From positions 124,001 to 188,000 of the forward strand of contig JAAYDC010000015.1 in NCBI GenBank assembly GCA_012729455.1: a stretch of 64,000 nucleotides of DNA, in the 5' to 3' direction. Under the pieces are notes generated by a model. The model saw nothing but the letters and a program-made list of their open reading frames with translations. It was not told where the DNA came from and searched no databases. Below are positions 1 through 64,000 of this stretch, piece after piece. The stretch is from Chloroflexota bacterium. GTDB lineage: Bacteria > Chloroflexota > Anaerolineae > UBA1429. Position 1 is the first letter of the stretch, and every line of letters begins with the position of its first letter. The position numbers and the translations under genes are program-made.

Positions 1-16
1 TACACGGAGGCCGCCG

Positions 17-1168
<1,152 letters not shown>

Positions 1169-2377
1169 CTATTCGGCCAGCTCTGAGGTCAGTTCGAGCA
1201 GCACCCTTTGGAAATAAGTGTTGTTGGGATCCAGGCTGCTGTCGTATTCCACCGCCACCACCTGGGCTGTCACGCGCAGTGAGCGCGTCTCGAGCGTAAT
1301 GACCGCGCCCGGTTCAGCCAGCACCAGCTCGCCCTTGGCGCTCAGGCGGTTGTTGAGGGTCGGGTTCTCGTAGGTATATTCCGTCACCAGGAACTTGCTC
1401 ACCGAGCTGACATCGCCCTTGTCAAACAGCCACACCTCGAGCGCATCGACGTGCTGGGCGCCCACTGCCGGCAGCACATCACTGACACCCACTCCACAGT
1501 CGCCCATGAATACGCCGTCGGGCAGCGAGATGGTGAACGAGCAGTCGAAATCATCGATGCCAAAGGTGTACTCTGCCTCATAAGTGCCCAGGATGGTGCC
1601 CTCAGCCAGGGTATCCACCGGATAAGCCGGCGGGCTATCCTGTTCGAGCAGCTCATCCTCGTGCGCGAGGTATGGGTCGGGCGGTTCAAAGGCTGGCGAG
1701 GGCATCAGGCGCTGCGGTGCGCCGTCCAGCTCCTCAGGCACGTAATAGGAAGCGGTGACATCCTCTGGCAGGGCGTGGCTGGGTACGCCGTATTGGTCGC
1801 TTTCGGCGTATTCGGTGTCGATCGTGTCGATGCTAACATCTGGACCGGCCTCGGCGCGCTGTCGCTTGAGAGTCTGTCGCGCCATCATCCACAAGCCCAG
1901 AGCCACCAGCCCCAAAAAGGCAGTGACGGCGCCAATAAAGAGCAGGATTCGCCCGACTCTATCGCTGCGTTGCGCACCTGGCGGCTCCACAGGGGTCGAT
2001 TGCGCCGGCAGGTTGAGGGCTTGCGAAAGCTGACGCAGTTGCAGGGCCCCATGACTATCGCCGAGGGTATCGCGCTGGGCTGCTTCTCCTTCGATGGCAG
2101 CGCTGATGTCCTTCCAGGTGTAATCGTCGCTGATGAGCACTTCCAGGCGCGAACGTGCAGCAGCGTCGTTGCCCGTCAGGGCAAAGCCTTCGGCAGCCAT
2201 CGAGATCCAGCTGATTCGGCTGGCGTCATCCAGCTGAACGGGGGTGGCGCGCAGCTCGCTCGCGGCGCTGAAAATGCGCCCGAATAGCAGGCCGATCAGG
2301 ATGCCGCACAGCACGGCGACTGCGTACCAGATATAGGGGCTGCGTTGCAAGGTCGGCGCTTGTGCTTGGTTGCGCAT
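1169..2377 (-). CDS. Hypothetical two-helix membrane protein
   Basis: I do not recognise this 402-residue protein. It has a hydrophobic helix near residues 15-35 (WYAVAVLCGILIGLLFG), a predicted soluble segment of about 100 residues, a second helix around residues 143-165 (ILLFIGAVTAFLGLVALG), an acidic linker, and a beta-rich C-terminal domain of about 150 residues. The start ATG has an AGGAGG ribosome site six bases upstream. It is the last gene of the leftward group fmt, lipB, M24 peptidase, this gene, and is 29 bases downstream of the peptidase. It may be an envelope-anchored scaffold, but no function is assigned. Confidence 0.75.
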   Translation of the reverse strand: MRNQAQAPTLQRSPYIWYAVAVLCGILIGLLFGRIFSAASELRATPVQLDDASRISWISMAAEGFALTGNDAAARSRLEVLISDDYTWKDISAAIEGEAAQRDTLGDSHGALQLRQLSQALNLPAQSTPVEPPGAQRSDRVGRILLFIGAVTAFLGLVALGLWMMARQTLKRQRAEAGPDVSIDTIDTEYAESDQYGVPSHALPEDVTASYYVPEELDGAPQRLMPSPAFEPPDPYLAHEDELLEQDSPPAYPVDTLAEGTILGTYEAEYTFGIDDFDCSFTISLPDGVFMGDCGVGVSDVLPAVGAQHVDALEVWLFDKGDVSSVSKFLVTEYTYENPTLNNRLSAKGELVLAEPGAVITLETRSLRVTAQVVAVEYDSSLDPNNTYFQRVLLELTSELAE

Positions 2378-2406
2378 GAGATACCTCCTGTCCTAAGCGA
2401 GCACGT

Positions 2407-3480
2407 TTACCCAATGACGGCCACTTTGGGGGCTTTGGTGAGCACCTGGCAGCCATTTGGCGTAATGAAAACACAGTCTTCGATACGGATACCGCCCCAA
2501 CCAGCCTGGTAGATGCCCGGCTCGACGGTCACGACAGAGCCCTCCGGCAATGGATTGGTCGCCAGGCGCGAAAGGCGCGGGTCCTCGTGGATCTCAAGCC
2601 CTACACCGTGCCCCAAGCCATGTCCGAACCAGTCACCATAGCCAGCCTGAGCGATCACATCGCGCGCCAGAGCATCGCCCTCGCTGCCCGGCATGCCGGC
2701 ACGCAGGCCAGCCTCGGCGGCCTGTTGGGCGCGCAACACCAGGTTCCAGCGCTCCAGATAGGTGTCATCGGCCTTGCCAAAGCAAAAAGAACGCGTGACA
2801 TCCGAGCAATAGCCGTTATATTGGGCGCCGATATCGATCACGAGCATCTCGCCAACCTGCAGACGGCGCTCGCCAGGGACGGCATGAGCCATGGCGCCAT
2901 TTTCGCCGACTGCCGTGATGGGGCTGAACGACATAGCCTTGGCGCCATGCGTGCGCATGAACACCTCGACTTCCCAGGCGATCTCGAGCTCACTGACGCC
3001 CGGCTTGAGCCAACCCATCAGGTGCTCGACGGTAGCATCGGCGATAGCGATGGCTTTGACGATCGTCTCGAGTTCGGCAGCGTCCTTGGAGGCCCTTAGC
3101 CCCTCGACCAGGTTGGTGACGCTCACCCACTCAAGCTCGGGCGGCAGCGCGGCGCGGTAGTCGTTATACAGCTCGACAGTGATCGCGTGGCTCTCAAACC
3201 CGAGGCGCCGGGCTGACAGCGAAGCGACAGCCTCTGCCAGGGTGGTGCGCATGCGCTCGGTGATCTTGATGAGCATAAAATCGGGCGCCTGCTGCTCCGC
3301 CTGTTCGAAATATCGCGAATCGGTCACGATCAGTGCCTCGCGTGCCGTGATGAGCAGCACCGCATCGGGACTGGTAAAACCCGACATATAGCGGATATTG
3401 TTGGGCTGCGTCACCATCAGGCAGTCGAGCTGCTGGCTATCCATCGCCGCACGCAGTCCCGCTAAACGCTTTTCGATCAC
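2407..3480 (-). CDS. M24 metallopeptidase, Xaa-Pro aminopeptidase/dipeptidase type
   Basis: A 357-residue cytoplasmic peptidase of the M24B group, which removes residues N-terminal to proline using two metal ions. The N-terminal creatinase-like domain (residues 1-130) is followed by the pita-bread catalytic domain. Metal ligands are visible in VIDIGAQYNGYCSDVTR (two Asp), GHGLGHGVGLEIHEDP (His), VTVEPGIY (Glu) and IRIEDCVFI (Glu). The start is GTG at 3480, in a GTGA overlap with the lipB stop, which indicates translational coupling. Whether it acts on Xaa-Pro dipeptides or longer peptides cannot be decided here. Confidence 0.92.
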   Translation of the reverse strand: MIEKRLAGLRAAMDSQQLDCLMVTQPNNIRYMSGFTSPDAVLLITAREALIVTDSRYFEQAEQQAPDFMLIKITERMRTTLAEAVASLSARRLGFESHAITVELYNDYRAALPPELEWVSVTNLVEGLRASKDAAELETIVKAIAIADATVEHLMGWLKPGVSELEIAWEVEVFMRTHGAKAMSFSPITAVGENGAMAHAVPGERRLQVGEMLVIDIGAQYNGYCSDVTRSFCFGKADDTYLERWNLVLRAQQAAEAGLRAGMPGSEGDALARDVIAQAGYGDWFGHGLGHGVGLEIHEDPRLSRLATNPLPEGSVVTVEPGIYQAGWGGIRIEDCVFITPNGCQVLTKAPKVAVIG

Positions 3481-4193
3481 TGTAGTTCTCCCTCCGCAGA
3501 CATCTCAAGTAACTCAACCGGAATCTCGGTTGGCCGCATGCTAAAGATATCACACAGGCTGTCGCAAAAGCGCTCCTGCACCTCGGCCATATCAGGCGCA
3601 TAGCCCAGCTCGGCCGCCAGGCTGGTAACCCCGCCATCGGTGATACCGCAGGCAATGATCATTGCCCAGTGCGCCATGTTGGGATCAACATTGAGCGCCA
3701 ACCCATGATAGCACACAGCGCCGCGGATGCGAACTCCCAATGCAGCCAGCTTGTTGCGGCCGATCCACACCCCCACGAGCCCCTCGCAGCGATGGGTCGC
3801 CAGCCCATATCCGGCCGCCACCCCTGCACCGGCATCCTCGAGCAGATGCATATAGTCGCTCGGGCCGATCCCCAGGTTATTGAGTGAAAGGATCGGGTAG
3901 GCCACCAGCTGGCCGGGGCCGTGATAGGTGACATCGCCGCCGCGTTCCGAACAGCACACCGCAACTCGCTCGCGCGCCAGCACCTCTTCGGATACCAGGA
4001 TATGCGCCGGATCGGCACGCCGTCCGAGGGTAAACACCGGGTCGTGCTCTAAAAGGAGCAGCGTATCGGGGATATCGCCGGCGATACGCTGCGCTACCAG
4101 TGATTGCTGCAACGCTTCGACCTTCTGATAGGGCTGGCGCCCTAGGCGGCAGACCCGCAACTCGCGCGCAGATGACGGCTGTGAGTATATCAT
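3477..4193 (-). CDS. lipB: Octanoyl-[acyl carrier protein]:protein octanoyltransferase
   Basis: LipB transfers octanoate from acyl carrier protein to lipoyl domains, the first step of de novo lipoylation. The family landmarks are present: RRADPAHILV, RGGDVTYHGPGQLVAYPIL, the catalytic Lys near residue 148 in GRNKLAALGV, HGLALNV, and the catalytic Cys near residue 182 in IIACGITDGGVTSL. I chose the ATG at 4193 (MIYSQPSS), which gives 238 residues and leaves four bases after the fmt stop; a longer start at 4241 would overlap fmt. The gene overlaps the downstream peptidase start by four bases. No lipA is seen in the window. Confidence 0.93.
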   Translation of the reverse strand: MIYSQPSSARELRVCRLGRQPYQKVEALQQSLVAQRIAGDIPDTLLLLEHDPVFTLGRRADPAHILVSEEVLARERVAVCCSERGGDVTYHGPGQLVAYPILSLNNLGIGPSDYMHLLEDAGAGVAAGYGLATHRCEGLVGVWIGRNKLAALGVRIRGAVCYHGLALNVDPNMAHWAMIIACGITDGGVTSLAAELGYAPDMAEVQERFCDSLCDIFSMRPTEIPVELLEMSAEGELQ

Positions 4194-4197
4194 CCTG

Positions 4198-5130
4198 CTA
4201 ACCCAGCCGGTTGCCGACCAGGCCGCGTTGGCCGTTGGCATAGTCGATTGCCGACATGACCCGTTTGCCGGCCGGTTGCACGCTGCGCAGTATCAGGCTG
4301 CCAACACCGGTGGCAACCAGCATAGCACCCGCACGGAGCGTAACCGTGCCGGGGACTGCGTCGGCGGTAACCTCGCTGTAGCTGGCGCTGTGGATCTTGA
4401 CCACCACGCCGTTATAGCGTGTCCAGGCGCCCGGCCAGGGATAGAGGGCGCGCACCTGCCGGTCGATTTCATCCGCAGGGCGCTGCCAGTCGATTTCGCC
4501 CTGGGCATGCGTCAGAGGCGGTGCCAGGGTCACAAGAGCGTCATCCTGCGGCTGAGGCTGGATCCTATCCGCCAGGTAGTCGGGCAGTACCTCACTTAAC
4601 AGGTCAGCCGCAAGATGCGCCAGCCGGCCGGTGAGCGTCAGGGTAGTATCATCGCCACGGATGAGCAGCGCCTTTTGCGCGATGACAGGGCCGGTATCCA
4701 TGCCAAGGTCAGTGCGCATCAGGCTGATACCTGTTTCCCGCAGACCATTCAGGATGGCGTGTGCGATGGGGGCCGCGCCGCGCAGCGCCGGCAGCAGCGA
4801 AGCATGTACGCCCACACATCCGTAAGGTGCCAACGTCAGCCAGGGCTCGCGCAGGATCTGCCCATAAGCCGCCAGCACCAGCACATCCGGGGATTGGGCG
4901 CGCAATGATTCCAGCAGCGCCGTAGCGCGCCGCAGGCGCTGGGGCTGGTAGACATTCACCCCCTGTGCCAGGGCCCACTGTTTGGCCGGCGGCATCACCA
5001 GCTGCCGGCGGTTGCGCCCGACAGCCTGGTCGGGCTGGGTGATGACGCCCAGCACAGTGTGTTCGGCGGCGACCCGCTCAAAGATCGGGATGGCAAACTC
5101 GGGCGTTCCGAGCAGTATGATGCGTGCCAT
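4198..5130 (-). CDS. fmt: Methionyl-tRNA formyltransferase (atypical active site)
   Basis: A 310-residue Fmt, which formylates initiator Met-tRNA. The N-terminal formyltransferase domain begins MARIILLGTPEFAIPIFE and contains HASLLPALRGAAPIAHAI and DLGMDTGPVI; the C-terminal OB-like domain includes YPWPGAWTRYNG. The start at 5130 is chosen by homology and by a good promoter just upstream. One oddity: the Asn of the N-x-H catalytic motif is Gly (VGVH, residues 106-109, codon GGC), while the His and the later Asp are kept. Family identity is clear, but catalytic competence is uncertain. It is the first gene of a leftward group with lipB. Confidence 0.93.
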   Translation of the reverse strand: MARIILLGTPEFAIPIFERVAAEHTVLGVITQPDQAVGRNRRQLVMPPAKQWALAQGVNVYQPQRLRRATALLESLRAQSPDVLVLAAYGQILREPWLTLAPYGCVGVHASLLPALRGAAPIAHAILNGLRETGISLMRTDLGMDTGPVIAQKALLIRGDDTTLTLTGRLAHLAADLLSEVLPDYLADRIQPQPQDDALVTLAPPLTHAQGEIDWQRPADEIDRQVRALYPWPGAWTRYNGVVVKIHSASYSEVTADAVPGTVTLRAGAMLVATGVGSLILRSVQPAGKRVMSAIDYANGQRGLVGNRLG

Positions 5131-5160
5131 GGCTTCCTTCAGAGGTACAGACTGGCTGCT

Positions 5161-5189
5161 ATTATAGCGCAGCGGCGTTGCCCGGGCAA
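5161..5189 (-). promoter_or_regulatory. Promoter for fmt-lipB group
   Basis: On the minus strand, TTGCCC (5189-5184) is followed after 17 bases by a perfect TATAAT (5166-5161). The predicted transcript starts near 5154, about 24 bases before the fmt ATG. This is a sequence match only. Confidence 0.65.
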
Positions 5190-5260
5190 TGGTGCAACCC
5201 GCCGCGAATCTTAACGTATTCATTACAAAGGGAATAAGTTTTCCCGTACCGGGAGGAAAG

Positions 5261-5686
5261 ATGACCAACCTAGAAACTCAGCAACTTGACCCGTTTGCTC
5301 TGCCCGAGGAAAAGCCGGCCCCTGCATTCAACACGACCAGCGATGACCGTCTGTGGGGTGCTCTCATCTACTGGTCGCAGCTGATCCTGCCGGCAGTTGC
5401 GCCGGCTATCGCGCTGCTTTCAGACCAGACCAACAAGATCAAGTTCTTGCGCTACCACGCCATCCATAGCCTGGCGCTGCTGGTCGCCACTCTCTTGTAC
5501 GAGATCCTGGCGGCGATGGTGGTAGTATTAATCGGCGCTGTGCTGCCATGTTCCATCTGCTTAACCTGGCTGATCTTTGTGCTGCCGGTGGTACCATTTG
5601 CGTATTACGGCATCAAAGCATACCAGGGCGAAACCCCTGATGTGCCATGGCTGACCAAATTCCTGGCTAACAACCGCATCGTTTAG
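5261..5686 (+). CDS. DUF4870 (Tic20-like) membrane protein
   Basis: A 141-residue integral membrane protein of the DUF4870 family. A short acidic N-terminus is followed by DDRLWGALIYWSQLILP, then a charged turn LLSDQTNKIKFLRYHAIHSL typical of the family, and hydrophobic segments that predict three or four helices. The start ATG at 5261 has GGGAGG at 5251-5256. The role of the family is not established. It is a single gene between divergent fmt and rightward recJ. Confidence 0.82.
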   Translation: MTNLETQQLDPFALPEEKPAPAFNTTSDDRLWGALIYWSQLILPAVAPAIALLSDQTNKIKFLRYHAIHSLALLVATLLYEILAAMVVVLIGAVLPCSICLTWLIFVLPVVPFAYYGIKAYQGETPDVPWLTKFLANNRIV

Positions 5687-5693
5687 CGCCCAG

Positions 5694-5723
5694 TTGCCTC
5701 GCAGGGCAGCGGACGGGTATAAT
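5694..5723 (+). promoter_or_regulatory. Promoter for recJ inside a palindrome
   Basis: TTGCCT (5694-5699), an 18-base spacer and a perfect TATAAT (5718-5723) lie upstream of recJ. The -35 end and the region downstream are the arms of a long inverted repeat (listed separately). Confidence 0.6.
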
Positions 5724-5744
5724 CAGCCATCCTGCCCTGCGAGG
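5697..5744 (+). repeat. 13-bp inverted repeat framing the recJ promoter
   Basis: Arms CCTCGCAGGGCAG (5697-5709) and CTGCCCTGCGAGG (5732-5744) are perfectly complementary with a 22-base spacer that holds the -10 box. The right arm also contains the GAGG ribosome site six bases before the recJ ATG. It could be an operator or a leader structure. Confidence 0.75.
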
Positions 5745-5749
5745 AACGC

Positions 5750-7453
5750 ATGACCGCTTCACGTTGGATACTGCGGCGCGCCGCTAACCCGGCTTTTACC
5801 GCCTCCAACCCCAACATGGACCCCTTACTGGCTGCCATCCTGTGGGCACGGCGTATCGACACGCCCTCACAGGTGGCGGCCTTTTTCACAGAGCCCTCGC
5901 TCGATTCTTTGGGCGATCCATTCACCATGGCGGGTGCTCCCGCGGCAGTCGAGCGCTTGGTGCTGGCGAGAGAGCGCAGCGAGCTGGTGGCGGTGTATGG
6001 CGATTTCGACGCTGATGGCATCAGCGCTACGGCGCTCATGTCCGGCGAGCTGCGCCGCATGGGGCTGCACGTCCGGCCGTATATTCCCGATCGCTTCAAC
6101 GAGTCGTATGGCCTCAACGACCCTGCCCTCGAGCAGCTGGCGGCCGGTGGGGTGCGCCTGGTAGTGACAGTCGACTGCGGTATTCGTTCCGTAAACGAGG
6201 CCGAGACCGCCGCGCGCTTGGGACTTGATCTGATAATCTCCGACCACCACTCGGTGCCAGATGTGTTGCCGCGTGCGCTGGCTACCATCGACCCCAAACA
6301 GCCCGGCTGCAGCTACCCGTTCAAAGAGCTCTCCGGTGTGGGGGTCGCCTACCAGCTGCTCAGTGCCCTCAGCCAGGCCCTCGGGCAGGGTGCCTTGCCG
6401 CGCGAGGTACTCGAGCTGGTGGCACTCGGCACCGTCTCTGACATTGTGCCGCTGGTGGATGAAAACCGCACGCTGGTGACCCTCGGGCTCGATGCGCTGC
6501 GCAACTCCTCGCGGCCGGGCTTGTTGGCCCTCATGCAGGCTGCCCAGGTCCAGCCGGATACGGTGGATAGCCAGGCGATCGGCTTTCGTCTGGGGCCGCG
6601 CATCAACGCCGCCGGCAGGCTGGCCAACGCAGCGATCGCCCTGCAGCTCTTAACCACCAACCAGCCGGAAGAGGCGGCCGCCCTGGCGCAGCAGCTCTCG
6701 ACCATCAATCAGGAGCGCCAAAGCATGCTGCAGAAACAGGTGTGTCTGGCAGAGGAGATCCTGGCGGATGAGCTCGCCGAACCGGTGCTCTTTGCGGCGC
6801 ACCCCGAATTTCACGAAGGCCTGGTGGGGCTGGTGGCCAGCCGCCTGTGCGAGCAGTATTACCGCCCGGCGCTGGTGTTCAAGCAGGGTGAGCAGAGCGC
6901 TCGGGGGTCGGCACGCAGCATCGAGGGCGTGCACATCACCCAGGCGCTCGACCAGCTCTCGGCGCTGTTGGAGCACTATGGCGGGCACGCCCGTGCCGCC
7001 GGCATGACGGTGCCCAACGCCAACCTGGAAGCCCTGCGATCTGGCCTGAGCGAGCAGTTCGCTGCCGCGTCGGCAACTGAACTGTATACCCCGCGCATCC
7101 TGGTAGATGCCATTGTGCCGCTGCGGATGGTAACGCCCGCATCGCCGCGCGAGCTGCGGGCACTCGAACCCACCGGCGAAGCCAACCCCGAGCCTTCGCT
7201 GGCTACCCTGGGATTGACGCTGCAGCAGATCCGCACGGTCGGGGCTGATGGGCAGCACCTGCGGCTTCAGGTCAGCGATGGGCAACGCTCGTTGCCGGCG
7301 ATCGCCTTCCGCCAGGGGGCACGCATCACCGAATTCAAGCCCGGCCAGGCGATCGACCTGATCTACCAGCCCAGCCTGGACAGCTGGCTAGGGCAGGAGA
7401 CCCTGCAGTTGGTCGTCAGCGACGTTCGAGCGCATCAAGCCAGCGCGCCATGA
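5750..7453 (+). CDS. recJ: Single-stranded-DNA-specific exonuclease RecJ
   Basis: A 567-residue RecJ, the 5'-3' single-strand DNA exonuclease used in recombination and mismatch repair. The DHH domain shows VYGDFDADGISATALMS, TVDCGIRSVNEAETA and the family-defining SDHHSVPD; further metal motifs include GLGPRINAAGR-like FRLGPRINAAGRL. The DHHA1 domain shows FHEGLVGLVASRL and GGHARAAGMTV, and a C-terminal OB-like domain follows. The length is typical. The start ATG at 5750 lies behind GAGG. The stop overlaps an ATG at 7450 (ATGA), a hallmark of coupled translation, yet that downstream frame quickly runs into foreign-looking sequence. Confidence 0.96.
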   Translation: MTASRWILRRAANPAFTASNPNMDPLLAAILWARRIDTPSQVAAFFTEPSLDSLGDPFTMAGAPAAVERLVLARERSELVAVYGDFDADGISATALMSGELRRMGLHVRPYIPDRFNESYGLNDPALEQLAAGGVRLVVTVDCGIRSVNEAETAARLGLDLIISDHHSVPDVLPRALATIDPKQPGCSYPFKELSGVGVAYQLLSALSQALGQGALPREVLELVALGTVSDIVPLVDENRTLVTLGLDALRNSSRPGLLALMQAAQVQPDTVDSQAIGFRLGPRINAAGRLANAAIALQLLTTNQPEEAAALAQQLSTINQERQSMLQKQVCLAEEILADELAEPVLFAAHPEFHEGLVGLVASRLCEQYYRPALVFKQGEQSARGSARSIEGVHITQALDQLSALLEHYGGHARAAGMTVPNANLEALRSGLSEQFAAASATELYTPRILVDAIVPLRMVTPASPRELRALEPTGEANPEPSLATLGLTLQQIRTVGADGQHLRLQVSDGQRSLPAIAFRQGARITEFKPGQAIDLIYQPSLDSWLGQETLQLVVSDVRAHQASAP

Positions 7454-7524
7454 AGCGTTTTATCAAGTGCCCTGTAGACTGCAAACAGCCATTTTTATGG
7501 CAGGCAATACAAGAACTTAAATAA
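7450..7524 (+). pseudogene. Possible 5' stub of the gene that followed recJ
   Basis: An ATG at 7450 overlaps the recJ stop (ATGA) and opens a 24-codon frame beginning MKRFIK and ending at a TAA. The first codons resemble the host, but composition turns AT-rich almost at once. It may be the surviving start of a gene interrupted by the insert to its right. No function can be assigned. Confidence 0.4.
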
Positions 7525-7559
7525 GATGCAGTAGTGGTAAAAACCCGTACTCGTACGGA

Positions 7560-9137
7560 TTACCCAAGCAGTTCTAAAGCCTCCTGCCTTACACGATCCA
7601 AAAGCTCCGCAGATGAATCATATTCATCAAATCCCCGGCAAACCTTTTTGATCAGCTCGTCCGCTTTCTCAAAGGAATACTTTTCACCAAGCATACGGAA
7701 CAACTCATAATCGTATGCTCCCAGCCTCTGCAGGTGGCCCCGCACGCTGTACCAGGGTTTTCTCTCTCCATCCAGCGCCGGATAAACCACAAAGGAATTA
7801 CCCGCTGGATAGCGTATCGTTTTATCATTTCCCGGTAGATAGCAGGTCTCTTTTTCCAATTCCTCATTATGCATATGATATCCCCAATGGAGGAATCCGG
7901 GGCACTGATAATGGTAACATAACCACAGTGTTAATCTGCTTACGGTAAGAGGCAGGTCGATTACCCGATTCATCGTGGATCCCGCCGGAAACCCGCAGGT
8001 ATATATCCACAACTCTTCTCCCATATCCTGTAGTTCACGATAGGTATCATAATATTCTTCAAAAATAGTCTGTTTCACTACCCAGACATCCAATGCGCCG
8101 TAAATTTCCGTTGATTCTACCGGGTCATTGATCTTTACTCCCAGCATCAGTGATCTGCAGATGCCCGACAAAGCTCTGTAGGAAAGACTGTTTGGAAACT
8201 GTGGTTCATCCACAAGGCACTGCATATAGTGTGCTTCCCACTGATTCTCCTGCACACATTTCCAGGCCTTTGTAAAGTATAATTTCAGCTGGCGATAACC
8301 TTCCAGTGTAGTCACACCCACCTGGCGATCCCAGAGAAGCCACTGTTCCGCTTCATCCCATTGTTCAAACCGGGCAACAAAGCCTCCCAGGATCTTTTTA
8401 AATCCCATTTCCATAGCAAGATTTCCCACAAAGGCGGCATGGGTAAAATCAAAATCAATTACCTTGCCTTCTGCATCACGGACAGGAACTCCGGAAGGGA
8501 TCATGAGATAATCATTTCGCATGTCCAGCTGGTTTTCAAGGTATGCGGTTAACACTTCCCTGAAGGCTTCACTGCCGAACTCTACCTGATGCTGTTTTGC
8601 CAATTCCTTGTAATAAATCCAATTGATCATATGGAACGAACTGTCTTTCAAATCCGGCAGTACTGTTTCATATACCTTTAATGTAACCGGAATCTCTATT
8701 TCTTTCTTTCCGATCCTCAAAGAAAGACTGCCCTCATAGCTTTCGGGAACGGCATCTTTCTCCACATCAATCCGAAAGTAAAAAGCTGCTCTGCCTGCGT
8801 ATAATTGTCCGTTTTCCACCGGCTTGGTGATATCGTACACGTCAAAGGGAGCTTTTCTGGTAACAAAATGCTTTACACTCTCATAATCAAAAGTTGTTAG
8901 TATCTTGGCACCACTGTTTTCTCCCACATGGGCAGGCAGGAGCTGATAAACAGCAAGATATCCCGTAAGATGATTCATCCGAACAGTAATCGTTTCTCCT
9001 TCCTGCACCTCCAAATCAGCCAGCACCTGAAAACACACATCACTGTTCCTGGGTGCGTACAATTGGATTTCCGACTTTCCTGCCGGACTGCTGTCAGGAT
9101 AAATCCATTCGTTTTCTGAATATACACAGTAGTTCAT
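7560..9137 (-). CDS. DUF4091 domain protein (GH123-like), probably transferred
   Basis: A 525-residue protein with no signal peptide. A beta-sandwich-like N-terminal part (residues 1-160) is followed by a TIM-barrel-like region with YMQCLVDEPQ (VDEP at residues 309-312) and the DUF4091 C-terminal region (ELWIYTCG, LHWGYH). DUF4091 proteins are related to GH123 glycosidases, so a sugar-cleaving role is plausible but not shown. The ATG at 9137 follows GAGGAG with eight bases spacing. Codon use is much more AT-rich than neighbours and resembles Firmicutes genes, marking it as foreign to this segment. No other sugar gene is directly adjacent. Confidence 0.85.
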   Translation of the reverse strand: MNYCVYSENEWIYPDSSPAGKSEIQLYAPRNSDVCFQVLADLEVQEGETITVRMNHLTGYLAVYQLLPAHVGENSGAKILTTFDYESVKHFVTRKAPFDVYDITKPVENGQLYAGRAAFYFRIDVEKDAVPESYEGSLSLRIGKKEIEIPVTLKVYETVLPDLKDSSFHMINWIYYKELAKQHQVEFGSEAFREVLTAYLENQLDMRNDYLMIPSGVPVRDAEGKVIDFDFTHAAFVGNLAMEMGFKKILGGFVARFEQWDEAEQWLLWDRQVGVTTLEGYRQLKLYFTKAWKCVQENQWEAHYMQCLVDEPQFPNSLSYRALSGICRSLMLGVKINDPVESTEIYGALDVWVVKQTIFEEYYDTYRELQDMGEELWIYTCGFPAGSTMNRVIDLPLTVSRLTLWLCYHYQCPGFLHWGYHMHNEELEKETCYLPGNDKTIRYPAGNSFVVYPALDGERKPWYSVRGHLQRLGAYDYELFRMLGEKYSFEKADELIKKVCRGFDEYDSSAELLDRVRQEALELLG

Positions 9138-9166
9138 GGTTTATCTCCTCTCAAATGTAATCCGCA

Positions 9167-9343
9167 TTACCGAATAAGGATAATAGATCCTCTCCTATCC
9201 TTGGTACATAGCTCGCAAGTTTTTTCCGCCCGCTTTTTAGTGGCAAGATTATTATTGTGCGCGGGCTTCTCTCTATCGGTTTCCTCACACAAGATACTAT
9301 AAACGCTCTTGCGGATTTGATCCACTTCTTTATCTTTCAGCAT
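9167..9343 (-). CDS. Short Lys/Arg-rich relic or small ORF
   Basis: A 58-codon frame (MLKDKEVDQIRKSVYS at the start), open for about 15 further codons upstream without a start. It has AT-rich codons like the DUF4091 gene, two Cys in CELC, and a basic, coil-prone composition. No family is recognised. It probably represents the end of a gene truncated at the insert's right edge. Confidence 0.35.
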   Translation of the reverse strand: MLKDKEVDQIRKSVYSILCEETDREKPAHNNNLATKKRAEKTCELCTKDRRGSIILIR

Positions 9344-9448
9344 GTTATACCAGCGGGATAGCTGCAGCCGTTCGGCAATTAGCTTCTCACGTTCTGGTTA
9401 TATTACCGATTCCTGTGGTCTCTTGTCGATGGCTGGGCCTGTCCATAG

Positions 9449-9634
9449 TATCTAACCAATCTAGTACCTGCATTTGGCGAGCCGGCGGGTGTGGTGTACT
9501 ATCTGGAGTCGAACTACGCACCGCCAGCAACCGCCGCGCAAATCGGCGCACAGAATCCGGAGAGGGTCGCCCAGGGTCGCGCCTCCCCTCCTCGCACGCG
9601 TACCGCTAGACGTAATTGGAGGATTATGGCATGA
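9449..9634 (+). pseudogene. 3' fragment of a gene upstream of carA
   Basis: An open frame with no start runs from just after a TAG at 9446 to a TGA at 9632-9634 that overlaps the carA ATG (ATGA). From about 9473 its codons are strongly host-like; the peptide includes PAFGEPAGVVYYLESNYAP and ends RRNWRIMA. Such codon use and the coupled stop suggest a genuine C-terminus whose 5' part is missing. The family is not recognised. Confidence 0.5.
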
Positions 9635-10773
9635 GCGCACGTCAGGGCTTGCTCGCCCTCGAAGATGGCACCACCCTGATCGGTCGTTCGGTGGCAGCCG
9701 AGGGCGAATGGACGGGCGAGATCGTCTTTGTCACCTCGATGCTGGGCTACCAGGAGATCATCACCGACCCATCCTTCTGGGGCCAGATGGTGGTGTTCAC
9801 CTACCCGCACATTGGTAACGCGGGGGTCAACCCGCAGGATAATGAATCTCACCAGCCCTATGTGCGCGCCGTCATCGCGCGGCAGATATGCACCCAACCC
9901 AGCAACTGGCGCGCCAGCGAATCCCTGCCCGACTATCTGAGCCGCCATAACATCCTTGCACTCGACAACATCGACTGCCGCCATCTGACACTGCTACTGC
10001 GCAGCAAGGGCATCATGCGTGCGGCTATCTCCACCACCAACCTCGATCCTGACCGCCTGGTTGAGATGGCGCGTAATGCCCCGCAGATGATCGACCTGCG
10101 TCCGGCTTCCAAAGTCTGCAGCCCGCAGATAACCGCGTGGGATGAAGCCCTGGTGGCCGAATGGCGGCCGCCGGCGCTGCACCCGGGCGCCACCAACCCG
10201 CACGTGGTGGTGATCGATTGCGGCGCAAAACACAGCATCATGCGCGCGCTGGTCTCGTGCGGCGCCAGGGTCACTGTTGTGCCGTATGACACCAGTGCTG
10301 AGGCAATCCTGCAGCTCGCCCCGGATGGCGTGTTGGTCAGTAACGGCCCCGGCGACCCGACCACCTGGGAACCGACCGTCAACAGCATCCGCGCGTTGTT
10401 GGGCAAGCTGCCCCTCTTTGGTATCTGCCTGGGGCACCATCTGATTGCATTAGCCTGCGGACGCAGCACCGAACGTCTGCTCTTTGGCCACCATGGCGAT
10501 AACCAGCCCGTACAGCGCTATGAGGGCGGCATGGTCGAGATCACCGCACAAAACCACCACTATGTGGTCGCCTCTGATGCCCCAGCCGGCAGCCCGCTGG
10601 TGAACACGACTCGCAACCTCAACGACGGCACAGTCGAGAGCGGCGCGTCGGAAGCGCTGCGCATCACCTCGGTGCAGTATCATCCCGAGGCATCACCCGG
10701 TCCGCACGATAGCGCCTACCTGCTGGCTGAATTTGTGAGCTCGCTGGTACCCAACCAGCAGGCGGAGGCCTGA
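9631..10773 (+). CDS. carA: Carbamoyl-phosphate synthase small subunit
   Basis: A 380-residue glutaminase subunit that hydrolyses glutamine and passes ammonia to CarB for carbamoyl phosphate (arginine and pyrimidine pathways). The N-terminal CarA domain shows [19 protein letters not shown]; the class I amidotransferase domain has [10 protein letters not shown], the nucleophile Cys266 in FGICLGHH, and His351/Glu353 in [11 protein letters not shown] chose the ATG at 9631 because GGAGG at 9618-9622 is well spaced; a TTG at 9616 is a poorer start. carB follows after four bases. Its natural promoter may have been displaced by the upstream insert. Confidence 0.96.
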
Positions 10774-10777
10774 GAAT

Positions 10778-14005
<3,228 letters not shown>

Positions 14006-14019
14006 TCAGGAGGTATCGC

Positions 14020-15435
14020 ATGTCTAATGCCATAGATCATCTGATGTCGTTGGCCAAGTCAGTCCGTATGGTCGATCTGCGCTTTTGCGACTTGCCGGGC
14101 GTTTGGCAGCACCTCACTATTCCGGTTGAGCGCCTGGGCCAGGATGTCATCGAAAACGGGCTGGGTTTTGACGGCTCCTCCATCCGTGGTTTTAAAGAGA
14201 TCCACGAATCTGACATGCTGCTGAAGCTGGATGTCAGCACTGCCTTTATAGACCCAATCCTTGAGGTGCCGACTCTCGACGTGATCTGCGACGTCTATGA
14301 TCCGATTACGCTGATGCCCTACGGGCGCGATCCGCGTTATGTGGCGCGCAAGGCCGAGGCCTATCTGCGCCAGACCGGCATTGCGGATGTCGCCAATATC
14401 GGGCCTGAGGCTGAGTTCTTTATCTTTTCGGATGTGCGCTACGGCTATGACGCCAACCTGGCTTACCACCGCATCGACAGCCCCGAGGGATGGTGGAATT
14501 CGGCCAAGGAAGAGAGCTCTCACTTTGGCGGGCAGATACCGCCCAAACGCGGATACTCGCCAGTGCCGCCTACCGACTCGCTGATGGATATCCGCAGCAA
14601 AATGGTGCTGGCGCTGATGTCCGCAGGACTCGAGATCGAACTGCACCATCATGAAACGGCCACCGCCGGGCAATCTGAGATTGTGCAGCGCTATGAACAG
14701 CTGCTCGGGTGCGCCGATAGCGTGATGAAGTTCAAGTACATCATCAAGTCGGTGGCGCGTCAGAACAACCTGACGGCTACCTTTATGCCCAAACCGCTCT
14801 TTGGCGATAACGGCTCAGGTATGCACGTGCACCAGAGCCTATGGAAGGGCGGCGAGAACCTCTTTTACGATGAAGCCGGCTATGCCCAGCTTTCGGACGT
14901 GGCGCGTTGGTATATTGGGGGTCTGTTAAAGCACAGCCCGGCGTTGCTGGCTTTTACCAGCCCAACCACCAACTCCTATCGGCGCCTAGTGCCCGGTTTT
15001 GAGGCGCCTGTGATTTTGGCTTATTCGCAACGCAACCGTTCGGCTGCCTGCCGCATCCCGATTTATTCAACGAGCCCAGCCGGCAAGCGCGTCGAGTTCC
15101 GCCCGCCCGACCCATCCTGCAACCCCTACCTGGCGTTCTCTGCCATGCTGATGGCGGGGTTGGATGGTATCCAGAACCGCATCGACCCGGGTGAGCCGAT
15201 GGACAAGGACCTCTATGGCCTGCCGCACGAAGAGCTCAGGGATATCCCGCAAGTGCCTGGATCGTTGATGGCGGTGCTTGATGCACTCGAAGCCGACCAC
15301 GACTTTCTGTTAAAGGGCGACGTCTTTACCGAGGATCTGATCAGCACCTGGATCAGCTACAAACGTGAAACAGAGGCGGTGCCGATCAGCTTGCGTCCGC
15401 ATCCCTACGAGTTTATGCTCTATTACGACATCTAA
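14020..15435 (+). CDS. glnA: Glutamine synthetase, type I
   Basis: A 471-residue GS-I that condenses ammonia and glutamate to glutamine. Motifs: [18 protein letters not shown] (N-terminal latch region), [27 protein letters not shown] and [20 protein letters not shown]. The adenylylation loop reads [11 protein letters not shown], so the modifiable Tyr of GS-I-beta enzymes is present, in line with the glnE gene directly downstream. The ATG at 14020 has AGGAGG at 14008-14013, which rules out the longer frame overlapping carB. The gene is probably cotranscribed with carAB and glnE. Confidence 0.97.
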
Positions 15436-15451
15436 GTGCCCGGGAGGACGC

Positions 15452-18400
15452 ATGCCTGCACCTGTCTGGCTCGATCCGCGCCTAGCCAGCACGCTGCAGC
15501 ACGTCCTGGCCGGCTTGCCCGACGACCTGCAGCGCGCAGGGTGGGATGAGAAGCTCACGGGACTACTGGGCCAGACCGCTCATCCAGAGCGCGCCCTGCT
15601 TAACCTGGCGACTTTTACCGACCGCCTGAGCGACCCGGCGCGTTTTTGGCACTCAGCCACTGCCAACTCGCGCATCCTGCGGGTATTAATGAGCCTGTTT
15701 GCCGGCAGCCAGCACCTCTCGCAGGTGCTCCTGCGCCACCCCGAACGCTGGCCGCAACTCGAGAACAATACCGCCCTCAGGCATACACGGTCACTGGCGG
15801 ATTATCGTGCTGAACTGGATAGCCTGATCGCCCAGTATCCCGAGCGCAGCGCACTCACCACTGCGATGTGCGCCTGGCAGGGCTGGGAGATGCTGCGCAT
15901 TGGCGTGGGCGATCTGGCTGGACTGACAGACCTGGATACCGTCGTGCGGCAGCTATCCAACCTGGCTGAAAGCCTGGTGCAGGCTTGCCTGCAGGTTTGT
16001 AGGCAAGGTCCAGAGCCATATCCAGACGGCCTGACCGCTCTCGGCATGGGCAAGCTGGGCGGACAGGAGCTCAACTATAGCTCAGATATCGACCTGGTGT
16101 TCCTGGCCGAACGCCACAGCCAGACGCTGCTTCGAAGCGTCGAGGGCACCATCGCGATGCTGTCGGCTGTCACCCCCGAGGGCTTTATGTACCGCGTGGA
16201 TATGCGCCTGCGCCCGTGGGGCAAATCCGGTCCGCTCCTGCCCACCCGCGCCGGATACCTGCGGTACCTGGCACGCTCAGCCAGGTTGTGGGAGCTGCAG
16301 GCCCTGCTGAAGGCGCGCCCTATCGCCGGCGACCTGGCCTTGGGCGAGCGCTTTCTGGCGGACGTGCGCCCCCTGATGGCGGCCTGCGATGCGATGGGCA
16401 TCCGCGATACTGTGCGCGAGATGAAGGAACGCATAGAGGCCGACCTGGCAGAGCGTGGCAAACTGTGGGGTGAGGTCAAACTGGGGGTCGGGTCGATCCG
16501 CGACATTGAGTTTGTGGCCCAGTATCTGCAGCTGCGCCATTGCGACAAGCTCCCCATGCTGCTCGAACGCAACACGCTCTCCGCGTTGCGACAGCTGCAT
16601 GAACACACTATCCTGAGCGAGCACGACTATCGCATCCTCTCGCAGGGTTATACCTTTTTACGCCCCCTCGAACACTACCTGCAGCTCATGGATTATCACC
16701 AGCTGCATTCGGTACCTCAGTCAGCCGGCGAGCTCGACCAGCTGGCGCGGCGCTTGGGCTTTAGCGGGGATACCGCCGGCAGCGTGCTGCTGGCGCATTA
16801 TCAACAGCACGCGAACGCCATCCGTCAGGTGTTTGATGAACAGTTTTATGACAAGTCGTCTCCCTCCAGCGCAGACGCCGAAGGCCTGGCGCCCCAGGTG
16901 GTGCGGCATCTCGAGCGTCTGAGCCCCTCTTATCGCGAAACATTCACCGATGCCGAGATCCAGCACCATGCTGAGCTGATCGGCCGGCTGCGGCCGGATA
17001 ACCTGGTCGAGATCGAAGCCGTTACGCTGCCCAGCGGTCAAATCTCGCTGACCGTGGTAGGCTATGATTTCCCTGGCGAACTCCCGGTGATCTGCGGGCT
17101 GATCCGCGCCTACGAGTTCAACATTGAAGATGGCAACATCTTTACTTACGAACCGCTGGCCGAGGATGAGCAGCACACATCGGAGGACTCGACGCGCAAG
17201 ATCGTGGATGTGCTGACCCTCACCGACACGCTACTAGCGCGCAGTGAAAACACCTGGCAACACTACCACGACGACTTGGAGTATTTCATCGCCGAGCTGC
17301 AGGCTGGGCGCTCGCTGGCGGTGCACACCGAGCTGGCCAAGCGCATTGCCGTGACAATCCCGCCCACCAGCGGCACCGTACCGCATCTGCAGCCGATCGA
17401 AACAAAGGTCGATAACAAGACCTCGGCACGCTATACCATGCTGCACATCGAGGCTGCCGATACACTCGGTTTTCTCTACGAAGTCACCAACGCGCTGGCG
17501 CTGATGGACTTTCAGATCTCGATGGTAACGGTGGATACCACCGGACGGCGTGCGCACGACATCTTTTGGCTCACCGATCGTGATGGCGCCAAGGTCACCG
17601 CTGAAAACCGCCAGCACGAGCTGACCACCGCGGTTATCCTTGTCAAGCACTTTACCCATCTTTTACCGCACTCGCCCAACCCGGAATCTGCCCTGCTGCA
17701 CTTTCGCGAGCTGCTGGGCGAGTTAATGCGGCGCGAAAATTGGATGCACGAGCTGGCCTCACTCGAGCGCCCCGAGGTACTGGCGCGCGTCGCCAGGCTG
17801 CTGGGGGTAAGCGATTTTTTATGGGATGACTTTTTGCGGCTGCAATACGACAGCCTCTTTCCGTTGGTCAGCGATATCAACGAGCTGCGCCTGGTCAAGA
17901 ACCGCGAGGCGTTGCGCAGCGAATTGCGCTCCGAGCTCGGTCAAGCCCAGGACGATGCCGCGCGCATCGATGCGCTCAACCGCTTCAAGGACCGCGAGAT
18001 TTTTCGCATCGACCTGCGCCACATTCACGAGCTGGTGCCCGAGTTTACCCATTTTGCACTCGAGCTGACCGACCTGGCCGATGTGGTGCTGGTGGAGGCG
18101 ATCGAGCTGGCGATTGCCCGCGTTGCAGCCCAGCTGGGCGATGCGCCGCAACCCTCGCGCTGGTGCCTGAGCGCGCTGGGCAAGTGCGGCGGGCGCGAGA
18201 TGGGTTACGCCTCGGATATCGAGCTGATCTTTGTCTACGAAGCGAGCGACGCTTTGGCGGGGGTCTTTTACCAGCAGGTAGTAACCGAATTACTCAATGT
18301 GATACGCAGCCGTCAAGCGGGCATCTTTACCATCGACCTGCAGTTGCGTCCCTACGGCAGTGCCGGCAGCCTGGCGGTCTCGCTCGAATCGTTCCGCACC

Positions 18401-18991
18401 TATTATGCCCCGACCGGCCCGGCCTGGCCCTACGAGCGTCAGGCGCTGATCAAGCTGCGCCCGCTGGCCGGCGATGAGGCTCTATGCAGCACGCTGACCG
18501 CGCTGCGTGATGAATACCTCTACCAATCCGGCGCGGTGGATCTGCCCGCTGTGCGCGCTATGCGCGAACGGCAGGTGCGCAACCTGGTGCAGGGCGGTAC
18601 TATCAATATTAAGTTCAGCCCGGGGGGCACGGTAGATGCCGAATATCTGGTACAGATCCTGCAGCTGGCATACGGCGCGAGCCGCCCGGAGCTGCGCCGG
18701 ACCAACACATTCGAGGCGATCGACGCGCTCTTGAGCGCCGGGTTGATACAGACGGCACAACACAACGCACTGGTGGATGCCTACATGCTCCTGCGGCGCA
18801 CGGTGGACGCCCTACGCATGGTGCGCGGCAACACCTTTGATCTGACGGTACCAGAAGTGCACACCGACGAGTTTGCCTATCTGGCGCGCCGCCTGGGTCT
18901 GGGGCACGATACGGCGGCCTACTATGCGCGTCTGGTCGAGGCAATACGCACCATCCTGGCGCTGCAAAACAGCCTGTGGGCGGGGCTCTAG
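15452..18991 (+). CDS. glnE: GlnE-type glutamine synthetase adenylyltransferase with inserted ACT domains
   Basis: A 1179-residue protein, longer than usual GlnE (about 950). The N-terminal nucleotidyltransferase domain shows LGMGKLGGQELNYSSDIDL with Asp212/Asp214. The C-terminal one shows GKCGGREMGYASDIELIF, where the second metal Asp is Glu924. Between them lie two ACT-like segments, near residues 525-565 (TVVGYDFPGELPVICGL) and 660-710 (DTLGFLYEVTNALALMDFQI), like those of GlnD. GlnE adds and removes AMP on GlnA; the ACT pair suggests direct amino-acid sensing. The ATG at 15452 follows GGGAGG. The family is clear; the domain logic is inference. Confidence 0.92.
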   Translation: MPAPVWLDPRLASTLQHVLAGLPDDLQRAGWDEKLTGLLGQTAHPERALLNLATFTDRLSDPARFWHSATANSRILRVLMSLFAGSQHLSQVLLRHPERWPQLENNTALRHTRSLADYRAELDSLIAQYPERSALTTAMCAWQGWEMLRIGVGDLAGLTDLDTVVRQLSNLAESLVQACLQVCRQGPEPYPDGLTALGMGKLGGQELNYSSDIDLVFLAERHSQTLLRSVEGTIAMLSAVTPEGFMYRVDMRLRPWGKSGPLLPTRAGYLRYLARSARLWELQALLKARPIAGDLALGERFLADVRPLMAACDAMGIRDTVREMKERIEADLAERGKLWGEVKLGVGSIRDIEFVAQYLQLRHCDKLPMLLERNTLSALRQLHEHTILSEHDYRILSQGYTFLRPLEHYLQLMDYHQLHSVPQSAGELDQLARRLGFSGDTAGSVLLAHYQQHANAIRQVFDEQFYDKSSPSSADAEGLAPQVVRHLERLSPSYRETFTDAEIQHHAELIGRLRPDNLVEIEAVTLPSGQISLTVVGYDFPGELPVICGLIRAYEFNIEDGNIFTYEPLAEDEQHTSEDSTRKIVDVLTLTDTLLARSENTWQHYHDDLEYFIAELQAGRSLAVHTELAKRIAVTIPPTSGTVPHLQPIETKVDNKTSARYTMLHIEAADTLGFLYEVTNALALMDFQISMVTVDTTGRRAHDIFWLTDRDGAKVTAENRQHELTTAVILVKHFTHLLPHSPNPESALLHFRELLGELMRRENWMHELASLERPEVLARVARLLGVSDFLWDDFLRLQYDSLFPLVSDINELRLVKNREALRSELRSELGQAQDDAARIDALNRFKDREIFRIDLRHIHELVPEFTHFALELTDLADVVLVEAIELAIARVAAQLGDAPQPSRWCLSALGKCGGREMGYASDIELIFVYEASDALAGVFYQQVVTELLNVIRSRQAGIFTIDLQLRPYGSAGSLAVSLESFRTYYAPTGPAWPYERQALIKLRPLAGDEALCSTLTALRDEYLYQSGAVDLPAVRAMRERQVRNLVQGGTINIKFSPGGTVDAEYLVQILQLAYGASRPELRRTNTFEAIDALLSAGLIQTAQHNALVDAYMLLRRTVDALRMVRGNTFDLTVPEVHTDEFAYLARRLGLGHDTAAYYARLVEAIRTILALQNSLWAGL

Positions 18992-19255
18992 TTACCAGCC
19001 GTGCTTGGCTGCTTTACGCCACTTTTCGATATCGGATTTCGGGGTATAGTTGGGAGCCGGCGCTTCGGAACCGCCATCGTCGTCGTCATCGCCGAACGAT
19101 CCCTCTTCGCCGCGCATGGCAAACCGAGAGATCGCGCGCTCGGCTGGTGTTTCACACTCTGGGCAGGGCACACAGATCTCATCAGCCGCACTGACTTTTA
19201 ACAAGCGTTCAAAGCGCAGCTTGCATTTGGGGCAATAGTATTCGTAAAGCGGCAT
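18992..19255 (-). CDS. FmdB-type zinc ribbon protein
   Basis: An 87-residue protein of the FmdB regulatory family. It starts MPLYEYYCPKC and has a second Cys cluster CVPCPEC, which together form a zinc ribbon in the first 35 residues. A very acidic stretch (residues 57-62) and a hydrophilic tail follow. The family's function is unsettled, with proposed regulatory roles. It is convergent with glnE and 12 bases beyond the MFS gene end's opposite side, so it may be cotranscribed with the MFS permease. Confidence 0.88.
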   Translation of the reverse strand: MPLYEYYCPKCKLRFERLLKVSAADEICVPCPECETPAERAISRFAMRGEEGSFGDDDDDGGSEAPAPNYTPKSDIEKWRKAAKHGW

Positions 19256-19267
19256 ATCCAGCTCCTG

Positions 19268-20548
19268 TTAGTCTCGCGGCAGCCAAAGGAAAAACGCGGT
19301 CGTCACGATTTGTGCGATGCCACCCACCAGCATGGTGGTGCGCACCCCCCAGATGCTCATCAGCGCCGCGCCGATCAGCGGACCCAGGAACATGCAAAAG
19401 TTGGCTTCCATGCTCCAAAAGGCCCCAAAGAGCGCCTGACGTTCGGCCGAAAGGGTGCCCAGCATGATATCAAAGAGGGCGACATCCACCCCTGCGATGG
19501 TGGCACCCCACAACACAGCGAGCGGCAGGATCCACCAGGCGGAGGGTATCAGCGAAGAAAGCATCACATAAACCCCCAAGCCGGCAGCGCAGATGTAGAG
19601 CATGCGGCGATGCCCAAAGCGGTTGGCCACGCGTCCCCAGAAGAGGTACCCCACTACCAGTGCCAGCGATCCGAGCGTACCGCGCAGGCCGATGAGGGTG
19701 TCGGCTGCCTCGAGCTCGTTGACCCACAGCAAAGTATAGAGCGGAATCGGCAGGTAAAGCGCGATGCGATACAGGAATGTTACCGCCTGATAGACCATAA
19801 AGGGTTTGTGAGTCATCACCGGCTTTATATAGTTTGCCACCCGCTCACGCAGCGGCAGGCTAGAGGGTGACCTTACTACAGGTGTAGAGTCTACCACGAT
19901 GCGCCGGAAAAAGAGCGGGTCGATCAGGCCAAAGATGAACGAGATAAAGAACACCAGCTGATAGTTGATCGGAAAACTGACGTGGTCGAGCATCCAACCA
20001 AAAAAGGCAGAGGATAGCGCCATCGCGAGCGACATGAGCGCCCAACGGGTGCCGTTAACCCTGGCGCGGTTCTGCGCCGAGACGGCCATTGACATCACTG
20101 CCGTCCAAGCAGGGATCGCTACCGCCTCCGCCAGTACTTTGGCTACCCAAATCCCCACCAGCACGTATGGCAGCTGTTCAACCGCCACGAAAAAAGGTGC
20201 AATGGCACAGGCGAGGTATGCCATCAGCACCACTGTCACCCATTTGATGCGCACCTTGACAAGGTCGCTGCTGCGCTCGGCGACCAGTGCGCCCGGTAAC
20301 AGGAACAAGACAGCCGCCAGCGAAGGCCCAGAGGTCAGCCAGCTGATCAGCGTTGGTGACGCCCCCAACCGCGCCAGAAAGACCGGTAAAAAGGCCACAA
20401 TGCCACCGCTTGCCACTCCCACCATGGTCGTGTTAAAGTACAGGAGCTGCATGTTGCGCTCTTCCTGGTTTTGGGGGCGTAGCTTTAGGGCATTGGAGAG
20501 GGCCAGCCAGACGCGTCCGACGCCCTCTCGCAGCGAAAGGGTCGTCAT
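19268..20548 (-). CDS. MFS transporter
   Basis: A 426-residue major facilitator protein with about twelve hydrophobic segments, for example GIVAFLPVFLARLGASP (helix 1) and LALVVGYLFWGRVANRFGHR, the latter a typical loop motif. The start ATG at 20548 (MTTLSLREGV) was chosen because the frame upstream is not membrane-like and would run into the rfbC region. The substrate is unknown. It is divergent from rfbC, sharing a 93-base intergenic region. Confidence 0.85.
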   Translation of the reverse strand: MTTLSLREGVGRVWLALSNALKLRPQNQEERNMQLLYFNTTMVGVASGGIVAFLPVFLARLGASPTLISWLTSGPSLAAVLFLLPGALVAERSSDLVKVRIKWVTVVLMAYLACAIAPFFVAVEQLPYVLVGIWVAKVLAEAVAIPAWTAVMSMAVSAQNRARVNGTRWALMSLAMALSSAFFGWMLDHVSFPINYQLVFFISFIFGLIDPLFFRRIVVDSTPVVRSPSSLPLRERVANYIKPVMTHKPFMVYQAVTFLYRIALYLPIPLYTLLWVNELEAADTLIGLRGTLGSLALVVGYLFWGRVANRFGHRRMLYICAAGLGVYVMLSSLIPSAWWILPLAVLWGATIAGVDVALFDIMLGTLSAERQALFGAFWSMEANFCMFLGPLIGAALMSIWGVRTTMLVGGIAQIVTTAFFLWLPRD

Positions 20549-20641
20549 AACGCGTAGCCTGCGGTTGTTACAGTATGGCGATACCGGTGGAACTGGATCA
20601 TGCCGGCTATTATATCCTGTTCGTCGAAATTGAGGTAGTTC

Positions 20642-21190
20642 ATGGTCGAACGCACTGAAACTGGTTTTGAGGGCTTGTGTATCCTGGAACCGCGCCTGTT
20701 CCCGGACGCGCGCGGCTATTTCTATGAAAGCTACAACCAGCGCGATCTCGAGCACCTGGGCATTAGCACGGTTTTTGTGCAGGACAACCACTCCTGTTCG
20801 CATCAGGGCACCCTGCGCGGGATGCACTATCAGCTCGCCCCTGGACAGGTCAAGCTGGTGCGTGTGGTGGTAGGCGAGATCTATGATGTGGTGGTCGACC
20901 TGCGCCGCGACCAGCCGACTTATGGCCGCTGGTTTGCCGTGACCTTGTCCGCCGAAAACAAGCGCATGCTCTATATCCCGGCCGGGTTCGCGCACGGCTT
21001 TTGTGCCACCAGCCCAGTCGCCGAATTCCTCTACAAGGTATCGAGTTTTTACGACCCTCCCGCCGAACGCGGCCTGGCGTGGGATGACCCGCAGATCGGC
21101 ATCCCCTGGCCGGTGGCGAATCCGCTCCTATCCGAGCGCGACCAACGCCATCCGCGCCTGGCTGAAATCAGCCCAGCCGACCTGTTTTAA
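20642..21190 (+). CDS. rfbC: dTDP-4-dehydrorhamnose 3,5-epimerase
   Basis: A 182-residue cupin-fold epimerase converting dTDP-4-keto-6-deoxyglucose to the L-rhamnose precursor. Landmarks: LFPDARGYFYESYN, TLRGMHYQLAPGQVKLVR (catalytic His), IYDVVVDLR, YIPAGFAHGFC and EFLYKVSSFY (catalytic Tyr region). The length is standard. Its partners rfbA, rfbB and rfbD are not in the window. The stop overlaps that of convergent mtnA by four bases. Confidence 0.93.
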   Translation: MVERTETGFEGLCILEPRLFPDARGYFYESYNQRDLEHLGISTVFVQDNHSCSHQGTLRGMHYQLAPGQVKLVRVVVGEIYDVVVDLRRDQPTYGRWFAVTLSAENKRMLYIPAGFAHGFCATSPVAEFLYKVSSFYDPPAERGLAWDDPQIGIPWPVANPLLSERDQRHPRLAEISPADLF

Positions 21191-22245
21191 CAGCGCGCTA
21201 CGGGCAGCTCGGTAGGTTTGTGGATACCGTGCTGAGTGATAATGCCCATTATCAGCTGGGTCGGGGTCACGTCAAAAGCCGGGTTTCGCGCAATCGCTTC
21301 AGGGTGCGAGATGCGCACCCGCGTGAGTTTGCCCTGGTCATCCATGCCCGTGACGTAGAGCACCTCATCCTGGCTGCGCTCCTCGATCGGGATATCATCA
21401 CCGGTGGTGCAATCCGGGTCGATCGTGCTGGTGGGCGCCGCCACATAAAAGGACACGTGGTTGGCAGCAGCACAAAGGGCCTTTTCGTAGGTGCCGATCT
21501 TGTTAGCCGTATCGCCGTTGAGCGCAATGCGATCGGCGCCGACAATCACCAAATCGACCTCGCCGCGGCGCATCAATAACCCGGCGGCGTTATCGGCGAT
21601 CAGCGTGTGGCGGATGCCCTCGCCTTGCAGCTCCCAGGCCGTCAGCGAGGCGCCCTGCCCACGCGGACGCGTTTCATCCACCCACACCGAGACGCGCTTG
21701 CCCTGACGAGCCGCCATATAGATCGGCGCCAGCGCGCTGCCCCAATCGACAAAAGCCAGCCAGCCGGCGTTGCAATGTGTCAGCACCCTCGCGCCGTCGC
21801 GGATCAACTCTGCGCCATGCCGGCCGATCGCCTCGCCCGCCGCGGCGTTCTCGTCGGCCAGGCGCTCAGCCTCTGCCAAAGCTGCCTCGCGCGCCTGCGC
21901 TACAGTGTCGGCATTGAGGGCTGCCTGATAGACGCGCTCGATGGCGTAAAAAAGGTCCTGCGCGGTGGGGCGCGTAGCGCGCAGCAGGGCGCGCCCGGCG
22001 GCCAGCTCATCGCAAAAAGCCGACGAATCGGGCGCCTGCATCACCACCTGGGCCATGCCGTAACCGGCTGCCGCGCCGATCGCGCCGGCACCGCGCACCA
22101 CCATGGTCTTAATGGCATCGGCGGTTGCGTGATAATTGGGCAGGTCGATCAATTCAAAACGATGCGGCAGGAGCAGCTGATTGATCATGCGCACCGCGCT
22201 GCCCGCCATCCATACTGTGCGATAGGGGATCCCGTTAACTTGCAT
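21187..22245 (-). CDS. mtnA: S-methyl-5-thioribose-1-phosphate isomerase
   Basis: A 352-residue MtnA of the methionine salvage pathway, converting methylthioribose-1-phosphate to methylthioribulose-1-phosphate. It shows VVRGAGAIGAAAGYG, the catalytic Cys in DPDCTTGDDIPIEER and the catalytic Asp in VIVGADRIALNGDTANKIG. The ATG at 22245 follows AAAGGA; the 36-codon upstream extension would overlap the neighbouring dehydrogenase. The 2-hydroxyacid dehydrogenase gene lies 10 bases upstream in the same direction. No other mtn genes are present here. Confidence 0.94.
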   Translation of the reverse strand: MQVNGIPYRTVWMAGSAVRMINQLLLPHRFELIDLPNYHATADAIKTMVVRGAGAIGAAAGYGMAQVVMQAPDSSAFCDELAAGRALLRATRPTAQDLFYAIERVYQAALNADTVAQAREAALAEAERLADENAAAGEAIGRHGAELIRDGARVLTHCNAGWLAFVDWGSALAPIYMAARQGKRVSVWVDETRPRGQGASLTAWELQGEGIRHTLIADNAAGLLMRRGEVDLVIVGADRIALNGDTANKIGTYEKALCAAANHVSFYVAAPTSTIDPDCTTGDDIPIEERSQDEVLYVTGMDDQGKLTRVRISHPEAIARNPAFDVTPTQLIMGIITQHGIHKPTELPVARC

Positions 22246-22255
22246 GGCGTCCTTT

Positions 22256-23218
22256 CTAAAACCCGCGCACTTTGTCGATCTGGTTGATAAGCGGCAACTC
22301 ACCGCGTTCAAAGCGCCTGATGTTGGCGGTAAATGTGGCATAGAGGCGCTCAAGCTCGAACTGGCTGCCGCCGGCGGTGTGCGGGGTAATGATCAGGTTG
22401 GGGGCATCCCACAGTTCACTCTCGGCGGGCAGCGGCTCGACAGCGCAGACGTCCAGGGCCGCACCGACCAGGTGTCCGCTGCGCAGTGCCGCCACCAGCG
22501 CGTCTTCATCGATCACCCCGCCGCGTGAAACGCCCACCAAAAACGCGCCCGGCTTGATCTGCGCCAGTTCGCGTTCGCCGATCAATCCAAGCGTATCCGG
22601 CGTATAAGGCACCGTCACGGCCACGTAATCTGATTCGGCAAGCATCGCCGGCAGCTCCTCCAGGCTGTCGAGGCGCTTGACATAGGCAGGCACCTGCCCG
22701 CGGATAATGTCCACCGCAAGGATGCGCATGTCAAAGGCGGCAGCGCGCTTGGCGATGGTGCGGCCGATCACGCCAAAACCGACAATGCCCAACGTGGCGT
22801 CGGTGAGCTCCAGCAGGTAGTTGCGCAGCTCCCTGGATGCCCAGGCGTGCTCCTGCTGACGGCGGAAGCTGGTCGTCAGCCCGCGCGTATGAGCCAGGAT
22901 GAGCGCCATGGTGTGGTCGGCCAGGCTGTTGCCATGGGTACCGCTGGCGTTGGAAAGCAGCACATCGCCCGCCACGAATTCGGGGATCGCCATAAAGCCA
23001 TTCACGCCGGTGCTGGGCGCCTGAACCCAGCGCAGTTTAGGGGCTGCCAGGAATTCGGCGCGGTTACACGAGCCCCACAGGATGTCGGCATCGGCCAGTT
23101 CCTGGCGGAAGAGCTCGGGCTGCTGGGCAAGGATCACCTCGTGCTGCGGAAATTCGCGCTGCAGCTGCCCAACGACACGTTCCAACCCAATCGCATTCGG
23201 CCCCACCACGATTTTCAT
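22256..23218 (-). CDS. D-isomer-specific 2-hydroxyacid dehydrogenase
   Basis: A 320-residue NAD(P)-dependent dehydrogenase. The nucleotide-binding Rossmann core shows LGIVGFGVIGRTIAKR, and the catalytic set is visible as Arg in GVSRGGVIDED, Glu in VCAVEPLP and His in ITPHTAGG. The ATG at 23218 has GGAGG eight bases ahead. Family members act on glyoxylate, hydroxypyruvate, phosphoglycerate and other 2-keto acids; the substrate is not evident. Pairing with mtnA suggests cotranscription, not necessarily a shared pathway. Confidence 0.9.
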   Translation of the reverse strand: MKIVVGPNAIGLERVVGQLQREFPQHEVILAQQPELFRQELADADILWGSCNRAEFLAAPKLRWVQAPSTGVNGFMAIPEFVAGDVLLSNASGTHGNSLADHTMALILAHTRGLTTSFRRQQEHAWASRELRNYLLELTDATLGIVGFGVIGRTIAKRAAAFDMRILAVDIIRGQVPAYVKRLDSLEELPAMLAESDYVAVTVPYTPDTLGLIGERELAQIKPGAFLVGVSRGGVIDEDALVAALRSGHLVGAALDVCAVEPLPAESELWDAPNLIITPHTAGGSQFELERLYATFTANIRRFERGELPLINQIDKVRGF

Positions 23219-23325
23219 GCCGGCCTCCTGATGTTTACTACTGAAAGTGTAACCCAAACGGGCCGAAGGTCAATCAAGCAAAGCCGGCAAAAATGGGTAT
23301 AATAGGGTCAAATGGAGGTATCGTG

Positions 23326-23871
23326 ATGATCATCGGCAAACGCATCACGCTGCGCGCCTGGGAAGCGAAAGACCTCGAGCCATTCACGCGATGGTTCAAT
23401 GACCCGGAGGTGACCATCTACCTGGGGCAAGCTTACCCGGCGCTCTCGCGCGAGCAGGAAGCGCGCTACATGAACGACGAGATGAACCGCCCAAACCGCT
23501 ATTCCATCGTGCTCAACGAAGACGGCCTGCTGATCGGCAACTGCGACCTGCACGCAATCGATACGACCGGACGCAGCGCCGAAGTGGGCATTGTACTGGG
23601 TGAAAAGGCCTATTGGAACCAGGGCTATGGGCGCGAGGCGCTGGGGATGCTGCTCGAGATCGGCTTTGAGGGCCTCGGCCTCAACCGCATCGGATTGCGT
23701 GTTTATGACATCAACCCGCGCGGGCTTTGTTGTTACCTCGCGGCAGGCTTTGTCGAAGAAGGACGCCTGCGCCAAACCAGATTCATCAAGGGCAAATTCC
23801 GCGACGAGATCGTTATGTCGGTATTGGCTGAGGAATACTGGGCGCGTAAGGAAGCTTCTGGTGAGGACTAG
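23326..23871 (+). CDS. GNAT-family N-acetyltransferase
   Basis: A 181-residue acetyltransferase of the RimJ/RimL-like GNAT group. It shows ITLRAWEAKDLEPFTRW at the N-terminus, the acetyl-CoA pyrophosphate loop region NQGYGREALGMLLEIGFE, and LRVYDINPRGLCCYLAAGF. The start ATG at 23326 is seven bases after GGAGG; a GTG immediately before it could also serve. A TATAAT at 23298-23303 may be its -10 box. The acceptor is unknown. The next gene starts inside its last codons. Confidence 0.88.
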   Translation: MIIGKRITLRAWEAKDLEPFTRWFNDPEVTIYLGQAYPALSREQEARYMNDEMNRPNRYSIVLNEDGLLIGNCDLHAIDTTGRSAEVGIVLGEKAYWNQGYGREALGMLLEIGFEGLGLNRIGLRVYDINPRGLCCYLAAGFVEEGRLRQTRFIKGKFRDEIVMSVLAEEYWARKEASGED

Positions 23872-24889
23872 ACGCTGGACCTGGCTGGCGGCCGCGGTTC
23901 TGCTCCTGGCCGTGTCGTTGGGCTTGGCCGGTTGTGCGCAGGCGCGCTCGTTAGCGGAGCTGTTTTTTCCGCCGACCGCCACGCCCACCAGCCCCCCCAC
24001 CTCTACGCCTACCGCCACATCGACCTCTACACCCACCCCAACCGCCATACCTACCCCAACGGTCACGCCCACCCCAACTCTGGCACCCATCGAGGTTAGC
24101 CTGACGCTGTTGCCGGCCGAGGTCTATCAGGGACGCACGGTACTAGTGATCGCGCGCACCAACCGTACCGCTGAGCTCAGCGGTACCTTTGCCGGGCAGG
24201 CGCTGCGCTTTGTCAGCGACGACCAGCTCACCCATCGCGCCTTTGCCGGCGTCTCGGCCATCGCCGAGTTGGCGCCGCTGGATGTTTTCGTCTCCGCAGA
24301 GGATGCCGAGGGCGGCAGCGCCGAGGCCAGCGCCCAGGCTACCGTGGTTGAGTTCCCCTTTGACTATGAGAAGATCGAGTTTACCCCCGAAGTCGGCGCC
24401 CTGCTTGACCCGGAAATCACAGTGCCCGAAGCCGAACGGCTCAAGGCTATCTTTAGTCAGAGCAGCAGCATAGCCCTTTGGGACGGCCAGTTTCAGATAC
24501 CCTATGAAGGGATCATATCATCGAGCTTTGGTATCCGCCGGCTGTACGACGGCGTGCTGAATAGCTTCCATGGCGGGCTGGATATCGCCGGCAACGAGGG
24601 TGACGAGATCCTCGCCGATGCCACCGGCTTGGTGGTGCTGGCCGAGGCTTTGCAGCTGCACGGTAATACGGTGATCATCGACCACGGCGCCGGTGTGTTC
24701 AGCGCCTTTAATCACCTCGTGGATATCTCGGTGGCGCAGGGTGACCTGGTCAGCGCCGGGCAGCTGATCGGCCACCTCGGCACGACCGGCCTCTCGACTG
24801 GCCCGCACCTGCACTGGGAGATCCGCGTGAATAGCGTCCAGGTTGACCCATATGAATGGGCCGAACGTAACATGCTCAAAGAGGAGTGA
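23861..24889 (+). CDS. M23 (LytM-type) peptidase lipoprotein
   Basis: A 342-residue envelope protein. A lipoprotein signal ends in a lipobox (SLGLAGC), followed by a Thr/Pro/Ser linker at about residues 37-75, a beta-rich domain, and a C-terminal M23 peptidase domain with HGGLDIAG (zinc His and Asp), FNHLVDI and GPHLHWEI (catalytic and zinc His). All key M23 residues are present, so it should cleave peptidoglycan cross-bridges. The GTG at 23861 gives the signal peptide immediately and overlaps the acetyltransferase gene by 11 bases; there is no better start. Confidence 0.9.
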   Translation: MRTRRWTWLAAAVLLLAVSLGLAGCAQARSLAELFFPPTATPTSPPTSTPTATSTSTPTPTAIPTPTVTPTPTLAPIEVSLTLLPAEVYQGRTVLVIARTNRTAELSGTFAGQALRFVSDDQLTHRAFAGVSAIAELAPLDVFVSAEDAEGGSAEASAQATVVEFPFDYEKIEFTPEVGALLDPEITVPEAERLKAIFSQSSSIALWDGQFQIPYEGIISSSFGIRRLYDGVLNSFHGGLDIAGNEGDEILADATGLVVLAEALQLHGNTVIIDHGAGVFSAFNHLVDISVAQGDLVSAGQLIGHLGTTGLSTGPHLHWEIRVNSVQVDPYEWAERNMLKEE

Positions 24890-24890
24890 C

Positions 24891-25646
24891 ATGACGAATC
24901 CACATCGTCCGTTGATCTATGCTCACCGCGGGGCCAGCGCCGACGCGCCCGAGAACACCATAGCGGCCTTCCGCCGGGCACTTGACGATGGCGCCGACGG
25001 CGTCGAGTGCGACGTCTCGCGCTGTAAAACTGGCGAGATCGTGATCCTGCACGACGACTCTCTCAACCGCACCACCAACGGCAAGGGCTTGATGCACGAA
25101 CACCCCTGGGAAGCGCTGCGTCAACTGGATGCGGGCAGCTGGTTCGGTGCACCGTATGCCGGCGAGCCGTTGCCTCTCCTGAGCGACCTGCTTGACCTGG
25201 CAGCCGGCGGGCTCAAGCTCAATATCGAGATCAAGTCGCGCAGTGTGCGCGGCGACGGCATCGAAGACGAGATCGCCCAGCAGCTGGCAGAGCGCGGCCT
25301 GATTGAGCAAACCATCATCTCGTCGTTCAATCCACTCTCGTTACAGCGCATGCAGCGCGCCAACCCAGAGATCGCCTGCGCGCTCCTGTATTCCCTCAAC
25401 CTACCCAAACGCGATGAGCTGGCCAGTCTGCTCAAGCGCCTAAAGCTGCGCGCTCTGCATCCAGAATGGACCATGGTGAATGGGGAATACCTGGCCTGGG
25501 CGCATGAAGCGGGCTTTCTGGTGAACGTGTGGACGGTAAACACGCCGGAAGACCTGCAGAAGATGGTCTCGCTGGGCGTTGATGGCATTATCACCAACCA
25601 CCCTGGGCGGCTGCACAATCTGCTTAAAGGAGGGCAAAATGGCTGA
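24891..25646 (+). CDS. Glycerophosphodiester phosphodiesterase
   Basis: A 251-residue GDPD-family enzyme cutting glycerophosphodiesters to glycerol-3-phosphate and an alcohol. Motifs: YAHRGASADAPENTIAAF (catalytic His and Arg), GVECDVSRCKTGEIVILHDD (metal Glu and Asp, second His), LNIEIKS and VWTVNTPEDL near the end. There is no signal peptide, so it is cytoplasmic. The ATG at 24891 follows GAGGAG. It sits one base after the M23 gene and overlaps the AMMECR1 gene by eight bases, in one rightward operon. Confidence 0.93.
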   Translation: MTNPHRPLIYAHRGASADAPENTIAAFRRALDDGADGVECDVSRCKTGEIVILHDDSLNRTTNGKGLMHEHPWEALRQLDAGSWFGAPYAGEPLPLLSDLLDLAAGGLKLNIEIKSRSVRGDGIEDEIAQQLAERGLIEQTIISSFNPLSLQRMQRANPEIACALLYSLNLPKRDELASLLKRLKLRALHPEWTMVNGEYLAWAHEAGFLVNVWTVNTPEDLQKMVSLGVDGIITNHPGRLHNLLKGGQNG

Positions 25647-26151
25647 ACACGCCCTGGTGCAGCTGGCGCGCCGCACGATTGAGCGCTATATCCGCGAGCA
25701 TGAGGTGCTGGCGGAGCCCGCCGAGTTAACGCCCGAAATGCGCGAGCGCGCCGGTGCGTTTGTCTCGCTGCACCGCGGTGGGCAGCTGCGCGGCTGCATC
25801 GGCACCATCGAGCCGACGCGCCCCAACGCCGCCCAAGAGATCATCCGCAACGCGATCAGCGCGGCAGTGCACGACCCGCGCTTTGCACCCCTGCGGGCGG
25901 ATGAACTCGATAGTCTGGAGATCTCGGTCGACCTGCTGGGGGCTGCCGAACCAATCGAGTCGCTCGATCAGCTCGACCCAAAGCGCTATGGCGTGATCGT
26001 CTCGTTTGGCAACCGCCGTGGGCTGCTCTTGCCCGACCTGGAGGGCGTTGACACGCCCCAGTATCAGGTGCAGATCGCCCTGCAAAAGGCCGGCATCCGG
26101 CCCAGTGAGCGCTACCAGCTCAAGCGCTTTGAAGTGCACCGCTTTATCTGA
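25639..26151 (+). CDS. AMMECR1 domain protein
   Basis: A 170-residue member of the AMMECR1 family. The family signature LRGCIGTIEP is present (residues 50-60), followed by AISAAVHDPRFAPLRADELD and a conserved region ending in YQVQIALQKAGI. The ATG at 25639 has AAGGAGG upstream, inside the end of the GDPD gene. The molecular role of the family is not established; the usual memo, MEMO1-like and radical SAM partners are absent here. Confidence 0.9.
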   Translation: MAEHALVQLARRTIERYIREHEVLAEPAELTPEMRERAGAFVSLHRGGQLRGCIGTIEPTRPNAAQEIIRNAISAAVHDPRFAPLRADELDSLEISVDLLGAAEPIESLDQLDPKRYGVIVSFGNRRGLLLPDLEGVDTPQYQVQIALQKAGIRPSERYQLKRFEVHRFI

Positions 26152-26154
26152 GCG

Positions 26155-26778
26155 CTACTCGACGCTCAGCACCTCGGCCTTTCGGCCAGCCGGCAAGCCC
26201 TGGGCAAAGCGCACCTCGTCGCGATCCGAGGGTGTCACCTGGCCATAATGCATCGGCACCGCCACACCCGGCTTGATCAGCGCGACCGCTGCGATCGCCT
26301 CGGGCACGTCCATGGTGTATTTGCCGCCGATCGGCAGGAGTGCAACATCACAGCCCAGGTCGGCCATCTCGGGGATCTTGTCGGTATCGCCGGCATGGTA
26401 GATGCTGCGGCCATTGTGGCGCACGATATAGCCGACATAGCCGGCTTCGCGCGGGTGGAAGGCTTTGCCGATGTTATAAGCTGGCACAGTCTCAACCTCG
26501 ATCTCGCCGATGGTCAGCTTCTCACCGGGTGTGACCCGGATAGCCTTGCTGCCCGGTAACTGTTTCTCCTCCCTGGCAGCATAGACAATGACCGTCTCGG
26601 GGGTGCTGATCTTTTTCAAGTCGGTCATCGAAAGATGGTCGTGATGGTCGTGGGTGATGAGTACCACATCGGCCTTGATTTTACTGGAATGCAGCCTCCA
26701 CGGATCGACATAGACAACCACTCCGCTCAAGTTGAGGCGAAAGCTCGCGTGACCCAGCCAATGGATTCCCTCCAGCAT
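26155..26778 (-). CDS. UPF0173 metal-dependent hydrolase
   Basis: A 207-residue metallo-beta-lactamase-fold protein of the UPF0173 group. The metal-binding motif is THDHHDHLS (residues 39-47), with later ligands in SIYHAGDTDKI and AVPMHYGQVTP. The ATG at 26778 follows AAGGAG with six bases spacing; longer upstream codons look non-coding. The substrate is unknown. It is convergent with AMMECR1 and divergent from etfB. Confidence 0.92.
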   Translation of the reverse strand: MLEGIHWLGHASFRLNLSGVVVYVDPWRLHSSKIKADVVLITHDHHDHLSMTDLKKISTPETVIVYAAREEKQLPGSKAIRVTPGEKLTIGEIEVETVPAYNIGKAFHPREAGYVGYIVRHNGRSIYHAGDTDKIPEMADLGCDVALLPIGGKYTMDVPEAIAAVALIKPGVAVPMHYGQVTPSDRDEVRFAQGLPAGRKAEVLSVE

Positions 26779-26844
26779 AGTTGGCTCCTTAATCACTGAT
26801 ACCCTCATTTTAGCTCTTAGCAAGCGCCGAATCAAGGCAAGGGC

Positions 26845-26873
26845 TTGCCCGGCCAGTGCCGATGCGCTATACT
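26845..26873 (+). promoter_or_regulatory. Promoter for the etfBA operon
   Basis: TTGCCC (26845-26850) and TATACT (26868-26873) are separated by 17 bases. Transcription would begin about 20 bases before the etfB GTG. Confidence 0.6.
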
Positions 26874-26902
26874 GGGCGAGCTTGCAGAACGGGAGGCAGC
26901 AC

Positions 26903-27703
26903 GTGCACATCATTGTTTGCATCAAATCCGTGCCAGATACCACCGTCGTCGAGGTCAACCCCGAAGATAACACTCTGCGGCGCGACCAGGTCGGCTCACA
27001 GATCAACCCGTTCGACCTGTACGCCATCGAGGAGGCCATCCGCCTGCGCGAGATCCACGGCGGCAGCGTGACAGTGTTGAGCATGGGACCACAGGCGGCC
27101 GAAAAAGAGCTGCGCGAGGCGCTGGCGATCGGCTGCGACGCAGCCGTGCTGCTCTCATCGCGTGCCTTTGCCGGCTCTGATACCTGGGCAACTGCCTATA
27201 CCCTGGCACTGGCCATCCAACAACTGGCCCCTTACGACCTGGTAATCTGTGGGCGCCAGGCGATCGATGGCGACACCGGCCAGGTAGGCCCGGGCATCGC
27301 CGCACATCTCGGCATCGTGCAGCTCACCTATGTCAGCCGCATCAGCGCGCTGGATACCGCCGCCGGCAGCATCCGCGTCGAGCGCCTGCTCGAGGAGGGT
27401 GTCGAGGTGGTCGAGGCGCAGCTGCCCACACTGCTGACGGTGCTCAAGGATATCAACCAACCGCGCTTCCCGACCCCGCGCAGCCTGCGGCGTGCCCAGC
27501 GCGCCGAGGTAGCCATTTGGGGCCCCGACCAGCTCCCCGGGCACGACCCGGCGTTGTTTGGGCTGGATGGCTCTCCGACACGGGTCGTGACGATCGACCC
27601 GCCGCCCGAACGCCAGGTGGCGCTACGGGTTATGCCGGGCAACGACGTTGCAGAACAGTGCGCCAACCTGATCGCAGCCCTTGCTGCAGAACGGCTCATC
27701 TGA
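26903..27703 (+). CDS. etfB: Electron transfer flavoprotein beta subunit
   Basis: A 266-residue EtfB starting VHIIVCIKSVPDT, with the family signature GRQAIDGDTGQVGPGIAAHL at about residues 118-137. I chose the GTG at 26903, which begins exactly at the conserved N-terminus and follows GGGAGG by six bases. EtfB carries a nucleotide (AMP or, in bifurcating forms, a second FAD). It forms a heterodimer with the EtfA encoded 12 bases downstream. No acyl-CoA dehydrogenase or FixCX genes follow, so the electron partner is not apparent. Confidence 0.94.
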   Translation: MHIIVCIKSVPDTTVVEVNPEDNTLRRDQVGSQINPFDLYAIEEAIRLREIHGGSVTVLSMGPQAAEKELREALAIGCDAAVLLSSRAFAGSDTWATAYTLALAIQQLAPYDLVICGRQAIDGDTGQVGPGIAAHLGIVQLTYVSRISALDTAAGSIRVERLLEEGVEVVEAQLPTLLTVLKDINQPRFPTPRSLRRAQRAEVAIWGPDQLPGHDPALFGLDGSPTRVVTIDPPPERQVALRVMPGNDVAEQCANLIAALAAERLI

Positions 27704-27715
27704 GGAGGATAGCAA

Positions 27716-28912
27716 ATGGCACTCTTACAGATCGACCGCGAAGCATGCATCGGCTGTGGAAACTGCGTCGCAGTCTGCCCACTCGGCGCGCTGCTCATCG
27801 AAGACGATATCGCCGTGGTCAACGAGGCTTGCACCGCCTGCGGTGCCTGCCTGCCGGTTTGCCCGGTAGATGCCCTCAGCCTGCCCGAGCGTGCGCCGGC
27901 CGGGGTTGACCTGGCCAGCTATCAGGGGGTATGGACCTGGGTCGAGCAGTTTGAAGACCAGGCTGCCAGCATCTCGTGGGAGATGCTGGGCAAAGGACGC
28001 GCCCTGGCGGACATACTCGGGGTGCCGCTTTCGGCCTGTGTCCTCGGTGATAATGTCGCGCATCTGGCGCAACAGGCCATCGCTCAGGGTGCCGACATCG
28101 TCTATCTGGCGCAGAACCCCGAGCTGGCGACCTACCGAACCGAGCCATATACCCAGGTGTTGCACAAGCTGTTGAGAACCCACAAGCCCGAGATTATGCT
28201 GCTGGGCGCCAGCTCGCGCGGGCGTGACCTGGCCGGCGCTCTGGCGACCAGGTTGCATACTGGCCTGACGGCCGACTGTACCGGGTTGGAGATCGACCCG
28301 GAGACACGCGCCTTGCGCCAGATCCGCCCGGCATTTGGCGGCAACATCATCGCCACCATCCTGACGCCCAACCACCGACCGCAGATGGCTACCGTGCGCC
28401 ACCGCGTCTTTGAGGCGGCCAAAGCCGACCCGGCGCGCACGGGCAGCGTCATCGAAGTGCAGGTGCGCCTGGCGCTGCAGACCGCCACCAGCCGGCTGCT
28501 CGAATTTATCCCGCAGAGTGCCGATGCGCGCCTGAGCGAAGCCGACGTGATTGTCTCGGGCGGACGCGGACTGGGAGATGCCAAAGGCTTTGCCATGCTG
28601 GAAGAGCTCGCCAGTTTGCTGGGCGGCTCGGTAGGCGCCTCGCGCGCTGCTGTCGATGAGGGCTGGATCAGCTACAGCCACCAGGTGGGCCAGACCGGTC
28701 GCACCGTCAAGCCCGAGCTGTACATCGCCTGCGGAATTTCGGGAGCGATCCAACACCGCGCCGGCATGAGCACCTCAAAGGTGATCGTGGCGATCAACAA
28801 CGACCCGGAAGCCCCCATCATGCGTTTTGCCGACCTGGCGCTGATCGGCGATGTCTATGAAGTGGTGCCGGAACTGATCCGCCAACTGCGCGAGCGCGTG
28901 GAAAAGAGCTAG
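27716..28912 (+). CDS. etfA: Electron transfer flavoprotein alpha subunit with N-terminal ferredoxin domain
   Basis: A 398-residue EtfA. The first 60 residues hold two 4Fe-4S motifs ([12 protein letters not shown] and [12 protein letters not shown]). The Etf alpha/beta domain follows, then the FAD-binding C-terminal domain with [41 protein letters not shown] and [15 protein letters not shown]. Ferredoxin-fused EtfA is known from anaerobes where Etf works in electron bifurcation or confurcation with lactate or acyl-CoA dehydrogenases. That role is inferred. The start has GAGGAGG upstream. Confidence 0.94.
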
Positions 28913-28919
28913 CTCACCC

Positions 28920-29846
28920 ATGGCGCCCCGCCAATCTGAGCATCCGCCAGTCGCCCGCCTGTCAATGGCGGCGCTGGTGGCCGCGCGTGATCAGCGTTAC
29001 CGCCGCAGGCCAGAGTTGCGCGTGCATACACTGGACCAGGCGCTCGATTTCGTCAACGACGTGGGCTTTTGTTTCGTTTTTGGCGACCAGAACGTCGAAA
29101 TCCCGACCCTCTTTGAGGCCATCGCCGGACGTCCCCGCGCCTTTATCCCCGACCATTACGATGCCGAGATCTCGCGCACCTGGGATTACAAAGACCACCT
29201 GCCGATCGAACGCCAGGTCTATTACGGCAAGCAGCTGCGCGGCAAACCGACGATTATTTCGCTCGATCTGCTGCCAGCTTTTTATGCCCTGACGGATAAC
29301 TATGGCCAGCTGGATGATTATCTAGAAGAATTCGCGGCTGGCACGCTCTCGCGCGACGCGCGTGCCATCTATGAAGCCCTGCTCGAGCATGGCGCGCAGG
29401 CGACTACCCATCTGCGACGTTATGCCGGTCTGGCTGGCAGTGGTGACATCGCGCGCCGTTTTGAGCGTGCTGTGGCAGAGCTCCAACTGGGGTTCAAGAT
29501 CGTAAAATCGGGGATTGCCAATACCGGACGCTGGGGATATGCCTACGTCTATGACCTCTTTTTACATCGCTACCCGCAGGTGCCCGAGCAAGCCCGCGCC
29601 CTCTCGCGCGACGCAGCCATGGAGCGCATCCTCACCCAGCACCTATCCAACGTGATCGCCCAGCCAGAAGCAGCTCTGCGTCGGCTGTTGCGCTGGGATA
29701 CCTGGTCGTGGGAGCGTTTGTGCGCGTCGTCGCGCGCGCGCAACATGCTCGCCGAGGTGCAGGTGGAGAACGAATCGTCGTCGAGCTGGTGTTTGCAGTC
29801 AGTTGCTGAACGTTTACATGAGTCTGGTCAGCTAGTTAGTTCGTAA
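28920..29846 (+). CDS. Hypothetical protein in the etf operon
   Basis: A 308-residue soluble protein that I do not recognise. Notable segments are DQALDFVNDVGFCFVFGDQ, VEIPTLFEAIAGRPRAF, a Tyr/Asp-rich HYDAEISRTWDYKDHLP, and an alpha-helical second half with GYAYVYDLFLHRYPQVPEQA. There is no signal peptide, membrane segment or Cys cluster. It starts seven bases after etfA and is followed 14 bases later by an SDR gene, so it belongs to that operon. Its helical, nucleic-acid-binding-like style is only an impression. Confidence 0.7.
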   Translation: MAPRQSEHPPVARLSMAALVAARDQRYRRRPELRVHTLDQALDFVNDVGFCFVFGDQNVEIPTLFEAIAGRPRAFIPDHYDAEISRTWDYKDHLPIERQVYYGKQLRGKPTIISLDLLPAFYALTDNYGQLDDYLEEFAAGTLSRDARAIYEALLEHGAQATTHLRRYAGLAGSGDIARRFERAVAELQLGFKIVKSGIANTGRWGYAYVYDLFLHRYPQVPEQARALSRDAAMERILTQHLSNVIAQPEAALRRLLRWDTWSWERLCASSRARNMLAEVQVENESSSSWCLQSVAERLHESGQLVSS

Positions 29847-29860
29847 TACTAAGGAGTATC

Positions 29861-30700
29861 ATGCATATCAATACAGTTCGCCCGTTGGAAGGTCGTGTCG
29901 CCTGGGTAACTGGCTCATCGCGCGGGCTGGGGCGTGCCATTGCCACCTATCTGGCAGAGATCGGGGCCAAGGTGGCGATCCATGGCACCAGCCCGACTTC
30001 AACGCGCGCCTTTAATGAGGCCGACTCACTGCAGACGGTGGCCGACCAGATCAGCGCGGATTGCGGGGCGGAGGTGCTATGCGTCACGGGCGACCTATCG
30101 GATCCCCTCACTGTGCAGCACTGTGTGGAAGCCATTCGCGCGCGCTTTGGGCAAATCGACATCCTGGTCAACAACGCCGGCGGCGATATCGGCGCGGCGG
30201 GCACGGGTGCGCCCAACGCCGGTAAACCGGCGATCAACGATGCGGTAGACATCGCTTACGATGACATGCTGACAGTACTCAACCGCAACCTGATGACCTG
30301 TATGCTATGCTCCCAGGCGGTAGCCCCCGAAATGCGCACGCGCCGCGCCGGGCGCATCATCAACATCGGCAGCATCGCCGGCACTGCCGGTGTACCGCAA
30401 TCGGCCATCTATGCAACGGCCAAGGCTGCCGTACACGAATATACGCGCTGCCTGGCGCTGCACCTGCGTCCTTATAACGTGACGGCTAATGTGGTCGCCC
30501 CGGGCGATACCGTCACTCAGCGCTTTGTGCACAGCCGCGTGATCGACGAAGCCAAAGTGCTGACGGGCGGCACCCTCGAGCGCTACGGCCAGCCGATCGA
30601 GGTTGCGCGCGCGGTGGCTTTTTTAGCTGGCGAGGAAGCCGCTTTTATCAGCGGGCAAGTACTGCGTGTGGATGGCGCCACGCAGACCTGGCCGGCATAG
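29861..30700 (+). CDS. Short-chain dehydrogenase/reductase
   Basis: A 279-residue classical SDR. It has the cofactor motif VTGSSRGLGRAIA, the NNAGGD structural motif, catalytic Ser in IINIGSIAG, and the YATAK (Tyr-x3-Lys) active site. All catalytic residues are intact. The ATG at 29861 follows AAGGAG. The substrate is unknown; family members oxidise or reduce sugars, acyl chains and ketones. It is the last gene of the etf operon. Confidence 0.9.
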   Translation: MHINTVRPLEGRVAWVTGSSRGLGRAIATYLAEIGAKVAIHGTSPTSTRAFNEADSLQTVADQISADCGAEVLCVTGDLSDPLTVQHCVEAIRARFGQIDILVNNAGGDIGAAGTGAPNAGKPAINDAVDIAYDDMLTVLNRNLMTCMLCSQAVAPEMRTRRAGRIINIGSIAGTAGVPQSAIYATAKAAVHEYTRCLALHLRPYNVTANVVAPGDTVTQRFVHSRVIDEAKVLTGGTLERYGQPIEVARAVAFLAGEEAAFISGQVLRVDGATQTWPA

Positions 30701-30827
30701 ACAAATGGCGCACTGGGCTTTAGGCGCCTGAATGCCGATTTGGTGCTCTTTCAGAGCCCTGCTGGAGAACTGAGTGCCTGGCCGCCCAGAGCAGTCACCG
30801 CGGTGTGACGCTGCTTGATTACAGACG

Positions 30828-31910
30828 CTAGTATTTCCAGACGTCGCGCTGGCGCATCTCGTCCAAAAAGGCGCGCGCCTGCTCCGCATCCATCGAACCA
30901 GAGACGCTGAACATGATATCCTTGCCGCCGATAGCCGAGACGATCTGCAGCGCCGCTTCGGGTGTGCAGAAAAACTGGCATAGCTTGCCGCCGTTGCGGA
31001 TGCGCTGGTACAGGTCGAGCCAATGCTCAGCGGTGGGCGAGCCATCGCCCGGCACCCACTGGATACCGCGCAGGCGCTCGATCGAGAGCAGACTGTCGAG
31101 GTGCGGGATCTGCCCCTGGCCGTCGAGGTGGTAAAAGCCGGCGGCGAGGTGGTCGCACAGCGCGACCAGGTCGGGCATCACAAAGCGGTCAAACATCTCG
31201 GGCGAGATCATGTAGGCAAAATCGCACTGCATCATATAGCAGCGCCCTGTCGACCAGATCGGGGTCCAGGGCACGCGCCCTCGGCAAGCTGGGTAGATGA
31301 TCGCATCCAGCTCGTCATAGTAGCGCTTCCACAACTCGGTGATCTGAAGTGCCAGACGCTCGACCGTCTCGGGATGGTCGTACAGGTCCGTGAGCAGCTG
31401 TTGGGTGGTGGTAAAGGACGCCAGGATATCGAGGTTGCCGCCCAGGTCGGTATGGCTGACCTGCACCATCTGACCAAAGGCCTGTGCACCCGCGCGGGTG
31501 ATCGCCAGAATACGCTGCCACCAGGGGTTATCCGGCTGGTAGGCAAACGAGAGCCCCTCGATGCTGGTATCCCCGGGCGGCTCGAACCAGACCGTCTCTT
31601 CGACCGAGTGCACCACCGCGCCCAAGAGGCCTGCCACCATGCCAGGGCCAAAGTTGATCCACCAGTGCGGAAAGTCGTCGCCGTAATAATAGCGATGCCT
31701 GAACGATTCAGCGGCGCGTTCCACGATCTCTTCGGCAGAGACATCGAACGGCACATTGCTCATAAAGCTGGGCAGCGGGTTTTCGAGGCGGGTTCCGTCC
31801 CAGCCGCCGATCTGCACAATCGGGCGCGGCAGCTCATGCGCCCACCAGGCGCTATAGTCGCGCTCGATGCGTTCCCAATCAGCCTCATCAAAGTGCAGCT
31901 GCAGCTCCAT
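30828..31910 (-). CDS. Uroporphyrinogen decarboxylase-like protein (no HxCG motif)
   Basis: A 360-residue protein of the UroD/methyltransferase superfamily, with a TIM-barrel-like layout. It lacks the HSCG zinc motif found in the other two such proteins in this window; the corresponding place reads AGFYHLDGQGQIPHLDSL. Haem synthesis is unlikely because no hem genes are nearby and UroD signature sequences are absent. The ATG at 31910 follows AAGGAG. It is convergent with the SDR gene, and a terminator separates it from the upstream beta-helix gene. Confidence 0.78.
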   Translation of the reverse strand: MELQLHFDEADWERIERDYSAWWAHELPRPIVQIGGWDGTRLENPLPSFMSNVPFDVSAEEIVERAAESFRHRYYYGDDFPHWWINFGPGMVAGLLGAVVHSVEETVWFEPPGDTSIEGLSFAYQPDNPWWQRILAITRAGAQAFGQMVQVSHTDLGGNLDILASFTTTQQLLTDLYDHPETVERLALQITELWKRYYDELDAIIYPACRGRVPWTPIWSTGRCYMMQCDFAYMISPEMFDRFVMPDLVALCDHLAAGFYHLDGQGQIPHLDSLLSIERLRGIQWVPGDGSPTAEHWLDLYQRIRNGGKLCQFFCTPEAALQIVSAIGGKDIMFSVSGSMDAEQARAFLDEMRQRDVWKY

Positions 31911-31934
31911 ACTCACTCCTTGAAGACACAAAAC

Positions 31935-31962
31935 AACGCCCCGAGTTGCCCCGGGGCGTTTT
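31935..31962 (-). terminator. Intrinsic terminator after the beta-helix gene
   Basis: Arms AACGCCCCG and CGGGGCGTT form a perfect 9-bp stem with an 8-base loop. Read leftward it is followed by GTTTTGTG; read rightward by TT. It lies 6 bases beyond the stop of the 694-residue gene. Confidence 0.75.
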
Positions 31963-31967
31963 GCCTG

Positions 31968-34052
31968 TTAGCAGCGAGAGCCTTTCGGGCGCGGTCCGAC
32001 ATCAGCGAGGTCAAACGGCACAAAGCCAACCTCCAGCGCCGGTGAATCTTCGGCAATGGTGAAATCGCCGTTGGCCGGATCGGCCAGCTTGGGGTCTGCC
32101 ATGATCGAGTGGCGGTCAAAACCCATGGCGTGCCAGGCGTCCATATCGTAGACAGTATGGTTGTAGGGGATCGCCTTTTCGTCGGTCTGGATGTCAGCCG
32201 TGATCGGCGCGGCACCTGAGACGTCCCAGAACAGGTTCAGGTCGCTCCAGTAGTCCTTTTTGTCGAGGATACCGGGATAACCGCCAATGATCACCGGCTG
32301 GCCGTTGGTCACCACGATATTACGCTCAAAGATGATCTGCTGATGACCCTCAACACGGCTGGTGCGCACCTGGCCTTCACGGCCAAAGGCCCAGATGTTG
32401 TTGCGTACCAGGTTACGCATGCCATAGTGCTGGTGGAAGGGCTGGCTGGAGGTATTGTAGCCGATATTGTTCTCGATCAGTAGATGCGAACTGCCCTCGT
32501 CGGGATAAATCGCCCACCCTCCATAGTTCCACTTTTCGATGTCGTGGATCAGGTTGCCGCGCAGCACCGTGCCGGGCGCCACCCCCAGCAGATAGATACC
32601 TCCCATATCGCTCAGCAAACGCTTGCCGAGGTCGTGAATATAGTTCTTTTCGATGGTGTTGTTGATCGAGACACTTTCAGCATAGCCCCACACCCATCCA
32701 ACCGAGATGCCGGTATAGTACAGGTCGTGGATGTGGTTGTGGCTGATCGTGTTGCCGGCACTGTGGCGCGAGAGCACCCCAACCGCAGCATGAAAGATAA
32801 TGCCGCCGTTGCCGATCTCGTTATCGGTGATGGTATTGTGGCCAGTACGCCGGCACAGCGCGCCCTTGGCATCCGAACCGTTGAGCTTGATGCCGCCGCC
32901 GCCCATGTCGGTAATGGTGTTGCCCACCAGGCGGATCCCCTGGCAGCCATCGGCCAGCTCGATGCCATACCAGCCGATGTGCTGAATGGTGCAGTCCTCG
33001 ATGGCGCAGTAGCGCGCGCCCTCCATCACGATCACACCTGGCACGATCATGGCCGCCTGTGCCGCGGATGCCAGGTTGGCTCGTCGCAGACCGGCCTGCT
33101 CGACGAAATAGTCGGGCTGGATCCACTCGGTGTGCTCAAAGGTGAGCCCCTCAAAGCGCAGGTATTCGACGAACTGGTTGGTATCCGGATCGCCCTTTAA
33201 AACCAGCAGCTGGTTGGCCAGACAGATATAAGCCTCGACGGAATCGATCGTCTCGCCGGGCTTGGGGATATAATAGAGCTTGCCATCGGAGCGATCAGCG
33301 TACCACTCGCCGGGCTCGAGGACTGCCTCGCGCACGTTCTCGATATAGTAGCGCGCCAAGCGGTCGGCCCAGTCGTCCTTTAAGCCAAAGGCGCTGCGGC
33401 GCGCGCTGACCACCTTGTTGGTAACGGGGTCAAACGATTCGACTGGCAGGCGCTCTTCAATCCAATAGTGCGGGGCGACGATGTCGATATCCTGCAGGTT
33501 GACCCAGGGCTTGAAGTCACCCTCGTTGAGGATAAAGCTGTGCGAAGGAGGGTAGCCGTTCCAGCCCTTATCCCAGCCCTCGTCGACGATCTCTTTTACC
33601 CAGTAAAAGTCGTTCTTGGGCAGCCTTGAGCGGCTTCGGCGCTCGCCATTCACAAACAGCTGTTTAGGGATATAGGCGCTGCCGTCGCGCTGAGGAAGAG
33701 GAGCTATCCAGGCGGCTTGGCCGTTGATCGTGCCAGGTTCCCAACCCGTGATAAGCACGCCTCCATCCAGAATCGGTGTTTCGCCGGGATAGGCGGCATA
33801 GGTGACCGGCATAGAGTCTTCCGGACCGAACTCGACAGGGCCAGTCATGGGGTAGCGCCCGCCGCGCAGCCAGACCGTGCAGGCACCACTCAACTTACCC
33901 TTGGCTTTTAGGGCGCTCAATGCACGCCGTGCCCCCGCGATGGTGCGGAATGGCCCATCTTTGCCGCCGGCGGCCACCTCTGCCAGCTTGCCCGTCCAGC
34001 GGTCATTGCCCTCGGGGGCGATGTAATAATCCTGCGGTTGAAACTTGGTCAT
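31968..34052 (-). CDS. Right-handed parallel beta-helix protein
   Basis: A 694-residue protein whose central part (about residues 330-600) repeats short beta-coils typical of the pectate-lyase-like fold, e.g. NTITDMGGGGIKLNGSD and NTISHNHIHDLYYTGIS. It begins with FYIAPEG-like YYIAPEGNDRWTG, usual for this group of polysaccharide-acting proteins. No signal peptide is seen, so it may be cytoplasmic or exported another way. The ATG at 34052 follows AGGAGG. The exact polysaccharide and catalytic residues are unknown. It lies between two UroD-like genes on the same strand. Confidence 0.82.
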   Translation of the reverse strand: MTKFQPQDYYIAPEGNDRWTGKLAEVAAGGKDGPFRTIAGARRALSALKAKGKLSGACTVWLRGGRYPMTGPVEFGPEDSMPVTYAAYPGETPILDGGVLITGWEPGTINGQAAWIAPLPQRDGSAYIPKQLFVNGERRSRSRLPKNDFYWVKEIVDEGWDKGWNGYPPSHSFILNEGDFKPWVNLQDIDIVAPHYWIEERLPVESFDPVTNKVVSARRSAFGLKDDWADRLARYYIENVREAVLEPGEWYADRSDGKLYYIPKPGETIDSVEAYICLANQLLVLKGDPDTNQFVEYLRFEGLTFEHTEWIQPDYFVEQAGLRRANLASAAQAAMIVPGVIVMEGARYCAIEDCTIQHIGWYGIELADGCQGIRLVGNTITDMGGGGIKLNGSDAKGALCRRTGHNTITDNEIGNGGIIFHAAVGVLSRHSAGNTISHNHIHDLYYTGISVGWVWGYAESVSINNTIEKNYIHDLGKRLLSDMGGIYLLGVAPGTVLRGNLIHDIEKWNYGGWAIYPDEGSSHLLIENNIGYNTSSQPFHQHYGMRNLVRNNIWAFGREGQVRTSRVEGHQQIIFERNIVVTNGQPVIIGGYPGILDKKDYWSDLNLFWDVSGAAPITADIQTDEKAIPYNHTVYDMDAWHAMGFDRHSIMADPKLADPANGDFTIAEDSPALEVGFVPFDLADVGPRPKGSRC

Positions 34053-34081
34053 GCCACGCCTCCTGTTGTTGGATTGGTTTA

Positions 34082-35254
34082 CTAATACCACATATGTTCG
34101 CGGTACACATCGAGCGCATACCGGTAGCTGTCGTAACTGGTGTTGTTTGAGATCGAGTGGTCAGTAGCAAACACCAGCCGTCCGCCGCGCGCTTTCATGC
34201 CGTCGATGTATTCTGCCACTTCTTTTTTGATGATGTCGCGATCGTTACTCTCGAGTACACGCGCATCCAGACCGCCCACAAAGGCGAGTTTGTCACCATA
34301 TTTCTCTGCAAACTCGAACGGATCGTTGTTGAGCGCCTTGCGTTCCATCGGGTTGATGGCATCGAAACCAACGTCGATGATCATCGGCATGGCTTCGGCT
34401 ACCGAGCCGCACGAATGCAGCACTACCGGCAGGTCATAGCTATGGAAAAAGGCATTCACCTCTGCGTAATAGGGGAAAATCACCTCACTGAGTACCTTGG
34501 GCGATGCAAACAACCCGTTTTTATAGCCCAGGTCTTCATACAGCCAGATGCCATCGGGTATGTCGATCTGCTCAAAGAGGTAGGTAAAGTAGCGCTTGAA
34601 CATATCGGTGTAAACGCGGTTATAGTCGTGGATCCAGCCAGGGTCATCCACCAGGCTGGTGTACATGGTCACATCGCCCATGCTCTGGCGCATCATCTCC
34701 CAGATAAACATGTGGCCAAAGTGGTTCCACACCCCTGCAGCACGCGTCTCGCGGAAGCCGGCGCGCTGGCCTCCCAGGCTGACGCGCTCCGGGTCAAAAT
34801 CGATCAGCTTGGGGCGGTATTGCTCTTCCCAGATAGCGCGCGAGGTCATCAGAAAGTCAATGTGCTCGGGCGTGCCGGATTTATGCTTCCAGTACTTTAA
34901 GGCTGCGCCGGCGCCGTTGCGGTGGATCGACCACTCGTCGGTTTCCTCGACTAACTCGTTATAGCCGCGTATGGGCATCCAGTCGAACCAGCCGCCGACG
35001 CCGACCATGTCGTAACCGAAATGCTGCCACACCGAGACCGGCTCCGGGTATTCGCCCGCTTTGGTAACCTCATACCAGCGTCCGTCCGTCGGATCCCAAA
35101 ATTGGTCGCCGACTTTTTTAGCCACCAGCTTGGTCGGGTAGCCCTGCTGAACCCATTCCATGATCGCATCCGCCCAAGGGCTGTCCATCAGAGCGACCCG
35201 CTCGGGAGAACGCTTGCGCAGCAGGTCATCCACCACTTCACGCGAGGTCTTCAT
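34082..35254 (-). CDS. Uroporphyrinogen decarboxylase-like (corrinoid methyltransferase type)
   Basis: A 390-residue UroD-superfamily protein. It carries VVLHSCGSVAEAMP, the His-x-Cys-Gly zinc motif of MtaA/CmuA-like methyltransferases, and FVGGLDARVLESND near the C-terminus, with SDHSISNNTSYDSY at the end. It therefore resembles methyltransferases more than true UroD. No corrinoid-binding protein is encoded in the window. The gene starts 21 bases from the zinc-ribbon/TPR gene and leads into the beta-helix gene, 29 bases away. Confidence 0.8.
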   Translation of the reverse strand: MKTSREVVDDLLRKRSPERVALMDSPWADAIMEWVQQGYPTKLVAKKVGDQFWDPTDGRWYEVTKAGEYPEPVSVWQHFGYDMVGVGGWFDWMPIRGYNELVEETDEWSIHRNGAGAALKYWKHKSGTPEHIDFLMTSRAIWEEQYRPKLIDFDPERVSLGGQRAGFRETRAAGVWNHFGHMFIWEMMRQSMGDVTMYTSLVDDPGWIHDYNRVYTDMFKRYFTYLFEQIDIPDGIWLYEDLGYKNGLFASPKVLSEVIFPYYAEVNAFFHSYDLPVVLHSCGSVAEAMPMIIDVGFDAINPMERKALNNDPFEFAEKYGDKLAFVGGLDARVLESNDRDIIKKEVAEYIDGMKARGGRLVFATDHSISNNTSYDSYRYALDVYREHMWY

Positions 35255-35275
35255 TTCACACTCCGCTTGGTTGGG

Positions 35276-36277
35276 TTATTCGTCGCCAGAGAGGGCACGG
35301 ATTAGCATCGTTAGCCCTACGGTGATCAGGATGCCCTTGCGGATTGCCGGCCAGATAGTGGTCTGCTGCGATACCGCCACACTGGCAGTACGGCGCACAG
35401 GCGCCGGATCGGACGCACTCACCGGGTTCACGAACGGAACCTCTGGCTCGGCAGCAGCTGGTTCCTGCCACAGGGGCGTTACCGGCTCCTGCATCGGTAG
35501 CTCTGGCTGTACAGGTACGTCAGGCGCGGGTTCTTCGGCCGGCACGGCTGCCTGCTCCTCGGCCTTGCGCTCGGTACGGGTAAGCCACGGCAGCGGGGCG
35601 CGCACGACCGGCGGGCGCTCTGGCGGCCGATCCACGATCAGCCGACTGCGCGAGGTCACCGTCAGCGGCGGTGCCTCAGGAGTCGGCTCCTGCGGAGCGG
35701 GCTCGGGCACTGGCTCGCTGAGCGTTGCAATTGGTTCGACGGTATCTGCCGACTGCGCCACTTGGTCGGCTTCCTCGTCCGCCATGGCCTGGGCGATAAA
35801 GGGCGGCAGTGCGTCAAACTCTGATGCAGTCACGGGCTCGGGCTCCTGGATAGCCGCGGGCGTGCTAGCAGTCGCGGTTGGTTCGATCGCCGGCGCGGCT
35901 GCGATGATCGCATCCGCTAGCGCGGCGATTTCGGGATCTGCCGGAGCATTGCGTACCGCCAAGCGCACCGATGCGCGCGCGCGCTCCCAGTTGCCATCAC
36001 GCGCAGCCAGCTTGGCGAGCTGCACATGGGCGGGCGCGAACTCGGGGTTGGCTTTGATCGAGGCCTCAAGCATCTCGATCGCCTCGTCACGGCGGCCTTC
36101 GCGGATCAGGCTGAGGGCCTGGTTATAGCGGATCACATCCAGATACTCGAGGTGCACCAGCGCCGCCAGATCCTCCTGGCAGCCAGGGCAAACGGTGCTC
36201 TCGCCCGAGACCCTGCCGTCGCAGTAAGGGCAGATCACCACGCGCGTATACTGGCTGGTGTTCTTTTGTTCGTCCAT
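35276..36277 (-). CDS. Zinc-ribbon, TPR and C-terminal membrane-anchor protein
   Basis: A 333-residue protein. It opens with a zinc ribbon (CPYCDG and CPGCQED, residues 16-35), then TPR-like helices (NQALSLIREGRRDEAIEMLE, residues 52-71, and the following repeat to 125), a long Pro/Glu/Ala-rich linker, and a C-terminal hydrophobic helix (ILITVGLTMLIRAL). It looks like a tail-anchored adaptor facing the cytoplasm. It starts six bases after the GrpE-like gene and may link that chaperone factor to the membrane. The family is not named. Confidence 0.78.
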   Translation of the reverse strand: MDEQKNTSQYTRVVICPYCDGRVSGESTVCPGCQEDLAALVHLEYLDVIRYNQALSLIREGRRDEAIEMLEASIKANPEFAPAHVQLAKLAARDGNWERARASVRLAVRNAPADPEIAALADAIIAAAPAIEPTATASTPAAIQEPEPVTASEFDALPPFIAQAMADEEADQVAQSADTVEPIATLSEPVPEPAPQEPTPEAPPLTVTSRSRLIVDRPPERPPVVRAPLPWLTRTERKAEEQAAVPAEEPAPDVPVQPELPMQEPVTPLWQEPAAAEPEVPFVNPVSASDPAPVRRTASVAVSQQTTIWPAIRKGILITVGLTMLIRALSGDE

Positions 36278-36283
36278 GGCTGG

Positions 36284-36775
36284 CTAGCCTTCCGAGCGCG
36301 ACGCGACGACCACCTGCGCTTTGCGCAGTAAACCGCCCTTCCAGGTGTAGGCGGGCTCGCTCTCGCGCAGCACCGTGTTCGGGATCACCGAAGTGGTCAC
36401 CTCGGTGCCGGTTATCTCACTGGTTTGGGCGTTGTAGGGCTGCCCTACCACCGAGATCTGCTTGACCTCTTGCTTGGCGAGGGCCTGTTGTATCTTGCGC
36501 CCCAGCGAGACCAGCGCGCGCACCATAGCCGCTTCCTGGGCGTTGGTGGCGATCCCCCAGCGCTGTACGATCTGGTTGAGCTCGTCCGAGATGCTCACCA
36601 GATCAACCATTACCTCGGCAAGGTCGCCCTGGGCGGCTGTATCGCGCTCAGCCAGATCCTGCTCGAGCTTGCTGACGCGGAACATCAACTCGCGGATCGT
36701 CTGCGCCGGATCGGCATCGACTGCCGAAGGAGGCACCGGCAGATAGTCCTCGTGTGTATCAAACGGGTCACTCAC
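36284..36775 (-). CDS. GrpE-like nucleotide exchange factor
   Basis: A 163-residue protein with a coiled-coil-prone N-terminal half and a GrpE-type C-terminal beta-wing: EVTTSVIPNTVLRESEPAYT followed by KGGLLRKAQVVVAS, which matches the GrpE head (the GY-L---R-A-V-V end). GrpE releases ADP from DnaK. It is shorter and more diverged than standard GrpE, and dnaK/dnaJ are not adjacent, so it may serve a special Hsp70. The start is a GTG at 36775 behind GGAGG, with a near-consensus promoter upstream. Confidence 0.75.
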   Translation of the reverse strand: MSDPFDTHEDYLPVPPSAVDADPAQTIRELMFRVSKLEQDLAERDTAAQGDLAEVMVDLVSISDELNQIVQRWGIATNAQEAAMVRALVSLGRKIQQALAKQEVKQISVVGQPYNAQTSEITGTEVTTSVIPNTVLRESEPAYTWKGGLLRKAQVVVASRSEG

Positions 36776-36807
36776 AGGACCTCCAGATGACTGTATCTAG
36801 TAGTGTC

Positions 36808-36836
36808 ATCATAAAACAGCACTATCTGTATGTCAA
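36808..36836 (-). promoter_or_regulatory. Near-consensus promoter for the GrpE-like operon
   Basis: On the minus strand TTGACA, 17 bases, TATGAT. It lies about 33 bases upstream of the GTG start. Confidence 0.7.
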
Positions 36837-36858
36837 GCGCGCGCGCAAGATGCGCGCA

Positions 36859-37908
36859 TCAGGCATCGGCGAACTCGTTGTTGACCGCCTGCACCAGCCC
36901 GCGCATATAGCCCACTGCCAATGCCTCGGCAGCATAGCGCCCGCCCACCATGCGCCACAGATGATCCGAGATGATCGCACCATCAAAGTTGACCTCACGC
37001 AGGGCACGCATCACCTCGTGCATGTCGCCATAGCCATCATCTAAAAACGTCTCGACAAAGCCCTCGGGCATCGGCTCTGTCACGTTGCGAAAGTGCACCT
37101 TGAAGAGCTTGTTCTGAGCACCAAAGTAGCGGATCGTATCCGCTACCGACTTGCCCATCGCCGGACCGCCCTCGAGCCAGCAGCCTACGCACAGGCAGAC
37201 GCCCACATTGGGGCTATCCGCTATTTCAATGGCGCGCCGGTAGCCCTCAAAGTTGCCAAATATGCAGCGCGGTACGCCCCCCAAGTCATACACTGGGGGA
37301 TCATCCGGATGGATGCCGATATAGACGCCGGCTTCCTCAGCCACTGGCACCACCTTGCGGATAAAATAGGCATAGTTATCCCACAGCTCTTCTTCGCTGT
37401 ATCGCCGTCCATGCGTCAGAGGGCCAGTAAAGGTCTGGCCAAGCCACCAGCCCTCCTTTGCCTGGTCGACCCGAAAAGCCCGCGCCATGGCGCCGCCGCG
37501 GATTGGCTCGTTACCCGTCGACCAGATGCCGTTGCCCATATGGGCATAGGTAGAATAATGGATGCCGGCCGCGCCCAGCATGCGGATATAGTTGAGGTAG
37601 AGCTCGATCTTGGCGTCGCGCCCTTCCAGGTTGAGGGTCACCTCTGGCATGTTGTGGCAGCGCGGGTTATCTGCCAAGCGATAGATCTGCATGCCCTGGT
37701 CGCGAAAGCGCTGGCTGACGGCTTTATAGTTTTCGAGGGTGTGGTCAGCCGGGTCGTCCAGGGCGATCATGGCCCATTCAAGCCCCAGCTGCCGAGCAAA
37801 GGTAAAGTTGTCGTCGGTGGGGTTGGCTGACATTTGCGTGCCGATCTGGATGCCAGACGTCTGCGAATAATATCCGGGCACCACGCGCATCGGGATTTTG
37901 CCGCTCAT
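36859..37908 (-). CDS. Mannonate dehydratase-like TIM-barrel protein
   Basis: A 349-residue protein of the UxuA (mannonate dehydratase) superfamily. It shows GIHPDDPPVYDLGGVPRCIF, a central Cys-rich turn GVCLCVGCWLEGG, KVHFRNVTEP (metal His) and a final ISDHLWRM. UxuA turns D-mannonate into 2-keto-3-deoxygluconate in uronate breakdown. Divergence leaves the substrate open. The ATG at 37908 follows GGAGGAG. The gene is divergent from the 816-residue protein. Confidence 0.85.
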   Translation of the reverse strand: MSGKIPMRVVPGYYSQTSGIQIGTQMSANPTDDNFTFARQLGLEWAMIALDDPADHTLENYKAVSQRFRDQGMQIYRLADNPRCHNMPEVTLNLEGRDAKIELYLNYIRMLGAAGIHYSTYAHMGNGIWSTGNEPIRGGAMARAFRVDQAKEGWWLGQTFTGPLTHGRRYSEEELWDNYAYFIRKVVPVAEEAGVYIGIHPDDPPVYDLGGVPRCIFGNFEGYRRAIEIADSPNVGVCLCVGCWLEGGPAMGKSVADTIRYFGAQNKLFKVHFRNVTEPMPEGFVETFLDDGYGDMHEVMRALREVNFDGAIISDHLWRMVGGRYAAEALAVGYMRGLVQAVNNEFADA

Positions 37909-37975
37909 ATGCTCCTCCGCAAGATAAGCTGGCATGATTCTACACGCCCGCGCGGTATTTGGCCAGCCTCAGCGC

Positions 37976-38004
37976 TTGACGGAGCGCGCGCCGGGCAATA
38001 AGAT
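37976..38004 (+). promoter_or_regulatory. Promoter for the 816-residue protein operon
   Basis: TTGACG (37976-37981), 17 bases, TAAGAT (37999-38004). The ATG follows at 38032 behind GGAGG. Confidence 0.6.
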
Positions 38005-38031
38005 CACATCATCACCCTGGAGGCAGCCGGC

Positions 38032-40482
38032 ATGACCACTGTATGGCGCAACGTCACCCTCGAGATGAGCCCCAAACCATTCAAGCTGATAACCGAAGCC
38101 GATATCCGCGCGACCAGCCGCGAGGTCTTTTTACAATGGAGTGCCATGCTGCGCCATGCCGAGATGGTCTCGGTGTTGTTGTGGACCGCAGATGGTTCCG
38201 AGATCCTGGACTATAGCGGTGACCTTGCCGACACCGTCGAGTGGGCGCGCTACCTGGGCAGCGCGGGAACGACGCGCCACAAACCGGCGGTGCGCGGCGC
38301 GCGCGGCAGCTCGCTGCACGGCACGGCAGTGCAGTTCCACGAAAATCCGCCGGTGATGACCTATGGCACGCTCAAGATGATCGTGGATATCCTCAAGGAG
38401 GTCGGCACGCAGATGACGGGCCTACCTGTGCGAGTAGGCGCCACCTTTGATCCGGGCCCAGAATTTGCCCAGTCGCCCTTTAAATACACCCGCCACCCAG
38501 AGCTCCTTCGCCCCGATTCGACCGGTGGCGGCACATTTATCTGCTGCTATGCCACCCTCAACGCCGATAACGAGGTTTACGCCGGCTACCCGCAGGGCAT
38601 ACCGCAGGATACCCCGCTGGGCACTTTTTTAGGGCGCCAGAGCCAGCATTTTCTTAGCGACCTGGGCTTTGACTATATCTGGTTCTCGAACGGTTTTGGC
38701 TTTGGCTATGAGACCTGGGGCTCTACCGGTGCGCTCTTTGATGGCGAGCGCTTTAACCCCAGCAAAGCCAATACCGTGGCTGACAAGATCGTCGGGTTTT
38801 GGCAGGATTTCCGGCGCGAGTGCCCCGAGTATCCGATCGAGACACGCGGCACCAACCTGGGCACCGGCATCGACCTGGCCAGCGACGGCGTGCCGCTCAA
38901 GCGCATCTATGACGGCGGTTTTAACATGACGCCTCCGCCCAATTCGCCCTGGGCAGCCATCGATGGCGACTTTGGGCTGGAGATGGCCGGCTATATGAGC
39001 CATATGGCCGAGGTGCCCGGCGACCACGGTTTCCCATTTCGATTCTATTTGCACGATCCATGGTGGATCAACTCGCCCTGGTTCGACCGCTATGGCCGCG
39101 AACCGCACGATCTCTTCCTGCCCCTTTCGGTGGCACGCGTTACCGCCGACGGCAGTATCGATATTGCCAACCGCCTCGACTTTTTAACAATCGACAATTC
39201 GTACGGTGAGATGCCCGTGCAGGGTTCCAACGAGGTGACGGCTCACATCCTGGCAGCCCGCCTCACACCCCCCGACCAGCCTGGGCCGCTGGTGTGGGTC
39301 TATCCCTTTAACGAATACCACGCCCTCACATTTGGAGCGGCTCCCGATCTGCCGCTGGTCTATTACGGCGACTGGACCATGCGCGAGGCGATCAACGCCG
39401 GCTTCCCGCTGAATACGGTGGTTTCGACCGAAAAACTGCTTTCCTCACTGGCCGCCAAGCCCAGGATGTACGACGGCTCGGTGCTGTGCGCCCCGGTGCC
39501 CGCGGCAGAATCGCCGTTGGAGGCCAGCCTGCTGGCCTTTGCTGAGGCGGGCGGTGCGGTGCTGTTGTATGGGCCCACCTACCCCGCCAGCCAGCGCCTG
39601 CTGGATCTGCTGGGGCTGGCGCAGGCCCAACCGCTCGAGGGAGAGTTCACTCTACAGATGCCCACCATCCCCGATCAAGTGCGCCATGGCAGCTGGCCGG
39701 CGACATTCTTGCACCGCGCACTGTTCAACGCCGGCGGGATTGCCGAAATCGATGCCTCCGGCGCCGCCACCACTGGCGAACGCACCCGCCTGGCGACGGT
39801 CGGACAAGACGGCGCGCAGCGCACGGTTGCGGTGCTGGTTCGGCCACAGGGCTGGCACGGCGGTCAGATCGGCTGGACACGCGCTACCAACTCGAGCAAG
39901 TATGTGCGCGGTCGCGCGCTGCTGCAATCCGACGACCCGGCCGAATACCAGCTCGGCGGGCGCTGGCTGCGCTGGGTCCTGGACGCCATGGGATTGTCCT
40001 TCCGTTATGACAAGCCGAAGGCCGGCACGCGCGATGCGCTGGTGGCGGTGCATCGCAACGACAACGCCTTCTTTTTCAGCGGCTATATGCCCGATACGAC
40101 CGCCGAGCTGCGCATGCGCTTTCCGCAGGGTGCCCCGCTCCTACTGGGGTATGAGACCGAGATCGAGGATGGCTTTTCGACCTATCGCATGCCGCGCGGC
40201 TGGCAGCGCGAATGCCGCGTCTTTGTTGAGCAAACCAGCGGAATCATCTCGTGCACCGAAGTGTGTTCGGTAGAGGTCGATATCCACCGGCGCATCTGGC
40301 TGCGCGGCTTGCAGGATGCCACTGTGCGCGCGTATCTGCCGGCTGGTGCCGATCCGGTGGTGCAGCGCATCTGGCATGGCGACGAAGCCCACGACGCGCA
40401 TCCCTTTAGCACCGCGCAGGATCGCTTCGGCAGCTACGTCCTGGTCGAGGACGTCAGCGGTAACCTAGTAATAAGCTGGTGA
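38032..40482 (+). CDS. Hypothetical 816-residue protein, possible glycoside hydrolase
   Basis: I do not recognise the family. It begins VTLEMSPKPFKLITEADIR, has conserved-looking acidic and aromatic patches (YIWFSNGFGFGYETWG, GLEMAGYMSHMAEVPGD, RFYLHDPWWINSPWFD), and the last 300 residues look beta-rich. There is no signal peptide, so it is probably cytoplasmic. The style (TIM-barrel-like core plus beta domains) fits carbohydrate-active enzymes. It leads a rightward chain in which each gene overlaps the next, including DUF1349 and a glycosyltransferase. Confidence 0.72.
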   Translation: MTTVWRNVTLEMSPKPFKLITEADIRATSREVFLQWSAMLRHAEMVSVLLWTADGSEILDYSGDLADTVEWARYLGSAGTTRHKPAVRGARGSSLHGTAVQFHENPPVMTYGTLKMIVDILKEVGTQMTGLPVRVGATFDPGPEFAQSPFKYTRHPELLRPDSTGGGTFICCYATLNADNEVYAGYPQGIPQDTPLGTFLGRQSQHFLSDLGFDYIWFSNGFGFGYETWGSTGALFDGERFNPSKANTVADKIVGFWQDFRRECPEYPIETRGTNLGTGIDLASDGVPLKRIYDGGFNMTPPPNSPWAAIDGDFGLEMAGYMSHMAEVPGDHGFPFRFYLHDPWWINSPWFDRYGREPHDLFLPLSVARVTADGSIDIANRLDFLTIDNSYGEMPVQGSNEVTAHILAARLTPPDQPGPLVWVYPFNEYHALTFGAAPDLPLVYYGDWTMREAINAGFPLNTVVSTEKLLSSLAAKPRMYDGSVLCAPVPAAESPLEASLLAFAEAGGAVLLYGPTYPASQRLLDLLGLAQAQPLEGEFTLQMPTIPDQVRHGSWPATFLHRALFNAGGIAEIDASGAATTGERTRLATVGQDGAQRTVAVLVRPQGWHGGQIGWTRATNSSKYVRGRALLQSDDPAEYQLGGRWLRWVLDAMGLSFRYDKPKAGTRDALVAVHRNDNAFFFSGYMPDTTAELRMRFPQGAPLLLGYETEIEDGFSTYRMPRGWQRECRVFVEQTSGIISCTEVCSVEVDIHRRIWLRGLQDATVRAYLPAGADPVVQRIWHGDEAHDAHPFSTAQDRFGSYVLVEDVSGNLVISW

Positions 40483-40790
40483 TGACAGAGATACGCGGGA
40501 TTCCGGCCGTATGCGCCAAGGATTGCAGCGGGGGGTGCCCGCTGGTGGCACACGTCGAGAATGGGCGTGTGCATTCTATCCGCGATAACCCGCTGCGCGG
40601 TCCCTATATGCGCGGCTGCCAGCGTGTTTATATGGCGCACCGGCTGCTGGATGCCCCCGACCGCCTGGCGGAGGGCGAACTAGCCGGCTCTGCCAATATG
40701 CGGATATCAACCATCGGCACTCGCCCTGGCCATGCCTCCCGCACGCATTCGATCTTGGTCGAGATCCAACAAACTGGAGGAACCTCATGA
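40482..40790 (+). pseudogene. Truncated molybdopterin oxidoreductase remnant
   Basis: A 102-codon frame. The first 60 residues match the 4Fe-4S entry domain of Mo-bisMGD oxidoreductases: CAKDCSGGC (C-x3-C-x3-C), then LVAHVENGRVHSIRDNP and a fourth Cys in YMRGC, followed by LLDAPDRL. The remaining hundreds of residues of such enzymes are missing. The tail SILVEIQQTGG could be the enzyme's original C-terminus, implying a large in-frame internal deletion. It overlaps both neighbours (TGATG and ATGA). Confidence 0.65.
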
Positions 40791-41398
40791 CGAATCTGTT
40801 AGCCGACCTAAAACCCAACCGTCTGGGTTCGTTCAACTGGACCAATCCACCGCTTGGTTGGGATCTGCTGCCTGGCGGAGGTATTCGTGTGCGAGTGCCC
40901 GCCAGGGCCGACTTTTTTCAGGACCCAGCCGGGCGCGTTCAGGCCGATTCGGCGCCCTACCTGTGGATGCCGGTGGCGGGTGATTTCACCGCTCGGGCAC
41001 ACATCCGCCACGCCTTTAAAAGCATCTATGATGCCGGCGTGATCATGGTGAGTAAAGATGCCACTACCTGGGCCAAGCTGTGCTTTGAGGCCACTGATTT
41101 TGGCACACACGCAGCCGTCAGCGTGGTCACGCGCGGCGTCTCGGACGATGCCAATGGCGTCGACCTGGATACCGATACCCTCTGGCTGCAGGTGGTGCGG
41201 CGCGGCAACGTGCTGGCGATGCACTATGCCATCCAGCCGGGCGAGTGGCGCATGGTCAGGCTGTTTCACCTCGACCTTCCGGATGTGGTGCAAGTGGGGT
41301 TGGTGGCGCAATGCCCGACAGGCGACGGCGCCGAGATCGATTGGCTGGAATTCCGTCTGCTGGAGGGTGCGCCCGAGAACCTGCGCGCCGGCAAATGA
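40787..41398 (+). CDS. DUF1349 concanavalin-like protein
   Basis: A 203-residue protein of the DUF1349 family, a jelly-roll fold related to lectins and glucanases. It shows FNWTNPPLGWDL, RVPARADFFQDPAG, the conserved YDAGVIMV and WAKLCFEATDFG, and ends in EIDWLEFRLLEG. The GGAGG at 40776-40780 places the ATG at 40787. Family members are proposed to bind or act on sugars; function is not proven. It is in the operon of the 816-residue protein. Confidence 0.85.
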   Translation: MTNLLADLKPNRLGSFNWTNPPLGWDLLPGGGIRVRVPARADFFQDPAGRVQADSAPYLWMPVAGDFTARAHIRHAFKSIYDAGVIMVSKDATTWAKLCFEATDFGTHAAVSVVTRGVSDDANGVDLDTDTLWLQVVRRGNVLAMHYAIQPGEWRMVRLFHLDLPDVVQVGLVAQCPTGDGAEIDWLEFRLLEGAPENLRAGK

Positions 41399-42105
41399 CG
41401 CCCTTGCCAAAAGCTTCAGTCGTTATTCGCACCCTTAACGAGGCCGCCAGCCTGCCAAGGGTATTGCGTGCGCTGAATGAACAGAACGTGTGCCCGCTCG
41501 AGGTGATCGTGGTCGATTCGGGCTCACGCGACGGCACGCTGCAGATCGCGCGCGAGGCGGGTTGCCGCATAATCGAGATCGCGCCGCAGAGCTTTACCTA
41601 CGGCTATGCCCTCAACCGCGGCTTGGCCGAGGCGTGCGGTGAGGTGGGCATCAGTTTGGCAGGGCACGCCATCCCGCTCGGGCACGACTGGCTGGCTGAG
41701 TTGCTGGCGCCCCTGACGGATCCTCAGGTAGCCGGCAGTGCCTCGCGGCAGGTCTCTGATAGGGTGTGGCAGCGCTCTTATGCGATGACCCTGGCCGACT
41801 GGATGTATCGCCAGACGGGCTGGCGCACAGCAGCAGCCGTACGAATGCTGTTCACCAATGCTGCGTCGGCCATCCGTCTGGCGGTTTGGCGCCAGACACC
41901 CTTTGACGAGTCGTTAGCCTCGTGCGAAGACCAGCTCTGGACGCTGTTGGTCAACTCCGCGGGCTACCGGCTCGCCTACTGCCCTGCTGCAGTCGTCAAC
42001 CACTCGCACCCCTATTCGGCACACCAAAAGCTGGCGTGCGTATGGCGCGACTTTAAAGCCATGCGCCGCGTTCGGAAGCTGGCCAACCGCCAGATCAGGG
42101 ATTAG
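41395..42105 (+). CDS. Glycosyltransferase family 2 protein
   Basis: A 236-residue GT2 enzyme, cytoplasmic. It starts ASVVIRTLNEAASLPRVL, with the nucleotide-binding VVDSGSRDGTLQIA. The next acidic motif position reads SLAGHAIPLGHDWLAELL, where many GT2 enzymes have Asp, so metal binding may differ. VAGSASRQV and a late CEDQLW follow. The sugar donor is unknown. The ATG overlaps the DUF1349 stop (ATGA). The gene's end overlaps the convergent cupin gene by 11 bases. Confidence 0.85.
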   Translation: MTPLPKASVVIRTLNEAASLPRVLRALNEQNVCPLEVIVVDSGSRDGTLQIAREAGCRIIEIAPQSFTYGYALNRGLAEACGEVGISLAGHAIPLGHDWLAELLAPLTDPQVAGSASRQVSDRVWQRSYAMTLADWMYRQTGWRTAAAVRMLFTNAASAIRLAVWRQTPFDESLASCEDQLWTLLVNSAGYRLAYCPAAVVNHSHPYSAHQKLACVWRDFKAMRRVRKLANRQIRD

Positions 42106-42508
42106 GCGGCACCGTGCACAGCAGCACTTCCATGCCCTCGTTGCCGGTGTTTTCGATGCCATGCTCGCACCAGGGCGGCAGATGCACAAAACTGCCCGGC
42201 CCGACCGGCGTGGGCGTGCCGGCCAGAGTCATTACGCCGTGGCCTTTGAGGATGCAATAGGTCTCTTCCGTCCAGTGGCTGCCGATGGGTAGCGCCGCAT
42301 GCGGTGGAAGGTAGAACATCACGATCCCCATCGCCTCGGTATAGGCTTTGGGGTTGGAGGGATGCACGACCCTCACACCCACAGCATCGCTGCCGGGGTA
42401 GCGTACTGGCACGCCATCCTGCACGGTGACGACGTGCGGCATGGCGGGTTTATCCGGCTTGGGGATGCCGGGCTCTCTGGTATCGGGCTTGAAATCCTTG
42501 ATCTTCAT
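42095..42508 (-). CDS. Cupin domain protein
   Basis: A 137-residue single-domain cupin. The barrel motifs are visible: HAALPIGSHWTEETYCILKG (motif 1, two His and Glu) and GSFVHLPPWCEHGIENTG (motif 2, His). It may bind a metal and act on or sense a small sugar-like ligand. The ATG lies behind GAGGCAG. It follows the SDR gene by 18 bases on the same strand. Confidence 0.87.
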   Translation of the reverse strand: MKIKDFKPDTREPGIPKPDKPAMPHVVTVQDGVPVRYPGSDAVGVRVVHPSNPKAYTEAMGIVMFYLPPHAALPIGSHWTEETYCILKGHGVMTLAGTPTPVGPGSFVHLPPWCEHGIENTGNEGMEVLLCTVPPNP

Positions 42509-42526
42509 GACTGCCTCCTCGTAGGT

Positions 42527-43321
42527 TTACCAGTCACGGTTATAGCCGGCCAGCCAACCGCCATCCACCGGCAATACCACGCCATTGATATAGCTGGCTT
42601 CGGGCGCGCACAAAAACAGCACCGCCGCGGCGATCTCCTCGACCTTACCGGGGCGCCCCAGCGGGATATGGGAGATCAGGCTGGCAGCCTTGTCGCTGTA
42701 ACTGCCATCGCTGCCGTAAAAGAGCGCTTCGGTGCCGCGCGTAAGGGTGGAACCGGGCGCCACACAGTTCACCAACACGCCCTGCGGGCCATATTCCAGC
42801 GCCATTGAGCGCGTCAGGTTGGCGACGGCGGCCTTGGCGGCCACAAAAGCACTCTGCAGCCGGAGCGGCACCAGCCCAGCCACCGAGCTGATGTTGACGA
42901 TGCGGCCGCCGCCAGCGCGCAACATGGCGGGCAGCGCCGCGCGCGAGGTGTGATAGACGCCGTTCAAATCCACATTCAGTATTTTATCCCACGTTTCGGG
43001 GCTATACTCGTGCAGCACCACACGCCCGCCCGAGGTGTTGATGCCGGCATTATTCACCAGGATGTCGAAGCTGCCCCAGGCAGTTTCGACACCACGCACC
43101 GCGCCCAGCATGGAATCATAATCGGTCACATCCACCCGCAGGCACAGATGCGCGTTGCAGGCTTCCTGCAAGACAGTATCAACATCCAACAAGCCGTTCT
43201 GGTCTATATCCGTCACAGCGACACGCGCGCCGTTGGCACCGAGTGCTAGGGCAATAGCCCGGCCAATGCCGTGTGCGCCGCCAGTCACCAGGGCGGTCTT
43301 GCCACTCAAATCGACCTGCAT
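42527..43321 (-). CDS. Short-chain dehydrogenase lacking the catalytic Tyr
   Basis: A 264-residue SDR with intact cofactor motif ALVTGGAHGIGRAIAL, NNAGIN and the catalytic Ser in VNISSVAG. The Tyr-x3-Lys motif reads FVAAK (Phe159, codon TTT; Lys163), so the usual catalytic Tyr is missing. The C-terminal part ends APEASYINGVVLPVDGG, typical for the family. The ATG at 43321 follows GGAGGG. It may be inactive, a binding protein, or an enzyme with altered chemistry. Confidence 0.88.
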   Translation of the reverse strand: MQVDLSGKTALVTGGAHGIGRAIALALGANGARVAVTDIDQNGLLDVDTVLQEACNAHLCLRVDVTDYDSMLGAVRGVETAWGSFDILVNNAGINTSGGRVVLHEYSPETWDKILNVDLNGVYHTSRAALPAMLRAGGGRIVNISSVAGLVPLRLQSAFVAAKAAVANLTRSMALEYGPQGVLVNCVAPGSTLTRGTEALFYGSDGSYSDKAASLISHIPLGRPGKVEEIAAAVLFLCAPEASYINGVVLPVDGGWLAGYNRDW

Positions 43322-43335
43322 ACGCGCACCCTCCT

Positions 43336-44508
43336 TTAGGAACGAACCTGCACCAGAATCCCGCTGCCGGCTACCATCCACAGCGGTTGACGATGATCCA
43401 GCGGCTGATAAGTGCCAGTACCGCTCGAAAACGCCTGCAAGGTAACGCCATAAGGTTCCACCCTGAAGGCGACCTTGGCAGAGCGCTCCAGGCTCAGGTT
43501 CACCAGCATGGCATACAGACCGCCGCGAGCGTCTTCAAAGGTGCCCACCATGAGCGGTTCGCTCGATTCGACGGCAGCGGTCAGAACGTGCGGAGCCTGT
43601 GCATAGCCCGGCGCGTCATAGCCCATCAGGTAGAGGCCGGTCGAGCGCAGGCGGTTGATCTCTGGCCCAACCAGCTGCAGCTGACGGTTGACCTCGGCCA
43701 GGTAATACCAGGTTTGGCTGCGCTCTTCGCGGTCATCTACCGGCGCGTAGGTGTATCCGCGTTGATAATAGGTGTACCAGTCGACACAGCTCGCGCCTGC
43801 CGCCAAGCTGGTATAGGCTTGCAGCGCCAGGTTGGCGGGCGAGGGAACTGTCGAACTGGGACGAATCTGGTTAGAGGAGACGATCTGGCGCCACGGCAGA
43901 CGATGACGCTGTGCGGTATTGCGCACCTGCACCAGGTTGGTCAGGTAGCTGGCGGCGATAGTCGGCTCAGACAGATCCTGTGAATACTGAACCTGATAGT
44001 TATCATACGAGATAAAGGGCGGATTGACCTCGCTGGCAAAGCGCTCGACATATTCCTCAAAAGTGTCGACCTGCAGCTGCGACAGGTTGTTAGCCCCCAG
44101 GGTAGCATAGTTGGGAAACAGGTTGATGTAGGCGATCTTGTCGGGGGCATAGCGCTTGAGGGTTGCAACCGCGCGTGCCAACCCGGGAAAGTCATTGGCG
44201 CCCGGCTCGTCTATAATATAATAGCCGTAGACAGCTGGGTCGTCGGCAGTGCCCTCTGTCCAACGGCGCATACGGGTATCCATCTCTGCATCGCTGACGG
44301 CGTTCCAGTCATAGTTGTTGGGCCCGATTGAATCGTCGTAGAGGATGCCCTGCAACCCGGCCGCCCGGCAGGCGGGCAGATCCGCGCGCGTCACAAAGCC
44401 CGCCAGTCCAAAGTTGCACTCAGCCATCGAGGCAATCCCATGACGGCGCTCAGCGATTGAGCCATCCCAGTCATGCTGTGGGTCCCACGGAAGAATCGGG
44501 TATTTCAT
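43336..44508 (-). CDS. TIM-barrel-like hypothetical protein, paralogue A
   Basis: A 390-residue protein without a signal peptide. It shares a block with the lipoprotein at 45813: here VYGYYIIDEPGANDFPGLA then IAYINLFPNYATLGANN, later FISYDNY. The GYYxxDEP motif and barrel-like spacing suggest a glycoside hydrolase-type (beta/alpha)8 fold, with a C-terminal beta domain. The family is not known to me. The ATG at 44508 follows AGGAG. It heads a leftward group with the SDR and cupin genes. Confidence 0.75.
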   Translation of the reverse strand: MKYPILPWDPQHDWDGSIAERRHGIASMAECNFGLAGFVTRADLPACRAAGLQGILYDDSIGPNNYDWNAVSDAEMDTRMRRWTEGTADDPAVYGYYIIDEPGANDFPGLARAVATLKRYAPDKIAYINLFPNYATLGANNLSQLQVDTFEEYVERFASEVNPPFISYDNYQVQYSQDLSEPTIAASYLTNLVQVRNTAQRHRLPWRQIVSSNQIRPSSTVPSPANLALQAYTSLAAGASCVDWYTYYQRGYTYAPVDDREERSQTWYYLAEVNRQLQLVGPEINRLRSTGLYLMGYDAPGYAQAPHVLTAAVESSEPLMVGTFEDARGGLYAMLVNLSLERSAKVAFRVEPYGVTLQAFSSGTGTYQPLDHRQPLWMVAGSGILVQVRS

Positions 44509-44644
44509 TGCTATTCTCCTGCACATGTTGGCGCATTCTAGTGCAAGGTCAGGTGCAGCGCAAGCATGAATTGATCTCTCCAGCTTGACAGCCAGAATAA
44601 AGGCGCTAGGATAACACCATCTTCCGAAAGGAGGCGCAACACAC

Positions 44645-44695
44645 ATGGCCAAGTACGATTACACCCCCAGCCAGTTTCTGCTGCGCCGCACCTAG
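44645..44695 (+). CDS. Putative 16-residue leader peptide
   Basis: A short ORF, MAKYDYTPSQFLLRRT, begins 10 bases after a strong AAAGGAGG. It is followed 22 bases later by an intrinsic terminator and then by the RIO kinase gene. The layout resembles an attenuation leader; it is untested and could be an independent small protein. Confidence 0.45.
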   Translation: MAKYDYTPSQFLLRRT

Positions 44696-44717
44696 CAAAC
44701 CATCCGTTTTGCCATAC

Positions 44718-44753
44718 CCGCGGGTGCAGCGATGCCCCGCGGTTTTTTATTAT
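44718..44753 (+). terminator. Intrinsic terminator or attenuator before the RIO gene
   Basis: A stem of CCGCGGG/CCCGCGG extended by GCA/TGC with one bulged T, and a GCGA loop, is followed by TTTTTTATTATTTTT. It lies between the 16-codon ORF and the RIO kinase start. Confidence 0.8.
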
Positions 44754-44806
44754 TTTTATTACTGCGGGATCCAAGGCCGACCAACCTAACCACGAAAGGA
44801 ACCCGT

Positions 44807-45766
44807 GTGAGCAAATCGACTCTTGAAGAGCAGATCGCTTGGTATGAGGATAACTATGCGCGACCAGAGCGCCCCGCCAAAGCGCCGCGGCCCGTTTCTC
44901 GCGACAGCGAATATGGCGAAGCCGACCTTGACCCGCTGCACGAGGTGGGCTTTGAGACCACCTATACTCCCAGCCGCTACGAGCGCGGCTACCTGCTCGA
45001 AACGCTGGGTCCGCTTTACGAGCAGGCACTGATCAGTGACGTGCTGGCCAAGGTGCGCGGCGGTAAAGAGGCCACCGTCTACCGCTGCCGGGCACATCCG
45101 GCAACCGGCGTTGAATTCCTGGCAGCCAAGGTCTATCGCCCCAGGATGTTTCGCAGCCTGCGCAACGACGCCCTCTACCGCGAGGGGCGCGAGATCCTGG
45201 CGCAATCAGGCAAGGTAATCGCCGCCAACGAACTACGCGAGATGCGCGCCATGCGCACCAAAACGCGCTACGGCACTCTATTATCTCAGGCCTCATGGCT
45301 GGCGCACGAGTATGGCGCCCTGCGCACTCTCTCAGAAGCCGGCGCCGATGTGCCCAAACCTTATGCCAGCAGCGAACACGCTATCCTGATGTCTTATATC
45401 GGGGACGCGCATCTGGCTGCCCCCAACCTAACTGAAGTGGCGCTGACGAGCGGTGAAGCTCGACGCTTATGGGAGCGCGTGGTCGAAAATGTGCGGATTT
45501 TCATGCAGCACAGTCTGATACACGGCGACCTCTCGGCCTACAACATCCTCTACTGGGAGGGGCAGATTATCATCATCGACCTGCCTCAGGTCACCAGCCT
45601 GCTGGGCAACCGCAGCGCGCGCATGATCCTGAGGCGCGACCTGCTCCGCACCGCCGAGTACTTTAACACTTACGGCCTGGGGATCGACGCCGAGCGCCTG
45701 AGCGACCTTTTATGGCAGGAGTATCTGCCGAGTGAAGCCGGCACGGTAGCCTACGGGGCAGATTAG
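44807..45766 (+). CDS. RIO-family atypical protein kinase
   Basis: A 319-residue RIO1-like protein. After an acidic N-terminus, the kinase core shows VRGGKEATVYRC (a P-loop-like strand), AAKVYRPRMF (ATP-binding Lys), LIHGDLSAYNILYW (catalytic Asp and metal Asn) and IIIIDLPQV (metal Asp, the RIO IDxPQ motif). RIO kinases act in ribosome maturation in archaea and eukaryotes; bacterial roles are poorly known. The GTG at 44807 follows GAAAGGA. The upstream leader ORF and terminator suggest attenuation control. Confidence 0.9.
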   Translation: MSKSTLEEQIAWYEDNYARPERPAKAPRPVSRDSEYGEADLDPLHEVGFETTYTPSRYERGYLLETLGPLYEQALISDVLAKVRGGKEATVYRCRAHPATGVEFLAAKVYRPRMFRSLRNDALYREGREILAQSGKVIAANELREMRAMRTKTRYGTLLSQASWLAHEYGALRTLSEAGADVPKPYASSEHAILMSYIGDAHLAAPNLTEVALTSGEARRLWERVVENVRIFMQHSLIHGDLSAYNILYWEGQIIIIDLPQVTSLLGNRSARMILRRDLLRTAEYFNTYGLGIDAERLSDLLWQEYLPSEAGTVAYGAD

Positions 45767-45812
45767 CGCGCCCGACCTGCCACCCAGACGCATAAACGGT
45801 TAAGCGTTATGT

Positions 45813-47195
45813 CTAATTGAGTTTGAGCAGCACGCCATCCACCGGCGCTAGGGTAAGCGTGAGGGCATAGCCGGCATCGGACGGTCCGCAGGTGGCATCC
45901 GCGGCACAGGTGACTGCCTCCAACTCACCGTTGCCGCGGTTGACCTGCTGCACCGCGGTGATCCCGGGTTTGAGCACCAGCGTAGCCCGAGCCTGCGCGC
46001 TGCGGTCGAGGTTGACCACCATTAGCCACCTGCCGCCGGCTTCGTCGCGGAACTCGCCCAGCTGCAGCTTGCCGCCCTCAGCCTGCGCCACCAGCTCGGA
46101 TGCCGCCAGCGATTGGCAGGGCGATTTGGGCGGGTCGGTGAAAAAAACGCCGGTCGATGTCAGCCCAATGAGGTGTTCGCCCAGCTGCGTTACCTCGAGG
46201 TTGATCTCTCGCGCATACCCCCACTTGGCGGTCGGCTGGCCGGAGCGGTCGAGCAGGCCATCCCCAAATGAATCGACCGGCGGCACAGCATAGGTAAAAT
46301 ACGAGATGCCCTTGGCACCATACGCAAGTGTGGTATAGACCTGCCACCGCAGGTCAGCCGCGTCGACATCACGGTAGCTCATGTGCTCGTTGGCCTGAAT
46401 GATCTGCATAAAGGGGATCTCGGCACGCAGCGCCTCGCGCCGGGCAGCCTCCAGGTTAGTAAAGTAATCCTGGCGGTCGCCGGCCTTGAGAAAGATGTAA
46501 TAGTCGTAGGATAGAATCGCCGGGCGCACCGTCTCGATAAAGGTGCGCAGATAGGTGTCGTAATCCGACGTGCCAAGGGCGCCGGATGTGGCATAGATCG
46601 GGAAAAGGTTGATATAGGGCAAGTGCTGCGGATCGAGCTCCAGCAGAGTGCGGTTGAGGGTCGCCAGCCCGGCGAAATCCTCCGCCGCGGGCTCGTCGGT
46701 AAGGTAATAACCCCAAAAGGCAGGATGGTCTTTGTAGGCGCTGGTAAATGTCTCCAGGTCGCCACGCAGGTCAATGCGAAATGGCGAAATCACCTGATCG
46801 GTCAGCATCACCTGCAGGCCCAAGCCGTGGGCAATGTCCATCAGGCGCAGGCCCCGCTTGGGCGCCACCGGGCTGATCATCACCAGGCTAAAACCGCCAT
46901 CGGCGATCTGCTCGAGGCTCTCTTCGTTGATAATTGGCGTCACCCAAAAGGTGATGACAAAGCGCTCCAGTTTTGGCAGGGCAAAAGCCACTGCGGTGGG
47001 GATGGCCGTCGGACCCGCCACAGTGGCAGTAGCGCTGGCTTCAGGAGTAGCGCTAGGAGATAGCTCCGGCATGGCGCTTGCTGCGGGCATGGCGGTCGCC
47101 TCGGGAGTGGCTGCAGCAGGCGCATTCACATCGCCGCCGCAGCCTGAGCACGTCAAAACCACCGCCAGTAGGATACAAAATGCCAGCTTTCTCAT
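45813..47195 (-). CDS. Lipoprotein, TIM-barrel-like, paralogue B
   Basis: A 460-residue lipoprotein. The signal ends in VVLTCSGC, followed by an Ala/Pro/Thr linker (residues 25-65) and a barrel-like domain starting LERFVITFWVTPIINEESL. It shares GYYLTDEPAAEDFAGLA and LPYINLFPIYATSGALG with the protein at 43336, so the two are paralogues, one cytoplasmic and one surface-exposed. The C-terminal part is beta-rich. A glycosidase role is plausible but unproven. The ATG overlaps the rsmA stop (ATGA). Confidence 0.78.
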   Translation of the reverse strand: MRKLAFCILLAVVLTCSGCGGDVNAPAAATPEATAMPAASAMPELSPSATPEASATATVAGPTAIPTAVAFALPKLERFVITFWVTPIINEESLEQIADGGFSLVMISPVAPKRGLRLMDIAHGLGLQVMLTDQVISPFRIDLRGDLETFTSAYKDHPAFWGYYLTDEPAAEDFAGLATLNRTLLELDPQHLPYINLFPIYATSGALGTSDYDTYLRTFIETVRPAILSYDYYIFLKAGDRQDYFTNLEAARREALRAEIPFMQIIQANEHMSYRDVDAADLRWQVYTTLAYGAKGISYFTYAVPPVDSFGDGLLDRSGQPTAKWGYAREINLEVTQLGEHLIGLTSTGVFFTDPPKSPCQSLAASELVAQAEGGKLQLGEFRDEAGGRWLMVVNLDRSAQARATLVLKPGITAVQQVNRGNGELEAVTCAADATCGPSDAGYALTLTLAPVDGVLLKLN

Positions 47196-48049
47196 GGTTC
47201 TAGCTCTTCCCGCCACACCTGCGTCAAGGCGTCCCATTCGGGCAGACTGAGCGTCTCTGCGCGCCGGGTCGGCTCAATGCCAGCACGTACAAGCTGCTGG
47301 GCGACCAGCGCGGCTTCCAAGTGCATACCGGCTGCCAGGCTGTTGTGCAGCTGCTTGCGCCTTTGGCCAAAGCCGGCCTTCACCAGGCGGAAAAAGAGCG
47401 CCAGACGATCGGGTGCGATGCGCGGCTGTTCGTACGCCCTGAAACGCACCACCGCCGATGCCACATTGGGCTCGGGCACAAACGCGCTGCGCGGTACCCG
47501 GCAGATCAGCTCCGTGGTGCCATACACCTGTACGCTGAGTGCCAGCAGGCTCAGTTGGCCGGGCTGCGCCGTCAGACGCTGCGCCACCTCATATTGCACC
47601 ATCAGCACCATCAGCTCGGGACGACGCTCGCCTGCCAACAGGTGTCGCAGCACCGCCGAGGTGATATAGTAGGGCAAGTTAGCCGCTACCTTGTAAGCGC
47701 TTGTAGCGTCTCTATGGAGGCTAGCCGGATCGAGCTCGAGGATGTCGCCCTCCACCAGGGTCAGGTTGGCGCAATCTGCCAGCTCGGAACGCAGCGCGGA
47801 TATCATGCGCGCGTCTAGTTCAACAGCTGTCACGCTGCCGGCCGCCTGGCAAAGCCTGCGAGTGAGCAGCCCCAGGCCCGGGCCAACCTCCAGTACATGG
47901 TCGCTCGCAGTGGGCTCAGCCGCCTGGACGATGCGCTCGTAAACGCCGTCATCGACCAGCAGGTTCTGGGCGAGCCCCTTGGAGGGTTTGATGCGATGGC
48001 GCCTTAACAGGGCGCGCACTTGCTCCGAGGTATTACCACTCATCGACAT
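47192..48049 (-). CDS. rsmA: 16S rRNA (adenine1518/1519-N6)-dimethyltransferase
   Basis: A 285-residue KsgA/RsmA that dimethylates two adenines of the 16S rRNA 3' end. It has HRIKPSKGLAQNLLVDDGVY, the SAM motif VLEVGPGLGLLTRRL, and the catalytic VAANLPYYITSAVL (NLPY motif). The C-terminal RNA-binding region follows with FGQRRKQLHNSL. An ATG at 48049 is used, but one at 48043 is equally possible. It lies just after a G5/3D protein gene, which it overlaps, an arrangement also found in Firmicutes (yabE-ksgA). Confidence 0.95.
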   Translation of the reverse strand: MSMSGNTSEQVRALLRRHRIKPSKGLAQNLLVDDGVYERIVQAAEPTASDHVLEVGPGLGLLTRRLCQAAGSVTAVELDARMISALRSELADCANLTLVEGDILELDPASLHRDATSAYKVAANLPYYITSAVLRHLLAGERRPELMVLMVQYEVAQRLTAQPGQLSLLALSVQVYGTTELICRVPRSAFVPEPNVASAVVRFRAYEQPRIAPDRLALFFRLVKAGFGQRRKQLHNSLAAGMHLEAALVAQQLVRAGIEPTRRAETLSLPEWDALTQVWREELEP

Positions 48050-49508
48050 CTGCCGGCGGTCCCTGTCCGGGAAGGATTGGGTTGACGTTATAGGGCACTG
48101 GCTCCATCAGATAGATGGTGCCGTATTCGTACCAGTTGATATAGTTCCAGTCATCATAGCACAGGTCGATATGGTAACCGATGATCATCCCGCCGGTATC
48201 GCCGGCATAGGCTTTGCCATAGCCGGGCACATAGATCCACGAGCCCAGCGGGATGACATTGGGATCCACCGCCACGATCCCCTTGGTGGCCTTGAGCCCC
48301 ATGCGCGTGAGGCCATACCAGGGCGCGTCGCGCGGGGTGCCGGCCTCCGCCGGGCTATAGGAGGTGATCAACACCCGTAGCTTGCGCCAGTAATAGATCG
48401 TACCGCTGCCGGTATCCAGCGGATGCATCACGATATCGGTGCCGTATTTATAGATGTGGTCGCGCGATTCACGCGCCACCCAAACCTCTTCCTCAGTCTG
48501 ATATACTGGCACATTGTTTTCGTAGCGCGTGCGGATGCGCCGCCGGATGATGCCCTCTTGGCCGGGCTCTTCGGCGCGCGTGTCGAGCGGCAGGGTCGGG
48601 TCGGCGCGCCAGAGAGTTCGGTAAGGGGTGTATTCGTCCTGGATCTCGTATTCGTCGCGCACATAGACCACCCGGATGGCCAGGTCGCTGACAATCGGGG
48701 TGTGGCGGTCGGGCACGATGTAATCCTTGGCGCTGGTGCTGAGGAGTTCCTGGTCGAGCAACTCGCCGACGGTCTCCAGACGCGTGCGCACCAGGCGGGT
48801 CTGCCCGCCCGATTCCAGCGTGACCGGTTTGGAGCGTTCGATCACAATGCGCATCTCGGGGCTCAGCAGAGCATTGAGCGGCGGATTAACCTTGTCGCCC
48901 TCATACACCAGCACGCCCTGGTCGTAGAGGGCTTCCCCTACGGTATTGGCCGTGGTATAAAAGCTGGATGGCAGCGAGCCGTCCGTCATGTGGATCAGCA
49001 CGGCTCGCTCGACGCTGATGCGGATCGGCTCTTCGAGCGCGGCGCGGATGGTGCGCAGGGTCGCGCCCTCCGGCACGACGAGCTGCTCAAGGGCGTCGTG
49101 CAGGTCGACAGGCCGGTCGTTCATTATCACCGTGTCGTGCTGCCCCACCGAAACCATCGCACGGCTGAGCACATCGCTGACGGAGCGTGCGATAATGCGC
49201 AACTCGTCGGCCGAGCCATCGTGTAGCACCAGGGCATGGCGCGCCAGCGTCACGCGGATCGGCTCCCCCTCCAACATGGCCGCATCATCGGGCAGCACGA
49301 CGCGGTCCTCGGCCCTTAATGCCAGGCCCATCTCGCGCAGCACGCCGTTAGCCGTTTGCTGGTGGGTGCGATAGCGGTAGGCAATGCCGTTGATATCCAC
49401 CACCACAATATGCTGGGTCTCGCGATAGAGTATGCCCAGGAGGGCCGTAAAGAGCAGCAGGCCCACCAGGGCTAACAGCTCGGGGAGGTGCCGGTTGGAT
49501 TTCATCAT
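48033..49508 (-). CDS. YabE-like protein: DUF348 repeats, G5 and 3D domains
   Basis: A 491-residue cell-wall protein. One N-terminal hydrophobic helix (LALVGLLLFTALLGILY) anchors or exports it. Three DUF348-like repeats follow (e.g. ANTVGEALYDQGVLVYEGD), then a G5-type region and a C-terminal 3D domain with KGIVAVDPNVIPLGS, YAGDTGGMIIG and HIDLCYDDW (the three Asp). Such proteins resemble resuscitation factors and lytic enzymes. The start overlaps the stop of the BaiN-like gene (ATG at 49508 or 49505). Confidence 0.88.
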   Translation of the reverse strand: MMKSNRHLPELLALVGLLLFTALLGILYRETQHIVVVDINGIAYRYRTHQQTANGVLREMGLALRAEDRVVLPDDAAMLEGEPIRVTLARHALVLHDGSADELRIIARSVSDVLSRAMVSVGQHDTVIMNDRPVDLHDALEQLVVPEGATLRTIRAALEEPIRISVERAVLIHMTDGSLPSSFYTTANTVGEALYDQGVLVYEGDKVNPPLNALLSPEMRIVIERSKPVTLESGGQTRLVRTRLETVGELLDQELLSTSAKDYIVPDRHTPIVSDLAIRVVYVRDEYEIQDEYTPYRTLWRADPTLPLDTRAEEPGQEGIIRRRIRTRYENNVPVYQTEEEVWVARESRDHIYKYGTDIVMHPLDTGSGTIYYWRKLRVLITSYSPAEAGTPRDAPWYGLTRMGLKATKGIVAVDPNVIPLGSWIYVPGYGKAYAGDTGGMIIGYHIDLCYDDWNYINWYEYGTIYLMEPVPYNVNPILPGQGPPADVDEW

Positions 49509-50737
49509 GCCACCACCGCCGCGCTGCCGGCTACCCATCCGCTCGAAAACGCTATCTGCAGGTTAAAACCACCCGTATCGCCGGCCAGATCGAGCAACTC
49601 GCCAACCAGATAGAGTCCGCCGCATAGGCGCGATGCCATGCTGCGCGGCTCGATGCCCTCGCACGCTACTCCGCCGACGGTCACCATCGCCTCGCGGAAA
49701 GAGCGCGTGCGCACTACCGTCAACGACAAACCTTTAATGAGGCTGATAACGCGTTCACATTGATGGCGACTGAGATGCTGGCCGGGCATCTCGGGCTGCA
49801 GCAGCGCCTCGAGTTGCTGACACAGCCGTCTGGGGAGCAACGCCTGCAGATTGTTGGTTGCATCAGATAGTTTATTATTAGTTTGGCTAACAAATATCCC
49901 GTGCATTATCTGCTCGCGTGTGTGGTTTGGCAACAGGTCGATCGTCATGCCAAGCGGTCCGCCGCGCAGGCCAAGGGCCAGGCGGTTGGAGAGGTTCAGC
50001 GCCGCTGGCCCTGATATGCCGTCGCGCGTGAACACCAGGGCACCATTCTGCTCCAGGGAATGCCCATCAGAAAGGGCAGCACGCAGCGTGACAGACTCGA
50101 GCGAAATGCCCTCCAACTGGGCAACCCACGCCTCGCGAACCACCAGAGGTACCAGCCCGGGCGCCAGCGGCGTCTGTGTGTGCCCGGCCATCGCAGCCAG
50201 AGCATAGCCCGACGATTCGGCCTGACAGCGCGTCCAGGCACGTCCGCCCGTCGCCAGGATAACAGCATCCGCCGTCAGAACCTCACCCGAGCGCAGCTGC
50301 ACAGCCTGCACGCGCGAAGCGTCGATCCGCAGGCCGACGACCTCTGCGCACGTGCGCAGCTCGGCGCCGCGGCCAGTAGCATAACGCACCAGAGCATCGC
50401 GCACGTCCTGGGCACGGCCGCTGGCGGGGTACACCCGCCCAAGCTCGTCACTCACCGTCTGGATGCCCAGGCGCGCCAAGAGCGCACGCAGCTCTGGGCT
50501 GGCCATCTGCACAAAGGCGTTGCGCATAAAGCGGCCCTGCGGTCCGAGATGCTGAGTGAGTTCCTGAGCAGAGGCGAGGTTCGAGAGGTTGCAACGGCCA
50601 TTACCGGTTTGCAGCAGTTTGAGGCTAGGGCTGTTTTCTTTTTCGAGGGTGATGACGCAGGCACCGCACTCTGCCGCTCTGCCGGCTGCCATCAGCCCGG
50701 CTGCACCACCGCCCACTACGATGACGCGTTTCCTCAC
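49505..50737 (-). CDS. BaiN/HI0933-like flavoprotein
   Basis: A 410-residue NAD(P)/FAD-dependent oxidoreductase of the HI0933/BaiN family. The FAD motif is RVIVVGGGAAGLMAAGRAAE. The family signatures KLLQTGNGRCNLSN, DELGRVYPASGRAQDV, VILATGGRAW and the late VTVGGVACEGI are visible. The physiological substrate is unknown in most bacteria. The gene starts 30 bases after the SRP RNA and runs leftward with the G5/3D and rsmA genes. Confidence 0.9.
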   Translation of the reverse strand: MRKRVIVVGGGAAGLMAAGRAAECGACVITLEKENSPSLKLLQTGNGRCNLSNLASAQELTQHLGPQGRFMRNAFVQMASPELRALLARLGIQTVSDELGRVYPASGRAQDVRDALVRYATGRGAELRTCAEVVGLRIDASRVQAVQLRSGEVLTADAVILATGGRAWTRCQAESSGYALAAMAGHTQTPLAPGLVPLVVREAWVAQLEGISLESVTLRAALSDGHSLEQNGALVFTRDGISGPAALNLSNRLALGLRGGPLGMTIDLLPNHTREQIMHGIFVSQTNNKLSDATNNLQALLPRRLCQQLEALLQPEMPGQHLSRHQCERVISLIKGLSLTVVRTRSFREAMVTVGGVACEGIEPRSMASRLCGGLYLVGELLDLAGDTGGFNLQIAFSSGWVAGSAAVVA

Positions 50738-50766
50738 AAAGGCTTCCTAGTATCGTGTAAGCGCAT

Positions 50767-50908
50767 CTGAACCTGACCAACCTGCCTCGAGACAGACTTG
50801 CCTGCGTCACCCAGAGGGATCCGCTTACCGCTGCTTCCTCTCGGACCTGACGGGGTTCACAGGCCTCCGCCGCACAGGATCCCCCCCGTGCCGGTTGGCC
50901 AGGTTCAG
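50767..50908 (-). ncRNA. ffs: Signal recognition particle RNA
   Basis: On the minus strand the sequence contains GTCAGGTCCGAGAGGAAGCA followed by GC, the conserved apical loop of bacterial SRP RNA. The two ends, CUGAACCUGGCCAACC and GGUUGGUCAGGUUCAG, pair over 16 bases, and internal parts also pair (GGGGGGAUCC with GGAUCCCUC-like). It is about 142 nt, slightly longer than E. coli 4.5S RNA. The exact ends are estimated from the closing stem. A TTGACA/TATACT promoter precedes it. Confidence 0.9.
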
Positions 50909-50913
50909 TTGCG

Positions 50914-50942
50914 TTTAGTTGCGAACTAGATTCAAGTATAAT
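50914..50942 (+). promoter_or_regulatory. Divergent promoter for the beta-propeller lipoprotein
   Basis: TTTAGT (50914-50919), 17 bases, TATAAT (50937-50942). Its -10 box shares bases with the SRP RNA promoter on the other strand. Confidence 0.5.
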
Positions 50943-50962
50943 AACGTTGTAGATGGTGTCAA
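50935..50962 (-). promoter_or_regulatory. Promoter for SRP RNA
   Basis: On the minus strand TTGACA (50962-50957), 16 bases, TATACT (50940-50935). Initiation would be about 20 bases before the closing stem of the RNA. It overlaps the divergent promoter of the beta-propeller lipoprotein. Confidence 0.65.
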
Positions 50963-50986
50963 AGTATATTCTCTATGAGGTCTGCC

Positions 50987-52258
50987 ATGCACGATAAATG
51001 GCAACGGGCAACCGCGATATATTTGATCGTCGGCATATTGGCCGCTATGGCGGGCTGTGTGCCAGTCGCGACGCCCACTCCGCCTGCCCCCGAGCCGACC
51101 CTGGCTCCAACCATTACGCCGAGTCCCTCGGTCGAGATCAAGGTAGCCACCACAGCTGCGCCAACCGCCACGCCCGAGCCGTTAATTCTGCCATCACCGG
51201 CTCCCCTCAACCCGGTCAGTGCTGCGGTCGGACAGATCGAGGCGATCTCGTTCATCGACGCCAAACATGGCTGGCTGCTGGGCAGCGCCTGCGCCGACGA
51301 CCTGGCGACCTGCAAGTCGCGGCCGGTGGTGCTGCGTGTTACCACGGATGGCAGCGAGCACTGGGTACCGCAGCATGTGCCGATGGCCTACACCACCGAT
51401 TCGCTGGCTGAGGAAATTCAAAACCAACCGCGCGTCAACAATGTGCTCTTTATCACGAAAAAAGACGGCTGGATCTATGGCGAAAGCGCGTTTTACACCA
51501 ACGATGGCGGCAATACCTGGTTTGCCTCCGACCAGCCGATCCGTTCGCTGAGCGCCAAACTCGGCATCCTGTGGGCAGTGATCGGGGAAAGTGATGACGC
51601 CTGGCAGATCGCCACCTCGGACGATGGCGGTAAAACCTGGAAAACTGCCGCAAACGCCTCGGGCTGGAAGGGCGTTGCCCCCCAGCTGGTCGTCAGCAGT
51701 GCCACCCAGGCTTGGGTGCTCTCCAGCGATGCCGATGGTTGGTACCTGTGGCAGACCAACGATGGCGGTGCCAGCTGGACAACTCTGCCCGAGCCGGATG
51801 GTATGCCTACAGTGGTGCGCATCTTGGCTGTTGACCCCAGTGGCCAGCTATGGCTGATGAGCGGTGCGCAGCCAGGCGGCGACCTGCAGGAAAAGACCAT
51901 GCACCGTTCCGACGATGGCGGCACAACCTGGGAGCAGGTGGCGCTCACCACCATGGACCAGTCCGTTCCCTGCCGCATCCCCTGGCTGGGTGAGCTGCGC
52001 CAGCAACCCGGCTCACTCGCGACCAATGGCGAAGGTCAATGGTTCATAGCCCTGGGGCGCTTTACACTGGTCGGTTCGGATGCCAAAGCCTGTAAATGGG
52101 CAGAGTCCATCCTGGCGGAGGACGCCAACTTGGGCGATGCCACCATCGAGTGCGTGACCTGGTTCGATGCCACGCATGGCTGGGCAGCCGCCAACCCGAA
52201 CCGCCTGTTTATCACCAACGATGGTGGCGCCAACTGGCAGCTGGTAAAGGTGCGTTAG
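50987..52258 (+). CDS. BNR/Asp-box beta-propeller lipoprotein
   Basis: A 423-residue surface lipoprotein. The lipobox is LAAMAGC, followed by a Pro/Thr linker of about 60 residues and a propeller of short repeats with SxDxGxxW-type Asp boxes: YTNDGGNTWF, TSDDGGKTW, TNDGGASWT, RSDDGGTTWE, TNDGGANWQ. The layout resembles Ycf48/sialidase-like propellers without clear sialidase active-site residues. The ATG at 50987 was preferred over 50975 because GAGG is placed seven bases ahead. Its ligand is unknown. Confidence 0.85.
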   Translation: MHDKWQRATAIYLIVGILAAMAGCVPVATPTPPAPEPTLAPTITPSPSVEIKVATTAAPTATPEPLILPSPAPLNPVSAAVGQIEAISFIDAKHGWLLGSACADDLATCKSRPVVLRVTTDGSEHWVPQHVPMAYTTDSLAEEIQNQPRVNNVLFITKKDGWIYGESAFYTNDGGNTWFASDQPIRSLSAKLGILWAVIGESDDAWQIATSDDGGKTWKTAANASGWKGVAPQLVVSSATQAWVLSSDADGWYLWQTNDGGASWTTLPEPDGMPTVVRILAVDPSGQLWLMSGAQPGGDLQEKTMHRSDDGGTTWEQVALTTMDQSVPCRIPWLGELRQQPGSLATNGEGQWFIALGRFTLVGSDAKACKWAESILAEDANLGDATIECVTWFDATHGWAAANPNRLFITNDGGANWQLVKVR

Positions 52259-52336
52259 GTCGGGTTAACGCATTGTTTCATCGTGTTAAATAATATAGTT
52301 GATAATTGAGGCTGTATTGCGGGCCAGGGCGAGGTT

Positions 52337-52365
52337 TTCCGCCCGGGACCGCTTTAGGATATAAC
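52337..52365 (+). promoter_or_regulatory. Possible promoter for trxB
   Basis: TTCCGC, 17 bases, TATAAC, ending 26 bases before the ATG. The -35 match is weak. Confidence 0.35.
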
Positions 52366-52390
52366 GGAACGAATGTAATGCGGAGGCAGC

Positions 52391-53395
52391 ATGGATCTTT
52401 CGTTAAGCTTGACGGGCTTGGGTAGCAAGTCATCCGGAGACAGCCAGAGCGAGCCAGAGGCGCGCAACCTGGTGATCATTGGCAGCGGACCGGCAGGCAT
52501 GACGGCAGCCATCTATGCCGCGCGCGCTGATCGCGCACCGCTCGTGATCGCCGGCTCTGCCTTTGGCGGGCAGGTTGCCCAAACGGCTTTAATCGAAAAC
52601 TACTCTGGCTTTCAGGAAGGTATCGTCGGGCTCAACCTGATCGAGCAGATGATCGACCAGGCCAAAAAGTTCGGTGCCGAGATCGAGTTCGACGAGGTTA
52701 CCAAGTTCGATTCCACGGTCTACCCGTTCCTTATCAAGACCGCCGGTAATAGCTATACCGCCCGCGCAGTGATCATCACCACCGGCGCATCTCCGCGCCG
52801 CCTGGGCGTGCCTGGTGAAAGCAAGTTCTTTGGGCGCGGGGTGTCGACCTGTGCCACCTGCGACGGTTATTTTTATCGTGACCGCCCGATTGTGGTGGTG
52901 GGCGGCGGCGACAGTGCCATGGACGAAAGTATCTACCTGACGCGCTTTGCCTCCAGCATCACCGTCGTGCATCGCCGCGACGCGCTGCGTGCCAGCGCCA
53001 TCGCTCAGGAGCGCGCCTTTGCCGAGAAAAAGATCCAGTTCCGCTGGAACTCGGTGATTAAAGAGATCTTGGGCGATACTGTGGTAACGGGCGTAAAACT
53101 GCGCGATGTCAAGACTAATGAGGTCAACGAGCTGGCCACCGACGGCGTGTTTATCTTTATCGGGTTGGTGCCCAATACCAGGCTCTTTGCCGGGCAGATC
53201 GACCTAGATGAAAACGGCTACATCGTGACCGATCGGCACTATCAGACCAATGTGCCGGGCGTGTTTGCGGCCGGCGATGTGCAGGACCCGCACTATCGCC
53301 AAGTAATCGTAGCCGCCGGGTCAGGTGCCGCGGCGGCTATTGAGGCAGAGCATTTTCTGGCGCAAAAGGATTACGAGCTGGGCAAGCTCGAGTAA
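52391..53395 (+). CDS. trxB: Thioredoxin reductase
   Basis: A 334-residue NADPH-dependent flavoenzyme. FAD motif LVIIGSGPAGMTAAIYAARA, redox-active CATC (Cys154/Cys157) in STCATCDGYF, NADPH motif VVGGGDSAMDE, and the second FAD motif VFAAGDVQDPHYRQVIVAAG are all intact. An unusual 25-residue N-terminal extension (DLSLSLTGLGSKSS) precedes the FAD domain. The start is behind GGAGG. It keeps the thioredoxin system reduced. Its 3' end overlaps a convergent gene by 25 bases. Confidence 0.95.
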   Translation: MDLSLSLTGLGSKSSGDSQSEPEARNLVIIGSGPAGMTAAIYAARADRAPLVIAGSAFGGQVAQTALIENYSGFQEGIVGLNLIEQMIDQAKKFGAEIEFDEVTKFDSTVYPFLIKTAGNSYTARAVIITTGASPRRLGVPGESKFFGRGVSTCATCDGYFYRDRPIVVVGGGDSAMDESIYLTRFASSITVVHRRDALRASAIAQERAFAEKKIQFRWNSVIKEILGDTVVTGVKLRDVKTNEVNELATDGVFIFIGLVPNTRLFAGQIDLDENGYIVTDRHYQTNVPGVFAAGDVQDPHYRQVIVAAGSGAAAAIEAEHFLAQKDYELGKLE

Positions 53396-53838
53396 CCCTG
53401 GGGGATGCCCTCTTCATCAAAATCCGGAAAGAGCGTGCGCCGCGAATATATCTTGCCACTTTTAATCAGCCACTGGCGCACCTGCTCGCCGTCTTCACCC
53501 TCGACCGAAAAATAACCGTCGACAAACGGGTCGATGGCGATCACCTCGCGCACCTGGTTGAGCACCACTGCCGGTTCGCCCACATCGCCGCCGAAGAATA
53601 CATACTCGGTGCCGCCCAGGTCATCCTGCGGCCAGCACCAACCGGCACGGTAGCGCTTTTCACCGGGGGTACCCCGATCAGCCAGTTCGATGGCGGTGGC
53701 GGTTGAGGTGAGCAACTCGTGGATGCGCGCAACCTTGGCAGCGTGCTGCTCTGCGGTCTCGTCGACGCCTTCCACTTCCTCGTCAGGCCAGCTCAACTCC
53801 AGCCAACCGCGCACGGCATATATATAGTCACTCGCCAT
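53371..53838 (-). CDS. Hypothetical acidic cytoplasmic protein
   Basis: A 155-residue protein with no signal peptide. It begins YIYAVRGWLELSWPDEEVEG and contains the Gly/Tyr-rich EYVFFGGDVGEPAVV; the end reads GKIYSRRTLFPDFDEEGIPQ. The family is not recognised. The start lies behind GGAGGAACAAG. It is convergent with trxB, overlapping by 25 bases, and may be a monocistronic gene. Confidence 0.68.
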   Translation of the reverse strand: MASDYIYAVRGWLELSWPDEEVEGVDETAEQHAAKVARIHELLTSTATAIELADRGTPGEKRYRAGWCWPQDDLGGTEYVFFGGDVGEPAVVLNQVREVIAIDPFVDGYFSVEGEDGEQVRQWLIKSGKIYSRRTLFPDFDEEGIPQGYSSLPSS

Positions 53839-53951
53839 CTTGTTCCTCCATCGCGTACAACCTCGGTTGGTTTAGGCACTGCCGACACCACCAATCCCCG
53901 GATTGTAGACCATCTAACCCGCTCGCGCAACCGCTCTGGGGCGGCTCACTC

Positions 53952-53980
53952 TTGCGGGATAGACTAAGCTATCCTACAAT
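53952..53980 (+). promoter_or_regulatory. Promoter for the glycyl radical enzyme
   Basis: TTGCGG, 17 bases, TACAAT. It ends 24 bases before the ATG. Confidence 0.6.
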
Positions 53981-54004
53981 GCGCACAACACTGGTAGTTA
54001 AACC

Positions 54005-56158
54005 ATGGTTGATCTATACACCAGGGCCCACGAACTGCTGAACGAGCTGCGCCGCAACGGCAACCAGGCACAGGGCGTCGATATGCGCGCCTACTGGCGT
54101 GGACAGTCGTTTGAGGGCAGTGCTGACCAGCCAATGACAATACGGCGCGCTCTGGCGCTGCAGGCCGTCTTGCAGCAGTGTCAGGTGGTCATCCGTCCGC
54201 AGGATGTGATCGTCGGAGCCCCGAGCGGCACGGTGCTGCCGGAGCGTCCGGCGAATATCGACGATGTGGCATGGGAGCGACTGCACGCGCTGAACACCGA
54301 AATCGGTGAACGCTCGTTTTGGCAGCATGTTGACCATTGCGCCCCCGACTATGAGACGCTGCTGAGCATCGGCCTGGATGGGCTGATCGCCCGCATCGAC
54401 GCAGCCGCCTACCCCACCAGCGACCAGCGCGTTTTTGCGGCCTCGATGCGCCTAGCGTTGGGCGCCGCGAGCGATTTTGTGATGCGCCACGCCCATGCCT
54501 GCCGCACACTCGCACAGGAAGAGAAACCGGTGCGCGCCGCGGAGCTGGCCGGCATTGTCGCTGACTGTGAACGGGTCGCGCACCATCCGCCGCAGAGCTT
54601 TCGTCAGGCGGTTCAGTTGGTATGGCTGTTGCACGTCATTTGGGCCATTGAGGGGCGCGGTGCGATGGCGTTCGGCCGGCTCGATCAGTATCTGCTTCCC
54701 TTTTACCTGGCAGAGCCCGAAGCTGAGCGTGATGCGCGGACCAAAGAGGTGCTGGGATGCATGTGGGCCAAGCTGGAAGAGCCCGGCCTGCCCAACTCGG
54801 TGCAAAATATTGCCATCGGCGGCACCACCCCCTCCGGCGACGAAGCGGTAAACCCGCTCAGCTACCTGATTCTGGACGTGACGCGCGCGATGAGTACTCC
54901 TCACAGCAATCTCTCAGCGCGCGTGACCAGCAAATCGGGCCAGTTTCTGCTGGCCTGTGCCGATGTGATAAAGACTGGCATCGGGTTTCCCTCGCTCTTT
55001 AATGACGACGTGCTGATCCTGGCTATTTGTGAACACCTCAAGATCCCTCTCGAGGATGCGCGCGACTATTGTTTTGTGGGTTGCATCGAAACGCAAATCC
55101 AGGGATGCGTGCCGCCCTGGTCGGATTCGATGATCAGTATGTCCCTTGCCCTCGAGCACACCCTGCTGGGCGGCGCCAGCCGCCTCCCCGAGACGCCCGC
55201 GGGCGACAGCAGTCCCGACCCGCGCAGCTTTGCCAGCTTTGAGGACTTGTACCAGCCGTTTGAGGCACACCTGACTGGCCAGGTCGAGCGCCACATCGCC
55301 CAATTAAAGAACGTATCGAGCAGTGCCGATCCTGCCCGCTTTACCAGCCCGTTGCTCTCTGCTCTGACGCGCGACTGCATCGCACGCGGACGCGACATCA
55401 ACGATGGCGGAGCGCGCTATCCTGACCTGCACGGCATCGCCGGCATGGGTTTGGGCACCGTCAGCGACAGCCTGGCGGCGATCAGGTGGTTTATCTATGA
55501 CCACGCCGCCCTCAGCTGGGACAAACTGCTCACCGCCCTGGCTGACAACTTTTGCCACAACGAAACGCTGCACCAGCGCCTGCTGCACCAGGCACCGAAA
55601 TACGGTAACGACACGCCCTATGTCGACGAACTGGCCGCACGGGTAGTACGCACGTTTACCGATCTGGTACTGGCCCAGCGCTCTCCCACCGGCGGCTACT
55701 ATGTACCATTGATGGCCGCCAATATCAACAACATCAGGTGCGGCGCCGAACTGGGCGCCAGCCCGGATGGCCGCTTGGCACGCCAGCCCGTCAGCGATGC
55801 CGCCAGCCCCAGCTTTGGGCGTGACCTGAACGGCCCGACTGCGGTTATAAAATCACTTACCCAGGTGGATTACAAGCCGGTGGTGGGCGGTACCGTGGTG
55901 AACCTAAAGTTTTCACCCTCTGCCCTGGCGGGGAAAGCTGGCAGCGAGCGCTTTCGCGCCCTGATGGAGGCTTACTTTGAGCGCGGCGGTATGCAGATGC
56001 AGTTTAATGTGACTGGCCGCCAGACCCTCGAGGCTGCGCGAGCACATCCTGAGGACTACCGCGACCTGGTAGTGCGTGTGAGCGGGCTTTCTTCGTTTTA
56101 TGTCGAGCTATCGCCCAGCGTGCAGGAGGACATCCTGGCATGCACCGAGCACGAATGA
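54005..56158 (+). CDS. Glycyl radical enzyme, PFL-like, dehydratase-type motif
   Basis: A 717-residue protein of the pyruvate formate-lyase superfamily. The thiyl Cys is at residue 360 in YCFVGCIETQIQG, with the Glu two residues later as in glycerol, diol and choline-lyase type enzymes. The radical Gly is Gly694 in VVRVSGLSSFYVEL near the end (family motif RVxGY; Tyr is Leu here). Such enzymes eliminate water, amine or sulfonate, or cleave C-C bonds, strictly without oxygen. Substrate unknown. No radical-SAM activase is adjacent, which is unusual. Confidence 0.9.
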   Translation: MVDLYTRAHELLNELRRNGNQAQGVDMRAYWRGQSFEGSADQPMTIRRALALQAVLQQCQVVIRPQDVIVGAPSGTVLPERPANIDDVAWERLHALNTEIGERSFWQHVDHCAPDYETLLSIGLDGLIARIDAAAYPTSDQRVFAASMRLALGAASDFVMRHAHACRTLAQEEKPVRAAELAGIVADCERVAHHPPQSFRQAVQLVWLLHVIWAIEGRGAMAFGRLDQYLLPFYLAEPEAERDARTKEVLGCMWAKLEEPGLPNSVQNIAIGGTTPSGDEAVNPLSYLILDVTRAMSTPHSNLSARVTSKSGQFLLACADVIKTGIGFPSLFNDDVLILAICEHLKIPLEDARDYCFVGCIETQIQGCVPPWSDSMISMSLALEHTLLGGASRLPETPAGDSSPDPRSFASFEDLYQPFEAHLTGQVERHIAQLKNVSSSADPARFTSPLLSALTRDCIARGRDINDGGARYPDLHGIAGMGLGTVSDSLAAIRWFIYDHAALSWDKLLTALADNFCHNETLHQRLLHQAPKYGNDTPYVDELAARVVRTFTDLVLAQRSPTGGYYVPLMAANINNIRCGAELGASPDGRLARQPVSDAASPSFGRDLNGPTAVIKSLTQVDYKPVVGGTVVNLKFSPSALAGKAGSERFRALMEAYFERGGMQMQFNVTGRQTLEAARAHPEDYRDLVVRVSGLSSFYVELSPSVQEDILACTEHE

Positions 56159-56769
56159 GCCAGAGTCTGCGCCGCACTCCATCTTCTCTACGCGGCGACG
56201 ACTATCGCGACATCCTGCGCGCCTGCGACCGCGCTCAGGCGCTTGTCTCCAGCAGCGAGGTCCTGATCGTCGACACGGAGACGACCTCGCTGGAGGGTGA
56301 AATCGTGCAGATCGCCATGATCGACACCGCCGGCCGGGTACAGTTCGATACGCTCGTGCGCCCCGTCCAGCCGGTCACGCCCGGCAGCCAGCGCGTGCAT
56401 GGCATCACCAACGAGCGGCTGCGCAATGCGCCCAGCTGGCCGGCGCTGGAGCATGAATTTCGCGCCAAAACAGCGGACAAGCTGCTGCTGAGCTATAACG
56501 CGGCCTTTGACAGCCGCATGCTCGCCAACACCTATCGCGTGCATCGCCTGCTGCCACCGCCGCTGCGCTGGGAATGTGTGATGCTGCCGTATGCGCGCTA
56601 TGCTCACCAGCGTTCGCCGGGCAGAGGCCTGCGCTGGCTGCCGCTCGACGGCGGCGACCATTCGGCACTGGGCGATGCACGTGCCACGCTGGCGCTCCTG
56701 CAGCGCATGGCCGGCGAACGCGAGCGTCTGCTCAGGATTGTACAACAGCTCAACCGCATACCATCATAA
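56155..56769 (+). CDS. DnaQ-like 3'-5' exonuclease
   Basis: A 204-residue DEDDh-family exonuclease. Exo I: LIVDTETTSLEGE (Asp, Glu); Exo II: LLSYNAAFDSRML (Asp); Exo III: DGGDHSALGDARA (His, Asp). All catalytic residues are present. It resembles the DNA polymerase III epsilon and RNase T group and might trim DNA or RNA ends. The ATG at 56155 overlaps the glycyl radical enzyme stop (ATGA), so I prefer it over an ATG 15 bases earlier. Confidence 0.9.
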   Translation: MSQSLRRTPSSLRGDDYRDILRACDRAQALVSSSEVLIVDTETTSLEGEIVQIAMIDTAGRVQFDTLVRPVQPVTPGSQRVHGITNERLRNAPSWPALEHEFRAKTADKLLLSYNAAFDSRMLANTYRVHRLLPPPLRWECVMLPYARYAHQRSPGRGLRWLPLDGGDHSALGDARATLALLQRMAGERERLLRIVQQLNRIPS

Positions 56770-56779
56770 GGAGACAAAT

Positions 56780-57205
56780 ATGCTCACGACAAAACTGACC
56801 CACCCACAGATCCTTAACGCTCTGGCACGCGCCGGGCACGGCTCCAAGGTGCTGATCGCCGACGGCAACTATCCCTTTTCGACGGGCGCCAATCCGGCTG
56901 CCGAACGGGTTTACCTGAACCTGACGCGCGGTTCTGCGCCGGTTGATGAGGTGCTCGCGGTGTTATGCCAGGCGATCCCGGTCGAGGCGGCCGAGGTGAT
57001 GATGCCCGCCGATGGCAAGGAGGCACCCATATTTGCGGATTTTCGCCGCATCTTGCCCGCGGGGCTGCAGCTGGGTTTTCTTGAGCGCTTTAGCTTTTAC
57101 ACAGCGGCGCGCTCGCAGGATGTCGCGCTGGTGATCGCCACAGGCGAACAGCGCATCTATGCCAACATCCTGCTGACGATCGGCGTGGTACCGCCGGAAG
57201 CCTGA
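56780..57205 (+). CDS. RbsD/FucU-family sugar mutarotase
   Basis: A 141-residue RbsD/FucU protein that interconverts sugar anomers (fucose or ribose). It shows HPQILNALARAGHGSKVL followed by IADGNYP, which includes the catalytic His, and a C-terminal ANILLTIGVVPPE. The ATG at 56780 follows AAGGAG. The gene lies behind the exonuclease and opposite a GH172 protein, whose shared terminator lies between them. FucU versus RbsD cannot be told from this sequence. Confidence 0.88.
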   Translation: MLTTKLTHPQILNALARAGHGSKVLIADGNYPFSTGANPAAERVYLNLTRGSAPVDEVLAVLCQAIPVEAAEVMMPADGKEAPIFADFRRILPAGLQLGFLERFSFYTAARSQDVALVIATGEQRIYANILLTIGVVPPEA

Positions 57206-57215
57206 ACCAGCCGTA

Positions 57216-57246
57216 CAAAAACAGGGCTGCCGTTGGGCAGCCCTGT
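57216..57246 (-). terminator. Terminator between mutarotase and GH172 genes
   Basis: A perfect 11-bp stem ACAGGGCTGCC/GGCAGCCCTGT with a GTTG loop. Read leftward it is followed by TTTTTG, so it mainly ends the GH172 gene; rightward readthrough lacks a T run. Confidence 0.75.
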
Positions 57247-57264
57247 GCTATAAATGCGTGAGCG

Positions 57265-58344
57265 CTAGATCAGCTCCAGATAATCGCGGTCTGGCAGGGA
57301 CGGGAATGGCGCTGTCGGCAAGGTCTGATACCAGTAAGCCACCGAGGCGATGTCGTCCTGCATCGGCAGGTAGCGGCCCTTGCTGCGCCAGCCCAGCGCC
57401 TGCATGGTGACGCGCAGATCCTGTTCAAAGCGGATGGGGTCCATAATGTGCCAGCGGTACATGCTAAAGCGCGTCTGCGAAGAATAGAACCCATCTGGGC
57501 GGATAACCTGTGTTAGGCCGCTGTAGGGAGTGGTAAATTCACGGTAACCGCCATTTTCCGCACCCAGTTCAAAACCATAGGACCCGCAGAAATAGTCCTC
57601 GGTACCGGTGCCGCAGATGGTGGGGAACTCGCCGTCGCCATCCATAAAGAACTTGATCTCCCCCTCACCCCACCAACCGCAGTTGTTGACGCCCCAGGCC
57701 ATATAGGTACCCACATAGTGGCCTTTACCGCGCACACCATCCAGGATGGTATAGTCGGTCTTGTAGGGCAGTGGATTGGTGCGCCGGAACTGAGCGTGCA
57801 GGTAGGCTGCGTCTTCGGGCACATCTGTAAGGGTGTAGTCGATCTGGTAAAAGAGGGTCATCGGGTCGTCAGCCAGGTTGGTCATGGTAATGCGGCAATG
57901 CTTGCGGAAGGGCATCTCCCAGTAGCAGTTGAGGCCTGAGCGCGGATTGACGCACACCGGCAGCGACGAAAGCTGAGCAAACTGCTCATAGGCGGAGGCG
58001 AAAAAGTCGCCAACTGGCACCTCAATAGCGGGCTGCTCGGCACCATCCCAGTAAAAGCGCAGGATGCTGTAGCGCCAGTGGCCAGTGGGGGTCATCCAGA
58101 TGTGCTGGATTGCCCCGGAGCCCTCGATATTGGCCAGTTCGCGCGTCTCGCCGGGGTGAATCAGGATCGAGGGCGAGATTTTCCAGCCGCGCCCCAGATC
58201 ACGCGCCGCGTTTGCGCCGGTGCCCTCGGTAGCCATGCCGCCCTTGCCCTTGGCACCGTCAAAGTTTTCCGGGCTGATCGAGCGCGTCCTGGCGTTTGAG
58301 AGCCGCGAGAGGTTGCCGAGGTTCATACCTAGTCCGTTAAACAT
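57265..58344 (-). CDS. DUF2961 (GH172) glycoside hydrolase-like protein
   Basis: A 359-residue DUF2961 protein, now placed in family GH172, which includes difructose-dianhydride synthase/hydrolases and arabinofuranosidases. A jelly-roll region contains HIWMTPTGHWRYSILRFYWD. The family signature GTGTEDYFCGSYGFELG (a catalytic Glu lies in TEDYF) is present near residue 253. No signal peptide is seen. The ATG lies behind GGGGAGG. It is consistent with breakdown of furanose oligosaccharides inside the cell; specificity is unknown. Confidence 0.85.
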   Translation of the reverse strand: MFNGLGMNLGNLSRLSNARTRSISPENFDGAKGKGGMATEGTGANAARDLGRGWKISPSILIHPGETRELANIEGSGAIQHIWMTPTGHWRYSILRFYWDGAEQPAIEVPVGDFFASAYEQFAQLSSLPVCVNPRSGLNCYWEMPFRKHCRITMTNLADDPMTLFYQIDYTLTDVPEDAAYLHAQFRRTNPLPYKTDYTILDGVRGKGHYVGTYMAWGVNNCGWWGEGEIKFFMDGDGEFPTICGTGTEDYFCGSYGFELGAENGGYREFTTPYSGLTQVIRPDGFYSSQTRFSMYRWHIMDPIRFEQDLRVTMQALGWRSKGRYLPMQDDIASVAYWYQTLPTAPFPSLPDRDYLELI

Positions 58345-58706
58345 ACGATCCTCCCCTTTTTATTGCGGCGGCAGCTCTCTACAGCTCCCGCCATTGGAAC
58401 TGAATAACTGAGTCATGCCGATAACAGCCGATTCTCCTGCTAGACAAAGTCAGTCAAAACAATGCTGATATCGTACCAAACCGGCGGCGGCTTGACAACC
58501 TTGAAGCGTTGGTCATGTCACAAAGAACACATTGCATGCGTCGCGCGCGTATTTTGCGCGCACGCAAAATACGCGCAAGGTCGCCTGTGGGCAGCAGTTG
58601 GTACGCCGACTCAACCCATACCAGCCCAGGATTGTTCATATACATAGCCCCCTAGCCTTGGCGCCTCAAGATCCTCATACATGCGACTCCAGCTATTCCC
58701 CCTACC
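58345..58706. other. Intergenic region with a long palindrome
   Basis: No convincing gene is seen in this 362-base stretch. It holds the start region of the GH172 gene at its left and a conspicuous inverted repeat at 58545-58576. Confidence 0.6.
58545..58576. repeat. 14-bp inverted repeat
   Basis: Perfect arms GCGCGTATTTTGCG and CGCAAAATACGCGC with a CGCA loop. It is not followed by a T run, so a terminator role is less likely than a protein-binding site or cruciform. Confidence 0.8.
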
Positions 58707-59780
58707 CTAGTCGTACATGCCCAGACGGCGTGCCAGCGCCACAAAGGCGCGGAACTCTTCCAGACTGACGCTATCGGGCACTGAGTGGTCCGAACTGAGC
58801 ACATAACCGCCCGAGACTTTTAACTGGGGCACCAGGCGTTCCATCTCGGCCCACAACGCCTCGTGCTCAGTGTAGAGCACGGCGTTGAGGCCGCCATGCA
58901 GCGCCAGACGGTCGCCGTAGCGCTCCTTGAGCGCCAATGGATCCATACCTGCCTTGACCTCGAGGGGGTTGAGCATGTCGATGCCGGCATCCAGGATATC
59001 CGGCAAGAAGGGATTGATGTCGCCGCACGAATGCAGTGCCACCTTGATACCTTTGGCGTGCGCCCAGTCGGCTGCCTTTTTGTGAGCCGGCTTGACGATC
59101 TCGCGGTAGACGTTGGGCGAAAAGAACTGGGCCTGCTTGTAACCCATATCGTCGGGCCAGCGGATCTCGTCAAAATGATAACCAGCCTCCCAGACCTGCT
59201 CGAACATCGCCAGGTCGAGCGCCAGCATGGTGTCGATCATGTCTTTGACCCACTCGGGCTTTTCCAGGAGCGCGATCAGGATGCGGTCTGTCCCAACGAA
59301 CCACGAATGGGTCACGTCGAATCCAAACCAGAAGCCGGCTGAGATCCACTTGCCCTCGCGCCGCCAGTTGGCATAGTTGCGCTCGAGGTGCGCCCAGTTG
59401 ATGCGGTTGCGGTTGGGCGTCATGCGCGGCTTGGCGCGTGCCCACGAATCGGGATCGACCACGGTGAAATCCAGAAACTCGGGGACGCCGCTCATATGGC
59501 GCCAGTTTTTCATCGTCACGCCAAAAGGCGTGGTGGTGATGGTATAGTCCTCGGTGCGCTCGAGCGTCTCGGCTGGATACTGCGGGCTGTTATCGCAGCC
59601 GATCGTAACTAGCGAATCGAGCCCGAAAAAGGCCTCCCAGTCGGCGCCCGTTGGCAGACCTTCCCGCTGCCAGCGCTCAATGGTCGAACCCCAGGGCGAC
59701 TCGATGATCGGCACACAATCCGCCTCCTGGTGGTTGTACATGCACCGCATGCGTTCGTGGGTGGTCATGGGCGTAGTCAT
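58707..59780 (-). CDS. Uroporphyrinogen decarboxylase-like (methyltransferase type)
   Basis: A 357-residue UroD-superfamily protein with the zinc motif VALHSCGDINPFLPD and RLALHGGLNAVLYTEHEAL near the end; YVLSSDHSVPDSVSLEEFRA closes the barrel. The first 60 residues include ESPWGSTIERWQREGLP, alike in the related gene at 34082. Its role as a methyltransferase is inferred from the HxCG motif. It is the last gene of a leftward four-gene operon with ceramidase-like proteins and an aldo/keto reductase. The start is behind GGAGG. Confidence 0.8.
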   Translation of the reverse strand: MTTPMTTHERMRCMYNHQEADCVPIIESPWGSTIERWQREGLPTGADWEAFFGLDSLVTIGCDNSPQYPAETLERTEDYTITTTPFGVTMKNWRHMSGVPEFLDFTVVDPDSWARAKPRMTPNRNRINWAHLERNYANWRREGKWISAGFWFGFDVTHSWFVGTDRILIALLEKPEWVKDMIDTMLALDLAMFEQVWEAGYHFDEIRWPDDMGYKQAQFFSPNVYREIVKPAHKKAADWAHAKGIKVALHSCGDINPFLPDILDAGIDMLNPLEVKAGMDPLALKERYGDRLALHGGLNAVLYTEHEALWAEMERLVPQLKVSGGYVLSSDHSVPDSVSLEEFRAFVALARRLGMYD

Positions 59781-59790
59781 GGGAGCCTCC

Positions 59791-60951
59791 TCAGCTGGTG
59801 ACGGCCAGCAATGCTCGCAACAGCGCTTCTTTTGTCACGTTTTCACACGTTGGGCTCAGTTTTTGTCCCTGAGAGAACCACCCAAACGAATTGGGCTCGT
59901 ATCCGCCTTCGTCAAAGGCTTCGGCGGTAGGGATATAGCCGATGGTAGCATCGGTATAGCCCAGCACCAGCAGCCGGGTGGGATTGTAATGGGCCTGCAT
60001 GGCCAACGCATACTCGATAAAGGGCTCAGCCCCCATGCTGAGCAGCACGGCATCACCCAGGCGCAGAGCCCTGAGTGGGCAGCTAAAGGTACCGCCCGAA
60101 TCTAACGGCAACTCAATACTATCGCTCAGCAACCTGAGCGGCAACGACTCACAGGTTTGCGCTTCCACAAGGGCTTGTCCAAGTGCCTGCGCGGCAGCAG
60201 CACCGTGCTCGTCGAGTTGTTCAAAGCTGTTGCGTTCGCGATAGGGGTTTTGGTTGCCGCAACAACCCTGCACAAAGAGGGCGCGCACCTCAGGGTTGGC
60301 GGCCTCGAACTGACGCACCCCCGAACCCATCCATTCCGACGAGATCCACAGGTTATCCGATGTGACTGTGGCGCCATGGAATGGCGCTGACCAAAGCACC
60401 AGGTCGGGCGCATCCGCGCGTCGCATCACCCAGGCATTCAGGTGCGGATCGCGCGGCTTGGCGAGGTTTACACCGATCTGGATGCTGCCATCCGCCATCA
60501 CCTGGCGGCGGTTGGCGCCAATCTCGAGCGGCACACGTACACAGGACAGCTCAGCTGGCTGTAGGTCGTCCAACGCATGTTTGGCAGCCATCCCCGCCCG
60601 CACCGCCATCTCGCCATAGTAACGCGGTTCAAAACGGCTGTAGGATCCCGGGCAAACCATCGGCCCGGCGTGCGTGTGCGAGGTATTAATCAGCATGCGC
60701 TCGGGCGCCAGCCCGGTGATGCCCTGGATTACACCCTTGACCACCTTGATGCAATCGACATCAAACTCGCACACATCCAGAGCCACGATGATGACGGGCG
60801 CTGCCTCGCCGTCGCTGAGGGCTAGCACCGAGGCATACAGGTCGTCATGGATGCCCACGCTGGGCACGTTGCGCGCCCCATACCCCATCATATAGACCTG
60901 CTCGGGCGGTGTGATGTTGGAACGCCCAAAACCAGCTAGTAATGTACTCAT
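59791..60951 (-). CDS. Neutral ceramidase N-domain-like protein 1
   Basis: A 386-residue protein matching the N-terminal metal-binding domain of neutral ceramidases. It shows GFGRSNITPPEQVYMMGYG, LINTSHTHAGPM (zinc-type His), WSAPFHGATV and QGCCGNQNPYR. True ceramidases are about 650 residues with a C-terminal Ig-like domain that is missing here, and no signal peptide is present. The ATG at 60951 follows AGGAGGAG. The substrate is unlikely to be ceramide; sugar-linked amides or esters are possible. It starts eight bases after the aldo/keto reductase. Confidence 0.85.
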   Translation of the reverse strand: MSTLLAGFGRSNITPPEQVYMMGYGARNVPSVGIHDDLYASVLALSDGEAAPVIIVALDVCEFDVDCIKVVKGVIQGITGLAPERMLINTSHTHAGPMVCPGSYSRFEPRYYGEMAVRAGMAAKHALDDLQPAELSCVRVPLEIGANRRQVMADGSIQIGVNLAKPRDPHLNAWVMRRADAPDLVLWSAPFHGATVTSDNLWISSEWMGSGVRQFEAANPEVRALFVQGCCGNQNPYRERNSFEQLDEHGAAAAQALGQALVEAQTCESLPLRLLSDSIELPLDSGGTFSCPLRALRLGDAVLLSMGAEPFIEYALAMQAHYNPTRLLVLGYTDATIGYIPTAEAFDEGGYEPNSFGWFSQGQKLSPTCENVTKEALLRALLAVTS

Positions 60952-60958
60952 GCTCCTC

Positions 60959-61930
60959 CTATTGGCTGCCAGTTTCGATAAAGCGAATCTGCTCTGCGCT
61001 GAGCTCGACATCGCCGGCAGTGGCGGCATCGTGCAGCTGAGTAAGGTCGCGCGGACCCACCAGCGCTAGTGACGTAAAGGGTTGTCCAAGGACATAGCCC
61101 AGCACGATCTGAGTGACGCTCAAGCCGGTTTCACCTGCCAGCTGCAGGATGCGTGCCAGACGTTCACGGTTGGTCGGCGTGTCATAGTTGTTGCGCGTGC
61201 TCTTACGCAGTTCGGCCTGCGGATCAGCCGCCATCTTTGAGAAATATCCATTAGCCTGCGCCGAATAGGCGACAGCCGCCATTTCTGTGCGGCGGTGAAA
61301 ATCGGCAGTCGGCACGTCCATCATCGCGATGGTGTCATCCCCCAGGGAGGCATAGTCGACCACGGCGACGTTCCAAAAGAGCTGGTTGGCGCTGAAACCC
61401 TGCAGGCCGCGTTCGGCGGTATAGGCCTGGGCGCTCTGGATGCGCTCGAGCTGCCAGTTGGAGCAGCCCAGGTAACGCACCTTGCCTGAACGCACTGCTT
61501 CATTGAGCGTCTCGATGATCTCGCCCACACAACGGCTCGGGTCGTCTCGATGCAGATAATACAGGTCGATATAATCGCACTGCAGGTTATTGAGAGAGGC
61601 TTCCAGGTCGCCGAGGATATCTGCACGCGCCAGGCGCGGCTCGTGCAGATGCCCGGGCTCGGGGTTGGCGCCCTTGGTCGCCAGGAGCACCTGGCCGCGC
61701 GTACTGCGGCTGTGCATCCACAAACCGATCGTCTTTTCGCTCAGGCTGCGCTCGCCAGGTATCCAGTTAGCATAGGCGTTAGCAGTGTCGATCATGGTGC
61801 CACCGCACTCCAGCCAGGCATCCAACATGGCGAACGAAGTGCGCTGGTCGAGGCTGGTGCCAAACGAAGCGGTACCCAAGCCCAGCCCCGAACTGACGAG
61901 CGAGGTGTTGGGGAGCTGCACGGTTTTCAC
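60959..61930 (-). CDS. Aldo/keto reductase
   Basis: A 323-residue NADPH-dependent reductase. The catalytic tetrad is visible: Asp in TMIDTANAY (with the Tyr in the same segment), Lys in VLLATKGANP and His in DLYYLHRDDP. LGYVLGQPFTSLALVGPR near the C-terminus binds the cofactor. The GTG start overlaps the ceramidase-like gene upstream (GTGA). The natural substrate is unknown; the operon suggests an aldose or keto-sugar. Confidence 0.92.
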   Translation of the reverse strand: MKTVQLPNTSLVSSGLGLGTASFGTSLDQRTSFAMLDAWLECGGTMIDTANAYANWIPGERSLSEKTIGLWMHSRSTRGQVLLATKGANPEPGHLHEPRLARADILGDLEASLNNLQCDYIDLYYLHRDDPSRCVGEIIETLNEAVRSGKVRYLGCSNWQLERIQSAQAYTAERGLQGFSANQLFWNVAVVDYASLGDDTIAMMDVPTADFHRRTEMAAVAYSAQANGYFSKMAADPQAELRKSTRNNYDTPTNRERLARILQLAGETGLSVTQIVLGYVLGQPFTSLALVGPRDLTQLHDAATAGDVELSAEQIRFIETGSQ

Positions 61931-63147
61931 GCCGGCAAACTCCTCAGGTCATCGGCCAGGTCTGTCAGGGCACGCTTGAGTGGCGCTTCGATAGCCGGCG
62001 CCCAGGGCGCCCCACCGGGATACCAGATCCACGCCCCGGGTTCGTAACCGCCCTCGGCAAAAGCGCGGTCGGTCGGCAGGTAGTTGAGGGTGCTGTCGGT
62101 ATAGCCCAGCACCATCACAGCCTTGGTTCCCACATGTCCTTTGAGGTAGGCGGCATATTCTACAAATGGTTCACCCGCCATGCCCACCAACAGGGCGTCG
62201 CCCAGACGCAAACCGTGCAGGGGTATGGCGCGCTCTGTGCGCGACGGCCGCAGCGGACGCGGCCCATCCGGGATGAGAGGCGGATCGGGCGGCACGTTGG
62301 GCTCATCCAGCGGCAGCAGCACTTTGGTGACTCGGTTAACAAGCGGCAGGCTGGCAAGCGGTACAGCATCCGCCAGGGCTTGGAGGATCGCCCGGGACGC
62401 CTTGTGACCAAGCGCTTCGATCTGCGCAAAGGCGTCTGGCGCACGATACGGGTTCTGGTCACCGCAGCAGCCCTGCATAAAAACACTGCACAGGCTTGGT
62501 TCAGCTGCTTCCAGAGCACGGCGGGCAGCGCCCATCCATTCGGCTGAGATATAGAGGTTATCAGAGCCCTGTACCACACCGTGTACCGGCGCGCTCCACA
62601 GCACGATGGCGTCATGGGCGCGCTGCAAGCGCCAGACATCCACGGCGTGCCAAGTCTGGCCTGCAGGGTTAGACGAAAGGCTCACACCATGCTCGGCCTT
62701 TAACCGGCGATTGTGGCCAATATCGAGGGGCGCTTCACCCACGGACAGGCTGGCAGGCTGCTGGTCTGCCAGAGCTACCTGGGCAGCCAGGCAGCTGCGC
62801 TGGATGACCATGCCCATATAGGCTGGCTCGTAGGGCTGGTAGGCGTCGTGCACGGTCATAGGACCGGCGTGGGTGTGGCTGGTATTGGTGATAATTGCAT
62901 CAATCGGCAAGTCGGTAGCGGCAGCTACTGCGCCCTTGATCTCGGCGTCACCCTCAAGATCGAACGAAACGAGGTCATAGACCAGGATCACCACGCGCTG
63001 AGCGCCATCCGACAGTGCTACCGCATTGAGGGTCAGGTCGTCGTGCACCCCCACAGACTTTGCGCTGCGGTAGCCGTATCCGCCCATATGCACGGGCACC
63101 AGCGGCGAAATGTCCTCTCTGGCAAAACCCACGGCAAGCTGCTGCAT
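61927..63147 (-). CDS. Neutral ceramidase N-domain-like protein 2
   Basis: A 406-residue paralogue of the protein at 59791. It has GFAREDISPLVPVHMGGYGY, ITNTSHTHAGPMTV, WSAPVHGVVQG and MQGCCGDQNPYR, so the metal motif is conserved, with an insertion of about 20 residues in the C-terminal half (TKVLLPLDEPNVPPDPPL). The ATG at 63147 is preceded by GAGGAG. It leads the operon. Having two copies around a reductase suggests related but distinct substrates. Confidence 0.85.
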   Translation of the reverse strand: MQQLAVGFAREDISPLVPVHMGGYGYRSAKSVGVHDDLTLNAVALSDGAQRVVILVYDLVSFDLEGDAEIKGAVAAATDLPIDAIITNTSHTHAGPMTVHDAYQPYEPAYMGMVIQRSCLAAQVALADQQPASLSVGEAPLDIGHNRRLKAEHGVSLSSNPAGQTWHAVDVWRLQRAHDAIVLWSAPVHGVVQGSDNLYISAEWMGAARRALEAAEPSLCSVFMQGCCGDQNPYRAPDAFAQIEALGHKASRAILQALADAVPLASLPLVNRVTKVLLPLDEPNVPPDPPLIPDGPRPLRPSRTERAIPLHGLRLGDALLVGMAGEPFVEYAAYLKGHVGTKAVMVLGYTDSTLNYLPTDRAFAEGGYEPGAWIWYPGGAPWAPAIEAPLKRALTDLADDLRSLPA

Positions 63148-63177
63148 GACACTCCTCATACAAGTAGCGCTGGGCAC

Positions 63178-63206
63178 AGAGTAACCGCGAACAGGCAGGA
63201 GTGCAA
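63178..63206 (-). promoter_or_regulatory. Promoter for the ceramidase-like operon
   Basis: On the minus strand TTGCAC, 17 bases, TACTCT, about 30 bases before the ATG at 63147. A moderate match. Confidence 0.45.
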
Positions 63207-63398
63207 GGCTTTAAAATAGGCCATTTAGCCCATAGGAGTAGGTTATTTAGCGTGCCCGGCAACGTGCAAATGACGTGTAGAAAAGCGCGATATGGCTCTG
63301 TTCTACGAGCCAGCGGAGGTGTATAATCTTGACAGAATGTTCAAGGGAAACCTTGCATTCACCCATACTAGACACCCAGCCGTCTGTATGGTGTAGGT
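63207..63398. other. Intergenic region without a visible gene
   Basis: No gene is seen here. A TATAAT occurs on the plus strand near 63320-63325 with no good -35 box. Hairpins follow to the right. Confidence 0.5.
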
Positions 63399-63451
63399 GC
63401 CTGTCGTCAATACCCCCCATATTGACGACAGGCGCCCCCCTTTTAGGGGGC
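63399..63451. repeat. Two tandem hairpins downstream of the DAHP synthase gene
   Basis: The first hairpin has perfect 14-base arms (GCCTGTCGTCAATA and TATTGACGACAGGC) around CCCCCCA. The second is GCCCCC, TTTTA, GGGGGC at about 63434-63451. They lie 11 bases beyond the stop of the leftward DAHP synthase gene and may end its transcript, although no T run follows. Confidence 0.7.
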
Positions 63452-63461
63452 AAATGAATCG

Positions 63462-64000
63462 CTATAGTGCGCGCCCCAATACCCCCGCGATCGCCGCGAT
63501 TTCGCCCATCAAACGGCCAAAAGTGTCAAAGTTGAGGCTCTGCAGACTGTCCGAGAGGGCATTTTGCGGATCCGGATGCACTTCGATGATCAAGCCATCC
63601 GCGCCAGCTGCGACCGCTGCCTTGGCCAGGGAGGGCACCAGTTGGTGATGTCCGGCCGCGTGGCTCGGATCCACCAGGATCGGCAAGTGCGAAGAGTGCT
63701 TGATGACGGGCACTGCGGAGAGATCCAAGGTAAAACGCGTCGAATCCTCAAAGGTACGGATACTGCGCTCGCACAGGATCACCTCGCCGCCTGATGCCAG
63801 CACATAATCGGCTGCCTGCAGCCACTCTTTGACGGTAGCCGCCAGGCCGCGCTTTAACAGGCAAGGCTTGCCGCTCTCGCCGACCGCTCACAGGAGAGTA
63901 TAGTTCTGCATGTTGCGCGCCCCCACCTGCAACAGATCGACGGATGCCACCATGGCATCCAGCTGGTGAGCATCGGTGATCTCACTGGCCACGGGCACAT
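63462..64000 (-). pseudogene. aroF: DAHP synthase gene with an in-frame TGA (partial)
   Basis: The 3' part of a class Ib 3-deoxy-7-phosphoheptulonate synthase, the first enzyme of the shikimate pathway, cut by the window end. The conserved series is read in one frame: DLLQVGARNMQNYTLL, then AVGESGKPCLLKRG, LASGGEVILCERSIRTF, PILVDPSHAAGH and EVHPDPQNALSDS. A TGA at 63890-63888 stands between LL and AVG, where relatives have Lys or Arg. It would remove the C-terminal half. A CGA-to-TGA mutation, readthrough or sequencing error are possible. Confidence 0.85.

Follow-up and report, generated by a model that had tools for sequence, protein, structure and literature searches.

The region of interest lies in a window of 64 kb (bases 124001-188000 of contig C11) taken from an assembly, G000, of 2.64 Mb in 30 contigs that is rated 99.2% complete. 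Between recJ and carA the GC profile falls to 0.44-0.46, compared with 0.61-0.66 in the sequence around it, and maximum-likelihood fitting of two-state GC change points placed the edges of this low-GC island at 7450 and 9475, the left edge being the recJ stop codon. The features assigned to the locus, in window coordinates, are as follows.

5750-7453, plus strand: recJ, intact, with Pfam DHH, DHHA1 and RecJ_OB domains
7450-9475, no strand: low-GC foreign island of ~2.03 kb, from GC change points and the GC profile
7560-9137, minus strand: GH123/DUF4091 gene, intact, 525 aa (Pfam PF13320, E 1.9e-26)
9170-9400 (core match 9275-9394), minus strand: C-terminal remnant of a MobA/MobL-type relaxase, from protein and DNA matches to Lachnospiraceae
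9476-9630, plus strand: host-GC stretch before carA with no recognisable coding content, from homologue searches and codon log-odds near 0
9631-10773, plus strand: carA, intact, with Pfam CPSase_sm_chain and GATase domains

Sliding GC and the change points bear out the AT-rich insert that the original prediction had placed between recJ and carA, and the DUF4091 gene reported within it proved to be a complete ORF with a GH123_cat domain (PF13320, formerly DUF4091). The island is the sole place in the window where 1-kb GC drops below 50%. Elsewhere in the window, at 19251-20000, a strong AT skew (~0.30) was observed with unchanged GC, and this stretch looks like ordinary coding DNA. The GH123 gene is the only ORF of size in the island, which contains no integrase, and neither a transposase, terminal inverted repeats nor a target duplication was found there. 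No direct repeat of at least 7 bases is shared by the two edges, and, given the lack of an integrase, direct repeat or target duplication at those edges, the ends of any element cannot be defined. The earlier statement that insertion-sequence hallmarks are missing is thus correct as far as IS elements, terminal repeats and duplicated target sites are concerned, but the relic of a mobilization gene is present. No Rfam matches were obtained in 7300-9900 and no terminators in the island, while promoter-like sites in the island (7, with 3.5 expected) were not informative.

The 525-aa product scored 93.7 bits against GH123_cat, for which the Pfam gathering score is 23.1. Its nearest solved structure is 8k2j (E 8.3e-41, or E 1.6e-61 when a five-member profile was used), and the residues D309-E310 pair with the DE of both 8k2j and 8q8h and are unchanged across the five aligned proteins. 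A consecutive catalytic DE motif has been described for the GH123 family (PMC11087588). The island protein resembles GH123 beta-N-acetylgalactosaminidases in its domain, its DE pair and its long alignments to solved members, of which 8k2j is the best, and it differs from those solved members in belonging to a gut-Clostridia subclade that has no solved structure. It is a probable beta-N-acetylgalactosaminidase and, judging from its family membership, would most likely cleave beta-linked N-acetylgalactosamine by substrate-assisted catalysis, if expressed.

The relationship of the GH123 gene to genes of other bacteria was examined at the level of codon usage, sequence identity and phylogeny. The GC3 of the gene is 0.47, compared with 0.77-0.79 in recJ, carA and carB, and in codon usage the gene resembles the Clostridia homologues and not the host genes. 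A pattern scan of one genome per species across ~85,000 prokaryote species, which picks up close relatives only, gave four relatives with 54-65% identity across the whole protein, each of them in a hindgut MAG of sheep, goat or roe deer that carries the label Lachnospiraceae, Clostridia or Oscillospiraceae. The nearest relative found was in a sheep-colon Lachnospiraceae MAG, at no more than 65% identity over the full length, with other ruminant-gut Clostridia MAGs at 54-64%. The next best in 397 donor-family genomes was 39%. In the host class (249 genomes), the best matches covered part of the protein at ~30% identity; one reached 41%, but over 106 residues. The host-class matches include the host's own distant GH123-like protein on contig C7 (G000:C7:31153-31902), which is 28% identical and groups with proteins of its class. 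In a maximum-likelihood tree the window protein fell inside a gut-Clostridia clade with support of 100/99, and the host-class proteins stood apart (100/100). Phage homologues of GH123 amounted to one partial match of 27.5%. The identities, the tree and the codon usage all uphold the proposal that a low-GC bacterium recently passed on this DNA, and they support gut Clostridia, on the Lachnospiraceae side, as the likely donor group.

Next to the GH123 gene, the minus strand at 9400-9170 reads EREKLIAERLQLSRWYNMLKDKEVDQIRKSVYSIL and so on. Five donor-family genomes contain DNA that is 80-86% identical to the relic over stretches of 38-51 bases and, in those that allow the frame to be read, it corresponds to the C-terminal end of a relaxase that we take to be of MobA/MobL type, a name given from reading of the full-length sequence and not from a curated match. 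At the protein level, the relic aligned with residues 457-498 of a Lachnospiraceae relaxase at 55% identity with an E of 0.016, a weak and short match, the DNA matches being stronger. Curated family models (NCBIfam, PHROGs) gave nothing significant for the relic, and no plasmid homologues of it were found. The relic frame that had been noticed in the insert can be identified, from the DNA and protein matches together, as a relaxase C terminus. When the full-length relaxase was used as a query against the window genome, remnants only were detected, at the island and at C12:2139-2465 (E 2e-5 at best). The latter is a rearranged pseudogene that immediately follows a Gfo/Idh gene, itself intact, and flanks a low-GC block in which an ABC transporter and a MerR regulator are encoded, so that relics of mobilization genes border two separate foreign blocks.

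The recJ-carA interval in relatives is far from empty, the spacing being ~12 kb in G001, 9 kb in G012 and 6.2 kb in G008. The G001 interval contains, by names taken from sequence reading, a pspA-like gene, genes for solute-binding and VWA proteins, a glutamate-synthase-like set (a 504-aa FMN protein, a ferredoxin, an FAD oxidoreductase, a class-II amidotransferase and a GXGXG protein) and, immediately upstream of carA, a small nadE. The G008 interval comprises the glutamate-synthase-like set together with nadE, and the solute-binding and VWA genes of that genome are on another contig. A combined query of PspA, one solute-binding protein, VWA, the 504-aa protein and small NadE detected none of the five in the window genome; its single match there was one of 37% to a 567-aa NadE encoded elsewhere, a type that the relatives have too. 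A recJ-GH123-carA layout was present in none of the three family members that carry recJ and carA on one contig. On this comparison, the recJ-carA site is apparently a multi-gene interval that has been replaced. The earlier idea that a gene once lay between recJ and carA was right in that something was replaced, but the relatives hold a multi-gene block there and not one gene. A nadE remnant before carA was also considered, and was rejected on finding no similarity to the relatives' nadE or to other DNA upstream of their carA.

The interpretation that best fits these data is that the segment is what decay has left of a mobilizable genomic island from gut Clostridia, with its GH123 cargo still open and the conserved block lost at the same place, and this we consider probable. 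An element with a MobA/MobL-type relaxase would have carried the GH123 gene as cargo out of gut Clostridia and would have entered, presumably, by conjugation. It could then have integrated next to recJ, or a piece of it could have been captured there by illegitimate recombination, after which the relaxase would have been truncated and the GH123 gene would have stayed open. The conserved recJ-carA block would have been lost in the same lineage, perhaps with the insertion or perhaps before it. The island is like the integrative and mobilizable elements of Bacillota (reviewed in PMC5704250) in having a relaxase remnant beside cargo, with another such remnant at a distant site of the same assembly; it is unlike them in that its relaxase is truncated to the C-terminal end and no integrase or attachment site was found, and it is thus a remnant and not an element. 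It also resembles ordinary genomic islands in metagenome-assembled genomes, being short, compositionally foreign and intergenic with one intact cargo gene, but differs from them in coinciding with the loss of a conserved multi-gene block.

It could be, alternatively, that naked Clostridia DNA was taken up by transformation or through a phage or vesicle and joined by illegitimate repair, in which case the relaxase relic would be a passenger from the donor chromosome. The absence of an integrase and of attachment repeats is in keeping with such an event, as is the occurrence of a similar relaxase in several Lachnospiraceae genomes, since a random fragment could contain one. The presence of one relaxase remnant at the edge of each of two separate low-GC blocks in one genome, however, favours mobilizable elements, and uptake of naked DNA was judged somewhat unlikely.

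The reading of the segment as a decayed island gains from the other low-GC, Clostridia-like blocks in the genome, which have matches of 50-74% in Clostridia genomes. A contig-end glycosyltransferase is 74% identical to a protein in G041, the same sheep-colon Lachnospiraceae MAG, three contig-end sugar-metabolism genes have matches of 54-60% in G044, and a contig-end LysR regulator one of 50% in G308; in six family members, none of these genes exceeded 35%. Clostridia-like accessory genes, the glycosyltransferase among them, were seen at ends of C24, C13 (twice) and C30 (L153, L144, L104 and L159, respectively). Of the 60 contig ends, roughly a dozen bear 0.5-4 kb of low-GC sequence, and four low-GC stretches were found in the ~0.4 Mb of contig interior sampled. 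That many of the blocks sit at contig ends speaks against the decayed-island reading, contig ends being where assembly errors also accumulate.

An assembly artefact would mean that the true recJ-carA block remained unassembled and that its position was filled by a fragment from a co-occurring Clostridia genome. Several contig ends share overlaps of exactly 127 bases, most likely the sign of a de Bruijn assembly of short reads at k=127, and the low-GC ends could be chimeric tips; the absence of the replaced block from an assembly rated so nearly complete also fits an artefact. Against this, the assembly would have had to contain two independent false joins around one foreign piece, between genes that are near neighbours in relatives, and the window contains no N throughout its 64 kb. 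The host genes beside the blocks examined are uninterrupted, those facing the blocks at five ends (GntR, AHSA1, DtxR-type, Gfo/Idh and MoxR) and in the window being complete by domain coverage, although this is not a formal test; in addition, a tRNA-Arg gene marks the exact end of the C1 block and tmRNA adjoins the C3 block, whereas random joins would mostly cut genes. Moreover, a low-GC McrBC system is split across the starts of C3 (G000:C3, L095:1-1508) and C11 (G000:C11, L161:1-1790): McrB breaks off at its Walker A motif on C3 and resumes with the next residues on C11, followed by McrC. This link rests on protein reading, the two ends sharing no exact overlap, but McrB appears to continue from C3 into C11, so that the McrBC island would have host sequence on both sides. 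At the end of C6 (L135), a frameshifted 3' fragment of a gene resembling an rlmD/rumA-type methyltransferase borders a low-GC block; rumA serves streptococcal elements as an integration site. With its neighbours intact and two coordinated false joins required, the chimeric assembly join that had been offered as an alternative was judged unlikely.

The original prediction had drawn on apparent coupled-gene junctions at either end of the insert to propose that it splits a gene, and neither junction sustained this. On the left, the ATG over the recJ stop opens just 24 codons. On the right, the frame at 9449-9634 overlaps the carA start codon by ATGA, as a surviving C terminus might, but the probability of its being open by chance is P ~0.13 and its GC3 of 0.57-0.65 and codon log-odds of ~0 reveal no host codon bias. 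The lack of a homologue for this 3' fragment had itself been named as evidence against a split gene, and no convincing one was found in 249 class genomes (best E 0.004, over 249 separate genome searches), nor does the fragment resemble the nadE that precedes carA in relatives. With recJ and carA both intact, the splitting of a single pre-existing gene whose C terminus survives at 9449-9634 is highly improbable.

The apparent gene-splitting insert is in this way resolved as what is probably a decayed foreign island, and the genome is flagged for frequent Clostridia-derived blocks. The locus represents horizontal gene transfer that is ordinary, though extensive, and each of its components (GH123 enzyme, mobilizable element, foreign island) belongs to a known kind; it rises above the routine only in the apparent frequency of Clostridia islands in the genome and in the coincidence with loss of a conserved block. 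It is possible, and we put it forward tentatively, that the lineage is a habitual recipient of distant Clostridia DNA with many recent islands, one arrival being linked to loss of the recJ-carA block with its glutamate-synthase-like genes and small NAD synthetase. If true, the genome would provide a useful case of repeated transfer between gut Clostridia and a distant high-GC lineage and of the replacement of a conserved gene block.
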